Shown here in pieces: positions 1 through 64,000 of a stretch of DNA of 64,000 nt. Positions within the stretch are counted from its first letter, which is position 1. Each line of letters opens with the position of its first letter. The position numbers were made by a program, and so were the translations under genes. The notes beneath the pieces are model-generated. The model worked only from the letters and a program-made list of their open reading frames with translations, was not told the origin of the DNA and did no database searches. The DNA is from Streptomyces sp. MBT53 (lineage in GTDB: Bacteria; Actinomycetota; Actinomycetes; Streptomycetales; Streptomycetaceae): assembly GCF_016654115.1 (NCBI RefSeq), contig NZ_JAEQAZ010000002.1:1-64000 (forward strand), in the 5' to 3' direction.

Positions 1-1
1 C

Positions 2-1066
2 ATCCCGATCGTCGGAACGTACCTGTCGATGTTCCTCTTCGGAGGCGAGTTCCCCGGCCACGAACTCGTCGCCCGCTTCAACACCATCCACGTGCTGATC
101 ATCCCCGCCCTCATGGTGGGACTCCTGACCGCCCATCTGGCCCTGATGCTCTACCACGGGCACACCCAGTACCCCGGCCGCGGACGCACCAACAGCAATG
201 TCGTGGGCATTCCGGCCAAGGTCCGTGCCGTCAAATCGGGCGGGTATTTCCTGCTGGTGACCGGTGCCGTCTTCGTCATCTCCGCGGTCGCACAGATCAA
301 CCCCGTCTGGCAGTACGGCCCTTACCGCGCCGACCAGGTCTCGGCCGGCTCGCAGCCCGACTGGTACATGGGCGTGGCGGACGGACTCCTGCGGGTGATG
401 CCCGGCTGGGAGATCAATTTCCGGGGTCACACCCTGGCGCTCGACAACCTGATTCCGCTGACCGCGGGTGTCGGTTTCTTCCTCGCCCTGGGCGTGTATC
501 CGTTCATCGAATCCTGGGTGACCCGCGATGTGCGCGACCAGAACCTGCTGGACCGACCGCGTAACCGCCCCGTACGAACGGCACTTGGCGTCGCGTGGCT
601 CAGTTTCTACGCGGTGGCCCTGATCGGCGCGGGCAACGACATCATCGCCGTCCGTCTGCATGTCGCGGTCGAATCGGTGACCTGGGCTGTCCGCATCGGC
701 CTCTTCCTCGTGCCCGTCACCGCCTATTCCGTAACGAAGCGATGGGCGCTCGGACTTCAGCGCAGCGACCGCGAAAAGGTACTGCACGGACGCGAGACCG
801 GCATCGTCAAACGCCTGCCCGACGGCGAGTTCGTCGAACTGCACGAGCCGCTCGGCCAGGCACAACTCCACCTTCTCACCCAGCACGAGCAGTACCGTCC
901 CCTCGGTCCCGGCACCGCGAATCCGCGTGCCGCCCTCCGCCTCGCCCGGTTCCTGCGGGCCCGTCTCAGCAAGAGCCTCTACGGCGAGGGCGCACAGATC
1001 ACCAAACCGACGGCACAGGAATACGAGGACCAGCACCGGCCGGCCAAAGCAGTCCGCCTTCGGTGA
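2..1066 (+). CDS. qcrB: Cytochrome bc1 complex cytochrome b subunit, C-terminal part (5' end outside window)
   Basis: This membrane subunit of the menaquinol:cytochrome c reductase carries the quinol-oxidation site. The frame is open from base 2, so about 355 residues of a protein usually near 545 aa are present. Visible are the Qo-site motif PDWY (the actinobacterial form of PEWY), the following VMPGWEINFRG stretch, several hydrophobic helices, and the long hydrophilic C-terminal tail typical of actinobacteria (ending PAKAVRLR). The gene stops just before a strong terminator. The next gene runs the opposite way, so qcrB is the last gene of its unit. qcrC and qcrA cannot be seen. It could be the main copy or a paralogue. 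Confidence 0.93.
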   Translation: MPIVGTYLSMFLFGGEFPGHELVARFNTIHVLIIPALMVGLLTAHLALMLYHGHTQYPGRGRTNSNVVGIPAKVRAVKSGGYFLLVTGAVFVISAVAQINPVWQYGPYRADQVSAGSQPDWYMGVADGLLRVMPGWEINFRGHTLALDNLIPLTAGVGFFLALGVYPFIESWVTRDVRDQNLLDRPRNRPVRTALGVAWLSFYAVALIGAGNDIIAVRLHVAVESVTWAVRIGLFLVPVTAYSVTKRWALGLQRSDREKVLHGRETGIVKRLPDGEFVELHEPLGQAQLHLLTQHEQYRPLGPGTANPRAALRLARFLRARLSKSLYGEGAQITKPTAQEYEDQHRPAKAVRLR

Positions 1067-1096
1067 GCAGCGCTACGGCGCACGCCTCAAAAGGAA

Positions 1097-1132
1097 TCCG
1101 GGTGGCCCTTTCGGAGGAAAGGGCCACCCGGA
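1097..1132. terminator. Bidirectional terminator between qcrB and the SDR gene
   Basis: A perfect 16-bp stem (1097-1112 pairing with 1117-1132) closes a GGAG tetraloop. It lies between two convergent stop codons, so it probably ends transcription from both sides. There is no long T run, as is usual in Streptomyces. Confidence 0.85.
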
Positions 1133-1143
1133 GCGAACGGACT

Positions 1144-1890
1144 CTACTTCTGGCGCGTGAGCCAGTCGGCGAACCGCGTCCCGGCGATGTGTGCGTCAGG
1201 CCCCGGCAGGAGCGTGTTCTCCTCCAACTCGGCGCCCCAGTACGTCGCTTGGGGGTCTGTGACGATCTTGCGGGGGTCGTCCTGGGCCGAGAGCCCCATG
1301 CGGATGAACTCCTCCAGCTGGAACGCCTCGGGACCGGCGACCTCCACCACGCCGCCCACCGGGTCCCCGACCGCGGCGCGGGCGACGGCCTCGGCCACGT
1401 CGTCGGAGACGATGGGCTGGATCCTGGCGTCGGGCAGGTGCACGGTGTCGCCCTCGGTGACCCCGTCGGCGAGTCCCTTCGCGAACTCGAAGAACTGGGT
1501 GGCGTGGACGATGGTGTAGGGGTTGCCGGACGCCTTGATCAGGTCTTCCTGGACCTGCTTGGCTCGGAAGTACCCGCTCCCCTGGAGGCGGTCGGTGCCG
1601 ACGACGGACAGCGCCACATGATGCGCGACGCCCGCCTCGGTCTCGGCCTTCAGCAGATTCGTCGTCGAGGTGCGGAAGAAGTCCATGACCGCCTGGTCCT
1701 CGAACGAGGGCGAGTTGGACACGTCGACGACCACCGCCGCGCCCTTCAGGACCTCGGCCAAGCCCTCGCCCGTCAGCGTGTTGACACCGGTGCTGGGCGC
1801 CGCGACGACCACCTCGTGTCCGTGCTCGCCGAGCCCGGCGACCACCTTCGAGCCGATGAGTCCGGTTCCACCGATCACTACGACCTTCAT
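1144..1890 (-). CDS. NmrA-like SDR-family NAD(P)-binding oxidoreductase
   Basis: A 248-residue atypical short-chain dehydrogenase. It starts MKVVVIGGTGLIG, so the Rossmann GxxGxxG glycine motif lies at residues 6-12. It lacks the classical YxxxK site, as expected for NmrA/SDR_a5 proteins that bind NAD(P) as redox sensors or act on quinones and small carbonyls. The start was chosen at MKVV because AAGGA lies 8 nt upstream; the open frame extends much further 5' but is not coding there. A motif matching the ECF41 promoter type lies 44-70 bp upstream, so the gene is a likely target of the ECF sigma gene two genes away. Substrate unknown. Confidence 0.85.
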   Translation of the reverse strand: MKVVVIGGTGLIGSKVVAGLGEHGHEVVVAAPSTGVNTLTGEGLAEVLKGAAVVVDVSNSPSFEDQAVMDFFRTSTTNLLKAETEAGVAHHVALSVVGTDRLQGSGYFRAKQVQEDLIKASGNPYTIVHATQFFEFAKGLADGVTEGDTVHLPDARIQPIVSDDVAEAVARAAVGDPVGGVVEVAGPEAFQLEEFIRMGLSAQDDPRKIVTDPQATYWGAELEENTLLPGPDAHIAGTRFADWLTRQK

Positions 1891-1933
1891 GACGGAATTC
1901 CTTTCGGGTTTGTCTGATGCCTGCATCAGTAGA

Positions 1934-1960
1934 GACCGGGCACCGGCTCTGTCTGTGACA
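1934..1960 (-). promoter_or_regulatory. Candidate ECF41-type promoter upstream of the SDR gene
   Basis: On the minus strand TGTCACAGA (1960-1952) is followed after 9 nt by TGCCCGGTC (1942-1934). TGTCACA is the -35 element known for ECF41 sigma factors, whose -10 is CGTC; here GGTC sits 16 nt after TGTCACA. The predicted start point is about 37 nt before the SDR start codon. The same 18 conserved bases with the same spacing occur at 3740-3766. Confidence 0.7.
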
Positions 1961-1973
1961 CCGCCGACTCGAC

Positions 1974-3704
1974 CTATTCGACGAGTTTCCCCGCGGTCGA
2001 CACTTCCTGCATCAGGGCGGAAATCTCGTCGGGCACGGCCGGAATGGATTCGCGCGTCACACCTGTCGTCGGGGACCACACGAGATTCACCCGCAGCGCG
2101 GAATCCAGGGCGGGATAGTCGCTGCGGTTGTGGCAGCCACGCGTCTCGCGGCGCTCCAGCGCCGATTCGAGGGTGGCCCGGGCCGCGAGCGCGGCCGACT
2201 TGAGATCGAAGGCGTGCGCCAGATCCTGATAGCCCGCGATGTCCGGGTGGATACCGACGGCCTCGATACGCTTCTCGATCACCGCGAGTTCCGCGAGTCC
2301 GGCACGCAGGCCGTCCTCGTCGCGTACGACGCCGGCGTGCTCGGTCATGGTGTCGCGGATGGCGCGTTGCAGGGCACGTACGTTCTCCGGTCCGTCGGCG
2401 GCGAGGAGTCCGTCGATCTCGGCGCGGGCCTGGGCGACGGCCGACGCCGAGCGCGGCTGCGCCGTGAGGGACTGCGAGTACGCGGCGGCGGCCCGGCCGG
2501 TGAGGCGGCCGAACACCAGCAGTTCGATGAGGCTGTTGCCGCCGAGGCGGTTGGCGCCGTGCAGTCCGCTCGACGCCTCGCCGATGGCGTAAAGACCGCG
2601 AACGTCGGTGCTGTGATCGTCCGGGCGCACCCACACCCCGCCCATCGAGTAGTGCGCGGTGGGCGCGATCTCGATCGGATCGCGGGTGATGTCCAGCATC
2701 TGCAGGTCCAGCAGGGTCTGGTAGACGCGGGGAAGCCGCGTCATGATCGTCTGCCGGGGCAGGTGCGAGACGTCGAGCCAGACACCGCCGTTGGGCGTGC
2801 CGCGCCCTTCCTTGATCTCCGTGTACGCGGCCAGGGCCACCCGGTCACGGGTGGAGAGTTCCATGCGTTCGGGGTCGTAGCGGGCCATGAAGCGTTCCCC
2901 GAGCGCGTTGCGCAGGATGCCTCCCTCGCCGCGGGCGGCCTCGCTGACCAGGGTGCCGGCGGCGTTCTCCGGTTCGATGATGCCGGAGGGGTGGAACTGC
3001 ACCAGTTCGGCGTCGCGCAGCCGGGCCCCGGCCTCCACGGCGAGGCGGAAGGAGTCCCCGGTGTTCTCGTCGCGCCGCGAGGAGGTGCGCCGCCAGATGC
3101 GGGTGTGGCCGCCCGCGGCCAGGATCACCGCGTCGGCGTGGATGACGTAGCGTCGTCCGCTCGTGAGGTCGAAGCCGTAGGCGCCGAACACGGCACCCTC
3201 GTGGACCAGCAGCCGGGTGATGTACACGCCTTCCAGCACCGGGATGTCCAGTTGCTCGGCGCGCCGGATGAGGGTGCGCTGGATCTCCAGGCCGGTGTAG
3301 TCGCCGGCGAAGGCGGTCCTGCGGAACGTGTGCGCGCCGAAGAAGCGCTGCGAGATCCGCCCGTCCTCCTCCCGCGCGAAGTCCATGCCGTAGCGCTCCA
3401 GGTCCTCGATGCCGCGGGCGGCCCCCTGGGTGACGATCTCCACGGTGCGGGGGTCGGCGAGGAGGTAGCTCTCCTTGAGGGTGTCGGCGGCGTGCTGCTG
3501 CCAGCTGTCCTCGGGGTCCATGGTGGCCAGCGCCGCGTTGATGCCGCCGGCCGCGAGTGCCGTATGGGCGTCGTCCTTGGGGCGTTTGCCGACGGCGAGG
3601 ACGTCGATGCCGGCCTCGGCCAGTTCGATCGCCGCCCGCAGGCCGGCTCCTCCGGTGCCGATCACCAGCACCATGGTCGCGAGACGTTGTTCGGTGACAG
3701 CCAC
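1974..3704 (-). CDS. SdhA/FrdA/NadB-family FAD-dependent oxidoreductase
   Basis: A 576-residue flavoprotein of the succinate dehydrogenase / fumarate reductase / L-aspartate oxidase family. Visible are the FAD-binding GTGGAG motif near residues 16-21, the LAAGGI segment, the HPSG and ARGEGG segments of the catalytic domain, the STRD arginine motif, and the C-terminal ETRGCHNRSDYP signature. The GTG start has GGAG about 9 nt upstream; an internal ATG ten codons later is the alternative. No iron-sulfur or membrane subunit and no nadA/nadC neighbour is seen, so it may act as a soluble oxidase or dehydrogenase. It has its own ECF41-type promoter motif and follows the sigma gene, so it probably belongs to that small regulon. 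Confidence 0.85.
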   Translation of the reverse strand: MAVTEQRLATMVLVIGTGGAGLRAAIELAEAGIDVLAVGKRPKDDAHTALAAGGINAALATMDPEDSWQQHAADTLKESYLLADPRTVEIVTQGAARGIEDLERYGMDFAREEDGRISQRFFGAHTFRRTAFAGDYTGLEIQRTLIRRAEQLDIPVLEGVYITRLLVHEGAVFGAYGFDLTSGRRYVIHADAVILAAGGHTRIWRRTSSRRDENTGDSFRLAVEAGARLRDAELVQFHPSGIIEPENAAGTLVSEAARGEGGILRNALGERFMARYDPERMELSTRDRVALAAYTEIKEGRGTPNGGVWLDVSHLPRQTIMTRLPRVYQTLLDLQMLDITRDPIEIAPTAHYSMGGVWVRPDDHSTDVRGLYAIGEASSGLHGANRLGGNSLIELLVFGRLTGRAAAAYSQSLTAQPRSASAVAQARAEIDGLLAADGPENVRALQRAIRDTMTEHAGVVRDEDGLRAGLAELAVIEKRIEAVGIHPDIAGYQDLAHAFDLKSAALAARATLESALERRETRGCHNRSDYPALDSALRVNLVWSPTTGVTRESIPAVPDEISALMQEVSTAGKLVE

Positions 3705-3739
3705 GGTCCACTCCGATCACTGGGGTCTTCATCCCGTAC

Positions 3740-3766
3740 GACCGGGCAGCCCCGCGATCTGTGACA
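3740..3766 (-). promoter_or_regulatory. Candidate ECF41-type promoter upstream of the flavoprotein gene
   Basis: TGTCACAGA (3766-3758, minus strand), 9 nt, then TGCCCGGTC (3748-3740). Elements and spacing are identical to the site before the SDR gene. It lies in the 64-bp gap between the sigma-factor stop and the flavoprotein start, giving a short leader. Confidence 0.7.
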
Positions 3767-3768
3767 GC

Positions 3769-4677
3769 TCAGGACGTGATGTCGCCGCCCAGCGAGGCCG
3801 CGTAGGGTGCGAGCTTCTCCGGGTTCATGACCCACATGGCCCGCTCGATGCCGCGTTCCGAGATGTCGAGGGTCAGCAGAACGACCGCCGTCCCCTCGGC
3901 CGTGACGAGGACGGCCGGGCCGCCGTTGGCCTCGACCCAGTGGGTCTCCTTCTCCGGCCAGAAGCGCGGCGCGAAGGCGGCGAGGTACCTGGAGACGTGC
4001 ACCAGGCCGACGACCGGGAACTTGGACGCCCCGCGCAGTCCGTTCCCGTCGGTGTAGCTGACGACGTCCTTGGCGAGGATGTTCTCCAGCACGGCCAGAT
4101 CGCCGGTCTGTGCCGCGGCGAGGAAGACCTCCATCAGCCGTCGGTGCTCGGTGGCGTCGACGGGCTTGCGGCGCTCCGACGCGATGTGCTTGCGCGCGCG
4201 GCTCACCAGCTGACGCGTGTTGGTCTCGCTGGTCTCCAGCATGTCCGCGATCTGCTGGTACGGGTAGTCGAAGGCTTCGCGCAGCACATAGGCGGCCCGT
4301 TCCACGGGGTTGAGCCGCTCCAGCAGGAAGAGCACCGCCGTGTCGAGCGCCTCGGCGCGCTCGGCGCCCAACTGCGGATCCGCGCGCGTGTCGACAGGCT
4401 CCGGCAGCCAGGGGCCGACGTACGACTCTCGCCGCACCCGCGCGGACTGGGCGACATTGAGCGCCAGCCGGGCGGTGACGGTGGCGAGGAACGCCTTCGG
4501 CTCGCGGACGACGTCACGGTCGGTGTTCTGCCACCGCAGCCACGCCTCCTGCAGTACGTCCTCGGCCTCCGTGGCGCTGCCGAGCACGCGGTAGGCGATG
4601 CCGAAGAGCTGGGGACGGGCCGCCATGAACACGTTCGCCGCCTCGTCGAGGGAGCCCGTGTCGTCCCCGATACCCAT
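3769..4677 (-). CDS. ECF41-type RNA polymerase sigma factor with C-terminal SnoaL-like domain
   Basis: A 302-residue ECF sigma factor. Sigma region 2 spans about residues 15-85 (FGIAYRVLGSATEAEDVLQE), region 4 about 120-175 (DYPYQQIADMLETSETNTRQL), and a C-terminal SnoaL/NTF2-like domain about 185-300. This layout is that of ECF41 (SigJ-like) factors, in which the C-terminal domain replaces a separate anti-sigma factor. The usual DGGGK linker motif appears as DGNGLRG. Start ATG with GAAGG upstream. ECF41 genes usually sit beside carboxymuconolactone decarboxylases or oxidoreductases; here the neighbours are a flavoprotein and an SDR, each with an ECF41-like promoter. The signal sensed is unknown. 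Confidence 0.9.
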   Translation of the reverse strand: MGIGDDTGSLDEAANVFMAARPQLFGIAYRVLGSATEAEDVLQEAWLRWQNTDRDVVREPKAFLATVTARLALNVAQSARVRRESYVGPWLPEPVDTRADPQLGAERAEALDTAVLFLLERLNPVERAAYVLREAFDYPYQQIADMLETSETNTRQLVSRARKHIASERRKPVDATEHRRLMEVFLAAAQTGDLAVLENILAKDVVSYTDGNGLRGASKFPVVGLVHVSRYLAAFAPRFWPEKETHWVEANGGPAVLVTAEGTAVVLLTLDISERGIERAMWVMNPEKLAPYAASLGGDITS

Positions 4678-4790
4678 GCGTGCCGCCTTCAGTTCCGACC
4701 CGTTTCGCGCAAACGCCCGCTCATCGTACGGCGGCCCTCCCCCGCCGATCGCGCTCGGCGGGTTCCGCGACGGCGCGACCGCCGCGCAGG

Positions 4791-5720
4791 TCAGCTGCTC
4801 GTCTTCGCCCGGCCGACGGCGGCACGGTCGCCGTCGAGCTCGGCGACCATGCCGCGCAGGACGGGGCCGTACTCGGGGTGGGCGAGCGCGAACGCCATCT
4901 GGGCGACCATGTAGGCAGCCGGATTGCCGGTGTCGTACCAGCGGCCCTGGATGACCTGTCCGTACACCGCGCGGGTGGCCGCGTAGGCGTTGATGGCGTC
5001 GGTCAGGTAGACCTCGCCGGTCCTGCGCTCGTACCAGCGGCGGGTCTGCTCGCGCAGTTCGTCGATGATCCCGGGGGTGACGACATAACCGCCGATGGCC
5101 GCGTACGACGACGGCGCGGCAGCGGGCTCGGGCTTCTCGACCAAGCCGGTGATGCGCAGTTGACCGTCCCCGAGATCTTCCTTGACGATGGGCACCCCGT
5201 AGCGCTGGGAGTCGACGGGGTCCATCGGCATGAGGGCCAGTACCGGGCAGCCGGTCTGCTCGTACGCGCGGACCAATTGCTGGGCACGGGGGACCTCGGC
5301 CACGAAGACGTCGTCGGGCCACAGCACCAGCACGGGCTCGTTGCCGAAGGCCCGGGCGGCGTTCAGCACGGGGGTGCCGTTGCCGTAGGGGCCGTACTGG
5401 TCGAGGTAAGTGATGTGGCCCTGCCGGGCCAGCTCCGCGACCTCCTCCACCGCGTCCGCGTAGGCCGTCTTGCCGTCTTCGCGGAGTTGGTCGACGAGGG
5501 CGGGGTTGGGGCGGAAGTGCTCCTGGATCAGGGACTTTCCGCCCGAGACGACGATGGTGATGTCGGTGATGCCGGAGTCCACCAGCTCGCGGACGGTGTG
5601 CTCGATGACCGGCTTGTCGCCGACCGGCAGCATCTCCTTCGGTGTCGCCTTCGTCAGCGGCAGCAGCCGGGAGCCGAGCCCTGCGGCGGGAATCACGGCC
5701 CTGCGAATCGTCGGGGACAT
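4791..5720 (-). CDS. galU: UTP--glucose-1-phosphate uridylyltransferase
   Basis: This 309-residue enzyme makes UDP-glucose from UTP and glucose-1-phosphate, supplying cell-wall glycans and glycosylation. The nucleotidyltransferase signature AAGLGSRLLPLTKATPKEML lies at residues 12-31; the metal-binding WPDD, the GLVEKP segment and EVYLTDAI follow in the usual order. The ATG start was chosen because GGAGAG lies 8 nt upstream and the signature is near the N-terminus; the longer open frame upstream is not coding. It sits 113 bp before the sigma gene in the same direction, so co-transcription is possible but not required. Confidence 0.92.
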   Translation of the reverse strand: MSPTIRRAVIPAAGLGSRLLPLTKATPKEMLPVGDKPVIEHTVRELVDSGITDITIVVSGGKSLIQEHFRPNPALVDQLREDGKTAYADAVEEVAELARQGHITYLDQYGPYGNGTPVLNAARAFGNEPVLVLWPDDVFVAEVPRAQQLVRAYEQTGCPVLALMPMDPVDSQRYGVPIVKEDLGDGQLRITGLVEKPEPAAAPSSYAAIGGYVVTPGIIDELREQTRRWYERRTGEVYLTDAINAYAATRAVYGQVIQGRWYDTGNPAAYMVAQMAFALAHPEYGPVLRGMVAELDGDRAAVGRAKTSS

Positions 5721-5874
5721 CACGTCTCTCTCCGGTCGAGCGTCATGTGCCTGTCGGCAGGCGCACGGAGCCGACGCTACCAACGGCCGGTGTCGAACCC
5801 GGCGCGGCGCCCAAGATGAAGATCGAGTACCGGCCATCTCCAAGCTCCGGGCGCCTGACGCTGCCGACATGCCG

Positions 5875-8800
5875 TCAGCCGCCCTTGCCGCACGGCCGCG
5901 CGTAGGCGGCCAGGGGTACGTCGGCGCCCCACTCTTGTTTGCTGAGCGGTGGCCCCGAGACGGCGCAGACGTACGCCGCCGCCTGCTTCGGTTCCACGAA
6001 CCACGCGACACCCGTACCCGACGAGTCCACGCTGAACAGTTCCTTCCCGTCTGAGGTGAACGCGACGCCCTTGACCTGACTCGTGCCGGCGCTGACGACC
6101 GCGATCAGTCGGTCGTCGGCCGCCGGGCGGCGCTGAAGGTCCCAGAAACTGATACTGCCGTCGCCGTAACCGGCCGCCAGCACGGGTGCGCTCTGCCTTT
6201 CGGGCCCGCCAGGTCTGAAGGCGACTGAGTACACGGACCCGACTGCGGCTTTCAACGAAGGCAGGGCTCTCGGCTTTTCGGGATCGGTTGTGTCCCACAG
6301 CCGGACGATGCCCTCTCCGCAGCCGACGGCCAGTGTCGTCCCGTCTGGGGAGTAGGCAAGTGTGTTGGCGCCGGCGGCCGACGAGGCCAACGGGTGGGTC
6401 AGTCGGGTGGGCCGCTTCCCCCGGCTGGTGCGCCACAGCGTGACCTGCCCGTCGAGCGCGGCGGTCGCCAGGGTGTCGCTGTGCGGGCCGAAGGCCAGAT
6501 CCTCGACCTGGGCCGATGCCTCCAGAGGGGCGCCGAGCGCAACGGGATCACTTGGGTTCTCGACGTTCCAGACGTGGACCATGTGGTCTGCGGTGCCCGC
6601 GGCCATGAGCCTGCCGTCCGGGCTGAGAGCCACGGAGAGGGCGAATACGCCGTCGTCCGTGACCCGCAGCGGCTGCCCCAAGAGCTTCGGCGCCCTGGCG
6701 TCGGAGACATCCCAGAGGACGACATATCCCGCTCCGAGGGCTCCGGCGAGGATGCGTCCATTGCTGGAGAAGGCCAGGGACTGCACTACCGAGGACGGCA
6801 AACGCGGTAGAGGCAGTGGCGCCAGGAAGGTCGGTTCACGCGGATCCGTGAGGTCCCAGAGCGTCGTGCGGGGTTCGTTGTCGCTGAGCGCGGCGACCCT
6901 GCCGTTCGGCGCCGTGGCCACCGTCTGAGCCGGTCTACCGGACCCCAGAACGCGGGGGCCGGAGAGTGGCCACACGCGGAGGCTGCCGTCGTAGTACCCC
7001 GCGACGAGGGCGCTCCCGTCGTGAGTGGGCGCGATCGATGCCACAGGGGCGGGTCCCGCCAAGGTCAGAACCGGTCGGAGCGTGTCCGAGGTGAGCAGGA
7101 CGATCGAGCGGTCCACGCCTCCGACCGCGATGAGCTTGCGTGTCGGTACGTTCACTACATCGGCCTGGGCTCCGTCGGGCCCCAGCAGTACGGACGCCGA
7201 CGAGGAGACGGTTCGACGTTCCTCAAGGCTCCAGACCTTGGTGGCGAGGAAACCGTCGTACGTCGTACCGAACAGTTGCTTGTCGTCGTCGCTGAAGGCG
7301 AGCGAGCCGATGTCGGAGAGCGGGCCACCGTGCGCCGGACCGTCCTTGACGAATTTCCCGCCTTCGCCCACCGCCCAGAACTGGACCTTGTGGGCGGAGG
7401 CCGTGGCAAGGAGCTTGTCGTCGTGGCTCCAGGAGATCGCGCTCGCCCAGGAACGCGGTTCACTCAGGAGCTGTGCCACCTGCTTGAGTGTCCGGGTGTC
7501 GTACACCAGGACCCGGCCGCTCTCATAGCCGACCGCGAGGCGCGTGCCGTGGCGGTCGAAGGCCATGGCATGAGCCATGTCCGGATCCTCGCCATCGCGT
7601 CGAGGAGACGGGATGGAGGGCAGTCGTCTGGGCGACTCGGGCCGCGTGATGTCCCAACGCCACACGATGCCTCCCGCGTCCGCCGCCCACAGGGTGTGAT
7701 CGTCGGGAGAGAAGGCGAGGTCGTTGACCTTGGCGGTGGGATCCTTCAGCGGTGTTCCGACCGGACGGGGTTGGAACGGATCGCTCAGGTCCGTGAGGCG
7801 CACGCTCCGGTCCCGGCCCTGGCCCGACGTCGCCACGAGATCCTGTTTGTTGACCGCGGTGGCGTAGACGGCACCGTCGTGTTTGGAAAGTGGAACCTCC
7901 GGCGAGGTTCCGAGGGTGTTCAGGAGCGCGCTGCGGCCCGCCAGGTTCGGTGACTGTTTCCAGGCGGCCAGGCTCACCTGCATGGACGCGGCTTGCTGAC
8001 GGACTCGCAGGCGGTTCGCGGCCTCGGTGAGATTCTGACTCTGCCGAGCTACACCGAGTTCCTTGTTCGTGCTCCTCAGCATGGCGAACAGCGGCGTGAG
8101 AACGGACACGGCCACGATCAACGCGACAAGCGCGAGTCTCTGTCCGCGCTGCAAGGCCGTATGCCGTCTCTCGGCGAGCTGTTCCCGCACACTCTCGTCG
8201 ACGAACGCCGCCGTAATGGGCGCTACGGTCGCGTCCCGAATCCCCGTGCGCTCGACGGCCAGGTCGAGCCGTCCGCCCCGGTACAGCAGGGCGGAGTCGC
8301 GTCCGGCCGCCTCCCACGCCTCCGCGTCCATCCGGATGCGCCGGTCGGCCGCCTGGCTCTCGTGACTCTCCGCCACGGCTTCCTGCATCTCCGGCCAGTG
8401 CCGCAGCAAGGTCTCATGGGCGAGTTCGTACGTCGGTACCGGGCCGGCCACCTCCCGCATCAGGCCCGCCGCGGTGAAGGCGTCGAGGGCCCGGCGGGCC
8501 GCTTCGCGTTCGGCCGCCCGTTCCAGCAGTTCCGCCTCCGTGGCCTGGCGAGCGGTGTCCGGTGCGTCGTCACCGACGCACACCAGGAGGGGGAGCAGGG
8601 CCCGCAGGGCTTTCTGAGCGGCCGGGTCGAGGGTGGCGAAGACGGTCGAAGCCGTACGGGCCAGCGCCTTGGACGCCCCGCCGACGGCGAGGTAGTCGGC
8701 CACGGTCATGCGGAGTCCGTCACCGTGTTCGTATGCGGACCGCAGGGCATGCGCCATGAGCGGCAGGTTCTGGGGATCGACGACCGGCCGCCCGCCGGAC

Positions 8801-10284
8801 AGTTCGGCGAGATCCTGGTGGACGAGGGCAGGCAGTCCGCCGTCCAGTTCCAGGCCCGCCCGCAGTGCCGGGCCTGTGATCATCCGCTCGATCTGCCGGT
8901 CGTGCAGCGGGCCCAGCAGGAAGGGGGCCGCCGCGGTTTCGTCGGTCAGTTGCTCGGCTGCCATGCAGGAGCCGTAGAAGTCGAGCTTGGCCGCGTACAC
9001 CAGGACGGCCGGCGGCGGTTGGGAGCCGTTCGGACGCCACAGGATCTGTAGGGCCGTGAGGAACGCTTCCCGTTCCGTCGGTTCGGCCGTGAACACCTGC
9101 TCGAACTGGTCGACGACCATCAACAGACGCCGTTCCGCGCCCAGTTGGTGGTGCTGTCGCAGTGCCCGTCGTACCTCGTCGGCGAGGGCGGGGCCGCCGG
9201 CCGTGATCAGGTCGTGGAACCGTGAGTCGTCGGTTGTGGGCAGAGCGGCGGCCAGGGCGCGGGCGAGGGAGGCGATCGGGCGACGGCCGGGCTGGAAGAG
9301 GGCGACCGGCCAGTCGCTCATACCGGGAACGGGTACGTGGTCGGTCCGGACGGCCGCGAGCATCCCGGCCCGCAGGAGTGACGACTTCCCGGTGCCGGAC
9401 GGAGCGGTGACCGCCAAGGGGCCCGGGTGGCGCACGCGATCCGCCAACAGCACTGTCAGTTCGGTGAGTTCACGTTCGCGGCCGTGGAAGAACGGCGCCT
9501 GGACCGTCTCGAACACGGCCAGGCCGGGGTAGGGATGCGCGCCGTCCGCGATGCGGGTACCCGGCACGCCGCGCTGCGGCCGTACCGCCAGGACGGTGTC
9601 CCCCACGGCGTCGGCGCCCAGGCGGCGCGGTCGGCCGGCCTGGTGCGGGAGGCGGCCGACGACCTCGCGATAGAGGTCGTCGAGGGTCACCTGCGGTCGG
9701 GCCCCCGAGGCGGTGGCGGACAGCACGTCGATGACCGCCGCGGTGAACGGAGTGACGACCGTCCCGGACGGCGCCAGTACGTCCTCGGACGCGGACGCCA
9801 TCACGTAAGTCCGTGTGCCACCCAGCCTGTTGAAGGAGTGCGCCGAGAAACAGCAGTCCAGGACCACGGCTCGTGCGGTGGCCCGGGACGACAGCAGGTA
9901 GTTCGCGAGCATGGCGCACGGCAGCGCGGTGTGGGCGAGCCGTACGGCCTTGGTGCTGTCGGTCGCGCATGTGGCCAGATAGAGGTCGCCGCCGGGTCCG
10001 AGGACACCGTGGCCGATGAAGTACACCAGCAGCAGGCCCGTCGCGCGTTCGGCGGCGTCGGCGATCGCCTCGCCGAGTTCGTTGACGTCCGCCGGATCGG
10101 TCAGCAGCCGTACGTGCCGCTGCGCCCCGCACTCACCCGCACCGAGCGCCTTGGCCAAGGCCCGTCCGGACGCCGTCGCGGCCGGGACGTCCGGCAGCCC
10201 CGAACCGGCCGTGTGTCTGCCCGTCGATACGATGAGAACCTGGTCGGGAACGTCTTCGGGACCGTACCGGTCGGCCAGGGACAT
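5875..10284 (-). CDS. Caspase-like protease / nSTAND1 NTPase / TM / WD40 protein (conflict-system effector)
   Basis: A 1469-residue multidomain protein. A caspase-like peptidase fills about residues 1-235, with the catalytic His in YFIGHG (His92) and Cys in LDCCFS (Cys145). An nSTAND1-type NTPase follows: YPGL..F...FFHGRE near 252-270, Walker A APSGTGKSSLL at 294-304, Walker B LLMVVDQFEQ at 387-396, and a helical arm with LAHETLLRHWP near 621-631. One transmembrane helix lies at about 717-736. A WD40 propeller array of roughly twelve repeats fills about 795-1465 (VHVWN, VTLWR, VRLWD, ISFWD strand ends). In STAND proteins the repeats sense a trigger and NTP-driven assembly activates the effector; here proteolysis at the membrane is the expected output, probably causing dormancy or death. 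It starts 4 nt after the EACC1 stop, so the two form an operon. Confidence 0.88.
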   Translation of the reverse strand: MSLADRYGPEDVPDQVLIVSTGRHTAGSGLPDVPAATASGRALAKALGAGECGAQRHVRLLTDPADVNELGEAIADAAERATGLLLVYFIGHGVLGPGGDLYLATCATDSTKAVRLAHTALPCAMLANYLLSSRATARAVVLDCCFSAHSFNRLGGTRTYVMASASEDVLAPSGTVVTPFTAAVIDVLSATASGARPQVTLDDLYREVVGRLPHQAGRPRRLGADAVGDTVLAVRPQRGVPGTRIADGAHPYPGLAVFETVQAPFFHGRERELTELTVLLADRVRHPGPLAVTAPSGTGKSSLLRAGMLAAVRTDHVPVPGMSDWPVALFQPGRRPIASLARALAAALPTTDDSRFHDLITAGGPALADEVRRALRQHHQLGAERRLLMVVDQFEQVFTAEPTEREAFLTALQILWRPNGSQPPPAVLVYAAKLDFYGSCMAAEQLTDETAAAPFLLGPLHDRQIERMITGPALRAGLELDGGLPALVHQDLAELSGGRPVVDPQNLPLMAHALRSAYEHGDGLRMTVADYLAVGGASKALARTASTVFATLDPAAQKALRALLPLLVCVGDDAPDTARQATEAELLERAAEREAARRALDAFTAAGLMREVAGPVPTYELAHETLLRHWPEMQEAVAESHESQAADRRIRMDAEAWEAAGRDSALLYRGGRLDLAVERTGIRDATVAPITAAFVDESVREQLAERRHTALQRGQRLALVALIVAVSVLTPLFAMLRSTNKELGVARQSQNLTEAANRLRVRQQAASMQVSLAAWKQSPNLAGRSALLNTLGTSPEVPLSKHDGAVYATAVNKQDLVATSGQGRDRSVRLTDLSDPFQPRPVGTPLKDPTAKVNDLAFSPDDHTLWAADAGGIVWRWDITRPESPRRLPSIPSPRRDGEDPDMAHAMAFDRHGTRLAVGYESGRVLVYDTRTLKQVAQLLSEPRSWASAISWSHDDKLLATASAHKVQFWAVGEGGKFVKDGPAHGGPLSDIGSLAFSDDDKQLFGTTYDGFLATKVWSLEERRTVSSSASVLLGPDGAQADVVNVPTRKLIAVGGVDRSIVLLTSDTLRPVLTLAGPAPVASIAPTHDGSALVAGYYDGSLRVWPLSGPRVLGSGRPAQTVATAPNGRVAALSDNEPRTTLWDLTDPREPTFLAPLPLPRLPSSVVQSLAFSSNGRILAGALGAGYVVLWDVSDARAPKLLGQPLRVTDDGVFALSVALSPDGRLMAAGTADHMVHVWNVENPSDPVALGAPLEASAQVEDLAFGPHSDTLATAALDGQVTLWRTSRGKRPTRLTHPLASSAAGANTLAYSPDGTTLAVGCGEGIVRLWDTTDPEKPRALPSLKAAVGSVYSVAFRPGGPERQSAPVLAAGYGDGSISFWDLQRRPAADDRLIAVVSAGTSQVKGVAFTSDGKELFSVDSSGTGVAWFVEPKQAAAYVCAVSGPPLSKQEWGADVPLAAYARPCGKGG

Positions 10285-10288
10285 GCGG

Positions 10289-10663
10289 TCATCCCTCGGT
10301 GGATTCGGTGACAGCAGTACGTTCGCGGACGAACTCGGCCAGCCGTACGGCGTCCATCCGCTCGCACCGATCGGCCTTGACGGTGGTCACCGTGCCGTCC
10401 TCGCGCGTGATGGTGATCTCGACGTTCGACGTCCGCTCGCGCAGCCAGGTGACGATGACCGCGGCGCATCCGCTGACCGCTCCCGCGGCGACCGTCGCCA
10501 GGACCTCCGGCAGGCCACCGAGCGTGCCGGGCACCGCGCGTCCGCTCCTGAACTCGAAATGGCACCCGGCCGCAGCGCCCTCCGCCAACCGCCGCCAGAG
10601 TTCCGGCACCGCACCCGCCCCACCGGACTCGCCCACACCGATGGTGAATACCACTGGCTCCAT
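10289..10663 (-). CDS. EACC1 family protein (effector-associated constant component 1)
   Basis: A 124-residue protein with the EACC1 layout: an N-terminal alpha/beta segment, a single hydrophobic helix at about residues 52-74 (LATVAAGAVSGCAAVIVTWL), and a C-terminal strand-rich part with VEITITREDGT and a helix ending FVRERTA. EACC1 proteins are known from comparative genomics of actinobacterial NTP-dependent conflict systems, always encoded beside varying effectors; their biochemical role is not settled. It is the first gene of the operon with the caspase-nSTAND protein. The start is the ATG opening MEPVVFTIGV. Its Shine-Dalgarno sequence is weak (GGGGACGGG). The helix suggests both products meet at the membrane. 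Confidence 0.8.
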   Translation of the reverse strand: MEPVVFTIGVGESGGAGAVPELWRRLAEGAAAGCHFEFRSGRAVPGTLGGLPEVLATVAAGAVSGCAAVIVTWLRERTSNVEITITREDGTVTTVKADRCERMDAVRLAEFVRERTAVTESTEG

Positions 10664-10989
10664 TGTCTGCGCCCGTCCCCGTTCCCGCTGCCCGCCACCT
10701 GGGCACCGCCGCCACGATTCATATCGCTCAACCCGTTCCGTGCGGGTGGCGTCGGTACCCGCACCACCCGGACGAGGGATGGACGGTCAACGACCAGCGC
10801 CTAAGCCATGCCACAGTGACGGCATCACCCCCCTCCTCCATACTTTTAATCCTTGGATTGCAAGTATCGATCAGAACCCTCAATCCGTACGCACTTCATC
10901 CAAGCCTTGCGCTGAGATGGATAGGGGGTCTACCTTCTTTTCATCGCCCCGGGGTGAAGGACTGTGGGGCAGGGGATTGGGGGTTCGGC
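10664..10989. promoter_or_regulatory. Divergent intergenic region between EACC1 and the CxCxC gene
   Basis: 326 bp between divergent genes, with a local AT-rich patch unlike its surroundings. A dyad AATCC-TT-GGATT lies at 10848-10859 and could be an operator. For the rightward gene a sigma-70-like pair is possible: TTGCGC at 10907-10912 and TACCTT at 10931-10936, 18 nt apart. No further gene was seen. Confidence 0.4.
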
Positions 10990-11511
10990 ATGCTCAACAT
11001 CGGACTGGGTGCCTACCGGACGTGGCCGGAGGACGAGCACGGGAAGTCGTCGGCCGGATGGCGTCCGGGGCTCTCCGACGAGGAGGTGTACGCGGCGGGG
11101 AACGGCCGCTGGAAGCTGGGGACGCGGGCGGACCGGGAACGGTACGTGGTGTTCAGCGCGATGGGCATCGTCGTCCTGGCCGTGGAGATCGACCACATCT
11201 CCGCCCCGGCCCCGGACGGTCGTCGCACGATCCACGGGACGATCCTCAAGCCCGGCGATCCGGTGTACGACAAGTACGTGGGCAACGAGTCCCCGGTCGA
11301 GAAGAGTCAGAACCCGGTGCAGTACTTCGACTCGCCGTTCGATCGCACCGACTGCGCGTGCGGGTGCGGCGAAGAGGTCCCGTCCGGACGCGACTTCCTG
11401 CCCGGGCACGACCAGATCGCCATTCACCAGCGGGTCAAGCTGGTCGGCGGTGTCCTGCCGTTCATGGACTGGTTCGACACGACATGGCCCGAAGCCAAGT
11501 CGCAGGCGTGA
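10990..11511 (+). CDS. Hypothetical protein with CxCxC...H metal-binding-like motif
   Basis: A 173-residue soluble protein of unknown function. A compact cluster DCACGCGEEVPSGRDFLPGHD carries Cys122, Cys124, Cys126 and His140, with His146 close by, and looks like a small metal-binding knuckle. The N-terminal half (YVVFSAMGIVVLAVEID) looks strand-rich. The start was set at MLNIG because the upstream part of the open frame lies in the AT-rich promoter region; GGGGG precedes the ATG. It is divergent from the EACC1-caspase operon. The shared promoter region raises, but does not prove, a link to that system. Confidence 0.65.
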   Translation: MLNIGLGAYRTWPEDEHGKSSAGWRPGLSDEEVYAAGNGRWKLGTRADRERYVVFSAMGIVVLAVEIDHISAPAPDGRRTIHGTILKPGDPVYDKYVGNESPVEKSQNPVQYFDSPFDRTDCACGCGEEVPSGRDFLPGHDQIAIHQRVKLVGGVLPFMDWFDTTWPEAKSQA

Positions 11512-11570
11512 CGGACTGAGCGCCGCCGGGGTCGGCGTCCACGAGGAGGACACGGGTCCTTTCCGCTCCT

Positions 11571-11840
11571 TCATGCGGCAGGCGTGGACCCGCCCTTCGG
11601 GCCGCCTGCAAGGTGGTTCATGGCCCGCTGCGCGAGCGTCTGCTCGTGCAGGCGGCGGGCGGACTCCAGCAGACGGATGCTGTCCGGTCCCCACACGCGG
11701 CGCAGGACGTAGCGTTCGTAGGGACCCTGCTGCATGAGTCAGGCGACCGGCAGGAAGAGCTTGGCCGCGCGGGCGGCCCGCCTGCTCTTGCGCGGGCCGA
11801 GGCCCATCGAGTTGCGCATCCTGGCCAGGAGTGTGCCCAT
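11571..11840 (-). pseudogene. Broken ORF with an in-frame stop (unknown family)
   Basis: Two protein-like pieces lie in one frame: MGTLLARMRNSMGLGPRKS...KLFLPVA ends at a TGA (11741-11739), and reading continues in the same frame as LMQQGPYERYVLRRVWGPDS...QRAMNHLAGG to a second stop at 11571. Upstream residues (AVIPYALQTTAIELPV) also look protein-like. This suggests a gene inactivated by a nonsense change; a genuine small 54-residue ORF from 11735 is the alternative. Family not recognised. Confidence 0.4.
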
Positions 11841-11943
11841 GACGGGGAGTTCGATCGCCGTGGTCTGCAGCGCGTACGGGATGACGGCGCGCAGGTGTGA
11901 CCAGCCGGGTGATCCCCCTGTTCGAGTTGCAGCGAGTCTGACC

Positions 11944-12411
11944 TCATCCGCCTTCCCGTCCGCCGGACAGACGGCACCGCCACCAGAGGTCGGAACGCCA
12001 CTGCCGCTCAGCGGCGAACGGATCGGGCAGCGTCCGCTCGACGTACCTGGCATCCAGCTCGCGCACCTGGCGCTCCAGCTGGGCTCGGGGCCAGGGAGGC
12101 AACTGCTGCATGACCTCCTCGAGCACGTCGCGGGCGTGCCGTACGTCGTCCAAGGAGCAGCCGCGGCACGAACACTCCGCGTCCTGCGGATACAGGGGGC
12201 GTCGTCCGGGGGCCTGCAGAAACGCCCGATACCGCCGCAGCGCACCGTCGGTGGCACCCGGGCAGACGTAGTAGTCGCCCGCGAGCATCTCCACCCGATC
12301 TATGGCGGCGCTGGTTCGGGCAGAGAGCCCGTGGATTCGCTGCGGAGGCAGGCCCCGAGCGACACGGAGAGACTGTTCGGCGCGCAACGCGCCGGGCCGC
12401 TTACGCGGCAT
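11944..12411 (-). CDS. Conserved hypothetical protein with CxCxxC motif
   Basis: A 155-residue soluble protein. The C-terminal two thirds look well ordered and helical: a CSCRGC motif is followed by SLDDVRHARDVLEEVMQQL, then LERQVRELDARYVERTLPDP. The N-terminus is Arg-rich (MPRKRPGALRAEQSLRVARG). I believe similar proteins are common in streptomycetes, but I know no function. It is transcribed leftward, toward the broken ORF. The three clustered cysteines could bind a metal. Real gene likely; function unknown. Confidence 0.6.
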   Translation of the reverse strand: MPRKRPGALRAEQSLRVARGLPPQRIHGLSARTSAAIDRVEMLAGDYYVCPGATDGALRRYRAFLQAPGRRPLYPQDAECSCRGCSLDDVRHARDVLEEVMQQLPPWPRAQLERQVRELDARYVERTLPDPFAAERQWRSDLWWRCRLSGGREGG

Positions 12412-12461
12412 GGACCTTTCGGTACATGGACATGACCACCATCATGCCAGCACCTAGGGCC

Positions 12462-13370
12462 TTAGCGTCCCAGGTACCTGGTGAAGAACGGCGTGAGGTG
12501 AGCGGTCACCTGGTCGACGTACTCGGGGACGTCGTAGAGCGAGACGTGTCCGGCGCCGTCGACGACGGCCAGTTCCTTCGGGCTGCTGACCCTCGGCAGG
12601 AGCCGCTCGGCCTGCCACAGGGAACCCGCCTTGCTGCCGGCGACCATGAGGAGCGGCTGGGTGAGCAGGGTCTCGACCTGGTGGAAGGCGTCGTAGGCGT
12701 AGATGCTCGCGATGCTGGTGAACAGCATGCGGTTGTCGGAGCGGGCGTGCTGGGCGCGGGGGGTGCGGTAGTAGTCGTGGGCCTCGGCCATGTCGGGGAC
12801 GGAGGTCTCGTCGACGGTCTCGGGCACGTAGGGCACGATCGCGGCGTCGGCGCCCTTGGCCTCGGCGGTCCGCTGCCGCGCCACCGCGTCGAGGGTCGCG
12901 AGCTGGGTGGCGACGGGCTCGGTGCCGTCCCAGCCCAGCCGGTAGGCGGCCCCGATGTCGATCGGGCTGACGGTGCCGACGGCCTTGATACGGCGGTCGG
13001 TCATCGTGGCGTCGACGGCGTAGCCCGCTCCGGCGCAGATGCCCAGCACGCCGATGCGGTCGGCGTCGACGTAGCCGAGCGTGGACAGGTGGTCCACGGC
13101 GGACCGGATGTCCGCGACGCGGGAGGCGGGGTCTTCGAGGTGGCGGGGCTCTCCGCCGCTCTCTCCCTGGTGGGAGGCGTCGAAGGCGAGGACGACGAAG
13201 CCCTCGCGGGCCAGCTCGGCGGCGTAGAGGCCGGCGGTCTGTTCCTTGACGCCGCCACCGGGGTGGACGGACACGATCGCCGGGTACGACCCGTCCTCGG
13301 CGAAGTCGTCGGGGAGGTGGAGGTTCCCGGCCATGGTGATGCCGGCGTTGTCGAAGGTGATGCTCTGCAT
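12462..13370 (-). CDS. Alpha/beta hydrolase with Cys nucleophile (dienelactone-hydrolase-like)
   Basis: A 302-residue alpha/beta hydrolase. The nucleophile elbow reads GICAGAG, with Cys in place of the usual Ser, as in dienelactone hydrolases and YcjY-type proteins. The oxyanion region is HPGGGVKEQ, the DASHQGESGG loop follows, and the catalytic His is probably in DGAGHVSLYD near the C-terminus. The start MQSITFDNAG has a strong AAAGGAA Shine-Dalgarno; the longer open frame upstream overlaps the divergent regulator and is not coding. It is divergently paired with an XRE-type regulator across 210 bp, an arrangement that suggests direct control. Substrate unknown. Confidence 0.87.
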   Translation of the reverse strand: MQSITFDNAGITMAGNLHLPDDFAEDGSYPAIVSVHPGGGVKEQTAGLYAAELAREGFVVLAFDASHQGESGGEPRHLEDPASRVADIRSAVDHLSTLGYVDADRIGVLGICAGAGYAVDATMTDRRIKAVGTVSPIDIGAAYRLGWDGTEPVATQLATLDAVARQRTAEAKGADAAIVPYVPETVDETSVPDMAEAHDYYRTPRAQHARSDNRMLFTSIASIYAYDAFHQVETLLTQPLLMVAGSKAGSLWQAERLLPRVSSPKELAVVDGAGHVSLYDVPEYVDQVTAHLTPFFTRYLGR

Positions 13371-13580
13371 GGCGCTTTCCTTTGTTGCCTGTTCAGCGGA
13401 GGGAGAAGGGGGTCTCTCTCCGGTCGGGTCAGGCCCGCGGACCGCGGAACCGGTCGGCAGCCGTTCGCCGCTCGGGCCGACAACCATGCAACCGGTGGAT
13501 CGGCGCGTGAGGGAGTCACCGTCGAAAGGTGTAAAGGCAGGGCATCCCACCAGACCGTGCCGCTGCCTAGCCTGGAAGGC

Positions 13581-14462
13581 ATGGACCACCGCAACGAGAT
13601 CCGCGAGTTCCTGACCTCCCGCCGGGCCAGGATCACCCCCGACCAGGCCGGACTGCCCAGCCACGGGATCCGTCGGGTCCCCGGCCTGCGTCGCGCCGAG
13701 GCCGCACAGCTCGCCGACGTCAGCGTCGAGTACTACGCCCGCATGGAGCGGGGCAACCTCACCGGAGTCTCCGACGCGGTCCTGGACGCGCTCGCCCGCG
13801 CCCTGCGACTCGACGACGCCGAGCGCGCCCACCTCTACGACCTGGCCCGCGCGGCCGCACCGAGTCCGCGGCGACGCCGCACCCCGGCCTCTCAGCGGGG
13901 AGTGCGGCCCAACGTCCAGCGGCTCCTCGACTCGATGACCGACTCCCCCGCGTTCGTCGTCAACGGCCGCACGGACGTCCTGGCCGCCAACAGTCTTGGC
14001 CGCGCCCTCTTCGCACCGCTCCACACCGGCGCGGCCCAGCCGCCCAACCACGCCCGGTTCATCTTCCTCGACCCCCGCTCCCACACCTTCTGGGACGACT
14101 GGGACCACGCCGCGGACGACGCGGTGGCCCTCCTGCACGCCCAGGCCGGCCGGGCCCCCTTCGACCAGGACCTGACCGCCCTGGTGGGCGAACTCTCCAC
14201 CCGCAGCGAGGACTTCCGCATCCGCTGGGCCCGCCACGACGTACGCCGCCACACCACCGGACTCAAAAGCCTGCGCCACCCCGCGATCGGCCCGCTGCGC
14301 CTCACCTTCGAGGCGATGACACTCGTAGCGGACACCGATCTGACCCTCTTCGTCTACGGCGCTGAACCCGGCACCCCCTCCGAGGACGGCCTGCGCCTGC
14401 TCGCCACCTGGACAGCCACCCACGATCAGCAGCGGGCGACCCCCGTCACCGGCGACGCCTGA
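13581..14462 (+). CDS. XRE-family transcriptional regulator with MmyB-like ligand domain
   Basis: A 293-residue regulator. The helix-turn-helix lies in about residues 12-85 (RRVPGLRRAEAAQLADVSVEYYARMERG), a form typical of the actinobacterial MmyB-like group. A ligand-binding domain follows from about residue 110 (VQRLLDSMTDSPAFVVNGR). Related proteins bind fatty acids or other hydrophobic ligands. Start ATG at MDHRNEIREFL with GGAAGG close upstream. It is divergent from the alpha/beta hydrolase at 12462-13370, which it most likely controls. Confidence 0.88.
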   Translation: MDHRNEIREFLTSRRARITPDQAGLPSHGIRRVPGLRRAEAAQLADVSVEYYARMERGNLTGVSDAVLDALARALRLDDAERAHLYDLARAAAPSPRRRRTPASQRGVRPNVQRLLDSMTDSPAFVVNGRTDVLAANSLGRALFAPLHTGAAQPPNHARFIFLDPRSHTFWDDWDHAADDAVALLHAQAGRAPFDQDLTALVGELSTRSEDFRIRWARHDVRRHTTGLKSLRHPAIGPLRLTFEAMTLVADTDLTLFVYGAEPGTPSEDGLRLLATWTATHDQQRATPVTGDA

Positions 14463-14472
14463 GCGACTGTCC

Positions 14473-14523
14473 GAGGCGGTCGAGGCAACCCCGTTCACGT
14501 GCCCTGCACGGCGTGACCGCCTC
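14473..14523. terminator. Possible terminator between convergent genes
   Basis: A 9-bp perfect inverted repeat, GAGGCGGTC (14473-14481) and GACCGCCTC (14515-14523), with a 33-nt loop, lies between the XRE regulator and the LLM oxidoreductase, which converge here. The long loop makes the call uncertain. Confidence 0.35.
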
Positions 14524-14560
14524 GTTCACCGAGATCGGTTCGGACTTCGACGCGCCCCGT

Positions 14561-15565
14561 TCAAGAACGAGTGGCCGGAACTGCCTCCCGGCCATGAGGA
14601 TGCACGTGGGCGAGGGCGAAGCTCGACAGCTCACGGGCGATGTCCGGGCCGCTCGGTGTGTAGATGACCTCGCTGAAGCCGTCTTCGACGAGGCGTTCGA
14701 CGCTCTGCCGGATGCGGTGGATGTCGCCGACCATGGTGGTGTGATCGATGTGCTCCAGGAGCGCGCGGTCGCGGTCGGGCAGGTGGGTGACGTGGCCCTC
14801 GAAGGTCAACAGGTGGCGTGCCTGCGGTGGTTCGAGCGCCTCGACGGCGTCCCGCCACTGTCGGCCGCCCGGCAGGGCGTCCACGGCCTCGGCGCCGCCG
14901 TACGCGTAGGCGTTGTGCCAGTCCAGGACCCGCCACGGTCCGATCGCCCGGCGCACTCGGTCGCTGCCGGGGTCCTCGCCCGGTTCCAGGACGGTGCCGG
15001 ACACCAGGGTCGCCGTGGGGAGGTCGGGGTGTACGGGTCCGATGATCCCGTCGGCGATCTCGGCCGCCAGTGCGGCGCCTCGCGGTCCGAACGCGCTGAG
15101 CCACAGGGGGACTTGAATCGGGCGCGACTGTGCGAGTCCGTCCGCGTGGAGCATTCGTACGGGCTTGCCGTTCACCAACGCCGTCTCCCCTGCCAGGAGT
15201 CGGCGCAGCACCCGTATGTAGTCACCCAACTCGTCGAGTTTCATGGGTGGTTGTCCGACCGTCAGGCGGGCGGTGAAGCCGGTGCCGAAGCAGGGCCGCA
15301 GCCGCCCGCCGGACAGGCGCGCGACGGTGGCGATGGCCGAGGCCGTCGCCATGACCTCGCGTTGCGCCGGGATCAGCACGGCGGTGGCCAGCCCGATCCG
15401 GCTGGTGCGTCGGGCGGCGAGTGCCAGGTGGACGAACGGGTCTTCCCACAGAGGTGCCGAGTCGTAGATCCACACCCGCGCGTATCCGAGCTGTTCGGCC
15501 AGTACCGCGAGTTCGGCGAAGTCGGGTCCCGGTGGCAGTCCGCACGACAGCTCGAACTCAGCCAC
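14561..15565 (-). CDS. LLM-class flavin-dependent oxidoreductase
   Basis: A 334-residue luciferase-like (bacterial luciferase/F420 class) TIM-barrel oxidoreductase. Typical segments are AVLAEQLGYARVWIYDS near the N-terminus, IGLATAVLIPAQREVMATASAIATV, LSGGRLRPCFGTG, and the WLSAFGPRGAALAAEIADG segment. Several actinobacterial relatives use F420; FMN cannot be excluded from sequence alone. The GTG start overlaps the end of the preceding DUF1330 gene by 8 bp, so the two are co-translated. The partner suggests a monooxygenase or reductase role on a small molecule. Confidence 0.87.
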   Translation of the reverse strand: MAEFELSCGLPPGPDFAELAVLAEQLGYARVWIYDSAPLWEDPFVHLALAARRTSRIGLATAVLIPAQREVMATASAIATVARLSGGRLRPCFGTGFTARLTVGQPPMKLDELGDYIRVLRRLLAGETALVNGKPVRMLHADGLAQSRPIQVPLWLSAFGPRGAALAAEIADGIIGPVHPDLPTATLVSGTVLEPGEDPGSDRVRRAIGPWRVLDWHNAYAYGGAEAVDALPGGRQWRDAVEALEPPQARHLLTFEGHVTHLPDRDRALLEHIDHTTMVGDIHRIRQSVERLVEDGFSEVIYTPSGPDIARELSSFALAHVHPHGREAVPATRS

Positions 15566-15863
15566 GTGACATCTCGAAACCGCTCAGCAGCACCGCGTGC
15601 GACTCGGCCGCGGCCTGCCGCAAGGGCCGTGCTGCGGCGTAGGAATCGGAGTCGTACCAGACCTGGGCCGCTTCGACCGACTCGAATTCGAGAATGACCG
15701 TACGGTTTCCGTGCCATTCGCCTTCCAGTACCCGGGGTTGCCCGTCGACAACCAGCGGCTTGGCCCCGCCCTGTGCCATGGAGGGTGCGGCCGCCCGGCT
15801 GTACGCGGCCATCCCCTCGTCGTCCCTGATGGCTTCCGTGACGATGACGTATCCCTTGGGCAT
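15558..15863 (-). CDS. DUF1330 domain protein
   Basis: A 101-residue dimeric alpha/beta-barrel-type protein. It shows the DUF1330 pattern: MPKGYVIVTEAI at the start, PSMAQGGAKPLVVDG, GEWHGNRTVILEFES and AQVWYDSDSYAAARPLRQ. Function is unknown for the family. The ATG start has a strong AAAGGAG 8 nt upstream; the open frame extends 14 codons further but is not needed. It is the first gene of a two-gene unit with the LLM oxidoreductase, overlapping it by 8 bp, so it may act in the same reaction. Confidence 0.85.
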   Translation of the reverse strand: MPKGYVIVTEAIRDDEGMAAYSRAAAPSMAQGGAKPLVVDGQPRVLEGEWHGNRTVILEFESVEAAQVWYDSDSYAAARPLRQAAAESHAVLLSGFEMSRG

Positions 15864-15944
15864 CGAATTCTCCTTTGGAACAAGCAGGTTGAGGATTTCT
15901 CGCACGGGGTACCGGTCCGGATCGGCCTCATACGCAGGTGGCGT

Positions 15945-16290
15945 TCAGTCGGTCTGCGCCTCCGACTCGGCGGACGGCCGTATGCGAACCCGCCCTCGAA
16001 GACGAGGTACCCCTTGCCGCGGTGGTCGGTGAGGGCGGCCACGAGCGTCAGGCCCACGTACGCGGTTCAGGCCGCGCCCGCCAGGAGGCCGAGGGCAAGC
16101 AGCGCTCCCGCGACGATCTCGATGCCGGCCGCGAGCCGTGCGTGCAGCCATGCCGGGCGCAGCCCGGGCGAAGCGACCAGGCGGTCGTACCGCGCAGTCC
16201 GCCCGAGCCGAAAGCCTTGTTCGCACCGTGGGCGATCAGCATCAGCCCGAGGGCCAGGCGGATCACCAGCATGCCCAGGTCATGGGCCAT
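15945..16290 (-). pseudogene. DoxX-family membrane protein, decayed
   Basis: The gene starts well (MAHDLGMLVIRLALGLMLIAHG...KAFGSGGLRGTTAW). It then needs a +1 shift just after the TTAW codons to continue as FASPGLRPAWLHARLAAGIEIVAGA. That frame meets a TGA after LLAGAA, reads on as TAYVGLTLVAALTDHRGKGYLVFEGG, and then loses similarity without the last helix. One frameshift, one stop and a truncated 3' end make it non-functional unless the assembly is wrong. Intact DoxX proteins are about 130-150 residues with four helices. Confidence 0.75.
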
Positions 16291-16354
16291 GACGGTCCCC
16301 AACTCCCTTGTCGAGCCGCTTGGGGCAAGGCGACTGCGACCGGCTACGTCGCTC

Positions 16355-16376
16355 CCGGCCCCTTCGCAAGGGCCGG
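16355..16376 (-). terminator. Terminator downstream of the amidohydrolase gene
   Basis: Hairpin CCGGCCCCTT / AAGGGCCGG around a CGC loop, with one bulged C. It lies about 30 bp past the stop of the leftward amidohydrolase gene. Confidence 0.6.
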
Positions 16377-16404
16377 TCGACGATCGATCTACGACTCGGT
16401 GCGA

Positions 16405-17682
16405 TCAGGCGCTCTCGGTGACCGGGGCGAGTTTCCGGCTCTTGTCGAAGTGCACGACGTCGGCGAGCGTGCCGCCCAGGATCGCGGCGCGGTCCTCGTC
16501 GTTGACGCCCTCGAAGTTCTCGGCGATGCACTCCGCGCTGCTGCGGAAGGTGCCCTCCGCGTGCGGGTAGTCGTTGCCCCACATGACCGTCGACAGCCCG
16601 GTGATGTGACGCGCCTTGACGGCCGTGGGGTCGTCGGCGAACTGCACATGGATCTGGCGCTGGACGTACTCGGTGGGCTTGAGCGGGTAGGGCCACTTGT
16701 CGTTGATCGCGAACAGCCGCCCCATCGAGGGCTGTTCGTTCGCCGGACGATTGTCGTCCCAGAAGCCGAGCCACCAGTCGGGGTCCTGGCCGGTGCCCGT
16801 CTTCCACGCCTTGTCCATGTAGCCCATGAAGGAGACCAGCCAGCCGGCGGTGTACTCGATCAGGTTGAAGTGCAGGTCCGGGAAACGCTCGCACACCCCG
16901 CCGCCGACCAGGCTGGCGATGATGCCCTGCGGACCCGCAACGGCGGAACCGACTGCGGCGCCCATCGTGCGGCCCGTGACCATGTCGTCGGTCAGGTTGC
17001 CCTTGCCCATGTTCATGGCCGTCATCAGACCGCGCACGGTCACCGCCGTCTCCGAGACCTCCTCCTTGACCTTCACCCCGCCGGTGGCGACATGGATGAA
17101 GACCGGCAGGCCGTGGGCCTGCGCCGCCGCCCACACCGGGTCGTACTCCCGCGCGTAGTACGGCAACGGCGGAATCTCCGGGAGCAGGATCGCGCCGAGT
17201 CCCAGCCTCGCGCACCGCTCGATCTCCGCGACCGCCTCCGGGACGTTCGTCAGCGGGATCGCGGCCGTGGGGCGCAGCCGATCCTTGTAGGGGAGGTACC
17301 GCTCGACGAGGTAGTCGTTCCACACGCGCGCGTGGGCCATCGACAGCTCGTGGTCGTCAGTGAACAGGACGAACAACGAGAGGTTCGGGAACATCACCGA
17401 GGCGTCCACGCCGTCGAAGTTCATGTCCCGGATGATGTGATCGGGATCGCCGTCCGGAGTCTCCCCGCCGGTCTGGCGGTACTTCGAGATCGTCCAGCCG
17501 TCGAACCCGATCGTGTGGAGCTTCTTGAACTCCGTGTGCCCACCCGGAACGATCGGCTCGTCCAGGGTGAACTCCTCCTCCCACAAGGCGCGTTCACGCA
17601 GCGCCTTGGGCAGACGGGTCTTGAACAGATCGACCGGCTCGATGATGTGCGAATCGCCGGACACAACAAATTCCTTGAACAC
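16405..17682 (-). CDS. Amidohydrolase-2 family protein (metal-dependent hydrolase/decarboxylase)
   Basis: A 425-residue TIM-barrel amidohydrolase. The N-terminal metal motif is SGDSHIIEP (Asp-x-His form); the barrel His lies in PVFIHVATGG; the late acidic motif is GNDYPHAEGTF. Related ACMSD-like enzymes hydrolyse or decarboxylate ring compounds, and mycobacterial relatives sit in lipid-degradation clusters. The GTG start at VFKEFVV was chosen because AAAGG lies 9 nt upstream; the open frame runs further 5' without coding character. A second amidohydrolase of the same family lies at 25345, so both probably serve the catabolic island. A palindrome at 17873 may control it. Confidence 0.85.
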   Translation of the reverse strand: MFKEFVVSGDSHIIEPVDLFKTRLPKALRERALWEEEFTLDEPIVPGGHTEFKKLHTIGFDGWTISKYRQTGGETPDGDPDHIIRDMNFDGVDASVMFPNLSLFVLFTDDHELSMAHARVWNDYLVERYLPYKDRLRPTAAIPLTNVPEAVAEIERCARLGLGAILLPEIPPLPYYAREYDPVWAAAQAHGLPVFIHVATGGVKVKEEVSETAVTVRGLMTAMNMGKGNLTDDMVTGRTMGAAVGSAVAGPQGIIASLVGGGVCERFPDLHFNLIEYTAGWLVSFMGYMDKAWKTGTGQDPDWWLGFWDDNRPANEQPSMGRLFAINDKWPYPLKPTEYVQRQIHVQFADDPTAVKARHITGLSTVMWGNDYPHAEGTFRSSAECIAENFEGVNDEDRAAILGGTLADVVHFDKSRKLAPVTESA

Positions 17683-17872
17683 GGACGTACCTTTCGCCGA
17701 ACCACGTTGTTCGTTCCAAAACCCACGCCTGGATGATGGAGAGCACGTACACCGACCGGATCGGATTCCGACGGCGGAGAATCGGTGTTCCGGCACGGAA
17801 CACTCTCGAATCCATCGACCACTACCGCGCAGTGGGATCCCTCTGCCGAATTCGGAAGATCGGAATATGTAC

Positions 17873-17882
17873 CGACCGGTCG
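17873..17882. promoter_or_regulatory. TetR-like palindrome upstream of the amidohydrolase
   Basis: Perfect 10-bp palindrome CGACCGGTCG within GTACCGACCGGTCGTT, about 190 bp upstream of the amidohydrolase start. ACCGACNNGTCGGT-type sites are common TetR operators in actinobacteria. A related site, CCGACCAGTCGG, lies at 56901. Confidence 0.4.
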
Positions 17883-18426
17883 TTCTAATCTAAACCCGCA
17901 CCCGCCTCGATCGTCAAGTGGGGCGGACTACGACATTCCCACCCATCGCCGTACGAGGCGCGCGCAACCTGACGACACCCTGACGGCCAGGGTCACAACC
18001 AAGGGCCCGCTCGCGACGCCCCACGACCAACCCACGTACACACTGCGACCCCTCATTTCAAGCAAGGCCTCGCGTGACGGGCGGACGACATGGAGAACGT
18101 CCCGCGCTACCCATTCCAGCCTGACTCGATTACGTATAGCCTTCCGGCCTGCGGGCCGCTACTCCCGAGGCATCAACTGCCCCTGCCCTCATCGGAACAG
18201 GTCCGTCCGGTCGCCGGTCATGGAGTCCTCGGCACGCCGGCCGGCATGGTCTGCCGCGATGCCCGGCCCTCGTGCCGCGCGATCTCCACTCACGGCTCTC
18301 TCTTCACTTTCTCGGACGGCGGGGTCGCCGCGCGGTGCTGCCGTCCGCCGATCGCAGCGAGTGCCGGGCACTCGCCGACACATTGGGACGCAGACATGAT
18401 CGAGTCGATCGGACGAGCCATCTCCT

Positions 18427-18458
18427 CACCAGGGTCGCGAGCCTCGCTCGCGCTGGTG
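18427..18458. repeat. Strong hairpin of unknown role
   Basis: CACCAG and CTGGTG flank a perfect 7-bp stem CGCGAGC-CTC-GCTCGCG, with a 3-nt bulge on one side. It stands just before the remnant of the substrate-binding protein gene and may be a terminator or a recombination scar. Confidence 0.45.
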
Positions 18459-18471
18459 TCGGCGGATCCGG

Positions 18472-19305
18472 CTCACGGTCTGCAAGACGAAGGAGGAACC
18501 CGCGACGGCGCGGGACTGCGCGAACCAGATGGTCGAGCAGAAGGTCGACGCGGTGGTCCTGACCAGCAGCGGTCTGGGCGACTCCATGGTGCCGATCGTG
18601 ACGAAGACCGGTATCCCCTGGGCGACCGCCATCGCGGCCGGCAACTCCGAGGGCACCACCGCCAACGCCTTCTCCTGGACGGGCGGTTTCCCGACGACCA
18701 TGACGTCGATGGCCGCGTACGCCAAGGAGAAGGGATACAAGAAGGTCGCCGCGTTCGTGATCGACGCACCGGCCGCAGTGAGCGGGATCGAGGCCATCGG
18801 CAAGCCGGTCTTCGCCAGGGCCGGTGTCGGCCTGCAGATCGTGACGGTGGCCGCGGGCACCCCGGACGCCTCGCCGCAGGTGAGCGCCGCGCTGCGGAAC
18901 AAGCCCGACGCCGTCGCCGTCGTAGGCGAGTCGACGGTGTGCACCTCCGTGCTCCAGGCGATGAGCACGCTCGGGGCGGGGATCGCCCGGATGAGCGTCC
19001 AGTCGTACATGGCTCCCGAGGTCGTCCAGACGGTGGGCGCGGGCATGAACGGGCTGCAGGTGTTCAGCAGTTGCGACGTGGCGAGCAACGACATCGAGGC
19101 CCAGCTCCACCGCGAGGTCATGAAGCGATACAGCCCCGACACCCCGACCCAGGGGTACGCGGCGATCGGCTACCAGGGAGTGCTCGGTCTGGTGCGCGCC
19201 CTGCACGGGCTGACGGGCACGGTCTCGGCGAAGGAGGTCACCGGCACGGTGTCGTCCGACGGCAAGTTGGGGCAGCGGGGCGGTGTTCGGGACGCCGTCC
19301 TGTGA
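18472..19305 (+). pseudogene. ABC-transporter substrate-binding protein (branched-chain amino acid type), truncated
   Basis: About 277 readable residues of a periplasmic-binding protein of the Peripla_BP_6 type. Visible are KTKEEPATARDCANQMVEQK, VTKTGIPWATAIAAGNSEG, SMAAYAKEKGYKKVAAFVID and QGYAAIGYQGVLGLVRALHG. The lipoprotein signal and about the first 60-80 residues are missing, replaced upstream by non-coding sequence, and the C-terminus (GGVRDAVL) departs from the family early. Permease and ATPase genes are absent. It looks like the remnant of an uptake system that once served the catabolic island. A start at 18529 (ATG, MVEQKVDA) could still yield a 258-residue product. Confidence 0.7.
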
Positions 19306-19325
19306 CCGTGCACTGGAATCATCAC

Positions 19326-19341
19326 AATGAGGATACTCATT
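19326..19341. promoter_or_regulatory. Palindrome AATGAG-N4-CTCATT before the thioesterase
   Basis: A perfect 6+6 inverted repeat with TAG following. It resembles the TAATG...TTAG sites at 20148 and 25231 but lacks their conserved downstream promoter. A weak third operator for the TetR regulator is possible. Confidence 0.4.
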
Positions 19342-19447
19342 AGGTCGATCGGGTAGTGAGGGACCGTCGCGGATCCCGCGACCCGGAGACCCCCACGAAC
19401 GAAGGGTGGACCATGAGCAACTACGACCGCACGCAAAACGGGTCGGT

Positions 19448-20131
19448 ATGAGGGCGCCCGGGCTCCCCGGCAGCGGCCCCTACGACGACCCGACGCTCGG
19501 GCTCGGCCTCCCCGAACCGGAGGGCGTCGCGCGGGTCGAGTCGTGGAGTCGGCCGGCGGGACAGGACGGCCGGAGCGCCGACGGGTACGGCGAGATGATC
19601 GCGCGCCTGCGCGGCTTCCTCGACTACGTCGCGGCGGCACGGCTGGACGCCGGCACGGTGGCCGCGCTGTCGGACGACCTCGGCGCCTGGTCCGAGCGCC
19701 TCGCCGACCTGGCCGTTTCCGAGCGCGAACAGGTCTTCGGGCACCGGGACGACATGCCGGGCCGGGGCCAGACGATGGCACCAGCCCTCCGGGTCCACGA
19801 GGCCGACCGGTTCAGCGTCCGGGGCACGGTCCGCTTCGGCCGGTACTTCCTGGGCGGGAACGGCGCGGTCCACGGCGGCGCCGTCCCGTTGCTGTTCGAC
19901 GAGGTTCTGGGCCGGCTGTCGGGGTCGGGCGGCCGCAGCCGGGCCCGTACCGCCTATCTGCACACCGACTACCGGTCGATCACTCCGATCGGGGCCGAAC
20001 TCGACGTGCACGGCTGGTTCGTGAGCGAGGAGGGCCGCAAGCGCGTCCTGCGGGCGGAGATCCGGCACAACGGGGTGCTCTGCGCGGAGGCGGAGGGCCT
20101 GTTCGTCACTCTCAAGCCCGGTCAGCCCTGA
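19448..20131 (+). CDS. PaaI-type hotdog thioesterase
   Basis: A 227-residue protein with a C-terminal hotdog domain: FSVRGTVRFGRYFLGGNGAVHGGAVPLLFDEVLG carries the NGAVHGG motif of PaaI-like acyl-CoA thioesterases, followed by RTAYLHTDYRS and VLCAEAEGLFVTLKP. The N-terminal 100 residues are less conserved. The start is uncertain. The best Shine-Dalgarno (GAAGGGTGGA) serves an ATG at 19413 whose frame reads MSNYDRTQNGSV and stops at a TGA overlapping this ATG (GTATGA). Either the two are translationally coupled or a 1-nt frameshift split the N-terminus. It would release a CoA intermediate in the island's pathway. Confidence 0.8.
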   Translation: MRAPGLPGSGPYDDPTLGLGLPEPEGVARVESWSRPAGQDGRSADGYGEMIARLRGFLDYVAAARLDAGTVAALSDDLGAWSERLADLAVSEREQVFGHRDDMPGRGQTMAPALRVHEADRFSVRGTVRFGRYFLGGNGAVHGGAVPLLFDEVLGRLSGSGGRSRARTAYLHTDYRSITPIGAELDVHGWFVSEEGRKRVLRAEIRHNGVLCAEAEGLFVTLKPGQP

Positions 20132-20147
20132 CCCTGGGCAGCAAAAG

Positions 20148-20208
20148 GTAATGAACATTTCTTAGAAAGCATTGACGCTCGGTTCCGTCGGCGAAATAGT
20201 TCGACGCG
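20148..20208 (+). promoter_or_regulatory. Operator/promoter B for the hydratase-CoA transferase operon
   Basis: The dyad GTAATGAACATTTCTTAG is followed by TTGACG (20172) and by AAATAGTTCGACGCG ending at 20208. A matching unit lies at 25231-25291: 17 of 22 bases agree over the dyad, AGTTCGACGCG is identical, and TTAG lies exactly 36 bp before AGTT in both. The TetR gene at 24499 is the obvious candidate regulator. Confidence 0.7.
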
Positions 20209-20232
20209 GACCTACTCCGGCGAGGAGCAGAC

Positions 20233-20664
20233 ATGGCGATCATGCCCATCGAGTGGGGCAAGGTGCGGGAGTACGCCACCGCGACGGCGGCGCCCCGTCC
20301 CGCATACCTCGACGACCCGAACGCCCCGATCCCGCCGACCTTCCTGGCCACGGTGGTCCACTGGAGCACCATCGGCGAGACGGTCCGCGCGCCCGAGGTC
20401 GCCGAGGCGTGCGCGAGCGTCGGGATCGAGCCCGACGTACGGAATCTGCTCTCGCTGGAGCAGGAGTACGTCTTCCACGGCCGGGTGCCACGGGCGGGGG
20501 AAACGCTGCACAACTCCGAGCGCCTCCAGGACGTCCGGATCAAGCGGGGCCGAAGTGGGCCGATGGTGATCGTCCGCTTCCTGGTGTCCTTCCACGACGC
20601 CGAGGGACTGCTGCTCGCCGAGTGCCGTTACACCTCCGCCTACGTGCGCAAGGAGGCGTCGTGA
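20233..20664 (+). CDS. FAS1-like dehydratase domain protein (MaoC N-terminal-half type)
   Basis: A 143-residue hotdog protein of the FAS1-like dehydratase / MaoC N-terminal type. It shows PIPPTFLATVVHWS, the LLSLEQEYVFHGRVPRAGETL segment, and IVRFLVSFHDAEGLLLAECRYTS. In split hydratases this subunit pairs with a MaoC partner to form a heteromeric enoyl-CoA hydratase, as in ChsH1-ChsH2 of steroid side-chain breakdown. It is the first gene after operator B and overlaps the MaoC partner by 4 bp (GTGA), which fits an obligate complex. Confidence 0.87.
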   Translation: MAIMPIEWGKVREYATATAAPRPAYLDDPNAPIPPTFLATVVHWSTIGETVRAPEVAEACASVGIEPDVRNLLSLEQEYVFHGRVPRAGETLHNSERLQDVRIKRGRSGPMVIVRFLVSFHDAEGLLLAECRYTSAYVRKEAS

Positions 20665-21065
20665 CCGGCCTCGAACCAGGTACCCGGCTCCCGGAGCGCG
20701 GGTTCGGGCCGGTCACGATGACCGACGTCGTGCGCTACCAGGGCGCGAGCGGCGACCTGAACCCGATGCACCACGACGACGAACTCGCCCGCGCCGCCGG
20801 GTATCCCGCCGCGTTCAGCGTGGGGATGCTCGGCGCGGGCTGGCTCGCCGCGTACTGCACCGACCACTTCGGCGAGGAGAGCGTGCGGCGCTTCCGCACC
20901 CGCTTCACGCAGGTGGTGTACCGCGGGGACCGGCTGACCGCGTCGGCCGAGGTCGTACGGCTCTTCGAGCAGGACGGCGAACGACGCCTGGAACTCGCGA
21001 TCCAGCTGCGCAGGGACGACGGCGCGCTCGTGGTCGACGGTTCCGCCGAGTTCGCGCTGACGTGA
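20661..21065 (+). CDS. MaoC-like enoyl-CoA hydratase subunit
   Basis: A 134-residue MaoC/hotdog hydratase. The hydratase-2 signature is visible as YQGASGDLNPMHHDDELARAAG, with the Asp and His of the catalytic pair, followed by FSVGMLGAGWLAAYC. GTG start, overlapping the upstream FAS1-like dehydratase gene by 4 bp. The two probably form one enoyl-CoA hydratase acting on a bulky CoA ester. The reaction fits between an acyl-CoA dehydrogenase step (no such gene is in the window) and the aldolase step encoded at 26474-28122. Confidence 0.88.
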   Translation: MTGLEPGTRLPERGFGPVTMTDVVRYQGASGDLNPMHHDDELARAAGYPAAFSVGMLGAGWLAAYCTDHFGEESVRRFRTRFTQVVYRGDRLTASAEVVRLFEQDGERRLELAIQLRRDDGALVVDGSAEFALT

Positions 21066-21095
21066 TGAACCCTCGGCGCCGAGAAGGGACAACGT

Positions 21096-21950
21096 ATGGA
21101 GTCTGACGGTGAGTTGCGCACCGGGACGAGCGAACGTCCGGATCTTCCCGTCGCGTTGGTGATCGGCGGGGGCGGCATCGGCATGTCGGCGGCCCGCCGG
21201 CTCGGCCAGTCCCACCGGCTGGTGCTGGCGAGTCTGTCGGCCGCCAGGAACCCGGCACGCGAGGCGGCGTTGCGCGAGGACGGGATCGACGCGGTGGTGA
21301 CCCGGTGCGACATCACGGAGCCCGACTCGGTCGCGGAGCTCGGTCAACTCGTCGCGGCCCGGGGCCGGTTGCGCACGGTCGCGCACGTGGCGGCGCTGTC
21401 CCCGTCGATGGGTGACTGGCGCACCCTGCTGAAGGTGAATCTCGTCGGGGCGACGCTCGTCGAGCGGATGAGCCTGGAGCGGGCGGTACCGGGCACGGCC
21501 GCGGTGTTCGTGTCGTCCTCCGCCGGACACCTCGCCGAACCGCCCACGCCGGAGATCACCGCCGTGCTCGACGAGCCGCTCGCACCGGACTTCGTCGAGC
21601 GCCTGGAGAAGCTGGTGCCGGAGCGGACGCCCCTCCAGGCCTACCGGCTCACCAAGTTCGCGCTGCTCCGCATGTGCAGGAGGCGGGCTGCGGTGTGGGG
21701 GACGAAGGGGGCCCGCATCGTGTCGATGTCGCCGGGCCCGATCGCCACCCCGATGGGTGCGCTGGAGTTCGAAGGCCCGCACCGCGAGGTCAAGTTGAGC
21801 ATGCTGCGCCGGTCGCCGCTGGGTCGCGAGGGCACGATGCCGGAGACCGCCGACGCCATCGAGTTCCTCGCCTCCGACCGGGCCTCCTACATCACCGGAA
21901 CCGATCTGCTGGTCGACGGCGGCATCCTCGCGGCCACCCGGTTCAGCTGA
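21096..21950 (+). CDS. SDR-family oxidoreductase
   Basis: A 284-residue classical short-chain dehydrogenase. The Rossmann glycine motif is GGGGIGM near residues 24-30, Ser is in VFVSSSAGH, the catalytic pair is in QAYRLTKFA (YxxxK), and the C-terminus is ITGTDLLVDGG. The N-terminus has about 17 extra residues (MESDGELRTGTSERPD). GAGAAGG lies upstream of the ATG. It is the third gene of the operon from operator B and probably oxidises a hydroxyacyl or ring alcohol. Confidence 0.88.
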   Translation: MESDGELRTGTSERPDLPVALVIGGGGIGMSAARRLGQSHRLVLASLSAARNPAREAALREDGIDAVVTRCDITEPDSVAELGQLVAARGRLRTVAHVAALSPSMGDWRTLLKVNLVGATLVERMSLERAVPGTAAVFVSSSAGHLAEPPTPEITAVLDEPLAPDFVERLEKLVPERTPLQAYRLTKFALLRMCRRRAAVWGTKGARIVSMSPGPIATPMGALEFEGPHREVKLSMLRRSPLGREGTMPETADAIEFLASDRASYITGTDLLVDGGILAATRFS

Positions 21951-21986
21951 CCGCGCCGTGGACCCACATCTGCAAGGGAGTTGAGC

Positions 21987-24446
21987 ATGCCCGACCGGAA
22001 CGACGGCGCCGACCTCGGCGAAGGCCCGCTGCACGGCATCGTCGTCATCGATCTCTCGACGACGCTGCCCGGCGCCCAGGCCACTCAGTTCCTCGCGGAC
22101 GCGGGCGCGGACGTCGTCCTCGTCGAGCCGCCCGGCGGCAGCCCGTTGCGCGCGGACCCCGGCTGGCCCGGCCTGCTGCGCGGCAAGCGGAGCATCACCC
22201 TCGACCTGCGCGACGACACCGATCGCGTGACGCTGGACGGCCTGCTCGCCGGGGCGGACGTCGCCGTCGCCACGATGCGCCCGGCCGCGGCGGCCCGACT
22301 CGGCTTCACCGCCGAGGAGTTGGCGGTCCGGTACCCGCGCCTGGTCGCGGCACTCATCACCGGTTGGGGAACGCGCGGCCCCTGGGCCGACCGCAAGGGC
22401 TACGAGGCGCTCATCCTGGCCAAGAGCGGTGTCCTGCACTCCAAGCACCAGCTCACCACCGGCCCGGACCCCGCCCATGTCACCACTCCCTACGCCTCGT
22501 TCGCCGCGGCACAGGCAGCGGTCCACGGCATCCTCGCGGCGCTGCTCGAACGGGAGGAGAGCGGTCTGGGGCAGCTGGTGGAGTCCGATCTGGTGACAGG
22601 GGTCGGCGCGTACGACCCGTACAACTGGTTCTACGAGTTGGTCCTCGGCCGCTACCCGGACGCGTTCCGACCGGCGGGCGCCGCCTTCGACCAACAGGGC
22701 AGGCCCCAGGCCAAGTTGCTGTACGCGCTGCTCATCGCCGCGACGGCGGACGGCACTTGGCTGCAGTTCGCGCAGACGGCGCCCCGGCTGATGCGGGCCT
22801 GGCTGGACGAGCTGGACCTGAACGCCGAACTGACCGATCCGAAGTGGGAGGGCTTTCCTCTCCTGCCCACGCCGGAGCTGCGCTTCGAGTGGTGGAACAA
22901 GATGATCTCGAAGGTCGGGGAGCGGACGCTGAAGGAGTGGGAGGAGGCGTTCGCCCGCGATCCGGACGTCTTCGGCGAGCAGTTCCGTACGCCGGACGAG
23001 GCGCTCGACCACCCCCAACTCGTCCACGAGGGCCGCAGCGTGGTGGTGGACGATCCCGACCTCGGCCCGGTCCGCCAGCCCTCGACCCTGGTCCACGCGG
23101 CCGGACGTCCCCTCACCAGAATCCGGCGCGCGCCCCGACCCGGCGAACACACCCGGGAGCTGCGCGCCTTCGCCCGCGCCGCGACTCCCCCCAACTCCGC
23201 GGCTCAGCAGGGCCGTTGCGACCCTCCCCTCGCCGGTGTGACCGTGCTCGAACTGGGCGCCATGTACGCCGGGCCGTACGGCGCCACCCTCCTCGCCGAT
23301 CTCGGTGCGCGGATCATCAAGGTCGAACCGCTCGACGGCGACCTGATCCGCATGATCATGGCGTTCCCCGAGGCGGGCGGCGCGAAGGTGCTCCAGGGCA
23401 AGGAGAGCATCGCCGTCGACCTCCGCTCCCCCGAAGGTCTGGAGATCCTGCGGCAGTTGGCCGGACGGGCCGACGTGGTGCTGCAGTGCTACCGGGCGGG
23501 TGCCGCGGCCCGGATCGGTGTCGACGAGACCTCGCTGAAGTCGGTCAACCCGGATCTGGTCTATGTGAACGCGCCCGGCTACGGGATCGACGGCCCGTAC
23601 GGCTCCAAGCCCGCCTACGCGCCGTCCATCGGCGCGGCGTCCGGCGTCTCCGTGACCGACGCGCAGGTGGTCGGCCGTCCCGCGGCGGACCGTGACCAAC
23701 TGCTGTCGCAGGCCCGCAAGTTGTACGCCGGCGGGACGGTCCCGGCCGTCCAGTCGGACGGGATGGCCGCCCTCGGTGTCGCCTCGGCCCTGCTGCTGGG
23801 GATCTACGCGAAGCGGCGCGGGGCCGAACTGACCGGCATCGTGGCCACGATGCTCGGCACCAGCACGCAGGCGCTGATCGCGCACAACACCAGTTACCCG
23901 GGCCGTCCGGCGCGCTCCCGGGTCGACTCCGACTTCCGTGGGACCGGTGCCCTGTACCGGATGTATCCCGCGTCCGACGGCTGGCTGTTCCTCGCGGCGC
24001 CGAAGGAGAAGGAATGGGCTCCTCTGGTCGCCTCCCTCGGCTTCCCCGGTGATCTCGTGGACGAGCGGTTCGCCACGGGCCGGGCGCGTGCCACCCATGA
24101 CGACGCGCTCGCGGACGTACTCGCCAAGGTCTTCGCCACCCGGACGAAGGCCGAGTGGGAGGCCGACCTGACGGCATGGGACGTCGGCTGTGTCGCCGTG
24201 ACCCAGGAACCGGCCGAACGGCACATGCAGGGCGACGAGTTCTACGCGGCGGGCTACGCGGTCGACGCGGTCAGCCCCGTCTTCGACGAGCACCGCAGGC
24301 TGGCGCCGCTGAACCGGTTCTCCCGGTCGACGACGAAGGCGGAGGCGGGCTGCACCGTGGGCCAGCACACGGACGCGCTGCTTCGGGAGCTCGGGTACGA
24401 CGAGGCGCGGATCGCCGGTCTGCGGGACGCGGGGGTCGTACGGTGA
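21987..24446 (+). CDS. Tandem CaiB/BaiF CoA-transferase (two fused domains)
   Basis: A class III CoA-transferase of 819 residues in which two family domains are fused. Domain 1 spans about residues 10-380 (VVIDLSTTLPGAQATQFLADAG, CoA-binding start). Domain 2 spans about 400-810 (LELGAMYAGPYGATLLADLG and GYGIDGPYGSKPAY). Each polypeptide may therefore mimic the interlocked homodimer of the family. It moves CoA between acids, here probably activating the pathway substrate. The ATG at MPDRNDG follows AAGGGAG by 8 nt; an in-frame TTG two codons upstream is less likely. It is the last rightward gene before the TetR gene. Confidence 0.9.
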   Translation: MPDRNDGADLGEGPLHGIVVIDLSTTLPGAQATQFLADAGADVVLVEPPGGSPLRADPGWPGLLRGKRSITLDLRDDTDRVTLDGLLAGADVAVATMRPAAAARLGFTAEELAVRYPRLVAALITGWGTRGPWADRKGYEALILAKSGVLHSKHQLTTGPDPAHVTTPYASFAAAQAAVHGILAALLEREESGLGQLVESDLVTGVGAYDPYNWFYELVLGRYPDAFRPAGAAFDQQGRPQAKLLYALLIAATADGTWLQFAQTAPRLMRAWLDELDLNAELTDPKWEGFPLLPTPELRFEWWNKMISKVGERTLKEWEEAFARDPDVFGEQFRTPDEALDHPQLVHEGRSVVVDDPDLGPVRQPSTLVHAAGRPLTRIRRAPRPGEHTRELRAFARAATPPNSAAQQGRCDPPLAGVTVLELGAMYAGPYGATLLADLGARIIKVEPLDGDLIRMIMAFPEAGGAKVLQGKESIAVDLRSPEGLEILRQLAGRADVVLQCYRAGAAARIGVDETSLKSVNPDLVYVNAPGYGIDGPYGSKPAYAPSIGAASGVSVTDAQVVGRPAADRDQLLSQARKLYAGGTVPAVQSDGMAALGVASALLLGIYAKRRGAELTGIVATMLGTSTQALIAHNTSYPGRPARSRVDSDFRGTGALYRMYPASDGWLFLAAPKEKEWAPLVASLGFPGDLVDERFATGRARATHDDALADVLAKVFATRTKAEWEADLTAWDVGCVAVTQEPAERHMQGDEFYAAGYAVDAVSPVFDEHRRLAPLNRFSRSTTKAEAGCTVGQHTDALLRELGYDEARIAGLRDAGVVR

Positions 24447-24498
24447 CGTGACGGCCGTAGGGAACGGCTGGGGGCGAACGGCCGTAGGCGATGGGGTG

Positions 24499-25185
24499 TC
24501 AGCGCCGTTCGCGCCGCGCCCGCGCCTCGTCCTCCATGAGGTCGTACGTCACGGCCGAGACCGGCGCGGTGAGCATGCCGACCCAGCCGTCGATGTAGTT
24601 GTTGAGCTGGGCGTCGCTGATCGGGTGCCGGTTGCGCGCGTGGTCGCCCAGGAGGTTGAGCACGCTGTTGTAGAGCTGTACCTCGCGGCCCCGCCGTACG
24701 CGGTCGGGGAGTGCGCCGAGCAGTTCGGGCACCAACTCCTGGAGTACGTCGGTGGCTTCCTCGATCTGTCGCGGCCAGTACTCCGCGTCCGAGGTGGCGG
24801 GTGCCAGCCGGGCGAGGAAGGGGACGAACATCTCGCCGGCCTCGATGCTCTCGATCAGCGGGCGGACCACCAGCCACACCGCCGCGAGGGGGTCCTCGGC
24901 GACGCCGTCGGCGCGGGCCTCCTCCAGCAGGACGGCGCGGCGCGCGTCGATGGTGCGGTAGCGGAAGGCGATCAGGTCCCGGACCAGGCCCGCCTTGGAG
25001 CCGAAGTGGTAGGTGATGACCGACGAGTTCGACTGGCCCGCCTCCATCTGGATCTCCCGCAGGGTCACACCTTCGACCCCGTGGACGGCGAAGAGCCGCT
25101 CGGCGGTCGTCATCAACAGCTCGCGGGTCGCCTCCCCCGTGGTGTGCCGGCGTCTGCGGCCCGCGGCCTTCTCGTCCACTGCCAT
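24499..25185 (-). CDS. TetR-family transcriptional regulator of the catabolic island
   Basis: A 228-residue TetR-type repressor. The HTH covers about residues 18-65: ELLMTTAERLFAVHGVEGVTLREI then QSNSSVITYHFGSKAGLVRDLIAFR. The C-terminal half is a ligand-binding helical domain, with an acyl-CoA or pathway intermediate as the likely effector. The ATG at MAVDEK follows GAGGA; upstream in-frame ATGs add up to 11 residues. It is divergent from the amidohydrolase operon, with operator C between, and operator B lies before the convergent neighbouring operon. This makes it the candidate master regulator of both. Confidence 0.88.
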   Translation of the reverse strand: MAVDEKAAGRRRRHTTGEATRELLMTTAERLFAVHGVEGVTLREIQMEAGQSNSSVITYHFGSKAGLVRDLIAFRYRTIDARRAVLLEEARADGVAEDPLAAVWLVVRPLIESIEAGEMFVPFLARLAPATSDAEYWPRQIEEATDVLQELVPELLGALPDRVRRGREVQLYNSVLNLLGDHARNRHPISDAQLNNYIDGWVGMLTAPVSAVTYDLMEDEARARRERR

Positions 25186-25230
25186 GGTCCTCATGGTGGT
25201 AGATGCGGCGCGGCACACGCAACGTCAAAA

Positions 25231-25291
25231 CTAATGGAGATGTATTAGAAAGTATGGACAGTGGGTCCGGTCGATGGAACAGTTCGACGCG
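25231..25291 (+). promoter_or_regulatory. Operator/promoter C for the amidohydrolase-thiolase operon
   Basis: The inverted repeat CTAAT-N8-ATTAG (25231-25248) is followed by ATGGACAG and by GAACAGTTCGACGCG ending at 25291. Sequence and spacing repeat those of operator B (20148-20208). It is placed between the divergent TetR gene and the amidohydrolase gene. Confidence 0.7.
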
Positions 25292-25344
25292 AGGGCCTGT
25301 CGACGCAGGTCTCATCCCTCCCCATGTCCGGAGGACTACTCACG

Positions 25345-26469
25345 ATGCCGAAGATGTGGACCAACTCCGGCGACTCCCACTTCCTCGAACCGAGCGATCT
25401 CTGGGAGTCGCGCCTGCCCAAGCGGCTGGCCGACCTCACCCCCAAGTCCGAGAAGGACCCGGACGGGGAGTACGAGACGGTGCATGTCGACGGTCAGTCG
25501 TTCCGTCGCAAACTGCCGACCTCGGTGGCCAGGGACTTCCTTGAGGAGAGCCGCAAGGCGCAGGGCATCCGCGACGCCCGGGCGCGGCTGCGCGATCTGG
25601 ACCAGGAGGGTGTCTGGGGCGAGGTGATCTTCCCGTCGCTGGGCATGTGGTCCTCCACCTTCCGGACGCCCGAGCTGCTCAAGGCCTGCATGCGGGCGAG
25701 CAACGAGTGGGCGCTGGAGGAGATCGCCGCGGTCTCGGACCGTTACGTCGTCACCGCGCAGGTGTCGACGCTGGTGGTCGAGGACGCCGTCGCCGAACTG
25801 GAGTGGGCCGCCGAACAGGGCTTCAAGGCCGTGTTCCTGCCCACCACTCCGCACCCCAGCGCACCGGACTGGCACCGGTCGGACTGGGAGCCGTTCTGGG
25901 ACGCCGCCGAACGCGCGCGCATCGTCCTGGCCTTCCACATCGGCACCGACCCGGTGGACATGACGACCGGCGGCGCGGGCCTGGTCTACCGCGGCCCCGG
26001 CGGAGCGGTCATGAACTACGCGGAGACGACCTTCTCCGGCCAGCGGGCCGCGATGAAGCTGGTGGCCTCCGGCGCCCTCGACCGGCACCCGGATCTGAAG
26101 GTGCTGATCTCCGAGGGCGGCGCCACCTGGATCCCGTTCCTGGGCGACCGTATGCGCGAGGGCTACCGCCAGCACCACATGGCGGTGCGTCCCACACTCG
26201 AACGGGACCCGAAGGAAACCCTGATGACCCAGGTGTACGCCTCCTTCCAGCACGACGAGACGGCGGTCGCCGCGTTCGAGGCGATGGGCTACCGGAACGT
26301 CATGTTCGGCTCCGACTACCCGCACATGGAAGGCACCTTCGGCCACACGCAGGACACCCTGAAGTCCCTGTTCGACGGTGTCCCGGACGAGACCCGACTG
26401 CGCATCACGCAGGGCGCGTTCTTCGAACTCTTCCCCGATGTGCCGCCGGTCCCCACGAGCGGGGTCTGA
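25345..26469 (+). CDS. Amidohydrolase-2 family protein
   Basis: A 374-residue TIM-barrel amidohydrolase related to the one at 16405. Metal motif SGDSHFLEP near residue 10; barrel His in VLAFHIGTDP; acidic motif FGSDYPHMEGTFGH near the C-terminus. The family hydrolyses or decarboxylates cyclic acids; in the island it may open a ring or remove a carboxylate. ATG with GGAGG 9 nt upstream; the in-frame ATG 7 codons earlier is the alternative. It is the first gene of a long rightward operon (25345-31326), controlled from operator C. Confidence 0.86.
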   Translation: MPKMWTNSGDSHFLEPSDLWESRLPKRLADLTPKSEKDPDGEYETVHVDGQSFRRKLPTSVARDFLEESRKAQGIRDARARLRDLDQEGVWGEVIFPSLGMWSSTFRTPELLKACMRASNEWALEEIAAVSDRYVVTAQVSTLVVEDAVAELEWAAEQGFKAVFLPTTPHPSAPDWHRSDWEPFWDAAERARIVLAFHIGTDPVDMTTGGAGLVYRGPGGAVMNYAETTFSGQRAAMKLVASGALDRHPDLKVLISEGGATWIPFLGDRMREGYRQHHMAVRPTLERDPKETLMTQVYASFQHDETAVAAFEAMGYRNVMFGSDYPHMEGTFGHTQDTLKSLFDGVPDETRLRITQGAFFELFPDVPPVPTSGV

Positions 26470-26473
26470 GCCG

Positions 26474-27685
26474 ATGCCGCGGGATTCCGGACTGCGGGAC
26501 GTGGCGATCGTCGGCGTCGGCGCCACGCCCTACTACCGGCGGGGCGAGTCCGCCGACAAGAGCATCACGCATCTCGCCGGCGAGGCCATCCTCGCCGCCT
26601 GCGCCGACGCCGGTCTCTCCGTCAAGGAGATCGACGGCTTCGCCTACTACTCGGGCGCCGGCGCAGGCTACGGCGACAAGATGGAGTCCGTCGACTTCAT
26701 GGAGACCCTCGGCATCCCCGAGGTCCGCTTCTCCGCGTCGCTCACGAACGGCGGCGGCGGCTCGGCGGGCGCGATCGGCCTCGCCCGCGCGGCGATCGTC
26801 GCCGGTGACGCCTCGGTCGTCGTCACGGTCATGGCCCTGCAACAGCAGCGCCAACGTCTCGGCACGGTGATCGCGGCCAAGCCGGTGACCCCGGTCAGCT
26901 CCTTCCTGCAACCGTCCGGACTGGCGGGCCCCGGCCATCTGATGTCGGTCCTGGCCCGCCGTCACATGCACGAGTACGGCACCACCCGGGACGCGTTCGC
27001 CGAGATCGCGATCTCCACCCGGCAGAACGCCCTCAACCGCCCCAAGGCGATCAGGAGGACCCCGCTCACCCGCGAGGAGTACTTCGCCGGACGGATGATC
27101 GCCGAACCGCTCTGCGTCCACGACTTCTGCCTGGAGACGGAGGGAGCGGTCGCCGTGCTCACCACCTCGGCCGACCGCGCCCGCGACCTGCGCCAGAAAC
27201 CGGTCCCCGTGGTGGCCGTCGCCCACGGCGGCACCCGGGACTGGGGCCGCGGCTTCTCCTGGTACGGCATGCCCGACGAGACCTTCACCTCCTCGGGCCA
27301 CCGGCCGATCGCCGGACACCTCTTCAAGCAGGCCGGAATCACACCCCAGGACATCGATGTGGCCCTGATCTACGACCACTTCACCCCGATGGTGCTCATG
27401 CAACTGGAGGACTACGGCTTCTGCGCCAAGGGCGACGGCGGCCCCTTCGTCGAGAGCGGCGCGATCCGCTACTCCCGTCGCAGAAAGCCGGGGACCATCG
27501 CGGTGAACCCGCACGGCGGGCAGCTCTCCGAGGCGTATGTCATCGGGATGACCCAGATCGTCGAGGGCGTCGAGCAGATGCGCGGCACCGCGATCAACCA
27601 GGTCGAGGACGCCGAGTTCGCCCTGTGCACCGGCGGTCCGGCGAGTCTGCCGGTCAGCGGTCTGATCCTGGGACGCGACCGGTGA
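26474..27685 (+). CDS. Thiolase-like protein without active-site Cys (Ltp2-type aldolase subunit)
   Basis: A 403-residue thiolase-fold protein of the SCP-x/lipid-transfer-associated type. The segment where thiolases keep the nucleophilic Cys reads SASLTNGGGGSAGAIG and has no Cys. The C-terminal conserved parts YDHFTPMVLMQLEDYGFC and NPHGGQLSEAYVIGM are present. Cys-less relatives paired with a DUF35 protein act as retro-aldolases (Ltp2 with the ChsH2 DUF35 domain in steroid side-chain breakdown). The next gene is a DUF35 protein overlapping by 4 bp, so an aldolase complex is likely here. ATG lies 5 bp after the amidohydrolase stop. Confidence 0.88.
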   Translation: MPRDSGLRDVAIVGVGATPYYRRGESADKSITHLAGEAILAACADAGLSVKEIDGFAYYSGAGAGYGDKMESVDFMETLGIPEVRFSASLTNGGGGSAGAIGLARAAIVAGDASVVVTVMALQQQRQRLGTVIAAKPVTPVSSFLQPSGLAGPGHLMSVLARRHMHEYGTTRDAFAEIAISTRQNALNRPKAIRRTPLTREEYFAGRMIAEPLCVHDFCLETEGAVAVLTTSADRARDLRQKPVPVVAVAHGGTRDWGRGFSWYGMPDETFTSSGHRPIAGHLFKQAGITPQDIDVALIYDHFTPMVLMQLEDYGFCAKGDGGPFVESGAIRYSRRRKPGTIAVNPHGGQLSEAYVIGMTQIVEGVEQMRGTAINQVEDAEFALCTGGPASLPVSGLILGRDR

Positions 27686-28122
27686 GCGCGGCCCGCCTCG
27701 CGACGGCGCTGCCGTCCGACGTCGTACGGATCGCGACGGACCATGTCACCGAGCCGTTCTGGCAGGCCGCGAAGGAACGGCGGCTCGTGGCACCTCGGTG
27801 CGGCGACTGCGGAACCTTCCGGCTGCCGCCCACACCGTTCTGCCCCGAGTGCCAGTCCACCGCGGTCGACTGGCCCCAACTGTCCGGCCGCGCAACGGTC
27901 TACAGCTTCGCCGTGGTCCACGGCTACCCGGGGCTGCCGGACCTGACGCTGATACCCGCCGTCGTCGACCTGCCGGACGCGCCCGGGGCCAGGCTCGTCA
28001 CCAACGTGGTCGGAGTCGAACCGGCGGACGTGCACATCGGGTTGGCGCTGACCGTCGACTTCCATCCGATCACCGACGGCTGGCTGCTGCCCGTCTTCCG
28101 CGTTGCCGCCGGGGAGGTGTAG
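27682..28122 (+). CDS. DUF35 Zn-ribbon/OB-fold protein, partner of the thiolase-like protein
   Basis: A 146-residue protein with an N-terminal rubredoxin-like zinc ribbon (Cys40, Cys43, Cys54, Cys57: CGDC and CPEC) and a C-terminal OB fold (YSFAVVHGYPGLPDLTLIPAVVDL). DUF35 proteins bind thiolase-like partners and are required for their activity. GTG start overlapping the thiolase-like gene by 4 bp, which fits a stoichiometric complex. Together with the split hydratase at 20233-21065 the set matches the hydratase-aldolase module of sterol and bile-acid side-chain breakdown; the actual substrate is not shown. Confidence 0.9.
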   Translation: MSAARLATALPSDVVRIATDHVTEPFWQAAKERRLVAPRCGDCGTFRLPPTPFCPECQSTAVDWPQLSGRATVYSFAVVHGYPGLPDLTLIPAVVDLPDAPGARLVTNVVGVEPADVHIGLALTVDFHPITDGWLLPVFRVAAGEV

Positions 28123-28125
28123 GTC

Positions 28126-28347
28126 ATGAGCGACGACTACGAAAGCGCGCTGGAGGAGAAGCCCCTCGAGTTCCTGACGAGCGTGGCGAACAGCGGGGGT
28201 TCGTGCGACGGCCAGGCCGTCGTCCCCGACGGGGATCGCTACCGGTGCTGGTGTTCCTGCGGCACCTGGAACGTACAGTCGGCAACTCAGGCCGAGGGAC
28301 TGCGACTTGCCCGACTCCACACATCCACTACGGAGGCGCGGCGATGA
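28126..28347 (+). CDS. Small Cys-containing protein of unknown function
   Basis: A 73-residue protein inside the operon, with a good Shine-Dalgarno (GGGGAGGTG), starting 3 bp after the DUF35 stop and overlapping the next gene by 4 bp. The C-terminal half has RCWCSCGTWNVQS (CxCxC) and the pattern GLRLARLH; Cys27 is further upstream. It may bind metal or act as a small nucleic-acid or redox partner. I do not recognise the family. Tight packing in the operon argues that it is real. Confidence 0.7.
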   Translation: MSDDYESALEEKPLEFLTSVANSGGSCDGQAVVPDGDRYRCWCSCGTWNVQSATQAEGLRLARLHTSTTEARR

Positions 28348-28976
28348 GCGTGATCCTCTTCGTCCGACACGGCAAGGCATCGGTGGGCGCGGCCGACTAC
28401 GACGTGCTCTCCGACATCGGTGAACGCCAGTCCGAGCTGCTCGGGACGGAATTCTCCAGACGCGGTGTCTCCGCGACCCGGATTCTGACCGGCCGCCTCA
28501 ACCGCCAACAACAGACCGCCCGTTGCACCCGCCTCGCGTCGAACTGGTCGACTGTCGTGGAGGTCGACGAGGCGTGGAACGAGTTCGACCACGAAGACGT
28601 CGTCGCGACCCGTCGCAGGGTCGACGCCCCCGATGCCGAGCCGCTCGACCGGGCCATTCCCCGATGGTCCTCGGGACTGCACGACCACGAATACACGGAG
28701 CCGTTCCCCGCGTTCACGAAGCGGGTCGACGACGCGTTCCGCACGCTGGCCGCCGAGTCGGCCTCGGGCGAGACCGCCGTCGTCTTCACCAGCGCGGGAG
28801 TGATCGGGTGGGTCGCGGCGACACTGCTCGGCGGTGGCGAGCAGCAGTGGTCCGCGCTCAACCGCGTGGCGGTCAACAGCGGGGTCACGAAAGTTGTCGT
28901 GGGCAGCCGGGGCCGCACACTCGTCACCTTCAACGAGCACTCCCACCTGCCTCCTCAACTCGTCAGCTACAGATAG
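28344..28976 (+). CDS. Histidine phosphatase (phosphoglycerate-mutase-like) family protein
   Basis: A 210-residue protein of the branch-1 histidine phosphatase superfamily. The RHG motif lies at residues 8-10 (LFVRHGKAS), with ILTGRLNRQQQTA further on. The usual second histidine (…H-G/A) is replaced: the segment reads VVFTSAGVIGWV. I recall actinobacterial relatives that also have FTS-x-G here, so it may be a subgroup trait, though activity is then uncertain. It lies within the amidohydrolase-ALDH operon, overlapping the small Cys protein by 4 bp. Confidence 0.83.
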   Translation: MSVILFVRHGKASVGAADYDVLSDIGERQSELLGTEFSRRGVSATRILTGRLNRQQQTARCTRLASNWSTVVEVDEAWNEFDHEDVVATRRRVDAPDAEPLDRAIPRWSSGLHDHEYTEPFPAFTKRVDDAFRTLAAESASGETAVVFTSAGVIGWVAATLLGGGEQQWSALNRVAVNSGVTKVVVGSRGRTLVTFNEHSHLPPQLVSYR

Positions 28977-28984
28977 GACTTGCC

Positions 28985-29809
28985 ATGGAGTCAGGCAGGA
29001 AGGTCGCCTTCATCACCGGTGTCGCCCGCGGTCAGGGCCGCGCGCACGCGGTGAAACTCGCCTCCCGGGGCATGGACATCGTCGGCCTCGACATCTGCGA
29101 GGACATCGAGTCGATGGACTACCCGAACGCGACCGAGGACGACCTCCGGGCGACGGTGAAGGCCGTCGAGGCGGCGGGCGGGTCGATCGTCGCCGAGAAG
29201 GGCGACGTGCGCAGCTTCGACGATCTGCGCCGGGTCCTGGACCACGGCGTCGAACGCTTCGGCCGGGTCGATGTCCTCCTCGCGAACGCGGGCATCATCC
29301 GGCTCTCCCCCGGCGGCGACCGCGACCGCACCTGGACCGACATCATCGACGTGAACCTGACGGGCGTGTGGCGCACGATCGAGGTGGTGCTGCCGGCGAT
29401 CCGCGCCGGGCAGCGCGGCGGGTCGATCGTCATCACGAGTTCGGTGGCCGGTCTCAAAGGCGGCGCGAACGACAAGGCGGGTGGCCAGGCCTACACGGCG
29501 GCGAAACGGGGCCTGGTCGGGCTGATGCAGGTGCTCGCCAACGAGTACGCGGGCGAGCGGATCCGGGTCAACACCATTCATCCCACAGGGGTGTTGTCGG
29601 GCATGACGCAGAACCCGGCCATGGAGGCCCTCCACGCGCAGGCCGCCAGGGGCGAGCAGAACCCGATCAGCCAGATGCGGAACGCCCTCCCGATCGACAT
29701 CCTCCAGGCCGAGGACATCGCCAACGCCGTCGCCTGGCTGGTGTCCGACGAGGCCGCCTACATCACCGGCGTCCAACTGCCCCTCGACGCGGGCTTCGCC
29801 GTCCGCTGA
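28985..29809 (+). CDS. Mycofactocin-coupled-type SDR dehydrogenase
   Basis: A 274-residue short-chain dehydrogenase. The N-terminus VAFITGVARGQGRAHAVKLA is the typical start of the mycofactocin-coupled SDR group, whose NAD is held and recycled through the peptide-derived cofactor mycofactocin. NAG is in LLANAGIIR, Ser in ITSSVAG, and the catalytic YTAAK follows. No mycofactocin genes are in the window, so the cofactor system would have to be elsewhere in the genome. ATG 8 bp after the phosphatase stop. It likely oxidises an alcohol in the pathway, feeding the aldehyde dehydrogenase that follows. Confidence 0.87.
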   Translation: MESGRKVAFITGVARGQGRAHAVKLASRGMDIVGLDICEDIESMDYPNATEDDLRATVKAVEAAGGSIVAEKGDVRSFDDLRRVLDHGVERFGRVDVLLANAGIIRLSPGGDRDRTWTDIIDVNLTGVWRTIEVVLPAIRAGQRGGSIVITSSVAGLKGGANDKAGGQAYTAAKRGLVGLMQVLANEYAGERIRVNTIHPTGVLSGMTQNPAMEALHAQAARGEQNPISQMRNALPIDILQAEDIANAVAWLVSDEAAYITGVQLPLDAGFAVR

Positions 29810-29859
29810 GCAGCGCGGCACCGCACCCGCAGACCAAGAGCTTCCGGGAGACCCCACCC

Positions 29860-31326
29860 ATGACCGTGACCGCTGCTCCACACGTTCAGCTCCGCTACGG
29901 CGACAAGGTTCTCGACTCCGGTTCCGGCGGTGTCTTCGAGCATCGCAATCCCTACACGGGCGAGGTGCAGGCGTCGATCCCGCTGGCGGGCGCCACCGAG
30001 ATCAATGAGGCCGTCGAACTGGCCGCCGCGCAGGCGGAGTCCTGGCGTCGCTGGACGCCGGAGGCACGGCGCGACGTCCTGACGCGGTTCGCCGAGCTGC
30101 TGGGCGAACACCGCCAGGAGTTCGTCGACCTCCAGGCCCTCGACGGCGGCACCCCGACCCACTTCGGCGAACGGATCGTCGACAACTCGATCAACTGGAC
30201 GCGCTACTACGCCGGTTGGTGCGACAAACTCTCCGGCGAGCTGCTCTCGACCCTCGACACCCGCGGCTACTTCTCCTACACGACACCCGAGCCGTACGGC
30301 GTCGTGGGCGTCATCGTCACCTGGAACGGCCCCGTCGTCTCCCTGGGCATGAAGGTGATCCCGGCACTGGCGGCCGGGAACTGCGTGGTGGTCAAGCCCT
30401 CGGAGTTCACCCCCTTCGCACCGCATCTGTACGCCCGACTCCTGCGCGAGGCAGGCGTACCGGACGGCGTGTGCAGCATCCTCAGCGGCGGCGCGGAGGC
30501 CGGAGAGGCCCTGGTGCGCCATCCGAAGGTGGAGAAGGTGAGCTTCACCGGCGGACCCGTCGCGGCCCGCCGGATCATGCACGCCTGCGCCGAGCAACTC
30601 AAGCCCGCCGTACTGGAGTTGGGCGGCAAGACGGGCAGCATCGTTTTCCCGGACGCCGGCGACCTCGACGCGGTGGCGAGCCGCGCCGTACGGGACAGCA
30701 TCGGGGTACTGGCCGGGCAGGGCTGTGTGGTGCCGACGCGGCTGATCGCGCATGAGGACATCTACGACGAGTTGGTCGAGCGGGTCACCGAGGTCGCCGC
30801 GACCTACCGGATGGGCGATCCGTTCGATCCCGGGGTCAAGGTGGGTCCGCTCATCAACGCCGCCGCCGTCGAACGGGTCTGCGGAATGCTCGACCGCGCC
30901 AGGCGGGACAAGGCCGGGCGGATCACCCTCGGCGGCCACCGGGCCGGCGGTGACCTCGCCGACAAGAACTTCGTCGAGCCCACGATCATCGTCGACGTGG
31001 ACCCCGACCACGAGATCGCCCAGACGGAGGTCTTCGGCCCCGTCCTGCTGGTGTTCAAGTTCGCGACCGAGGACGAGGCGGTCGCCCTCGCCAACAGCAC
31101 GCCGTACGGCCTCGGTGCCAACATCCAGTCCACGAACCTCACCCGCGTCCACCGCGTCGCCGAGCGCCTGAAGGCCGGGGGCGTCTACGTCAACGGCGCC
31201 CGGCAGAACCTCCCGTACACCCCCTTCGGCGGCCTCGGCCTCAGCGGCTACGGCAAGGAGGGCGGCCGGGCCGGCATCGACGAGTTCCTGCGCTACAAGA
31301 CCGTGTCGATCATCCAGCCGGAGTAG
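29860..31326 (+). CDS. NAD(P)-dependent aldehyde dehydrogenase
   Basis: A 488-residue ALDH-superfamily enzyme. Catalytic residues are in the expected places: Asn156 in VTWNGP, Glu253 in LELGGK, and the nucleophile Cys289 in GQGCVVP. The Rossmann segment FTGGPVAARR and the C-terminal FGGLGLSGYGKEGG are present. It oxidises an aldehyde to the acid. As the last gene of the amidohydrolase operon, just after a mycofactocin-type SDR, it would complete an alcohol-to-acid sequence. GGGAG lies upstream of the ATG. Confidence 0.92.
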   Translation: MTVTAAPHVQLRYGDKVLDSGSGGVFEHRNPYTGEVQASIPLAGATEINEAVELAAAQAESWRRWTPEARRDVLTRFAELLGEHRQEFVDLQALDGGTPTHFGERIVDNSINWTRYYAGWCDKLSGELLSTLDTRGYFSYTTPEPYGVVGVIVTWNGPVVSLGMKVIPALAAGNCVVVKPSEFTPFAPHLYARLLREAGVPDGVCSILSGGAEAGEALVRHPKVEKVSFTGGPVAARRIMHACAEQLKPAVLELGGKTGSIVFPDAGDLDAVASRAVRDSIGVLAGQGCVVPTRLIAHEDIYDELVERVTEVAATYRMGDPFDPGVKVGPLINAAAVERVCGMLDRARRDKAGRITLGGHRAGGDLADKNFVEPTIIVDVDPDHEIAQTEVFGPVLLVFKFATEDEAVALANSTPYGLGANIQSTNLTRVHRVAERLKAGGVYVNGARQNLPYTPFGGLGLSGYGKEGGRAGIDEFLRYKTVSIIQPE

Positions 31327-31450
31327 GGGTGCAGCAGGCTCCACCCCCGGTTGGGGAGAGCACTCCCTCGTGGCGGCGAGCGGGCGACGGAATCGTAGTC
31401 ACCAGAGATCGAAAGCGTCTCCCGCGTCCCCCACTCCGAAGGAAAGTCCC

Positions 31451-31840
31451 GTGAAGCCGCTGCTCACCACCGTCAAGTCGCTCGTCGCCGATCTGCTGCT
31501 CTGGTCGTTCTTCGTCGGCGGCCTCGTCGCGAGCACCGCCTCCGGCACCGTCCTCGACGGCACCCAGAAGAACGTGGCCACCTACGCCGGCATCGCCGTC
31601 TCGCTGCTCGCTGGATCACGCATCGCGAAGAAGCCGAAGATCAAGGCATTCCTGTCGAAGTCCTCCACGTTGTGGTTCCTGTTCCTCTTCAACGGCGGCG
31701 TTGCCGCGGCCTGTTACCTGACCATGGACGGCGTGAAGGGCATCGCGACCGCGGCCGGCATGGGCCTGGTCTCACTGGGCGCCGCGGGCGGCCTCCTGGC
31801 AAACCACCGCAAGCCGGCCACGGCCCGGCACCGGGCATAG
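31451..31840 (+). CDS. Small multi-helix membrane protein, unknown function
   Basis: A 129-residue protein with about four hydrophobic helices (near residues 13-33, 42-60, 73-93 and 97-117) and a basic C-terminus. GTG start with AAGGAA 8 nt upstream; the reading frame extends 27 codons further without membrane or coding character. It stands alone, 124 bp after the aldehyde dehydrogenase. I recognise no family. Confidence 0.6.
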   Translation: MKPLLTTVKSLVADLLLWSFFVGGLVASTASGTVLDGTQKNVATYAGIAVSLLAGSRIAKKPKIKAFLSKSSTLWFLFLFNGGVAAACYLTMDGVKGIATAAGMGLVSLGAAGGLLANHRKPATARHRA

Positions 31841-32317
31841 CGGGGCCAGGACACAGATCGCTTCGAAGGTAGTCGGACGGCACACGCACACAGCTCCGGA
31901 GCCGGCTGGCAACTGGCTCCTCAGCCGCGTCGGCCGTCCGGCCCTGGGGCAGGCTTGAAAGTCCCCGGCTTGTTCCCGGATCGGCGATGGCTTCCAAGGG
32001 GTGTGACCAGCGCTTCCTCAAGTCGCTTCCTGCCCGTTCGCGCTCCCTGTCGCTGCCCGATACCGACGTCGAACCCGTCGAGGAACCATCCACCTCGGTC
32101 GTGCTGGCCAGTGACGTTCTTCCTGATCAGAGCATGCGCCTCCGCTCCACCAAGACGGTCCGAGGGGAACACCCTCCATCTGGAATACCCCTGTGGCCGT
32201 ATCGCTTGCTCCCTTGTATCGATCGCGGGAGGGGGACGCTGATGGCCGACCTGTTGCTGTTCCGGCAGGACGCCGATGGCCGGGATGTCGAGCATCGGGG
32301 TTACGCGGTGCGCTCCT
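31841..32317. other. Gene-free stretch of 477 bp
   Basis: No frame here shows family signatures or a good ribosome site; the longest leftward frame (31921-32295) has no recognisable domain. Base composition is slightly lower in GC than the neighbours, which fits a decayed gene or a small insertion remnant. Confidence 0.4.
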
Positions 32318-33955
32318 TCACAGTGGCTGCGACTTGGCGGACCGTCCCCGGCCCTTGAAGGGGCGGGGACGTATCGGCATCGGGTCCCCTGCGGGCAGGC
32401 GGAGGACGAAGCACGCCCCCGAGCCCTCCGGTTGCACCGCCAGCACGAGCAGGCCGCCGTGCCGTGCCGCCAGGTCGCGGGCTATGGCGAGACCGAGGCC
32501 GGTGCCGCCGTCCGTGCGGGTGCGGGACTCGTCCAGGCGGGTGAACCGCTCGAATATCCGTTCGCTGTCGGCTTCCGCGACGCCGGCCCCGTCGTCGCGG
32601 ACGGTGCACAGCACCGATCCGGGTGCGGCCGAGTCCCGGGCCACGGTCAGCAGCACGCGGCCGACGGCGTGGCGCAGGGCGTTGTCGAGCAGGTTCCGGA
32701 GGATCCGTTCGAGGTCACCGGGTGCCGCGAAGACTGTCGTCGCGGTATCCGGCGCGGCGACGAGGAGATCCACCTTCGGGGAACCTCCGGCGCGCTCCGC
32801 GTACTCCTCCGCGAGCCGGCCCGCCAGTGCCGCCACGTCGACCCGTTCGGCGGAGGCCGGCGGGGCGCCCGCGTCCAGCCGGGCCAGCAGGAGCAGTTCC
32901 TCCGTGAGACCGCTCAGCCGCCGCGCCTGCCGGCCGGCCGCGGACACCACGGCGGTCCAGTCGGCCCGGTCGGGGTAGGCGGTGGCCACCTCCAGCCCCG
33001 CGAGGAGGGTGGCGAGCGGGCTGCGCAGTTCGTGCGCGGCGTCCGCGACGAACCGACGCTGCGCCGTGGCCGCCTCCTCCAACCGCTGCAGGGTGGCGTT
33101 GATGGTCAGCGCCAGTTCCGCCACCTCGTCGGCGGTGTCGGGTACCTCCACCCGCTCGCGGGGGTCCGTCGCGGTCACCGAGGCGGTCCGTGCCCTGATC
33201 GCCTCGACCGGCCGCAGCGCCCGCCGCGTGGCCAGCCAGGCCACCCCGGCCACCAGCGCGGTCGCGAGGGGAACGGCCACGACGAGTTCCCCGTCGAGTT
33301 GGCCGACAGCCCGCTCGGCGTCGTCCGGGACGATCAGGACGTACACCCCGACCCGGGCGCCGGCGGCGACCCCGCGTCCCTGCGTCTCACCGGGCAGGTA
33401 GGAGGCGGGCACCGTGCCGTCGACGGTGGTCACGGTCCGTCCGGACAGCGAGCGGGCCGCCGGCTCGGCCACGGCGGGGAACGTGAACCGACGTCTGGTG
33501 TACAGGGGCAGACTCCCGCCCCGGCCAGGGCCCGGGAGGAACGCGCGGCCCTCCTTCTCGTACGGCTCCAGCTCGGGACTGGACGCCAGGAGCACGCCGT
33601 CGTCGGCGACGATTTCGTACGGCGCTGCTCCCCAGGGGCCGCCGATGGACGCGTAGGCGGTGACGCTGAGCAGAGTGTCGACCTGCTGGTGAGCCACCGA
33701 CGAGGCCGCCCGCAGCCGCTCGTCGTACAGCTGATGCCGCATCAGCAGGGCCCCGGAGGTGAAGAGCACGGCCGCGGCGAAGGCGGCGGCCAGCGCCGAA
33801 CGCGCCCGCACCGAGCGGGGGTAGAAGCGGGCGCGCCGCAGCCGGCGGAACACGCCGGACGGGAACGCGGGCAGCAGGGCGCGGCGCCCGTTCGAATCCC
33901 GGCCATCCGGATCCCGGCCGTTCGGGACGTCAGTCACCGGAGTTCCGTCCGGCAC
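32318..33955 (-). CDS. Two-component sensor histidine kinase
   Basis: A 545-residue membrane sensor kinase. TM1 lies at about residues 53-72 and TM2 at about 222-243, enclosing an extracytoplasmic sensor of about 150 residues. A HAMP domain follows (about 243-296), then the dimerisation/phosphoacceptor domain with His308 in ADAAHELRSPL, and an ATPase domain with NLLDNALRHA (N box), DDGAGV and GGTGLGLAI. The GTG start overlaps the response-regulator gene by 26 bp. The C-terminus ends in a basic tail encoded across an inverted repeat (32344-32370), which could also act as the terminator. The signal is unknown. Confidence 0.92.
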   Translation of the reverse strand: MPDGTPVTDVPNGRDPDGRDSNGRRALLPAFPSGVFRRLRRARFYPRSVRARSALAAAFAAAVLFTSGALLMRHQLYDERLRAASSVAHQQVDTLLSVTAYASIGGPWGAAPYEIVADDGVLLASSPELEPYEKEGRAFLPGPGRGGSLPLYTRRRFTFPAVAEPAARSLSGRTVTTVDGTVPASYLPGETQGRGVAAGARVGVYVLIVPDDAERAVGQLDGELVVAVPLATALVAGVAWLATRRALRPVEAIRARTASVTATDPRERVEVPDTADEVAELALTINATLQRLEEAATAQRRFVADAAHELRSPLATLLAGLEVATAYPDRADWTAVVSAAGRQARRLSGLTEELLLLARLDAGAPPASAERVDVAALAGRLAEEYAERAGGSPKVDLLVAAPDTATTVFAAPGDLERILRNLLDNALRHAVGRVLLTVARDSAAPGSVLCTVRDDGAGVAEADSERIFERFTRLDESRTRTDGGTGLGLAIARDLAARHGGLLVLAVQPEGSGACFVLRLPAGDPMPIRPRPFKGRGRSAKSQPL

Positions 33956-34676
33956 CGTCCCACCGCCCGGCCGAGGGTTCCGGAACGGCGTCCTCCTCCG
34001 TCTCCCCGCGGTCGTCGACCAACCGGTAGCCCACCCCGCGCACCGTCACGAGGGACTGCCGTCCGAAGGCCGTGTCGATCTTCCGGCGCAGGGCGCTGAC
34101 CCGGACCTCGACCAGGTTGAGGTCCTCGGCCTCGTCCGGCCACGCGTGGTGCAGGATCTCCGACTTGGTGACCGCTTCGCCCGGCCGCCGCGCGAGCACC
34201 TCGGCGACCCCGAACTCCCGGGGCGTGAGCGGTACGACGACGCCCGACCGGAGGCAGGTTCTGGCCGCCACGTCCAGGACCAGGTCGCCCACCGCCAGCA
34301 GCGGGGAGGCGGGTCCCCGCGCCCGGCGCATGAGCGCGCGCAGCCGTGCGACCAGGACCAGGTAGGTGAACGGCTTGGTGACGTAGTCGTCGGCGCCGGT
34401 GTCGAGGGCCTCGGCCTGGTCCCAGTCGCCGTCCTTCGCGGTGAGCACCAGCACGGGGGTGGTGATGCCCTCACGGCGCAGCTCCGCGCAGACCCGGTAG
34501 CCGTTGAGCAGCGGCAGCATCAGGTCGAGCACGACGGCCGCGTAGTCACCCGTGCGGGCCTTCCACAGGCCCTCGCGGCCGTCATGGGCCACGTCCACGC
34601 GATAGCCCTCGGCCGTCAGCCCGAGGCGCAGCGTCTCCGCCAGCTCGCGCTCGTCCTCCACCACCAGAATCCTCAC
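33930..34676 (-). CDS. OmpR-family response regulator
   Basis: A 248-residue regulator. The receiver domain (1-115) has the acidic pocket at Glu7-Asp8, phosphoacceptor Asp51 in VVLDLMLP, the Thr in LTAKD and Lys in TKPF. The winged-helix DNA-binding domain spans about 125-225 (LTPREFGVAEVLARRPGEAV, VRVSALRRKID). It is the first gene of the leftward pair and its stop overlaps the kinase start. It is divergent from the DUF2079 membrane protein gene across 120 bp, a plausible target. Confidence 0.93.
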   Translation of the reverse strand: MRILVVEDERELAETLRLGLTAEGYRVDVAHDGREGLWKARTGDYAAVVLDLMLPLLNGYRVCAELRREGITTPVLVLTAKDGDWDQAEALDTGADDYVTKPFTYLVLVARLRALMRRARGPASPLLAVGDLVLDVAARTCLRSGVVVPLTPREFGVAEVLARRPGEAVTKSEILHHAWPDEAEDLNLVEVRVSALRRKIDTAFGRQSLVTVRGVGYRLVDDRGETEEDAVPEPSAGRWDGAGRNSGD

Positions 34677-34796
34677 CCGGCCAGCCTGACACAGGCTTCC
34701 GGCGGCTTCCTGACCGCTTCGTCAGGTTCGGTCAGGGCCCGGTCAGTGGCTCTCCGGCACGGTGTCCGAGCCCGCCCCTGGACGAGAGGCCACGCC

Positions 34797-36254
34797 ATGC
34801 CACCCCACCTGACCACGCTCCTTTCCCCGTCCCGCGACGACGCGGACGGGCCCGTCGCCGGAACGGCCCGGCCAGCGCGGGGCGGCCCCGGCTGGACGAC
34901 CGCGCTGTCGCTCGCCCTGGTGTGCTTCGTGACGTACACGGCGCTGTCCGTGCGGCTGCATCAGCGCATGCTGACCACCGGCTACGACCTGGGGATCTTC
35001 GAGCAGGCGGTACGGTCCTACGCGCACGGGCACCTGCCGGTGGCCGAGCTCAAGGGACCGGGGTTCCCGCTGCTGGGCGACCACTTCTCGCCCGCGCTGG
35101 CCCTGCTGGCACCGCTGTACCGGGTCTGGCCGACGCCGGTGACCCTGCTGGTGGCGCAGTCCGCGCTGTTCGCGGTGGCGGTGATACCCCTGGCCAGGTG
35201 GGCCGAGGAGGTACGCGGCCGGCGGGCGGCGCTGGTGGTCGGCCTCGGCTACGGCACCTCCTGGGGTGTCGCACAGGCGGTCGGGTTCGACTTCCACGAG
35301 GTGTGCTTCGCGGTGCCGTTGCTGGCGTTCTCCCTGACGGCGGTGGGCCGTGGCAGGGCGCGTGCCGCGGCGCTGTGGGCGCTTCCGCTGCTGCTGGTGA
35401 AGGAGGATCTCGGGCTGACCGTCGCGGTGATAGGTCTGCTGATCGCACGCACCGGCGAGCGCGACGACCGCAGGACGGGGGGTGCCCTGTTCCTGGCCGG
35501 AGTGCTCGGGTCCTTCCTGGAGATGGTGGTCGTGATACCGGCGTTCAACCCCGGCGGCACGTTCGCCTACAGCTCCAGCGTGCTCGGCGCGGGGTCCACC
35601 ACACCGGGCGTCGGCGACCTGTTCCTCCACTACACGGTGGGGCTGGTCACCCCGGACACCAAGGCGCAGACGGTGCTGGCCCTGCTGTCCGTGACCGGGT
35701 TCCTGGCCGTGCGCTCCCCGCTCCTGTGGGCGGCCCTGCCGACGCTCCTGTGGCGCTTCGCGTCGGACAACCAGGCCTACTGGGGCACCAGTTACCACTA
35801 CAGCGCGGTCCTGATGCCGGTGCTGTTCGCCGCCTTCGTCGACGCGTTGACCCGGCCCGGACCGGTGCGGTACGCGCTGGCGGCGAGCGCGGCCGTCACC
35901 GTGCTCCTGCTGCCCCAGTACCCGCTCTGGCAGCTGACGCAGCCCGCCACCTGGCACACCGACCCCCGGCTCGCGACCGCCCGGCAGCTGATGGACCGCA
36001 TCCCGGACAACGCCACCGTCGCCGCCTCCAACCGGCTGGTCCCGCAGCTCACCAACCGCACCCGGGTCAGCGTGTTCGGCCTGGGGGGCAGCCGTCCCGA
36101 CCCGGAGTGGATCATCGACGACAACGCGCAGCCGATGGGCTGGCCGATCTCACCCGACGACGACCGCAGGCTGCTGTCCGAGGTCCGCAACAACGGCCGC
36201 TACCGGACCGTCGCGGACCAGGACGGCTACGTTCTCCTGCAGCGGCGGCCGTGA
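34797..36254 (+). CDS. DUF2079 family polytopic membrane protein
   Basis: A 485-residue membrane protein with some ten hydrophobic helices and a soluble C-terminal part. The DUF2079 pattern is visible: TGYDLGIFEQAVRSYAHG, LGDHFSPALALLAPLYRVWP, and GFDFHEVCFAVPLLAFS, with LLLVKEDLGLTVAVIGL later. The C-terminal domain has ATVAASNRLVPQLTNRTRV. The fold resembles GT-C-type glycosyltransferases, but no activity is established. ATG with GAGAGG upstream. It is divergent from the two-component system, which may regulate it. Confidence 0.88.
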   Translation: MPPHLTTLLSPSRDDADGPVAGTARPARGGPGWTTALSLALVCFVTYTALSVRLHQRMLTTGYDLGIFEQAVRSYAHGHLPVAELKGPGFPLLGDHFSPALALLAPLYRVWPTPVTLLVAQSALFAVAVIPLARWAEEVRGRRAALVVGLGYGTSWGVAQAVGFDFHEVCFAVPLLAFSLTAVGRGRARAAALWALPLLLVKEDLGLTVAVIGLLIARTGERDDRRTGGALFLAGVLGSFLEMVVVIPAFNPGGTFAYSSSVLGAGSTTPGVGDLFLHYTVGLVTPDTKAQTVLALLSVTGFLAVRSPLLWAALPTLLWRFASDNQAYWGTSYHYSAVLMPVLFAAFVDALTRPGPVRYALAASAAVTVLLLPQYPLWQLTQPATWHTDPRLATARQLMDRIPDNATVAASNRLVPQLTNRTRVSVFGLGGSRPDPEWIIDDNAQPMGWPISPDDDRRLLSEVRNNGRYRTVADQDGYVLLQRRP

Positions 36255-36452
36255 CAGAGCCGCAGGCCTGCGCTGCCGAGGTCGAGGGCCTGTCCGATGG
36301 CGACCGCCGAGAAGGCGCCGAGTGCGCCGGCGGCAAGGACTGCCGCGGAGTAGTTCGGTAGCTTGCTGAGCTCTCGGGCTGAAGCCACTGGCACGCGGAA
36401 TCCCGGCCGTCCGCTCCCGGCGCGGCCCACGTCGTCGGCACCCGGCCAGGGC

Positions 36453-36620
36453 ATGGAGTCGTCCACCCGGCTGGGCCGGCATCGCTGGGTCGTCGAGAGG
36501 ACGGTTTCCTGGCTCGCCGGATGCCGTCGCCTGCACCGCCGCTACGAACGTAAGGCCGAGTACTCCCTTGCCTTCGTCGGTATAACCGCAGCCCTCATCA
36601 ACTACCGCCGACAGCGACTA
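36453..36620 (+). mobile_element. Transposase C-terminal fragment (IS5-like DDE type)
   Basis: About 55 residues match the C-terminal end of IS5-family transposases: LGRHRWVVERTVSWLAGCRRLHRRYERK then AFVGITAALINYR, including the Glu of the DDE triad (VVERT). The N-terminal three quarters and terminal inverted repeats are missing, so it is a dead remnant. Just upstream (36270-36395, minus strand) a short frame ending in a hydrophobic stretch (LPNYSAAVLAAGALGAFSAVAIG) may be the signal-peptide end of a gene the element disrupted. Confidence 0.75.
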
Positions 36621-36699
36621 GGATCTACGGCGACATCGCGTGTCGGTCACCGGCTGGGTGAGACATGGAGGTGTCGGGACATGCCTTCGGAGGCATTCC

Positions 36700-37089
36700 T
36701 TGTCAGTCGAGTTGAACCACACGATCGTCCACGCCCGGGACAACCGGGAGTCCGCAGAATTCTTCGCGAACCTGCTGGGCCTTGAGATCACCGCCGAGTG
36801 GGGCCCGTTCATCGCGGTCGGCCTGAGCAACGGCGTCACGCTGGACTTCGCCACGATCCCCGCGGACAGCATCACCCCCCAGCACTACGCCTTCTTGATC
36901 TCCGAGGAGGAGTTCGACGCGGCGTACGCGCAGATCAGCCGGCGCGGCATCGAGCACTACGCCGACCCCTACCGGAAGCATCCCGGCACGATCAACCACA
37001 ACGACGGTGGCCGCGGCGTGTACTTCATGGACCCGGCGGGCCACGCCATGGAACTCATCACCGTGCCTTACGGCGGCTGGACCTCGTAA
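36700..37089 (+). CDS. VOC (glyoxalase/bleomycin-resistance) family protein
   Basis: A 129-residue vicinal-oxygen-chelate protein. It opens LNHTIVHARDNRESAEFFANLLG, then WGPFIAVGLSNGVTLDF, and closes with GRGVYFMDPAGHAMELITVPYG, with the metal His/Glu in VYFMDPAGHAMELI. The TTG start (encoding MSVELNH) is chosen because GGAGG lies 7 nt upstream; the longer frame upstream enters the transposase remnant. It could be a dioxygenase, glyoxalase or antibiotic-binding protein. A strong terminator follows. Confidence 0.85.
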   Translation: MSVELNHTIVHARDNRESAEFFANLLGLEITAEWGPFIAVGLSNGVTLDFATIPADSITPQHYAFLISEEEFDAAYAQISRRGIEHYADPYRKHPGTINHNDGGRGVYFMDPAGHAMELITVPYGGWTS

Positions 37090-37102
37090 CCACATGCACC
37101 GG

Positions 37103-37131
37103 GGGCCGCACCCCAGCACGGAGTGCGGCCC
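37103..37131 (+). terminator. Terminator after the VOC gene
   Basis: A perfect 9-bp stem, GGGCCGCAC (37103-37111) and GTGCGGCCC (37123-37131), with an 11-nt loop, 14 bp after the stop codon. Confidence 0.65.
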
Positions 37132-37216
37132 TCAACCGCTGCTGTGCCCCATGTGATCCCGGCGGGCACTATCAGCACCGCACGAATGCATGCGAGGTCG
37201 GCAGGAGGGGAGAAAA

Positions 37217-37834
37217 ATGGCCGACAACGATCCGGCATTGCCGCTGCCGCACGCCGGCCCGAGGCGCCCTGGGACGCCGGGCATTCCAGCCACCATGGAC
37301 GCCTTGACATCCGTGGCCGCGCCGCTGTTGGCGGGCGCAGCAATCGCCACCATCGGGGTACTGTGCACGGACTCGGCGGCGTTTCGCTGGCCCGCGCTGT
37401 CAATGCTGCTTTTCACATGGGCCGCTATTTCCCTTGTTGCCTGCGTCCAAATATCTATCAGGGCCAGGCGATTCCGCTACTCCCGTGAAGAATTCCTGAC
37501 CTGGACCTCGTCCGGTACCGAAATCGACCGCGAGATCACAGAAGCCGAATCGGCGATATGGAATGAGCATTTTGAGCGGTGGCTCGGGCTGAGCATGGTG
37601 GCCACGTGGGCCTATCAGGCGGGAGTGTTCCTCCTGGCGCTCGGCACAGCCGCATTGCTGATTCCTAAAGCGGGTACGTCCACGGGGGACGCGGTACTGA
37701 GATGGATTGCCATCGGTTCCATCCTGTCCATGCTTGCACTTCATGTCGCATTGATGATCAGGCGCTTCTTCAAAGAAGTGGATGGCCTCGCAGGACTCAT
37801 GGGATCGATATATGTTGCACCCAACACTCCATAG
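37217..37834 (+). CDS. Four-helix membrane protein, unknown function, lower GC
   Basis: A 205-residue membrane protein with four hydrophobic helices in two pairs (about residues 30-50, 57-78, 123-149 and 161-182), separated by a charged loop (RFRYSREEFLTWTSSGTEIDREI). Strong Shine-Dalgarno AGGAGGGG before the ATG. Third-position GC is clearly lower than in neighbouring genes, suggesting acquisition. It stands next to a lone CRISPR-like repeat. I recognise no family; the paired-helix layout with a central loop resembles small membrane modules found beside some defence genes, but nothing proves that here. Confidence 0.65.
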   Translation: MADNDPALPLPHAGPRRPGTPGIPATMDALTSVAAPLLAGAAIATIGVLCTDSAAFRWPALSMLLFTWAAISLVACVQISIRARRFRYSREEFLTWTSSGTEIDREITEAESAIWNEHFERWLGLSMVATWAYQAGVFLLALGTAALLIPKAGTSTGDAVLRWIAIGSILSMLALHVALMIRRFFKEVDGLAGLMGSIYVAPNTP

Positions 37835-37859
37835 CTGGAAGGGCACCAAAACTTCATGA

Positions 37860-37888
37860 GGTTCACCCCCGCGTCGGCGGGGAAGCAC
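37860..37888. CRISPR. Single type I-E-like CRISPR repeat (orphan)
   Basis: One 29-bp unit reads, on the minus strand, GTGCTTCCCCGCCGACG followed by CGGGGGTGAACC. It has the CCCCGC-GCGGGG hairpin, 5' GTG and 3' AACC of Streptomyces I-E repeats. No second copy lies about 61 bp away on either side and no cas genes are in view, so it is a remnant or chance hairpin (possibly the terminator of the preceding gene). Confidence 0.35.
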
Positions 37889-38365
37889 TTTCGCGACCTG
37901 CAGGTTATGGCGGGCTTTGCCCTTCATTTGCCAGGCTCGGGCCAGGCGGAGTCGCGGTCATGCGCATCAGGGTGAGGCCGTCGAAGTCCATGGGGACGCG
38001 GCGGCGCGTGCCGGCTGCGCGGATCGCGTAGCCCTGCTCTGTCGGTGCCGGGTGTACGCCGGCCACGGGCCGAGGTCACGTCCAAGACCAGCTTCTTCGG
38101 CCTGCGCATCCCAGCCCGTGACCTTCACTGCCGCAAGGTCGATACTTGCCACAGGGGCACGCGCACCGTCCCTTGTCCGACCGATCCCGTACACCTGACG
38201 ACCCGTCATCAAAGTCAGCATTGAGTCAGCATCCGCCCCGCCAGAACCCGTTTCCGACCGCCAAGAACCGCCAAGAACCGCCAGGATCAAGAACCGACGC
38301 AACGCAATCTGACCAGCAAATCCCCAGGTCAGAGCCCCATCTGCTAGTGCCATCAGGAGGAACCG
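37889..38365. other. Gene-free stretch before dhaK
   Basis: 477 bp with no frame I can assign. Short protein-like pieces (AAGTRRRVPMDFDGLTLM, minus strand near 38000) hint at decayed genes. Near 38250-38290 a tandem CCGCCAAGAA motif repeats two to three times. The dhaK ribosome site AGGAGG lies at the right end. Confidence 0.4.
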
Positions 38366-39358
38366 ATGAAGATGCTGATCAACGTCGCGGAAACCGTGGT
38401 CACGGACGCCCTGCGGGGCATGGCTGCCGCCCATCCCGAGTTGACCGTGGACGTCGAGAACCGGGTGATCGTACGGCGGGACGCTCCCGTGGCCGGGCAG
38501 GTCGCGCTGGTTTCCGGTGGCGGGTCGGGGCACGAGCCGTTGCACGGTGGGTTCGTGGGGCCGGGGATGTTGTCCGCGGCCTGTCCCGGCGAGGTGTTCA
38601 CCTCCCCCGTGCCCGACCAGATGGTGCGGGCCGCGGCGGCCGTGGACAGCGGGGCCGGGGTGCTGTTCATCGTGAAGAACTACACGGGGGACGTCCTCAA
38701 CTTCGACATGGCGGCCGAGCTGGCCGAGGACGAGGGCATCCGGACCGCGAAAGTGCTGGTCAATGATGATGTGGCCGTCACCGACAGTCTCTACACCGCG
38801 GGACGGCGCGGAACCGGCGCCACCCTGTTCGTGGAGAAGATCGCGGGTGCCGCCGCGGCCGAGGGGCAGCCGCTGGACCAGGTGGCGGCGATCGCCCGGC
38901 AGGTCAACGAGAACTCGCGCAGCTTCGGCGTCGCGCTCAGCGCCTGCACCACCCCCGCCAAGGGCAGCCCCACCTTCGATCTGCCGCCGGGCGAGCTGGA
39001 GTTGGGCGTCGGCATCCACGGTGAGCCGGGCCGGGAGCGGCGGGCGATGATGACCTCCGGCGAGATCGCGGACTTCGCCGTGCAGGCGATCCTGGAGGAC
39101 ATGCCGCCGAGCAATCCGGTGCTGGTCCTGGTCAACGGCATGGGCGCGACCCCGCTCCTGGAGCTGTACGGCTTCAACGCCGAGGTGCAGCGGGTGCTCG
39201 CCGAGCGCGGGGTCGCCGTCGCCCGCACACTGGTCGGCAACTACGTCACGTCCCTCGACATGGCGGGCGCCTCGGTCACCGTGAGCCAGATCGACGAGGA
39301 GCTGCTGCGGCTGTGGGACGCGCCGGTGAAGACGCCGGGACTGCGCTGGGGCGTATGA
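38366..39358 (+). CDS. dhaK: PTS-dependent dihydroxyacetone kinase, substrate-binding subunit
   Basis: A 330-residue DhaK. It binds dihydroxyacetone covalently through His218 (in GVGIHGEPG); His56 (GGGSGHEP) and Asp109 (NYTGDV) complete the active site, at the same numbers as in E. coli. Paired with DhaL and DhaM it phosphorylates dihydroxyacetone with phosphate drawn from the PTS. Start ATG with AGGAGG 8 nt upstream. First gene of a three-gene operon dhaK-dhaL-dhaM. Confidence 0.96.
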   Translation: MKMLINVAETVVTDALRGMAAAHPELTVDVENRVIVRRDAPVAGQVALVSGGGSGHEPLHGGFVGPGMLSAACPGEVFTSPVPDQMVRAAAAVDSGAGVLFIVKNYTGDVLNFDMAAELAEDEGIRTAKVLVNDDVAVTDSLYTAGRRGTGATLFVEKIAGAAAAEGQPLDQVAAIARQVNENSRSFGVALSACTTPAKGSPTFDLPPGELELGVGIHGEPGRERRAMMTSGEIADFAVQAILEDMPPSNPVLVLVNGMGATPLLELYGFNAEVQRVLAERGVAVARTLVGNYVTSLDMAGASVTVSQIDEELLRLWDAPVKTPGLRWGV

Positions 39359-39404
39359 CACGTCGGCGCGTTCGGCCAACTCACCCACCACGCAAGGAGA
39401 TCCC

Positions 39405-40013
39405 GTGCTCGACGCCGACTTCTTCCGCCGTTGGATGACGGCGACCGCCGCCTCCGTCGCCCGCGAGGCGGCACGGCTCACCGACCTCGACTCCCCCATC
39501 GGCGACGCCGACCACGGCGCGAACCTGCAGCGCGGGTTCACCGCTGTGGCGGCCACCCTGGAGAAGGAGGCGCCGGACACTCCCGGCGCCGTCCTCACGC
39601 TGGCCGGGCGACAGCTCATATCGACCGTCGGCGGCGCCTCGGGGCCGCTCTACGGCACGCTGCTGCGCCGTACGGGCAAGGCGCTCGGGGACGCCCCCGA
39701 GGTGACCGAGGAGGAGTTCGCCGGCGCGCTGCGCACCGGAGTCGACGCGGTCATGACCCTCGGCGGTGCCGCGCCCGGCGACAAGACCATGATCGACGCG
39801 CTGGTCCCGGCGGTCGACGCGCTGCCGGACGGCTTCGCCGCGGCGCGGGCCGCGGCCGAGGCGGGCGCGGTGGCGACCACTCCCCTTCAGGCCCACAAGG
39901 GCCGGGCGAGCTATCTCGGGGAGCGGAGCATCGGGCACCAGGACCCGGGCGCCACCTCGTCCGCGCTGCTGATCGCCGCGCTCCAGGAAGCCGCGGAGGC
40001 CGCCGGTGAGTGA
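39405..40013 (+). CDS. dhaL: Dihydroxyacetone kinase, ADP-binding phosphotransfer subunit
   Basis: A 202-residue DhaL. It holds ADP and magnesium; the Asp cluster is DLDSPIGDADHG (Asp29, Asp34, Asp36), followed by NLQRGF. The GGASGPLYGTLLRR and GAAPGDKTMIDAL segments are typical. ADP stays bound and is rephosphorylated by DhaM, so no ATP is used directly. GTG start with AAGGAGA upstream; 46 bp after dhaK; overlaps dhaM by 8 bp. Confidence 0.95.
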   Translation: MLDADFFRRWMTATAASVAREAARLTDLDSPIGDADHGANLQRGFTAVAATLEKEAPDTPGAVLTLAGRQLISTVGGASGPLYGTLLRRTGKALGDAPEVTEEEFAGALRTGVDAVMTLGGAAPGDKTMIDALVPAVDALPDGFAAARAAAEAGAVATTPLQAHKGRASYLGERSIGHQDPGATSSALLIAALQEAAEAAGE

Positions 40014-40416
40014 CGAGAAGCTCGTCGGGATCGTGCTGGTGTCGCACAGCGCCCAAGTCGCCGCCTCCGTGGCCGAGTTGGCGCGGGGCCTCGCGGGCGG
40101 CGGCGCGGCCGTGCCGCTCGCTCCGGCCGGCGGCACCGAGGGCGGTGGGCTCGGCACCAGTTCCGAACTGATCGCCGCCGCTGCCGCGTCCGTCGACCGC
40201 GGCGCCGGGGTCGCCGTCCTCACCGACCTGGGCAGCGCCGTACTCACCGTGAAGGCGTTGCTCGCCGAGGGCGACGAACTCCCGCCCGGCACGCGCCTGT
40301 TGGACGCCCCGTTCGTCGAGGGCGCGGTGGCCGCGGTCGTCACGGCGTCGACGGGAGCGGACCTCGACGCGGTGGAGGCGGCGGCAGCGGAGGCGTACAC
40401 CTATCGGAAGGTGTGA
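40006..40416 (+). CDS. dhaM: PTS EIIA-like phosphoryl donor of dihydroxyacetone kinase
   Basis: A 136-residue DhaM made only of the EIIA(Man)-like domain. The phosphorylated histidine is probably His14 in GIVLVSHSAQVA. E. coli DhaM also carries HPr and EI-like domains; these are absent here, as usual in Gram-positives, so phosphate must come from the general PTS proteins. GTG start, overlapping dhaL by 8 bp. Confidence 0.93.
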   Translation: MSDEKLVGIVLVSHSAQVAASVAELARGLAGGGAAVPLAPAGGTEGGGLGTSSELIAAAAASVDRGAGVAVLTDLGSAVLTVKALLAEGDELPPGTRLLDAPFVEGAVAAVVTASTGADLDAVEAAAAEAYTYRKV

Positions 40417-40469
40417 GACACCCATCTGTCGCGGGGCCCGCCCCGAAACCCCCTCCTACGTCACGAGGG

Positions 40470-41108
40470 TCACGAAACGCCTTCCGCCGCGATGGCCAGC
40501 ACCGCGCGCAGCGTCTCCGCCACCTCGGCATCTCCCGTCGCCGCGTGTGTCGCGGTTCCGGGCGGGCTCCACGCGAACCGTTCGACCGCCGCGCGCAGTG
40601 CCGCGTTGAGCATCGCCGCCTGGATCATGGGGCGCAGGTCACCGGCGGGCAGGCCGGCGCGGTCCGCCAGGGCGCGGGCGAACGCCGGTTCCGCCTCGTC
40701 GTAGGTCTGGAGCCAGATCGCGCGCAGGCCCGGTTCGGTGCGGGTGAGGCGTACCAGGGCGCTGCCGGTGGCGCCGTCGGGGCCGGTCGCGGCGAGCAGG
40801 TCGGTCGCGAGTTCCGGGGCGAACAGGTCCTGGAGGGGGAGGCCGGGCGGCCACTCCCGCAGCCGGGCGGCGATGACGTCGATACCGGCCGAGAACAGCG
40901 GTCGTACGCAGCTCTCCTTGCTCGGGAAGTAGCGCCACACGGTCCGCGCCGAGATGCCGACCGCCTGGCCGATCTGCTCGCCGGTGGTCGCCGCCACACC
41001 CTGGGCGACGAACAGTTCCACTGCCGCCCGGGCGATCTCCAGCCGGAACTCGGCCTTGCGCGCCTCGGTGAGCGGCGGTCGTCCCGTGCGTCCGCTGGAT
41101 GCGCTCAT
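40470..41108 (-). CDS. TetR-family transcriptional regulator
   Basis: A 212-residue TetR-type repressor. The HTH lies in about residues 22-65: EIARAAVELFVAQGVAATTGEQIGQAVGISARTVWRYF, then PSKESCVRPLF. The C-terminal ligand domain has LRTEPGLRAIWLQTYDEAEPAFARALADR, a pattern of the MSMEG-type subgroup. It is divergent from the SDR at 41252, with a 9-bp inverted repeat between, so autoregulation and control of that SDR are likely. Confidence 0.9.
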   Translation of the reverse strand: MSASSGRTGRPPLTEARKAEFRLEIARAAVELFVAQGVAATTGEQIGQAVGISARTVWRYFPSKESCVRPLFSAGIDVIAARLREWPPGLPLQDLFAPELATDLLAATGPDGATGSALVRLTRTEPGLRAIWLQTYDEAEPAFARALADRAGLPAGDLRPMIQAAMLNAALRAAVERFAWSPPGTATHAATGDAEVAETLRAVLAIAAEGVS

Positions 41109-41169
41109 CAGTTCCCCTCCAGCTGCGGTCGTGACCTTCCGGGATTCTGCACCATGACCCGCCCGCGGA

Positions 41170-41194
41170 CTTTATGTCACTCGCAGACATTAAG
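41170..41194. promoter_or_regulatory. Inverted repeat, likely TetR operator
   Basis: CTTTATGTC (41170-41178), 7 nt, GACATTAAG (41186-41194): arms match 8 of 9. It lies in the 143-bp divergent gap between the TetR gene and the SDR gene. Confidence 0.65.
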
Positions 41195-41251
41195 TCGTAT
41201 GGTGAGTGCACAACGGGCCCAGAGGCCTCGCACGACGAACAGGAGCACGTC

Positions 41252-42013
41252 ATGACCAGTGGACTCGACGGACGCAGCGTCATCGTCACCGGAGCGGGTT
41301 CGGGCATCGGGCGCGCCGCCGCGCTCGCCTTCGCCGCGGAGGGCGCCAAGGTCGTGGTGGCCGATCTGAACGCCGACGGCGCCGAGGCCGTCGTCAAGGA
41401 GATCGAACAGGCGGGCGGTACGGCTGTCGCCGTCACGGGCGACCTCAGCGAGCAGGCCGTCGTCGACGAGGTGACCGCGACCACCGTGGAGCGGTTCGGC
41501 GGGGTCGACGTGCTGGTGAACAACGCCGGGATCATGGACCGTATGTCGGCGCTGGCGGACGTGGCCGACGCGGAGTGGGAGCGGGTCATCCGGGTCAATC
41601 TGACCGCGCCCTTCCTGCTCACCCGGGCCGTACTGCCGCACATGCTGGCCGCGGGCCGGGGCGCGATCGTGAACACCGCCTCGGAGGCCGGCTTCCGCGG
41701 CAGCGCGGCGGGCGCCGCCTACACGGCCTCCAAGCACGGGGTCGTCGGCCTCACCAAGTCCCTCGCGGTGATGTACCGCAAGCAGGGCATCCGCGCCAAC
41801 GCCATCGCCCCGGGCGGTACGGCGACCAACATCTCCGTGGACGCCGACCGGACCGCCCTCGGCCCGGCGGCGCTCGGCCCGCACTTCGTCAACGTCGGCC
41901 GCGTGGCCCAGCCCGAGGAGCAGGCCGCCGCGATCGTGTTCCTCGCCTCGGACGCGGCGAGCAACATCAACGGAGTGATCCTGCCGGTCGACGACGGCTG
42001 GTCGGCGGTCTGA
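41252..42013 (+). CDS. SDR-family oxidoreductase
   Basis: A 253-residue classical SDR. TGAGSGIG at residues 13-20, VADLN ending the second strand (acidic, so NAD is favoured), NNAG at 90-93, catalytic Ser144, Tyr157 and Lys161 (AAYTASK). C-terminal INGVILPVDDGWSAV. Start ATG with AGGAG upstream. Divergent from a TetR regulator; the pair looks like an inducible carbonyl/alcohol detoxification or catabolic unit. Substrate unknown. Confidence 0.92.
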   Translation: MTSGLDGRSVIVTGAGSGIGRAAALAFAAEGAKVVVADLNADGAEAVVKEIEQAGGTAVAVTGDLSEQAVVDEVTATTVERFGGVDVLVNNAGIMDRMSALADVADAEWERVIRVNLTAPFLLTRAVLPHMLAAGRGAIVNTASEAGFRGSAAGAAYTASKHGVVGLTKSLAVMYRKQGIRANAIAPGGTATNISVDADRTALGPAALGPHFVNVGRVAQPEEQAAAIVFLASDAASNINGVILPVDDGWSAV

Positions 42014-42045
42014 CGCCCCCTCCGGAGGACTCGACGGGCGGCGCG

Positions 42046-42789
42046 CTACGACTCCGGGCGCTCGACCGTGCCTCCCCCTGTCGCCTCGGTTCGCCCTACG
42101 AACAGCCGGGCCAGCCGCTGCCCCTTCTCCACGGCGGCGGCGTGGTCCTCGATGGGCTTCACCCGGGAGTCCTTGAACACGATGTAGGTGACCCCGGTGT
42201 CCGTCCCGCCGCCGCGCGGATCGGCGCGGATGCCGAGGGCCTTGGCCGTGGCGTACGACGCCTCGCCGATGATGTCGTGCGGGCCGACGTCTCCTACGAC
42301 GGCGTACTGCACCCGGTCCCGGTAGACGACGGCCGCGACCGAACCGCCGCCGATCCCGTGGTCCCGGTGATTCCAGAGGGTGCTGGGGGTGGGGACCACG
42401 ATGTACGGGAGCCGCTCGGCGTCCAGATAGCGGCCGTCGGACTGCTGGTAGGCCGTCATGGCCGAGAAGAGCGGGTCGGTGCGAGAGTTGCAGCGGGTAC
42501 CGGCCTGGCCGTCGCAGTCGATGTCCATGTCGGCCTTCCAGTAGACGGCCTCCTTGGTGCCGCAGACCGGGATCGACGCGGGTTCCCCGTCGTCGGTGCG
42601 GTACCGGCCGCGCGAGACGGGTGCGCAGTCACGCACCTTGGCCAGCAGGTCGGCCGCCGCGACGTCGCCCTCGCGCAGCGCCGTCGGCCCCGCTTGGGGT
42701 CGGGCGAATGCGGCGGGTGAGGCGGGCAGCATGGTCGGGGCGAGCAGGGCGGCGCCGGCCGCGACCAGCGTCAGCGTCTGGACACGCAC
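42046..42789 (-). CDS. Secreted glycoside hydrolase family 75 chitosanase
   Basis: A 247-residue secreted enzyme. A signal peptide covers about residues 1-29 (LVAAGAALLAPTMLPASPAAFA). The GH75 (fungal-type chitosanase) pattern is visible: IPVCGTKEAVYWKADMDIDCDG with the acidic cluster, YIVVPTPS, VAAVVYRDRVQYAVVGDVGP, GEASYATAKALG. It would cleave chitosan outside the cell. Start ATG with GGAGAG upstream. Convergent with the SDR gene, 32 bp apart. Confidence 0.9.
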   Translation of the reverse strand: MRVQTLTLVAAGAALLAPTMLPASPAAFARPQAGPTALREGDVAAADLLAKVRDCAPVSRGRYRTDDGEPASIPVCGTKEAVYWKADMDIDCDGQAGTRCNSRTDPLFSAMTAYQQSDGRYLDAERLPYIVVPTPSTLWNHRDHGIGGGSVAAVVYRDRVQYAVVGDVGPHDIIGEASYATAKALGIRADPRGGGTDTGVTYIVFKDSRVKPIEDHAAAVEKGQRLARLFVGRTEATGGGTVERPES

Positions 42790-43182
42790 GATGAGGACCC
42801 TCTCCTGGGGGATCTGGCGGACACTCAGCCCACCCTGGTACCGGTCCGATCATGCGGCCACTGATAGGGGGCCGGACGGTGCACGCCCGAGAATCCCGGC
42901 GACTCCGGGTCGCTCCCGACGGGGGCCGGGGGCCCGAGCCCATGTCGGCCCCGGCCGCCCGACCACCCGCGCCGGCGCGGGATCAGCGACGACAGCGGTC
43001 CGCGCCACCGGCATGAACTCCCCACTCACAGGGGCGAGTTCAGCCGTGAGTACCTCAGCATACGTAACGTTCGCGACGGATCTTCAACGGCGCCCCTCTT
43101 GATGCGATCGCCCCACCCACGCCATATTGGTCCGGACCTTTCAGCTCGTGTGATGCCCGTGCAATGCCGGGGAGGCAGAATC

Positions 43183-44178
43183 GTGCGACGCGTCCGGGCC
43201 ACCCTCACACTCCCCCGTGCCGCCCTCACCTGTGCCGCGCTCCTGCTGCTCGCCTCCTGCGGCACGGGTGGTGACGGAGACGGCCACGCGCCCGGTGCCC
43301 CGGTCGGCGTCACGGCCGCGGCGGGGAGTGCGACCAGCGTGCACGTCATGTGGGACGCGGTGACGGCGAGCCCGGCCGTCGGCACCTACGAGATATATCG
43401 GGGCACCACGAAGGTGAAGGAAGTACCGGGTTCCGAGCACATGGTGGACGTCACCAGGCTCAAGCCCGCGACCGTGTACGCCTTCACCGTGCGGGCCCGG
43501 GACACCGACGGCCGCCTGGGACCGCGCAGCCGCGAGGTGAAGGCGCGGACACCGGTCGCCGTCGCGGCGGACCACTCGGCGCCCACCCGCCCGAGCGCAC
43601 CGCAGGGCCGGGTCATCGGCAGCCGGGCGGTCCAGCTGTCCTGGGGCGGCTCCAAGGACGACCGGAGTGTGGTGTCGTACGACATCTACCAGGGCGGGAC
43701 GAAGATCCACAGTGTGGGCGGCGCACAGACGGCGACCGTGGTCACGGGGTTGCGGCCCAGCACGCGCTACTCCTTCACCGTGCGGGCCCGGGACGCCGCC
43801 GACAACCTCTCGCCCGCGAGTACGGCCGTCCCGCTGACCACGGCACCGGGCAGCGACGACGGGCGGGGCACCGCCCCCACGGACTTCGGCGCGACGACAC
43901 ACCGGGGCGACGACGGGGCGTACTACATCGACCTGTCCTGGGTGCCGCCCAGCACCGACGGGGTGGTCACGGAGTACCAGATCTACCTCGACGGACAGCC
44001 GGCCACCTCGCTGGTCTGGGGCGGGACCGCGCCACGCGACCGGGCGACGTACAGCTTCTACGTGGGCCGGGAGGCCGGGGACAGCCACCGGGTGCGGCTC
44101 AGGGCACGGCTGCCCGACGGTACGTGGGGAGGGTTCTCGGCGGAGCGGACGGTGACGACGGGCGAGACCGCGCCGTAG
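43183..44178 (+). CDS. Lipoprotein with three fibronectin type III domains
   Basis: A 331-residue exported protein. The lipobox LLLLASC is close to the N-terminus, so Cys is lipidated and the protein anchored outside. Three FN3 domains follow at about residues 37-120, 135-217 and 225-325 (repeated YxIYxG strands and SFTVRARD; the third is more divergent). FN3 modules in streptomycetes mostly serve binding or spacing in carbohydrate-active proteins; no catalytic domain is present. The GTG start is preferred (GGAGG 8 nt upstream); ATG at 43153 is the alternative. Confidence 0.82.
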   Translation: MRRVRATLTLPRAALTCAALLLLASCGTGGDGDGHAPGAPVGVTAAAGSATSVHVMWDAVTASPAVGTYEIYRGTTKVKEVPGSEHMVDVTRLKPATVYAFTVRARDTDGRLGPRSREVKARTPVAVAADHSAPTRPSAPQGRVIGSRAVQLSWGGSKDDRSVVSYDIYQGGTKIHSVGGAQTATVVTGLRPSTRYSFTVRARDAADNLSPASTAVPLTTAPGSDDGRGTAPTDFGATTHRGDDGAYYIDLSWVPPSTDGVVTEYQIYLDGQPATSLVWGGTAPRDRATYSFYVGREAGDSHRVRLRARLPDGTWGGFSAERTVTTGETAP

Positions 44179-44342
44179 GAGCCACACCCTGAGCCGGACG
44201 AAGGAATCCGTCACCTGCCCGGTCGCCGTCCGGGTGCGGGACGGGCCGGGGGCGCGTTGGCTCCTTGGAGGCAGCACGGCCGTTTCCCGATCCCGGCGGC
44301 GCAAGGGATGTTCCGCCAACCGTGCCGTTGGAGGGCAGTCCC

Positions 44343-44888
44343 ATGCGCACTTCTCAGCTACTACTCCGCTCCGGCCTGACCGTGACAGCCGCCGCCGCTC
44401 TTCCCCTCGCCCTGACCGCCGGCCCGGCCGGTGCGGCTTCGGGGATCTCCGTGAGCACGACCGGGACCACCGTCTCGGTCACGACCAGCTCGTGTTCCCA
44501 GAACCGCACCACGGGCGTCTGGGGCACCGGTTCACTGCTCACCAGCAGTCAGGCGAGCTTCGCCGAGGGGCGGAAGGCGACCCTGGCGGGCACCACCGTC
44601 AGCCAGTCCACCGCCTGGACGAACGTCACACCGGGCACCTACACCGTCATCGTCATGTGCCAGAACGCCACTACGCCCGCAGGCACCCAGACCGTGATCG
44701 TCTCCGCCGCCGCGACCCCCAGGGTCACCGCCACGGCCTCGCCCTCGCGCGGTGTCATGGGCGGACTCGGCGGGGCCACGAAGGACTACGGCCCGCTCAC
44801 CCTGGGAGTCGGCGCGGGCCTGGTGGGCACCGGCGTCATCGCGACGGCCTGGTTCCTGCGCAGACGCGCGAAGCCCTACCGACTCTGA
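44343..44888 (+). CDS. Exported, membrane-anchored surface protein, unknown function
   Basis: A 181-residue protein with a Sec signal (about 1-31, ending AGPAGA), a Ser/Thr-rich extracytoplasmic domain with two Cys (SSCSQN and VMCQN, possible disulfide), a flexible stretch, and a C-terminal TM helix (LTLGVGAGLVGTGVIATAWFL) ending RRRAKPYRL. This sorted or anchored layout is common for small Streptomyces surface proteins. Strong TTGGAGG Shine-Dalgarno. I recognise no enzyme family. Confidence 0.78.
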   Translation: MRTSQLLLRSGLTVTAAAALPLALTAGPAGAASGISVSTTGTTVSVTTSSCSQNRTTGVWGTGSLLTSSQASFAEGRKATLAGTTVSQSTAWTNVTPGTYTVIVMCQNATTPAGTQTVIVSAAATPRVTATASPSRGVMGGLGGATKDYGPLTLGVGAGLVGTGVIATAWFLRRRAKPYRL

Positions 44889-44908
44889 CCGTCCCCACGT
44901 CCACGGTC

Positions 44909-44939
44909 GAGGGGTCGCCCGGCCATCGGGCGGCCCCTC
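44909..44939. terminator. Bidirectional terminator
   Basis: A 13-bp stem (one T-G pair) with a GCCAT loop, from GAGGGGTCGCCCG to CGGGCGGCCCCTC. It lies between the convergent surface-protein gene and padR-type gene. Confidence 0.85.
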
Positions 44940-44954
44940 CCCCATGTCCATGTC

Positions 44955-45491
44955 CTACGGCAACTCGGCGAACTCCTCGATCGCGTGCGTGAGCCACTGT
45001 GTCCAGAAGGTCTCCAGGTCGATGCCCGCGCGCAGCACGAGATGCCGCAGCCGGTCCTGGGGGCTGTCCCGGTCCGGCGGGAAGTCGTGCTTCTCGATCT
45101 CCTCGTACTCCGCCAACTGCCGCCGGTGCAGGTCGAGATGGCGGCGCAGGTCGGCCTCGATGCCGTCCGTGCCGACCACCGCCGCCGCGCGCAGTCGCAG
45201 CAGCATCGTGTCGCGCAGCGGCTTGGGGTCCTGGGCGGACGCGGTCCAGCGGGCCAGTTCGGCACGGCCCGCGGGCAGCACCTCGTAGCTCTTCTTCTGG
45301 CCGCGGGCCGGCTGCTCGGGCGTGAGCGCCCTGATCTGGCCCTCGGCCTCCAGTTTTCCCAGCTCGCGATAGATCTGCTGATGCGTGGCGGACCAGAAGT
45401 AGCCGATCGACTTGTCGAAGCGCCGGGTCAGCTCAAGCCCTGAGGACGGCTTCTCCAGAAGGGCGGTGAGGATCGCGTGCGGGAGTGACAT
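44955..45491 (-). CDS. PadR-family transcriptional regulator
   Basis: A 178-residue winged-helix regulator: MSLPHAILTALLEKPSSGLELTRRF, SATHQQIYRELGKLEAEG (recognition helix), a wing ending KKSYEVLPAG, and the C-terminal PadR helical dimer domain. It follows fadH by 22 bp in the same direction, so it is co-transcribed and may repress its own operon through the palindrome at 47581. Confidence 0.9.
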   Translation of the reverse strand: MSLPHAILTALLEKPSSGLELTRRFDKSIGYFWSATHQQIYRELGKLEAEGQIRALTPEQPARGQKKSYEVLPAGRAELARWTASAQDPKPLRDTMLLRLRAAAVVGTDGIEADLRRHLDLHRRQLAEYEEIEKHDFPPDRDSPQDRLRHLVLRAGIDLETFWTQWLTHAIEEFAELP

Positions 45492-45513
45492 GGGGTCATC
45501 CTAGGGACGGCTC

Positions 45514-47602
<2,089 letters not shown>

Positions 47603-47625
47603 GGCTCGGGCGGGCCGGTCACCGG

Positions 47626-47693
47626 ATTCACAGGGAGATTCACAGGGAGCCGTTACCCGTTCCTTATCGGGGGGAGTCGAGAATCACAGGGAG
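47626..47693. repeat. Three direct repeats ATTCACAGGGAG
   Basis: Two abutting 12-bp copies (47626-47637 and 47638-47649) and a third with one change (AATCACAGGGAG, 47682-47693). They lie 44-111 bp upstream of the gene at 47737, the layout of response-regulator binding sites. Confidence 0.6.
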
Positions 47694-47736
47694 GCGTGCC
47701 GCGGGATGCCGGACGCCCGGGCCGAGGGAGCGAGCC

Positions 47737-48471
47737 GTGACGCACGACCCTGAACACGACGACCACAGCGCCGGGGCGATACCGCCGATGCCGGACCACG
47801 CACCCGAGTGGGAGGTGCTCAGCGGACCCGGCGGGGCCGAGCGGGAGCACGGTCTGGACCGGCTGTGGCGGCAGCGTTCGAAGCGGGCCCGGGCTGTCAT
47901 CGCCGCGGTCACCGTGGGCGTGCTCGCACTGGGCGGCAGCGTCGCCTACGCGGCGACCTCCGGAGGTTCGGGCAGCGACGCGATTCCCGCCGCGACCGGG
48001 TCCCCCGCGCCGTCCGGCTCGCCGTCGCCCGGCGGGCCCGGCTTCCGGCACGGGGGCGGCATGTGGTTCGGGTTCGGCGTCGGCGGCAAGGCCGTGCACG
48101 GCGAGGCGACGGTCAAGGACGACTCCACCGGCAAGTGGGTCGTACGGATCTGGCAGCGCGGAACGGTCACGAAGGTCGACGGCGACCAGGTCACCGTCAA
48201 GAGCGACGACGGAACGTCGTGGACCTGGACCGTGAGTTCCGACGCCACGGCCCAGAACTCCGCCGCCCTCAAGAAGGGCGACACCGCCTCCCTGATCGGC
48301 ACCCGCTCCGACAGCGGCACCAGGACCGCCGACCGGGCCTTCACGGGCGCCTTCGACCGCAAGGGCCAGGGCGGACCGGACGGGTTCAAGGGCGGCCACG
48401 GCCCGTGGGGACGCGGCGGCCCGAGCGGTGCGCCTTCACCCAGCCCGTCCGGCAGCGGCGCTACGACCTGA
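47737..48471 (+). CDS. Single-pass membrane-anchored exported protein, DUF5666-like
   Basis: A 244-residue protein with a cytoplasmic acidic N-terminus, one TM helix (about 52-74, AVIAAVTVGVLALGGSVAYAA), a Pro/Ser/Gly linker, and an extracytoplasmic domain with WQRGTVTKVDGDQVTVKSDDGTSWTWTV, the pattern of DUF5666-like small beta domains. The C-terminus is Gly/Pro rich. GTG start with GGGAG. Three direct repeats upstream suggest control by a response regulator. Its 3' end overlaps the convergent methyltransferase gene by 11 bp. Confidence 0.75.
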   Translation: MTHDPEHDDHSAGAIPPMPDHAPEWEVLSGPGGAEREHGLDRLWRQRSKRARAVIAAVTVGVLALGGSVAYAATSGGSGSDAIPAATGSPAPSGSPSPGGPGFRHGGGMWFGFGVGGKAVHGEATVKDDSTGKWVVRIWQRGTVTKVDGDQVTVKSDDGTSWTWTVSSDATAQNSAALKKGDTASLIGTRSDSGTRTADRAFTGAFDRKGQGGPDGFKGGHGPWGRGGPSGAPSPSPSGSGATT

Positions 48472-49264
48472 CCGCGCCCGCCGGCCCGACACCGATCACG
48501 ACGTTGGCGTACAACTCCTCGGAGTAGGCCGACCGCGTCTCAAGGCCCGCGTCCCTGAACGCCTCGACCGCTGACGGGAGTTGACGCTCGCTGGTCTCGA
48601 CGAGCAGACAGCCGCCGGGGGCGAGCCAGTCCGGTGCGCCCGCGGCGACCTCGCGGAGTATGTCGAGGCCGTCCGCGCCGCCGTCGAGGGCGACCAGCGG
48701 CTCATGTTCACGGGCCTCCGCGGGCAGAAAGCCGACCTCGTCGCTGGGGACGTAGGGCACGTTGGCCGCGAGGATGTCGACGCGTCCGCGCAGTTCGCCG
48801 GGCAGCGCGGCGAACAGGTCGCCCGTGTGGACGTGCCCGCCGAAGGCGGCGACATTGCGGCGGGCGCAGCGCGTGGCGGCGGGGTCGATGTCGGCGGCGT
48901 GCAGTTCGACCCGGCCGAGGGCGGCGGCGAGGGCCGCGCCGACCGCGCCGGAACCGCAGCACAGGTCCACGACGACGGACGCGTCCGGCGCCTGGGCGAG
49001 GGCCTGCTCGACGAGGAACTCGGTACGGCGGCGGGGCACGAACACACCGGGTTCCACGGTGATGTGCAGACCCCTGAACTCGGCGTGGCCGACGACGAGT
49101 TCGAGAGGGAGGCCCGCGACGCGGCGGTCCACCATGGCGGCGACCTCGTCCGGGGTCCGGGCGGCGGAGAGGATCAGCCGCGCCTCGTCCTCGGCGAAGA
49201 CACAGCCCGCGGCACGGAGCGCGGCGACGACGGAGGCGGGAGAAACGGGGGAAGGAGAAGGCAT
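48461..49264 (-). CDS. HemK-like class I SAM-dependent methyltransferase (putative protein glutamine N5-methyltransferase)
   Basis: A 267-residue protein with the PrmC/HemK fold: an N-terminal helical domain, the VVGHAEFRG segment and PGVFVPRRRTEFLV, then a Rossmann SAM site (VVDLCCGSGAVGAALA, motif I). The catalytic NPPY motif is NVPY here (AANVPYVPSDE), as in an actinobacterial side group. The target is not certain: release-factor glutamine, or another protein. The ATG at MPSPSP was chosen; a leader of about 130 nt with hairpins precedes it. The in-frame ATG further upstream (MPGALTS) is less likely. Confidence 0.82.
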   Translation of the reverse strand: MPSPSPVSPASVVAALRAAGCVFAEDEARLILSAARTPDEVAAMVDRRVAGLPLELVVGHAEFRGLHITVEPGVFVPRRRTEFLVEQALAQAPDASVVVDLCCGSGAVGAALAAALGRVELHAADIDPAATRCARRNVAAFGGHVHTGDLFAALPGELRGRVDILAANVPYVPSDEVGFLPAEAREHEPLVALDGGADGLDILREVAAGAPDWLAPGGCLLVETSERQLPSAVEAFRDAGLETRSAYSEELYANVVIGVGPAGAVRS

Positions 49265-49395
49265 GGAAGCCGAGAGCCTTTCGGAAGGTGGCCGAAGGGC
49301 GCTCTCGCGGTCACCTGCTACCGGTGAGCCGAGCTGTCCTGAGGTGAGAGCACCCGGCATGACACAGCGGAAATGGGTCTCACCTCCCAGGAGTT
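49265..49395 (-). promoter_or_regulatory. Structured leader of the methyltransferase gene (possible attenuator)
   Basis: In the transcript GAGGTGAGA (near 49385) can pair with TCTCACCTC (near 49345). A second hairpin, CGAGAG...CTCTCG (49272-49308), encloses the ribosome site GAAAGG. A 15-codon frame starting GTGTCATGCC ends at TAG in the leader. The layout fits translational control by alternative hairpins; no known riboswitch core is recognised. Confidence 0.4.
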
Positions 49396-49508
49396 CAGGG
49401 TCACGGCCGTCCGCGACGGAGGGCAACAGTACCCGAAGCACACGGCCTGCGAGGAGCCGGGCTCCGCACCGAGTTGTACTGTGCAACCAGGAGAGCGAAG
49501 GAGACGCA

Positions 49509-49952
49509 GTGCGAGCGGACCGGGCCGTGGAGACCATCCAGCGCGAGATGACGGCCTTCGCGCGGCGCGCCCGGGCCTCGGCGGGACGGCTGCATCCCGA
49601 GCTGTCCCTGGTGTCGTACACCCTGCTCAGTCATCTGGAGGAGCGCGACGGCCGCCGGGCCACCGACCTGGCCGCGCACTACGCCCTGGACAAGTCCACG
49701 GTCAGCCGCCAGGTCGCCGCCCTGGAGCGCGCCGGCCTCATCGAACGGCGTCCCGATCCCGAGGACCATCGCGTCCAGGTCCTGCATCTGACCGACGCCG
49801 GCCGCCGGATCCTCGCCCAGGTCACCGAGAACCGCCAGGCCGCCTTCCGTGAGCGGCTGGCGGACTGGCCGGAGGAGGATCTGCAGCGGTTCGCCGGCTA
49901 TCTGGAGCGCTACAACGCGTGGTCGGGCGAGGCTCCCGCCGAGGAGAACTGA
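49509..49952 (+). CDS. MarR-family transcriptional regulator
   Basis: A 147-residue winged-helix MarR protein: SLVSYTLLSHLEERDGRRATDLAAHYALDKSTVSRQV, then the wing RRPDPEDHRVQVLHLTDAGRR. GTG start with AAGGAG 8 nt upstream. A dyad GTTG-TACTGTG-CAAC (near 49473-49487) lies 20-35 bp before the start and is a likely self-operator. Its half-site GTGCAAC also occurs in the fadH palindrome. Confidence 0.9.
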   Translation: MRADRAVETIQREMTAFARRARASAGRLHPELSLVSYTLLSHLEERDGRRATDLAAHYALDKSTVSRQVAALERAGLIERRPDPEDHRVQVLHLTDAGRRILAQVTENRQAAFRERLADWPEEDLQRFAGYLERYNAWSGEAPAEEN

Positions 49953-49962
49953 GGAGCCGGTC

Positions 49963-50685
49963 CTACGACACCCCGACGGCCCGGGTCTCGGTCAGGTGCT
50001 CCGGCGCCCGTGCCGCGAGGAACGCGGTGTGAAGGCGCAGCCGGAAGCCGAGGGACTCGTACAGCCGTATCGCGGTGGCGTTGCCCGCGCCGGTGTGCAG
50101 GAACGGGGTCTCGCCGCGTTCGCGGATGCCATGGGCGACGGCCCGGATCAGACGGCTCGCGAGTCCCTCGCCACGGACGGCGGGGTCGGTGCAGACGGCG
50201 CTGATCTCGGTCCAGCCGGGCGGGTGAAGACGCTCACCCGCCATGGCGACGAGGGCACCCTCGCGGCGGATGCCCAGGTAGGTGCCGAGTTCCACGGTTC
50301 GGGGCAGGAAGGGGCCGGGCTTTGTCCGCTCCACCAGATCGAGCATCTCGGGGACGTCGGCCGGACCGAGGACGATCGCCTCGGGGTCCGGTGCGGCGGT
50401 CATCCCGTCGTCCACCATCTGCACGCCGTCGATGTCGAAGGTGATCTCCCAGTCGTCCGGGACCCGGCCCCGGAAGCCCAGCAGCGGGATCTCCGCGCCG
50501 GGCCCGGCGAGCGCGGCGACATCCGCCCAGTCGTCGGCGTCGGGCTCGTCGGGCAGGGCCAGCCACGGGGTCACGTCGACCGGGTAGCGCAGGACCCGGC
50601 CGCGCCGCTCGGCGAAGTGTGCGTGCGGGCCGGTGAGGGCGGCGCGGGCGGGGTTGTCGAGGACGCGTTCGTCGGACGTGCTCAT
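49963..50685 (-). CDS. GNAT-family N-acetyltransferase
   Basis: A 240-residue protein with a C-terminal GNAT domain. The acetyl-CoA-binding segment reads VCTDPAVRGEGLASRLIRAVAHGIRERGE, followed by ATAIRLYESLGFRLR. The N-terminal 100 residues form a divergent first half as in FR47-type proteins. ATG start overlapping the quinone-oxidoreductase stop by 4 bp (ATGA), so it is the second gene of a leftward pair. Substrate unknown. Confidence 0.87.
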   Translation of the reverse strand: MSTSDERVLDNPARAALTGPHAHFAERRGRVLRYPVDVTPWLALPDEPDADDWADVAALAGPGAEIPLLGFRGRVPDDWEITFDIDGVQMVDDGMTAAPDPEAIVLGPADVPEMLDLVERTKPGPFLPRTVELGTYLGIRREGALVAMAGERLHPPGWTEISAVCTDPAVRGEGLASRLIRAVAHGIRERGETPFLHTGAGNATAIRLYESLGFRLRLHTAFLAARAPEHLTETRAVGVS

Positions 50686-51608
50686 GCGGTGACCTCGATC
50701 ACGATCTTGCCGCGCGCGTGACCGTCCTCGACGGTACGCAGGGCCTCGCCCGCCCGATCCAGTGGGAAGGTCCGCGTCACGTGCGGATCCAGCTCGCCGC
50801 CCACCACGAGCCGCGCGACCGCGTCGAGGACGGCCGTGCCGCGGGCCCGCTGGACCCGGGCGCCGCCGAGCTTCTCGACCTCGGGGGCGGGGGCCCCGGC
50901 GGTGACCAGCTTCGTGCGGTCGGTGAGGAGGGTCGCGGCCTCGGCGAGCACCTCGCCGCCGACGAGGTCGTAGACGCCGTCGACGCCGTCCGGGGCGACC
51001 GCCCGCACCCGTACGGCCAGGTCGGGTCCGGACGCGACGTGGACCGCGCCCAGCGACTCCACGAAGTCCTTCTTGCCCTCGCTCGCCACGCCCACGGCAC
51101 GCAGTCCGAGGGCCCGCGCGATCTGCAGGGCCGCGGAGCCGACGCCGCCGCCCGCGCCGGTGACCAGTACGGTCGCGCCGGCGGGCAGGTCGAGCTGGCG
51201 GACGCCGTCGTAGGCGGTGGCGGCCGCGACGGGGAGAGTGGCGGCGTCCGCGAAGGACAGTTCGGCGGGCTTGTGCGCGGTGATGGTCGCGGGGAGCAGG
51301 GCGTACTGGGCGTAGCCGCCGGCCACCGTGTTGCCGAAGACCTCGTCGCCGACGGCGATGCCGTCCACGCCCGCGCCGATCTCCTCGACGACGCCGGAGA
51401 CCTCGTTGCCGAAGACCGCGGGGAACGTGCGGGTGTCGCTCTCGCCGGGCCGCCGGTAGCCGGTGCGCAGCTTCCAGTCGACCGGGTTCACCCCGGCCAC
51501 GCGCACCGCGACAAGGACTTCACCGGGACCGGGACTCGGCCGGTCGACCTCTGCGAGCGCCTCCGTTTCAGGTCCCCCGTAACGCGTGAAGACGTATGCC
51601 TTCGGCAT
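50682..51608 (-). CDS. NADP-dependent quinone-oxidoreductase-like MDR protein
   Basis: A 308-residue medium-chain dehydrogenase/reductase without the zinc ligands, hence the zeta-crystallin/quinone oxidoreductase group. N-terminal GroES-like fold with VAGVNPVDWKLR, then VFGNEVSGVVEEIG, and the NADPH-binding VLVTGAGGGVGSAALQIARALG. It reduces quinones or enones with NADPH. ATG (MPKAYVF) with GGGAG upstream. It precedes the GNAT gene, overlapping by 4 bp. Confidence 0.9.
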   Translation of the reverse strand: MPKAYVFTRYGGPETEALAEVDRPSPGPGEVLVAVRVAGVNPVDWKLRTGYRRPGESDTRTFPAVFGNEVSGVVEEIGAGVDGIAVGDEVFGNTVAGGYAQYALLPATITAHKPAELSFADAATLPVAAATAYDGVRQLDLPAGATVLVTGAGGGVGSAALQIARALGLRAVGVASEGKKDFVESLGAVHVASGPDLAVRVRAVAPDGVDGVYDLVGGEVLAEAATLLTDRTKLVTAGAPAPEVEKLGGARVQRARGTAVLDAVARLVVGGELDPHVTRTFPLDRAGEALRTVEDGHARGKIVIEVTA

Positions 51609-51834
51609 CTGCTCCCTCACTCTCCTTCGCAGTCACCACATCGCCGACACTCAGGACCAAGGTCGCCCGCCGGGCGGCTATTCCCCGGAGCCCGGAGAGT
51701 TCATACGGCCGCAATGATCGGCGGTACCCCTCGGACCTGGGCATACCCGGTGGACGCGTACGGTTGAAACGAGAAACCACTGATCACGCTCGCCCGGCGG
51801 ACCCGCGCCGCAGCGACCTGGAGGCTCCACCCGT

Positions 51835-52432
<598 letters not shown>

Positions 52433-52440
<8 letters not shown>

Positions 52441-53188
52441 CACCTTCGCCCCCACGACCAAGTTCGCGGTGCCGGGACGGATCGCCGTGAGCAACCGGGC
52501 CGCCGCCGTGTGGCAGACCGCCACGCTCACCGAGATCCGTCGGGAGACCCCGCACGCCTCCACGTTCCGGTTCGCGGTGCCCGGCTGGAGCGGCCATCTG
52601 GCGGGCCAGCACCTGATGCTGCGACTGCGCGCCGAGGACGGCTATGTGGCGCAGCGCCACTACTCGATCGCCTCGCACCCGGACGACACCGGGCATGTGG
52701 AACTGACCCTCGACCATGTCGAGGGCGGCGAGGTGTCCGGCTGGTTCCACACGGTGGCCGCGCCCGGGGACCAGGTCGAGGTGCGCGGCCCGCTGAGCGG
52801 CTTCTTCGCCTGGCCGGGCGACCGGCCCGCGCTGCTGCTGGGCGCGGGTTCCGGGGTCGTACCGCTGATGTCGATGCTCCGGCAGCACCGGGCGCGGCGG
52901 CTGTCCGTGCCACTGCGGCTGGTGGTGTCGGCGCGCAGTCCCGAGGAGTTGATCTACGCGCGGGAGTACGACGCCGAGACCACGGCCGTGTTCACGCGCA
53001 GCGCGCCACCGGGTGTGCCGGTGGGACGTATGGCCGCGGCACATGTGGCGCCGCTCCTGGCCGAACAGCCTCCTGGTGGGTGGGAGGCCTATGTGTGCGG
53101 CTCCAACGGATTCGCCGAGCATGCGTCCCGGCTGCTGGTCGAGGCGGGCCAGCCGGTGGACCGCATCCGGATCGAACGCTTCGGCTGA
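52433..53188 (+). CDS. FAD-dependent ferredoxin-reductase-like partner
   Basis: A 251-residue ferredoxin-NADP-reductase-fold protein. FAD-binding RHYSIAS, the flavin/NAD(P) segment LLLGAGSGVVPLMSMLR, and the C-terminal YVCGSNGFAEHASRLLVEAG are visible. No iron-sulfur domain is attached. GTG start overlapping the Mo-enzyme gene by 8 bp, so the pair works together: the reductase feeds electrons from NAD(P)H to the molybdopterin enzyme. Pairs like this are common in streptomycetes, but the physiological substrate is not established. Confidence 0.9.
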
Positions 53189-53347
53189 GGCCGTCCCGCC
53201 CGCCGCGCCTGCCGATCTCCTCGGCTCCGGTTGAGGGAAGTGCCCCGGAGGGGGTACGACTGCTGTGTGGACGCTCGCATGCGTGCGCGGTGTCGGGACA
53301 GCGGGATCCTCGCGCTCCTCGACACCGGTGACGGCGAGGAGGTCGAC

Positions 53348-53932
53348 GTGCGGAACCGGGTACGGAGTCGGCGCAGGCGGCACAATCCGCTGCGGCGCCG
53401 GTCGGACGTCGTGGAGACGTGGACGGCGGTTGCCGTCACCGTCCTGCTGTTCGTCTGCGCGCCCCTGGCCGGGGCCGCCGCGGGTCTGTGGGCGCACGAC
53501 CAGGCCCGGACCGTCGCCGCGACCGCGCGAGCCGACCGTCACCGCGTCCGCGCGGAGGTGATCGGCGCCCCGCCCGCCGGACTCCCCGCCGTGGAGGGCA
53601 GCCGCCCGAACAGCTTCCTGGTGGCGGTGCGCTGGACGGAACCGGGCAAGGGGACGCGTACGGCCGCGGCCACGGTTCCCGCGGGGACGAGGCGCGGTGA
53701 CGTGGTGAGCGTGTGGTTCGACGCCAAGGGCCGCAGTGTGGCACCGCCGCCGGGTGAAGTGGCCGTCTGGCAGCACACGTTGACGGTCGGCATGTGGGCC
53801 ACGGGCGGTGTGGTCGGACTGGTGCTGCTCGCGTCGACGGTGACCCGACGGGTCGCGCTGCGCCACCGGCTGGCCGAGTGGGAACGGGACTGGGCACTCA
53901 CCGAACCGCAGTGGACCCGACGGCGGGCGTGA
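53348..53932 (+). CDS. Rv1733c-like membrane protein
   Basis: A 194-residue protein with the Rv1733c layout: a basic N-terminus (NRVRSRRRRHNPLRRRSDVVE), TM1 near residues 24-48, an extracytoplasmic domain of about 85 residues, and TM2 near 138-160, ending WxRD-type WERDWALTEPQW. The GTG start follows GAGGAGG; the open frame upstream is not coding. Function is unknown in mycobacteria (a dormancy-linked antigen) and in streptomycetes. Confidence 0.82.
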   Translation: MRNRVRSRRRRHNPLRRRSDVVETWTAVAVTVLLFVCAPLAGAAAGLWAHDQARTVAATARADRHRVRAEVIGAPPAGLPAVEGSRPNSFLVAVRWTEPGKGTRTAAATVPAGTRRGDVVSVWFDAKGRSVAPPPGEVAVWQHTLTVGMWATGGVVGLVLLASTVTRRVALRHRLAEWERDWALTEPQWTRRRA

Positions 53933-53966
53933 CGCGAGAGCCACGAAACGGGGGTGCCGTGTGGCC

Positions 53967-54038
53967 GCCGCACATGGACCGCCGCCACACCCCCTGCCCT
54001 GTGGGACCCGCACATGTACGGCCGCTACACCCCCCGCT
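53967..54038. repeat. Imperfect direct repeat of about 30 bp
   Basis: CCGCACATGGACCGCCGCCA-type unit at 53967 and CCGCACATGTACGGCCGCTA at 54007, each followed by CACCCCC. It lies between the Rv1733c-like gene and the deaminase stop, and could be a slippage product. Confidence 0.4.
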
Positions 54039-55383
54039 GCATCCGCCGTGCGACCCGCCCGTGGTCCCGCAGCACATCTCCCAGCGCGGGCAGCGCCGGT
54101 TCACCGCGGTCGACCAGGACCCGCCCACCCACGACCGTGGTCCACGCCCGCGCCGGTCCGCAGCGCAGCCACGCCTCGACGGGGTCGCTCAGCGCGCCGG
54201 CCAGGGCGACTTCGTGCAGGTCCCAGACGACCAGGTCGGCACACGCGCCCGGCCGCAGGTGCCCCAGTTCGTCGGCACGGCCCAGGCAGCGCGCCGAGCC
54301 GCGGGTCGCGATGTCGAGGGCGTCGCGCGCGGTCATCGCACCGGGTCCGCCCCGATAGCGGCCCAGCAACAGCGCACCCCGGGTCTCCATCCAGAGTGAG
54401 GCGTGGTCGGTCGAAGCCGAGCCGTCGCAGCCGATGCCGACGGGCAGGCCGAGTTCGCGCATCTCCTTCACCCGGGCCGTGCCGCCGCCGATGAGCATGT
54501 TGGAGCTGGGGCAGTGCGCCACACCGACACCGGCGGCGGCGAGGCGGCGCAGTTCGTCGTCGTTCGGGTAGATGCAGTGCGCGACCCAGGTGCGGTCGCT
54601 CATCCACCCGGTGTCCTCGAAGTACTCGACGGGCCGGCAGCCGTAGGTCTCCAGGCAGTACGTGTCCTCGTCCCGGTCCTCGGCGAGGTGGGTGTGCAGC
54701 CGTACGTCGTACCGTTCGGCGAGTTCCGCGGTCGCCGTCATCACGTCCTTGGTGACCGAGAACGGCGAGCAGGGCGCGAGCGCGACCCGGATCAGCGCGC
54801 CCGGTGCCGGGTCGTGGTGAGCCTTGATGAGCCGCTCGCTGTCGGCGAGCACCTCGTCCGTGCTCTGGGTGACGCTTCTCGGCGGCAGTCCCCCGTCCTC
54901 CACCGACCGCGTCATCGAACCGCGGGTCGCGTGGAACCGGAAGCCGATGTCGCGGGCGGCGCGGATCTCGGCGTCGACCAGGTAGGGGCGCGGATGCACA
55001 TAGAGGTGGTCGGAGGATGTGGTGCAGCCGCCCATGAGGAGTTCCGCCATACCGACGTACGCCGACACGTACGCGGCCTCCTCGTCGAGGCTCGCCCACA
55101 GCGGGTAGAGCGTGGTCAGCCAGTCGAAGAGGGTGCCGTTGACGGCGGGCGCGTAGGAGCGGGTGAGGTTCTGGTAGATGTGGTGATGGGTGTTGATCAG
55201 GCCCGGGGTGACGAGCCGCCCGGCGGCCGAGACGGTCGTAGCGGCTTCGGGCTCGGCCCCTCCCGCACCGACGGCGGTGACCCGACCACCCGTGACGGCG
55301 ACCCAGCCGCCCGGGATCTCCCGATCCCCGTCCACGACGAGCAGTTGGGCGTCCTTGACCAGCAGATCCACGGCTGACGACAT
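54025..55383 (-). CDS. 8-oxoguanine deaminase (amidohydrolase/ATZ-TRZ family)
   Basis: A 452-residue deaminase. Metal-binding NTHHHIYQN at residues 64-72, LHTHLAEDRDED with the catalytic His/Glu, AHCIYPND, HCPSSNM and the metal Asp in GCDGSASTDHASLW. This matches the 8-oxoguanine deaminase group, which converts 8-oxoguanine to urate in purine salvage or catabolism; guanine or hydroxyatrazine-type activity is the alternative. ATG start. No other purine gene is adjacent here. Confidence 0.87.
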   Translation of the reverse strand: MSSAVDLLVKDAQLLVVDGDREIPGGWVAVTGGRVTAVGAGGAEPEAATTVSAAGRLVTPGLINTHHHIYQNLTRSYAPAVNGTLFDWLTTLYPLWASLDEEAAYVSAYVGMAELLMGGCTTSSDHLYVHPRPYLVDAEIRAARDIGFRFHATRGSMTRSVEDGGLPPRSVTQSTDEVLADSERLIKAHHDPAPGALIRVALAPCSPFSVTKDVMTATAELAERYDVRLHTHLAEDRDEDTYCLETYGCRPVEYFEDTGWMSDRTWVAHCIYPNDDELRRLAAAGVGVAHCPSSNMLIGGGTARVKEMRELGLPVGIGCDGSASTDHASLWMETRGALLLGRYRGGPGAMTARDALDIATRGSARCLGRADELGHLRPGACADLVVWDLHEVALAGALSDPVEAWLRCGPARAWTTVVGGRVLVDRGEPALPALGDVLRDHGRVARRMQRGV

Positions 55384-55486
55384 GCCGCCATGGTAGGCGC
55401 GTGGCGCGGCACGAGTCTGGCGAGTCCTCCGATGTCACACGTACGGTGTGATCTTCCGCGCTCACCCTTCGCAAAGGTGGTCATCG

Positions 55487-56455
55487 ATGGCCCTGTTCGA
55501 CCTTCCGCTCGGCGAACTCCGTGAGTACCGCAGCGAGTCCGCCGAGCCTGAGGACTTCGACGCCTTCTGGTCCAAGACCCTCCAGGAGGCCCGCGAGCAC
55601 GATCTCGACGCCCGCTTCGAGGAGGTCGACACGGGGCTGTCCACGGTTCGGGTGTACGACGTGACGTTCGCCGGGTTCGGCGGTCACCCCGTGAAGGGCT
55701 GGCTGCGGCTACCGGCCGACGCGGACCGACCCCTGCCGCTGGTCGTGGAGTTCGTCGGATACGGCGGCGGGCGGGGGCTCCCGCACGAGAACCTGCTGTG
55801 GGCGTCGACCGGCCGCGCGCACTTCATCATGGACACGCGCGGTCAGGGCAGCGCGTGGGGCGGCGGCGGTGGCACCCCGGACCCGGTGGGCGGGGCGCCC
55901 GCGTACCCCGGCTTCATGACCCGGGGCATCGACGCCCCCGAGAACTACTACTACCGCCGGGTGTTCACGGACGGGGTGCGTGCCGTGGAGGCGGCCCGCT
56001 CGCACCCGTCGGTCGACCCCGCGCGCACGGTGGCCCTCGGCGCCAGCCAGGGCGGCGGCATCACCGTCGCCGTGGGCGGGCTGGTCGGCGACCTGGCCGG
56101 GATCGCGCCGGACGTGCCGTTCCTGTGCGACTACCCGCGCGCGGTGACCCTCACGAACCGCGACCCGTACCGGGAGATCGGCAACTACCTGAAGACCCAT
56201 CGTGGCCGCACCGAGGAGGTGCTGCGCACGCTCTCGTACTTCGACGGCGTCCATTTCGCGGCCCGTGGCCGCGCCCCGGCCCTCTTCTCGACCGGCCTGG
56301 AGGACGAGACCTGCCCGCCCTCGACCGTGTTCGCCGCGTTCAACGCCTGGGCGCACGAGGACAAGAAGATCGAGGTCTACGACTTCAACGACCATGAGGG
56401 CGGCGGCCCTTACCAGGAGGCGGCCAAGCTGGACTGGCTGCGGTCGTACGTCTGA
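55487..56455 (+). CDS. Acetyl xylan esterase / cephalosporin-C deacetylase family protein
   Basis: A 322-residue alpha/beta hydrolase of carbohydrate esterase family 7. Oxyanion-hole YGGGRGLPHE, catalytic Ser in LGASQGGGI, Asp in GLEDETCPPST and His in FNDHEGGGPY. No signal peptide, so it acts inside on short acetylated sugars or on cephalosporin-like acetyl esters. GTGATC…AAAGG upstream of the ATG. Overlaps nothing; the SnoaL-like gene follows after 11 bp in the same direction. Confidence 0.93.
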   Translation: MALFDLPLGELREYRSESAEPEDFDAFWSKTLQEAREHDLDARFEEVDTGLSTVRVYDVTFAGFGGHPVKGWLRLPADADRPLPLVVEFVGYGGGRGLPHENLLWASTGRAHFIMDTRGQGSAWGGGGGTPDPVGGAPAYPGFMTRGIDAPENYYYRRVFTDGVRAVEAARSHPSVDPARTVALGASQGGGITVAVGGLVGDLAGIAPDVPFLCDYPRAVTLTNRDPYREIGNYLKTHRGRTEEVLRTLSYFDGVHFAARGRAPALFSTGLEDETCPPSTVFAAFNAWAHEDKKIEVYDFNDHEGGGPYQEAAKLDWLRSYV

Positions 56456-56466
56456 GAGGCGCCCCT

Positions 56467-56877
56467 ATGGACATGGCCACCGACGAGGCCGCCGGGCGGT
56501 TCGTGCGCGTCTGGACCCGCGCCTGGGCGGAGCACGACGTGGACGCGCTGCTGGAGCTGTATGCCGAGGACTGCGTCCACCGCTCGATGCCGTTCCGCGA
56601 ACCGCACCGGGGGCGGGCCGAGTTGGCCGCGTATCTGCGCTGGTCGTTCGCGGCGGAGCGGGTGGGCGACGTGCGGTTCTCGGCGCCGGTCGTCGGGCAA
56701 CACGGCGTCGCAGTAGCCGAGTTCAGGGTCCTGGCCGAGGAGGACGGTGAGCCGTCCACGCTCGCCGGCTGCGTCTTCGTGCGCTTCGACGCGGCCGGGC
56801 TGGCCGTGGAGACCCGCGACTACTGGCACACGGAACCGGGTCACCGGGAGCCTTCGGGCACGCTGTTCCTCGACTGA
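56467..56877 (+). CDS. SnoaL/NTF2-like nuclear-transport-factor-2 family protein
   Basis: A 136-residue small cone-fold protein: WTRAWAEHDVDALLELYAEDCVHRSMPF, EPHRGRAELAAYLRWSFA, and FVRFDAAGLAVETRDYWHTEPG. Members act as isomerases, cyclases or sensors, or merely bind ligands; activity cannot be read here. It follows the acetyl xylan esterase by 11 bp and is probably co-transcribed with it. Confidence 0.85.
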   Translation: MDMATDEAAGRFVRVWTRAWAEHDVDALLELYAEDCVHRSMPFREPHRGRAELAAYLRWSFAAERVGDVRFSAPVVGQHGVAVAEFRVLAEEDGEPSTLAGCVFVRFDAAGLAVETRDYWHTEPGHREPSGTLFLD

Positions 56878-56900
56878 ACGTACGACACCTTCCACCCAGT

Positions 56901-56912
56901 CCGACCAGTCGG
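56901..56912. promoter_or_regulatory. TetR-type palindrome CCGACCAGTCGG upstream of the serine hydrolase
   Basis: A 5+5 palindrome with TATGTT directly after it as a possible -10, 64 bp before the start codon. It resembles the CGACCGGTCG site at 17873; a shared regulator outside the window is possible. Confidence 0.45.
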
Positions 56913-56975
56913 TATGTTCAGGGGGTCCGGGTCGCAGCGTCGCGGCCCGGAGCCACGGCGGACCACGGAGGCACC

Positions 56976-58142
56976 ATGTCCGAGCACCAGCCAGCCATCG
57001 ACGGCCACTGCGACCCCCGCTTCACGGCGGTCCGCACGGCGTTCGAGGAGAACTTCCGGGACCGCGACGAGCTGGGCGCCGCCGTGACCGTCACCCTCGA
57101 CGGCGAGACTGTGGTCGACCTGTGGGGCGGCTGGGCCGACGCGGCACGGACCCGCCCCTGGGAGCGGGACACGCTGGTCAACGTCTGGTCCACGACCAAG
57201 GGCCCGGTGGCCCTGTGCGCCCACATCCTCGCCGACCGGGGCCTGCTCGACCTCGACGCCCGAGTGGCCACGTACTGGCCGGAGTTCGCAGCCGCCGGCA
57301 AGGAGGACATTCTCGTACGACACCTGCTCTCGCACCGCGCGGGACTGGCCGGCCTGCGCGAGCCGCACTCCCTCGCGCAGCTCTACGACTGGGAGTTGAC
57401 GACCCAGCGGCTCGCCGCCATGGAGCCCTGGTGGGAGCCGGGGACGCGGTCCGGGTACCACGCGCTCACCTACGGCTTCCTCGTCGGCGAAGTCGTGCGC
57501 CGCGTCTCGGGGTTGCTCCCGGGGGCGTTCCTGGAGCGGGAGGTCACCGGCCCGCTCGGGATCGACTTCACCATCGGACTGCCGGAGAAGGAGGCGGGCC
57601 GGGCGGCCGAGCTGGTGCATCCGCCCGTCGCGTCGAGCAGTGAACAGGCCGCGATCTTCAGCCAGTTGGCACCCGCCGCCATCGCCGCGCTGACCAACCC
57701 GATCGCGGGCGCGGCCGAGGCCAACACCCCGGAGTGGCGCGCGGCGGAGATCCCGGCGGCGAACGGCCACGGCACCGCGCGTGCGGTCGCCGCGCTCTAC
57801 GGCGTCTTCGCCGGACGCGGCTCCTACGGCGGCCACCGCGTCCTCTCCCCCGAGGCGGCCGAGCGGGTGCGCGAGGGCCAGGGCAGCTGCCGTGACCTGG
57901 TGCTGGGCGCGGGCTTCGCGCACGAGACGGAGATCGGGCTCGGCCTGTGGCTCAGCGGCCCGAACGGCTCGTACGGTCCCGACCCGAGGGCTTTCGGACA
58001 CGACGGGTTCGGCGGCTCCTGCGGTCTCGCCGACCCGGACGCCGGGGTGTCGCTGGGCTACGTGATGAACCGCATGGGGCCTCATATCGCCGACGACCCA
58101 AGGAAGTCGGCGCTGATCGACGCCCTGTACGGGGCGCTGTGA
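56976..58142 (+). CDS. Class C beta-lactamase-like serine hydrolase (EstB type)
   Basis: A 388-residue penicillin-binding-protein-like hydrolase. SxxK motif STTK at residues 72-75 (Ser72 nucleophile, Lys75), YxN-type YHALTYG for the second motif, and a C-terminal HDGFGGS box. No signal peptide is visible, so an esterase in the cytoplasm is more likely than a beta-lactamase. ATG with GGAGG. The upstream palindrome suggests TetR control. Confidence 0.9.
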   Translation: MSEHQPAIDGHCDPRFTAVRTAFEENFRDRDELGAAVTVTLDGETVVDLWGGWADAARTRPWERDTLVNVWSTTKGPVALCAHILADRGLLDLDARVATYWPEFAAAGKEDILVRHLLSHRAGLAGLREPHSLAQLYDWELTTQRLAAMEPWWEPGTRSGYHALTYGFLVGEVVRRVSGLLPGAFLEREVTGPLGIDFTIGLPEKEAGRAAELVHPPVASSSEQAAIFSQLAPAAIAALTNPIAGAAEANTPEWRAAEIPAANGHGTARAVAALYGVFAGRGSYGGHRVLSPEAAERVREGQGSCRDLVLGAGFAHETEIGLGLWLSGPNGSYGPDPRAFGHDGFGGSCGLADPDAGVSLGYVMNRMGPHIADDPRKSALIDALYGAL

Positions 58143-58196
58143 GGAGTGATCGGCGCGGGTCGGTTTCGGCCTAACTGCCCTGCCGCTCTTCCCTGG

Positions 58197-58208
58197 TGGT
58201 TTAGACCA
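58197..58208. promoter_or_regulatory. dre-like GntR operator TGGTTTAGACCA
   Basis: TGGTTTAGACCA differs by one base from the DasR-type core TGGTCTAGACCA; the flanks match partly. It lies 89-100 bp before the GntR gene, so autoregulation by that protein, or control by DasR, is possible. Confidence 0.55.
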
Positions 58209-58296
58209 ATGCTAGATCTGGTCGCGCAACGAGCCCGCACGGCTACGTTTCGTCACCAGTTCTGCCCTCAGTCTTGTCACCCTCAGGAGGCGCGGC

Positions 58297-59037
58297 ATGG
58301 CCCGCACCACCCCCCACCACCCGACCGCCGACGACCAGCCCCTCTACGGCAAGGTCGCCACCGAACTGCTCGCCGAACTCCACGACGGCACCATCCCCCC
58401 AGGTGAACGCCTGCCCGGCGAGCGGCAGTTGGCCGAACACTTCCAGGTCAGCCGGGAGACCGTACGCCAGGCGCTGGAGGTGCTGCGCCGGGACGGCCTG
58501 GTCGCCACCGACCGGCGTGGCAGCCACGCCACACTGCCCGGTCTGCCCGTCGAGACCCCGTCCTCCCTCACCTTCCCGGTCGGCGCCCGCAGCACCGACC
58601 CGACCGGCTTCGACCGGACCTCGGTGACCTGGGAGACGCCCCCGCCCGAGCACGCCGAGGCCCTGCGGATCGCCCCGCACCGCCCGACCCTGGTGCACCG
58701 CTACGCGTCCGCGGCGGCCGACGGCAGCGGACTGCGCACGGCCGTCACGTCCTTCTCGGCGGTGGCGCTGGCCGAGGTGGAGGAACTCGCCCGCTACCGC
58801 GACCGCGCCGACGGCTCCGCCTCCGCCCAACTCCGGCGCGCCTACGACTGGATGCGCCGGGCCGGTCTGACCCTGCACCACCGGGACGCCATCACCCAGG
58901 TCCCGAACGCGCCCTCGGTGCGGGTGACCCGCCGCGTGCACGACCAGTACGCGCGCCCGCTGGAGATAACCGATCTGGTGGTGGAGGCCCAACAGGACGC
59001 TCTGATCTACGAGTTCACGGTTCCGTCGGCGGACTGA
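58297..59037 (+). CDS. GntR-family (HutC subfamily) transcriptional regulator
   Basis: A 246-residue regulator. N-terminal winged HTH (about 12-80: PLYGKVATELLAELHDG, PGERLPGERQLAEHFQVSRETVRQALEVLRRDGL) and a C-terminal UTRA ligand domain (about 95-240, ending EITDLVVEAQQDALIYEF). GGAGG lies upstream of the ATG. The dre-like site upstream suggests it senses a sugar phosphate or related ligand. Terminator shared with helR follows. Confidence 0.92.
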   Translation: MARTTPHHPTADDQPLYGKVATELLAELHDGTIPPGERLPGERQLAEHFQVSRETVRQALEVLRRDGLVATDRRGSHATLPGLPVETPSSLTFPVGARSTDPTGFDRTSVTWETPPPEHAEALRIAPHRPTLVHRYASAAADGSGLRTAVTSFSAVALAEVEELARYRDRADGSASAQLRRAYDWMRRAGLTLHHRDAITQVPNAPSVRVTRRVHDQYARPLEITDLVVEAQQDALIYEFTVPSAD

Positions 59038-59054
59038 ACCCCGGGGCGGAACAT

Positions 59055-59092
59055 GGCGCGCGGCGGACCCGGTCCCGAACTCGCCGCGCGCC
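59055..59092. terminator. Bidirectional terminator between gntR-type gene and helR
   Basis: A perfect 11-bp stem GGCGCGCGGCG / CGCCGCGCGCC with a 16-nt loop between two convergent genes. Confidence 0.75.
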
Positions 59093-59100
59093 GACCAGCG

Positions 59101-61275
59101 TTACGCGCTCGTCAGCACGACGAGCTGCTGAGTCGCCCGGGTCATCGCCACATAGTGGTCGACGGCCCCTTCGATGCCCTCGCCGAACTTCTCCGGGTCG
59201 ACGAGCACGACCAGGTCGAACTCAAGTCCCTTGGACAGCTCGGGAGTCAGCGACCGGACACGCGAAGTCGCCCGGAAGGCGGGGTCCCCGATCACACAGG
59301 CGATCCCCTCGGTGTGTGCGGCGAGCCAGGTGTCGAGGACCGACTCCAGGTCCGAGACGGGTCCGTGGCCGACGGGGATGCCGCTGCCGCGGATCGAGGT
59401 CGGTACGTTGGCGTCCGGGAGGACCGCACGGATGACCGGCTCGGCCTCCGTCATGATCTCTTCCGGGGTGCGGTAATTGATGGTCAGGGACGCCAAGTTG
59501 ATCCGGTCGAGCCCGATCCGCTTCAGCCGCTCCTGCCACGACTCGGTGAAGCCGTGCCGGGCCTGGGCGCGGTCACCGACGACGGTGAAACTGCGGGACG
59601 GGCAGCGCAGCAGCAGCATCTGCCATTCCGCGTCGGTGAGTTCCTGGGCCTCGTCCACGACGATGTGCGCGAACGGCCCGGCGAGCAGGTCCGGTTCGAT
59701 GCCGGGCTGGGCCGCCTCGTCGATCAGGGCGTCGCGCAGATCCTGTCCGTGCAGCATCCCCATCGCGCCCTCGCTCTCGTCGATCTCGACGTTCTGCAGC
59801 AGGCTGTCGATGACGTCGGTACGACGAGCGTGTTCAGCGGCTACGGCCGCTTCCTGCCGGCGCTTGCGGCGCGCCGACTCCGGGTCGCCGAGCCGCTGTC
59901 GCGCCGCGTCGAGCAGCGGCAGGTCGGACACCGTCCAGGCCTGGGCGTCCGCGCGCTGCAACCGCTGGACGTCCTCGCGGCTCAACGAGGGGGCGCACTT
60001 GCGCAGATAGGCCGACACCGTCCACAAGTCCCCTACCAGGTCGGCCGCTTCGAGCAGCGGCCATGCGCGGTTGAAGGCGGTGAGCAGTTCGCGGTTCTGG
60101 CGCAGCGACTTGCGGAGCAGGGCGGGGGTGACCGCGCCGTCCTGGGCGGGGGTGGTGTCCTCGTGCTTCTCGACCAGGATGGTGAGCAGTTCCTGCCAGA
60201 CCTGCTCGCGTCCCTCGTTGTGCGGGGTGCCGGGTTCGGCCGCCTCGAACGCCACGGCCCAGTCCTCCGCGCTGAGCCAGATGTCGGACCAGTGGGTGGT
60301 GACGTTCATGCCCTTGGTGGGCGGCTCCTCGTAGAACCGGACGGCGGGTTCGATCGCCCGCACCAGTTCCACGGACGACTTCAGCCGGGCCACCTCCGGA
60401 TCGGCCTCGATGCCCGCAGCCGCCCCCTCCGCCACGAGGTCCCGCAGGATGCAGGTCTGCACGCCCTCCTCGCCGAGGCTGGGGAGGACGTCGGCGACGT
60501 AGTCCAGGTAGGGCCGGTGCGGACCGACGAACAGGACACCGCCCCTGCGATGACCCAGGCGCGGGTCGGAGTACAGGAGGTAGGCGGAGCGGTGCAGGGC
60601 GACGACGGTCTTGCCGGTGCCGGGACCACCGTCGACGACGAGCGCACCGCGTGATCCCGCGCGGATGATGGCGTCCTGGTCGGCCTGGATGGTGCCGAGC
60701 ACATCGCGCATCCGGCCCGAGCGGTTGCCGCCGAGGCTCGCGATGAACGCGGACTGGTCGTCGAGCGCGGCGTGCCCGACGAAGCCGTCCGCCGTGAACA
60801 CCTCGTCCCAGTAGTCGCTGATCCGACCGCGCGTCCAGCGGTAACTGCGGCGGCTCGCCAGCCCCATCGGGTTGGCGTGGGTGGCGCCGAAGAACGGCTC
60901 GGCCGCCGGGGACCGCCAGTCCAGCAGCAGCCGTCGGCCCGTGCTGTCCGTGAGACCGAGCCGCCCGATGTAGACGGGCTCGGATGTGTTGGCATCGACC
61001 ATGTGGCCGAGACACAGGTCCAGGCCGAAGCGTCGTAGGGTCCGCAGCCGTGTGGTGAGCCGGTGGATCTCCGTGTCCCGGTCCATCGCCGCCCGGCCGA
61101 TGCCACCGGGCGCCCTGCGCTCGGCGTCGAGCTGCTCGGTCAGTTCCGCGATCGACTGGTCGAGGCACTCCGCGATCGCCACGAAGTGCTGCTCGTCACC
61201 GGCGATCAGCGCCGGGGCGGCCTTGGCGGAGAGCCGGTCGGGGAGGTCGAAGGCGCTGGTGGTCAGGGGGTTCAC
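59101..61275 (-). CDS. helR: RNA polymerase recycling ATPase HelR (rifamycin resistance)
   Basis: A 724-residue UvrD/Rep-like helicase-fold ATPase of the HelD/HelR group. HelR strips RNA polymerase and displaces bound rifamycin, conferring tolerance. Walker A GGPGTGKTVVALHR, GDRAQARHGFTESWQERL, and C-terminal TPELSKGLEFDLVVLVDPE and MTRATQQLVVL are visible. The GTG at VNPLTTSAFDLP (61275) was chosen because family members begin there; an earlier GTG at 61395 overlaps the rgt stop as GTGA and would add 40 low-complexity residues (PNPAHEKPNPEHEN). It follows rgt in one operon headed by an RAE. Confidence 0.9.
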   Translation of the reverse strand: MNPLTTSAFDLPDRLSAKAAPALIAGDEQHFVAIAECLDQSIAELTEQLDAERRAPGGIGRAAMDRDTEIHRLTTRLRTLRRFGLDLCLGHMVDANTSEPVYIGRLGLTDSTGRRLLLDWRSPAAEPFFGATHANPMGLASRRSYRWTRGRISDYWDEVFTADGFVGHAALDDQSAFIASLGGNRSGRMRDVLGTIQADQDAIIRAGSRGALVVDGGPGTGKTVVALHRSAYLLYSDPRLGHRRGGVLFVGPHRPYLDYVADVLPSLGEEGVQTCILRDLVAEGAAAGIEADPEVARLKSSVELVRAIEPAVRFYEEPPTKGMNVTTHWSDIWLSAEDWAVAFEAAEPGTPHNEGREQVWQELLTILVEKHEDTTPAQDGAVTPALLRKSLRQNRELLTAFNRAWPLLEAADLVGDLWTVSAYLRKCAPSLSREDVQRLQRADAQAWTVSDLPLLDAARQRLGDPESARRKRRQEAAVAAEHARRTDVIDSLLQNVEIDESEGAMGMLHGQDLRDALIDEAAQPGIEPDLLAGPFAHIVVDEAQELTDAEWQMLLLRCPSRSFTVVGDRAQARHGFTESWQERLKRIGLDRINLASLTINYRTPEEIMTEAEPVIRAVLPDANVPTSIRGSGIPVGHGPVSDLESVLDTWLAAHTEGIACVIGDPAFRATSRVRSLTPELSKGLEFDLVVLVDPEKFGEGIEGAVDHYVAMTRATQQLVVLTSA

Positions 61276-61391
61276 GGCATCAATTCCGTTCTGAGGTCGC
61301 TCACGGCCGTGCGGGCGGCAGGCCGTGGGGACCGGTGCGTACGGGTTCTCGTGTTCGGGGTTCGGCTTCTCGTGTGCGGGGTTCGGCCGGT

Positions 61392-62627
61392 TCACGCGCG
61401 CGTGGGCGGCCTTTCCCCGCCGGCCGGGTCGAGGAGCATCTTCGCGGCCACTGTCGTCCCGTCGGTGCGGAGCAGGCCGGCCACAGTCCGTGCCCGGTCC
61501 CGGATCTCGGGGGCCAGGACGGTGGTGAGCGCGGCCGACAGGGAGTCGTAGGTCGGTGTCGGACCGTCGTGTGCGACGCCGATGCCCAGCTCGGCCACCC
61601 GTGCCGCCCAGTATGGCTGGTCCACGATCTGCGGCACGACCACCTGGGGCGCGCCGGACATGGTGGCCGCCGTCGTGGTGCCCGCCCCACCGTGGTGTAC
61701 GACGGCTGCCACCCGCCCGAACAGCGCCTGGTGATTGACCTCACCCACCACGAAGCAGTCGTCCCGGTCGTCGACGGCGGCCAGTTGCGCCCAGCCACGG
61801 CCGAGGACGACCCGGCGGCCCTTCGCCCGCACCGCCGCGATGGCGTCCCTGCCGACATCCGGCGAGGTACGTAGGGCCATGCTGCCGAAGCCCACGTACA
61901 CCGGCGGCTCGCCCGCCTTCAGGAACGCCTCCAGATCCGCGGGGAGCGGGCGTTCGTCGGGCAGGATCCACGGTCCGGTCACCACCAGGTCGAGATCCGT
62001 CTGGTCCTGCCACGGGAACAGGTCCGGGTCCGCTGCCAGCCACGGCCGCTCGGTGAACGCGTGGTCGCGGACGTTGTCGACCGGCGGCAGGCCGATCGCC
62101 GCCCGGTGCCGGTTCTCCGCCTCGCGGTACAGGGCGTTCACCCGCTGGGCGTCCTCCTCCCACAGCACCTTGATGTCGGTCTCCTCCGCCGAGGACTGGT
62201 GGCCGGGCCGCGACATCGGCCGGTACTTCGACGACGGCAGCCCGGCCGTGTGGAAGCAGGCGAACACATAGCGGATGCCCAGTTTCTCGGCCACCGAGCG
62301 GGCACCGGTCGGCATCAGACCGCTCGCCAGCAGCACATCGCACCCCTCGGCCGCCGGCAGCAGCGTCTCGTACCGGGCGGCCACCAGCTCGGGCGCGAGC
62401 CGGAACGCGGTCGCCGCCGTCGGCGGCTTCGCCCCGGTCACCACCGAGCGCACCGACGGCCCGAGCGGCAGCAGCGGCACCCCGGCCCGGTCCAGCAGCT
62501 CCACGAACTCCTCGTCCGGCGGCGCGGCCACGCTCACCTCCGCGCCGAGTTCCAGCAGTCGGGCCGCGAGTCCCGCGACGGGTTCGACATCCCCGCGCGA
62601 TCCCCACGTCGTCAACAGCACACGCAT
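61392..62627 (-). CDS. rgt: Rifamycin glycosyltransferase (GT-B)
   Basis: A 411-residue UDP-sugar-dependent macrolide-type glycosyltransferase. N-terminal MRVLLTTWGSRGDVEPVAGLA acceptor domain and C-terminal donor site VVHHGGAGTTTAATMSGAPQVVVPQIVDQ. The family member Rgt attaches glucose to rifampin. Assignment to rifamycin rests on the RAE sequence upstream and on helR in the same operon. GGGAG precedes the ATG; an in-frame ATG nine codons upstream is possible. Confidence 0.85.
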   Translation of the reverse strand: MRVLLTTWGSRGDVEPVAGLAARLLELGAEVSVAAPPDEEFVELLDRAGVPLLPLGPSVRSVVTGAKPPTAATAFRLAPELVAARYETLLPAAEGCDVLLASGLMPTGARSVAEKLGIRYVFACFHTAGLPSSKYRPMSRPGHQSSAEETDIKVLWEEDAQRVNALYREAENRHRAAIGLPPVDNVRDHAFTERPWLAADPDLFPWQDQTDLDLVVTGPWILPDERPLPADLEAFLKAGEPPVYVGFGSMALRTSPDVGRDAIAAVRAKGRRVVLGRGWAQLAAVDDRDDCFVVGEVNHQALFGRVAAVVHHGGAGTTTAATMSGAPQVVVPQIVDQPYWAARVAELGIGVAHDGPTPTYDSLSAALTTVLAPEIRDRARTVAGLLRTDGTTVAAKMLLDPAGGERPPTRA

Positions 62628-62685
62628 TCCGCGACTCCCATTTCCGCAGGTCATGCCCTCAGGCCGGACATTCTGCGGTACGACG

Positions 62686-62705
62686 GGGGCCTTGCCGCAA
62701 GCCCC
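62686..62705 (-). promoter_or_regulatory. Rifamycin-associated element (RAE)
   Basis: On the minus strand the sequence is GGGGCTTGCGGCAAGGCCCC, which equals the RAE consensus as I recall it. RAEs are found upstream of rifamycin-inducible inactivation genes and helR in actinomycetes. It lies 59 bp upstream of rgt; TTGCGG inside it may be the -35, with CAGAAT as -10. Confidence 0.88.
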
Positions 62706-62809
62706 CCGGTGCGCTATACGTTAAGAAGGGAAGAGGAGTGGACACGCCTCCCTTTCCGCCATCCCCCACAGCCCTCGCGAAACTCGCGGCGAAAAAACCT
62801 GCCCGCCGA

Positions 62810-62836
62810 TGTCGAGAACCCGCGCCCGGCTCCGTC
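62810..62836 (+). promoter_or_regulatory. Candidate ECF42-type promoter
   Basis: TGTCGA (62810-62815), 17 nt, CGTC (62833-62836). ECF42 sigma factors recognise TGTCGA at -35 and a CGA/TC element at -10. It lies 53 bp upstream of the YciI gene, which is followed by the sigma factor itself: an autoregulated ECF42 pair. Confidence 0.72.
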
Positions 62837-62888
62837 CCCGAGGTGAACGCGACCACAATGGCTCGCACCGGCACCGAGGAGAACGACC

Positions 62889-63308
62889 ATGGCCAAGTAC
62901 CTGCTGCTGAAGCACTACCGCGGCGCCCCCGCCGCCGTGAACGACGTCCCCATGGACCAGTGGACGCCCGAGGAGATCACGGCCCACGTGCAGTACATGA
63001 ACGACTTCGCGGCCCGTCTCGAGAAGACCGGCGAGTACGTCGACAGCCAGGCCCTCTCGCCCGAGGGGACGTTCGTCCGCTACGACGGCGAGGGGCGCCC
63101 GCCGGTCACCGACGGCCCGTTCGCCGAGACCAAGGACGTCATCGCCGGCTGGATGATCATCGACGTCGACAGCTACGAGCGGGCTGTGGAGCTGGCCGGT
63201 GAGCTGTCGGCCGCCCCCGGTGCCGGTGGCAAGCCGATCCACGAGTGGCTGGAGCTGCGCCCGTTCCTGGGCGTGCACTCCACCACCACGGACTGCACCT
63301 TCAAGTGA
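62889..63308 (+). CDS. YciI/DGPF-domain protein, partner of an ECF42 sigma factor
   Basis: A 139-residue protein with the DGPF motif (VTDGPFAETKDVIAGW) that names the YCII-related family. The start MAKYLLLKHYRG and the end FLGVHSTTTDCTF are typical. Such proteins accompany ECF42 sigma genes in actinobacteria; their role is unknown, perhaps in a shared redox or metabolic sensor circuit. ATG with GAGGAG upstream. The stop overlaps the sigma start by 4 bp (GTGA). Confidence 0.9.
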   Translation: MAKYLLLKHYRGAPAAVNDVPMDQWTPEEITAHVQYMNDFAARLEKTGEYVDSQALSPEGTFVRYDGEGRPPVTDGPFAETKDVIAGWMIIDVDSYERAVELAGELSAAPGAGGKPIHEWLELRPFLGVHSTTTDCTFK

Positions 63309-64000
63309 ACGAGGTCCTGCTGAGGAGCCTCACGCCGAGCGTGCTCGGCATCCTCGTCCGCCGCGGAGCAGACTTCGCGGCGGCCGAGGACGCCGTACAG
63401 GACGCGCTCGTCGAGGCGGTCCGGGTCTGGCCCGAGGATCCGCCGCGCGATCCGAAGGGGTGGCTCGTCACGGTGGCGTGGCGGCGGTTCCTCGACGCGA
63501 CGCGGGCGGACACGGCCCGCCGTAGACGCGAGGACCGGGTGGACGAAGAGCCGGCTCCCGGCCCCGCGCCCGCGACGGACGACACGCTCCAGCTCTACTT
63601 CCTGTGCGCCCACCCGTCGTTGACGCCGTCGTCGGCGGTCGCGCTCACGCTGCGCGCGGTCGGCGGGCTCACCACCCGGCAGATCGCCCAGGCCTATCTG
63701 GTGCCCGAGGCGACGATGGCACAGCGCATCAGCCGGGCCAAGCGCACCGTGTCCGGTGTGCGCTTCGACCAGCCCGGCGATGTGGCCACCGTGCTGCGCG
63801 TCCTCTACCTGGTCTTCAACGAGGGCTACTCCGGCGATGTCGACCTCGCAGCCGAGGCCATCCGGCTCACCCGGCAGGTCGCGGGCGTGATCGACCACCC
63901 CGAGGTGTCGGGCCTGCTCGCCCTCATGCTGCTCCACCACGCCCGCCGCGCCGCCCGGACCGCGCCGGACGGCAGCCTGGTGCCGCTCGCCGAGCAGGAC
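63305..64000 (+). CDS. ECF42 RNA polymerase sigma factor, 5' part (runs off the window)
   Basis: The frame opens GTGAACGAG and stays open to the last base (232 residues so far). Sigma region 2 is about residues 5-70 (ADFAAAEDAVQDALVEAV, GWLVTVAWRRFLD). Region 4 is at about 115-165 (GLTTRQIAQAYLVPEATMAQRISRAKRTV). The start of the C-terminal extension is visible (VLYLVFNEGYSG, ending in LAEQD at the edge). ECF42 factors carry a C-terminal TPR-like domain beyond the core. GTG start overlapping the YciI stop. The rest lies outside the window. Confidence 0.9.
   Translation, partial: MNEVLLRSLTPSVLGILVRRGADFAAAEDAVQDALVEAVRVWPEDPPRDPKGWLVTVAWRRFLDATRADTARRRREDRVDEEPAPGPAPATDDTLQLYFLCAHPSLTPSSAVALTLRAVGGLTTRQIAQAYLVPEATMAQRISRAKRTVSGVRFDQPGDVATVLRVLYLVFNEGYSGDVDLAAEAIRLTRQVAGVIDHPEVSGLLALMLLHHARRAARTAPDGSLVPLAEQD

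Follow-up and report, generated by a model that had tools for sequence, protein, structure and literature searches.

The RAE (rifamycin-associated element) is known as a 19-base palindrome that stands ahead of rgt, rox, rph, arr, and helR, and the element and genes described here show the same palindrome and belong to the same gene families. The passages of two reports on which we draw (PMC10719064; PMC12802891) treat it as a 19-bp element and contain no antisense promoter; in mycobacterial helD it overlaps the -35 of the sense promoter (PMC10719064). By what route the RAE signals rifamycin is an open question in the former passages and is "to be elucidated" in the latter. Two further systems resemble the present one in part. 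The bidirectional promoters of E. coli, as excerpted from PMC12825309, likewise consist of pseudo-symmetrical DNA that can seat polymerase in either of two opposed orientations, with start sites most often 18, but also 10 or 23, bp apart. In the B. subtilis helD/pps rifampicin alarm, two opposed promoters likewise precede rifampicin-response genes (relevant passages of PMC12802891).

The locus considered here lies in a window of 64,000 nucleotides (the whole stretch of DNA that was analysed), from a soil-type bacterium, most likely a Streptomyces. In contrast to the passages cited, the RAE appears to be the middle of a rigid, symmetrical element of ~55 bp that resembles two promoters placed back to back, and helR is the second gene, behind rgt, rather than directly behind the RAE. 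The larger symmetrical element goes beyond the original prediction, which described the palindrome and the two genes. We read the locus as a probable rifamycin-inducible two-gene operon, with the -35 boxes of both a sense and an opposed promoter located in the RAE and with Rgt and HelR acting jointly (probability about 0.7).

The rgt-helR locus

An RAE-type palindrome had been proposed to head rgt and helR, and this is confirmed, with the palindrome, rgt, and helR following one another on the minus strand (Table 1). The 19-mer, which we take to be the RAE, was matched to an RAE pattern; with three or fewer mismatches, this pattern has two matches in the whole window, both strands of one site (shuffle mean 0.08, with 2 matches also reached in 1/100 shuffles). 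The site is a 19-bp palindrome upstream of a rifamycin-resistance gene, as in other members of the family. Across the 11.3-Mb genome there are two exact copies of the 15-base core, the second of which heads rox, a third defence layer under its own RAE. One mismatch yields 5 matches (two of which are these sites read in reverse) versus 12 for a backwards control, so only exact core matches carry weight. The exact core is present in 190/295 genomes of the same genus versus ~15/295 for the backwards control (a manual count from a listing), and elsewhere the same element precedes rox, helR, rph, and arr.

Table 1. Coordinates of the features of the locus within the window
Feature	Position	Strand	Basis or remark
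RAE palindrome, GGGGCTTGCGGCAAGGCCC	62687..62705	-	motif search
rgt, rifamycin glycosyltransferase-like, 411 aa	61392..62627	-	open frame (ATG start), profile match
helR, putative RNA polymerase rescue ATPase	59101..61275	-	start placed at the GTG of the conserved N-terminal region
Predicted sense -35, TTGCGG, inside the RAE	62695..62700	-	
Predicted sense -10, CAGAAT, 19 bp from the -35	62670..62675	-	predicted start ~62664
Predicted opposite-direction -35, TTGCCG, which shares bases with the sense -35	62692..62697	+	
Predicted opposite-direction -10, TACGTT, 19 bp from its own -35	62717..62722	+	predicted start ~62729
Imperfect hairpin at the predicted antisense start	62728..62757	+	

The ATG start of rgt lies 78 nt past the first RAE base. 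Between the rgt stop and the GTG that opens the conserved HelR N-terminus there are 116 nt; the helR open frame extends further, as far as 61395, where another GTG shares bases with the rgt stop. A scan of the junction (61200-61450) returned 0 promoter-like and 0 terminator-like sites, and the only RAE stands at the head of the operon, so helR has the operon RAE upstream. One rifamycin-responsive operon that would combine drug modification with polymerase rescue, as originally proposed, is supported by the gene identities, order, and strand, by the single RAE, and by a junction that matches neither a promoter nor a terminator.

HelR matches NF041254 over its full length with 1278 bits, above the curated NCBIfam cut-off of 750; it is the sole HelR above that cut-off in the genome, and among proteins of solved structure the HelD of 6yxu is closest to it in sequence. 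Its predicted role is RNA polymerase rescue. Rgt matches NF000354 near full length (587 bits, residues 1-402) and is RAE-headed, but falls below the equivalog cut-off of 800.

This shortfall, together with a resemblance to glycopeptide glycosyltransferases (437 bits to GtfB, 1iir; GtfB, GtfA, and GtfD are the nearest solved relatives of Rgt by sequence), would suit a glycosyltransferase whose substrate is something else, for instance a glycopeptide or polyketide. We regard this as very improbable, given the RAE and helR context and a score of at most 63 bits for other glycosyltransferase models. Moreover, in a tree of 30 rows built without a characterised Rgt, the protein falls among RAE-headed rgt genes, some of them solo genes of Nocardia and Amycolatopsis, and the Rgt model is matched by all 25 RAE-headed rgt rows scanned. 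Their best E-value is 3.1e-213, ~710 bits by our reckoning, so probably none reaches 800 and the cut-off is narrow. Rgt probably adds a sugar to the drug, and glucosylation of rifamycin is its predicted reaction.

A symmetrical element around the RAE

Within the RAE, sense TTGCGG and antisense TTGCCG overlap, each 19 bp from a -10-like box. We scored the spacing in 186 distinct sites that the core sequence itself orients (26/212 distinct sites with other cores were left out, and an earlier profile built from motif-prechosen sites is not counted because it was circular). Antisense TANNNT stands at 19 bp in 183/186 sites, and all other spacings from 10 to 27 account for 1 in total; sense [TC]ANNNT stands at 19 bp in 178 sites, with 12 in total at other spacings, and the looser NANNNT in 185. 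The exceptions are L124, L133, and L172 for the antisense box and L172 for the sense box.

In a 215-site set, where symmetric cores were oriented by motif score and class counts are therefore slightly biased, both boxes are present in 203 sites. Five of the remaining 12 are opposite-strand readings of symmetric cores (L053, L067, L074, L085, L153), and the others are L038, L044, L058, L107, L124, L133, and L172; neither box is in register at L058 (arr), and the sense box is out of register at L107 and L038 (both rox). The 216-site collection contains a few loci twice, from two collections (e.g. L087/L180, L046/L158).

A flank-only pattern specifying no RAE base has matches in 197/246 genomes, with 0 in each for its backwards control, and one extra base of spacing reduces this to 1/246. 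In tblastn, every one of the 49 distinct flank-pattern sites checked (51 rows) stands at the head of HelR, Rox, Rgt, or Rph. RAE sites missed by the exact core are recovered in this way: the exact GGGGCTTGCGGCAAG core is absent from 47 of the first 100 matches listed.

Two other placements of the promoters were rejected. A sense promoter at TATAGC fails because there is no shared sense TANNNT upstream of the RAE (no start position from -45 to -12 exceeds 10% of sites), and the fixed bases fit the antisense -10. The first idea, a 17-bp register (TATAAG), fails because TANNNT stands at 17 bp in 0/186 sites. As the usual promoter spacer is 17 bp and both RAE spacers are longer, either predicted promoter may be weak or need a factor.

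The arrangement suggests that transcription may proceed in both directions from the RAE, although its geometry is that of neither comparison system. With overlapping -35 boxes and predicted starts ~66 bp apart, the element differs from the promoters of PMC12825309 (in the part used here) and lies outside the Warman and Grainger bidirectional-promoter spacing. The B. subtilis helD/pps promoters are convergent, while the predicted RAE promoters diverge from overlapping -35 boxes (PMC12802891, same passages), so the dual-promoter alarm lacks its counterpart here and the convergent model, carried over unchanged, is ruled out on geometry.

Hairpin upstream of the RAE

The hairpin in the window itself has no U-run and does not outperform shuffled sequence (z -0.78). 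Across the family, perfect stems of at least 8 occur upstream of the RAE in 87/184 sites, versus 5 in the downstream control and 0 in plain letter shuffles (one per site), and the outer arm ends at -24 in 64 of the 87. The arms covary (29/92 versus a permuted mean of 8 and maximum of 17); the permutation test ignores relatedness, but the signal stays in a reduced set (16/65 versus a mean of 4.1 and maximum of 11). Loop length is 3 to 13 in 37/38 sites, the exception having 32. The antisense 3' side is enriched in U (4.7 of 9 versus 2.3 T on the sense side). The hairpin is found mostly in Streptomyces and allies, and 10/10 mycobacterial rows of the reduced set score <7.

The weak hairpin of the window would be expected if the structure were a mere insulator or protein operator and the opposite TANNNT part of an operator instead of a promoter. 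We consider this quite unlikely, based on the short loops, the asymmetric U content, the covarying arms, and a stem that begins where a start site would be expected; furthermore, the invariant letters of TANNNT (T, A, and T) match an antisense-read -10 box. RNA attenuation in the sense leader was rejected, as its candidate pairings are no commoner than permuted ones (CCGCA/TGCGG, 47/186 versus mean 42, maximum 52; GGCC/GGCC, 44/186 versus mean 40, maximum 53).

Proposed mechanism and recurrence of the pair

Based on the two-promoter operon proposed above, Rgt would add a sugar to rifamycin while HelR would free RNA polymerase already caught by the drug. The operon would be transcribed from the promoter with its -35 inside the RAE (TTGCGG, 19 bp, CAGAAT), and the -35 of the opposed promoter (TTGCCG, 19 bp, TANNNT) would lie there as well. 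Because these boxes overlap, only one direction should be open to RNA polymerase at any moment. This mutual exclusion is inferred, as are two-way transcription, rifamycin induction, and the glucosylating and rescuing roles of Rgt and HelR; what the sequence itself shows are the two genes in their order, the rigid symmetrical element, and the covarying hairpin of the family. In many Streptomyces-type relatives the opposite transcript would open with the hairpin followed by a U-rich stretch, and would thus end after a few dozen bases. The sensing step could involve either a dimeric factor on the palindrome or the polymerase itself.

If a dedicated dimeric rifamycin-responsive factor covers both -35 boxes, the RAE would be its operator and the opposed promoter a by-product or a consequence of the factor's symmetry, which we judge to have nearly an even chance of being correct. 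Given the flanks only, the whole palindrome is nearly invariant among the matches listed, with GGGNCTTGCNNCAAGNCCC kept in 91 of the first 100, including the GGG and CCC arms that lie beyond the -35 boxes. Such arms are dispensable for a -35 box, and their conservation points to an additional binder; the 19-bp spacers likewise suggest that help is needed. The passages of PMC10719064 and PMC12802891 raise an unknown factor as a possibility but name no specific one. Both -10 boxes also precede rox in Vulcaniibacterium (DSM strain) and in a deltaproteobacterial MAG, and the antisense box alone does so in Minicystis, so such a factor would need to be equally widespread or separately transferred.

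Alternatively, RNA polymerase could be the sensor, with competition between the two directions shifting as drug-bound polymerase accumulates. The rigidly spaced opposed promoters, at nearly all sites in both the 215-site and the orientation-fixed sets, and the B. subtilis helD and pps precedent (PMC12802891, as excerpted) are consistent with this, but we hold it to be somewhat doubtful. In that precedent, a 17-bp shortening of the distance, with polymerases expected to clash, abolished induction from convergent promoters, whereas at divergent RAE promoters with overlapping -35 boxes a drug-arrested polymerase should block both directions. The broadest version, which we consider unlikely, is that in all five RAE gene classes the RAE serves less as a transcription-factor operator than as a -35 hub shared by both directions of a two-way promoter, with rifamycin-biased RNA polymerase as the sensor and a short opposite transcript as the resting state. 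That nearly all RAE sites examined share a rigid, predicted two-way promoter architecture makes the signalling question directly testable: is the opposite transcript present, does it compete, and is a factor needed?

The rgt-helR pairing is recurrent and not special to this strain, with 18 distinct rgt-helR loci, including that in the window, and 10 loci in which rgt lacks helR. What is left of an rgt start lies behind the RAE in 21/70 helR-headed and 7/32 rph-headed loci, and rgt thus seems to have been lost repeatedly from a switch that has repeatedly placed modification and polymerase rescue under common control.

The rgt-helR locus and other rifamycin genes of the genome

The palindrome GGGGCTTGCGGCAAGGCCC, which we take to be exactly the published RAE (rifamycin-associated element), precedes an rgt-like gene and then helR, as the original prediction of an RAE-headed rgt and helR had it. 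The rgt start codon lies 78 nt past the first RAE base and the conserved helR start 116 nt past the rgt stop; a scan of this gap for promoter-like or terminator-like sites gave no match. The predicted gene identities hold for HelR (1278 bits against NF041254, cut-off 750) and in part for Rgt, which matches NF000354 below the model cut-off (587 vs 800 bits). Passages of PMC7283461 describe C-23 glycosylation by the Rgt family, and passages of PMC10719064 the freeing of trapped polymerase by the HelR family; on family knowledge, Rgt should reduce the active drug and HelR should release trapped polymerase.

Features of the rgt-helR locus and of the second RAE locus in the same genome
Feature	Location	Strand	Remark
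GntR-family regulator	window, 58297-59037	+	convergent with helR
helR	window, 59101-61275, from conserved start	-	NF041254 match
rgt-like gene	window, 61392-62627	-	NF000354 match
RAE palindrome GGGGCTTGCGGCAAGGCCC	window, 62687-62705	-	precedes rgt-like gene
YCII-domain protein	window, 62889-63308	+	on the side faced by the predicted antisense promoter
Sigma factor with DUF6596	window, 63305 to window end	+	on the predicted antisense promoter side
RAE	locus L006 (on contig C530), 7368-7386		precedes rox
rox	locus L006 (on contig C530), 7502-8932		NCBIfam match

This genome (G000) encodes one HelR over the cut-off, as well as weaker HelD-like matches on contigs C32, C257, and C504, and the next hit for the Rgt model in it is a distant one, at 117 bits. 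A second exact copy of the 15-base RAE core heads rox on C530 (locus L006), bringing the RAE-linked defences of the genome to three (Rgt, HelR, and Rox). This Rox, a rifampin monooxygenase, exceeds its NCBIfam cut-off (848 vs 800 bits), and its RAE has the same symmetrical flanks as that in the window.

Symmetrical boxes around the RAE

Two -35-like boxes, sense TTGCGG and antisense TTGCCG, overlap inside the RAE. Among the matches listed, we examined 186 distinct core-oriented sites (87 after 75% identity reduction). An antisense TANNNT lies 19 bp from TTGCCG in 183 of the 186 (84 of the 87), with one altogether at the remaining spacings from 10 to 27; a sense [TC]ANNNT lies 19 bp from TTGCGG in 178 (80 reduced), with 12 altogether at the remaining spacings, and NANNNT occurs there in 185 of the 186. 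The fixed T, A, and final T on the antisense side, where variants include TATCCT, TATTCT, TATGAT, and TACATT, are those of the actinobacterial -10 box consensus. On either side of the palindrome, the -10-like boxes sit at mirror positions, 21 to 26 bp from its centre. As read from these spacings, the putative element is larger than the RAE alone and carries rigid symmetric flanking boxes.

RAE sites head helR, rox, rgt, rph, and arr, and one representative each of rph (1651 bits, cut-off 999) and arr (200.8 bits, cut-off 130) passes its NCBIfam family model. Among the sites listed, both -10-like boxes are present in 71/71 HelR, 47/49 Rox, 39/40 Rgt, 32/32 Rph, and 7/8 Arr loci, in 3/11 with no recognised gene, and in 4/4 with too little DNA to tell. 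Both boxes are out of register at L058 (Aerophototrophica, arr), and L121 (an uncultured Arthrobacter) has the RAE and both boxes with no recognised resistance gene within 1.2 kb downstream. The RAE also precedes rox or rph in Vulcaniibacterium, Minicystis, a Deltaproteobacteria MAG, and two Chloroflexi MAGs (L086, L107, L140, L053, and L067), those with rox presumably lying outside Actinomycetota; all five keep the antisense -10 in register, L053 and L067 being oriented by motif score.

A search pattern built from the flanks, with all RAE bases open and at most two mismatches allowed, matched in 197 of 246 same-genus genomes, while its backwards control matched in none and one extra unspecified central base left matches in 1 of 246. 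The sites with downstream DNA (51 rows, 49 distinct) all head HelR, Rox, Rgt, or Rph, the weakest assignment being L279 (145 residues of Rox, 59%); 41 of the sites checked came from 40 stretches picked for non-canonical cores. Of the first 100 matches listed, 91 have a core that fits GGGNCTTGCNNCAAGNCCC and 53 one that starts with GGGGCTTGCGGCAAG; an exact-core search therefore overlooks many RAE sites. Constraint covers the entire palindrome, beyond the needs of two -35 boxes.

The invariant palindrome arms favour a drug response through a dimeric factor bound there. The fixed opposed promoters, as predicted, and the elements before rox outside Actinomycetota leave room for the polymerase itself as the drug sensor. 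Because the -35 boxes overlap, the two transcription directions would be mutually exclusive by geometry. According to passages of PMC12802891, bringing the promoters closer abolished induction in B. subtilis, so that model is not transferable unchanged. Excerpts of the literature (PMC10719064, PMC12802891, PMC8655204, PMC7283461, PMC10194278, and PMC12825309) yielded no description of an antisense promoter at the RAE or of an rgt-helR operon, either of which may be described in the original RAE and HelR papers.

The upstream hairpin

An unanchored search upstream of the RAE listed a perfect stem of at least 8 in 87 of 184 regions (25 of 85 non-redundant); controls gave 0 in shuffled sequence (non-redundant 1) and 5 downstream of the RAE (non-redundant 5). 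The outer end of the stem falls at -24 in 64 of these 87 listed sites and at most one base off in 78. Stems scoring at least 7 with at most one mismatch, anchored at -24/-25, occur in 123 of 186 sites listed (38 of 87 reduced), compared with under 2% of shuffles, and GG at -24/-25, the predicted antisense transcript start, is found in 78 of the 87 reduced sites listed. The loops differ in length, the antisense 3' side is U-rich (4.7/9 vs 2.3; 38 sites listed), and the arms covary, with the exact partner in 29 of 92 uncommon-arm sites listed (permuted mean 8, maximum 17). The hairpin before rox on C530 folds strongly (z -4.44), with a U-run after it; the 10 mycobacterial rows of the reduced set have no upstream hairpin. 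A hairpin of this kind is what one would expect of an antisense RNA that is terminated while still very short, though not in every lineage.

The window's own hairpin is imperfect and not better than shuffles. Since it also has no U-run, the predicted antisense promoter there might serve the YCII and sigma-factor genes, which lie from 62889 on and towards which its transcript may run.

Frequency and history of the rgt-helR arrangement

We classified 216 RAE sites among the exact-core matches listed in same-genus genomes and named genome contigs. Counting each locus once and including the window (L180 and L087 (S. glomeratus) are the same rgt-helR locus), rgt is followed by helR in at least 18. 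It occurs without helR in at least 10 for which 3.6 kb or more was covered; where less downstream DNA was available, rgt loci were left unassigned. The estimated distance from the rgt stop to the conserved helR start ranges from 1 to 219 nt among the rgt-helR loci listed. The flank-pattern set adds two such loci (L261 and L269), two with rgt in which helR was not found (L249 and L272), and L262, where only a 76-residue rgt-like stretch lies between RAE and helR, resembling an rgt decayed in the operon. On the Rgt tree, the operon/solo label changes 3 times over 28 labelled rows (shuffled mean 8.5, 0/500 shuffles as low), and the window's Rgt sits beside 8 solo genes that group together. Rooting is uncertain, given a very distant outgroup.

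Where a helR-headed RAE locus has a start codon in the rgt-start place (about +76 to +80), a relic or copy of the Rgt N-terminus (MRVLLSTYGSRGDVEP) often comes after it; instances are VRVLLSTYGSRGDVGP before helR (L175) and, in an rph locus, VRVLLSTYGGRGDVEP (L209). With a threshold and allowed residues chosen after such sequences had been noticed, at least 5 of 8 N-terminus positions are matched, among the loci listed, in 21/70 distinct helR and 7/32 rph loci, 1/49 rox, 0/8 arr, and 0/12 unassigned, and in 36/38 true rgt loci. The following 65 nt gave 0 in every class, and shuffled sequence 1/70 helR, 0/32 rph, 1/49 rox, and 1/38 rgt. Together, relics and Rgt tree favour the view that rgt and helR stood together earlier and that rgt was then lost many times, with some rph genes retaining RAE-rgt starts in front; a relic is possibly a kept leader peptide instead of a decayed rgt.

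Further copies or relics at about +76 to +80 occur, for instance, in helR loci L024, L112, L193, L203, and L210 and in rph locus L019. In one genome (G018), a solo RAE-rgt (L217) coexists with an RAE-rgt-helR operon (L261). At L268 (G016, contig C14), an RAE-rox precedes an RAE-rgt-helR operon by about 4 kb on the same strand, clustering three rifamycin defences with two RAE elements.
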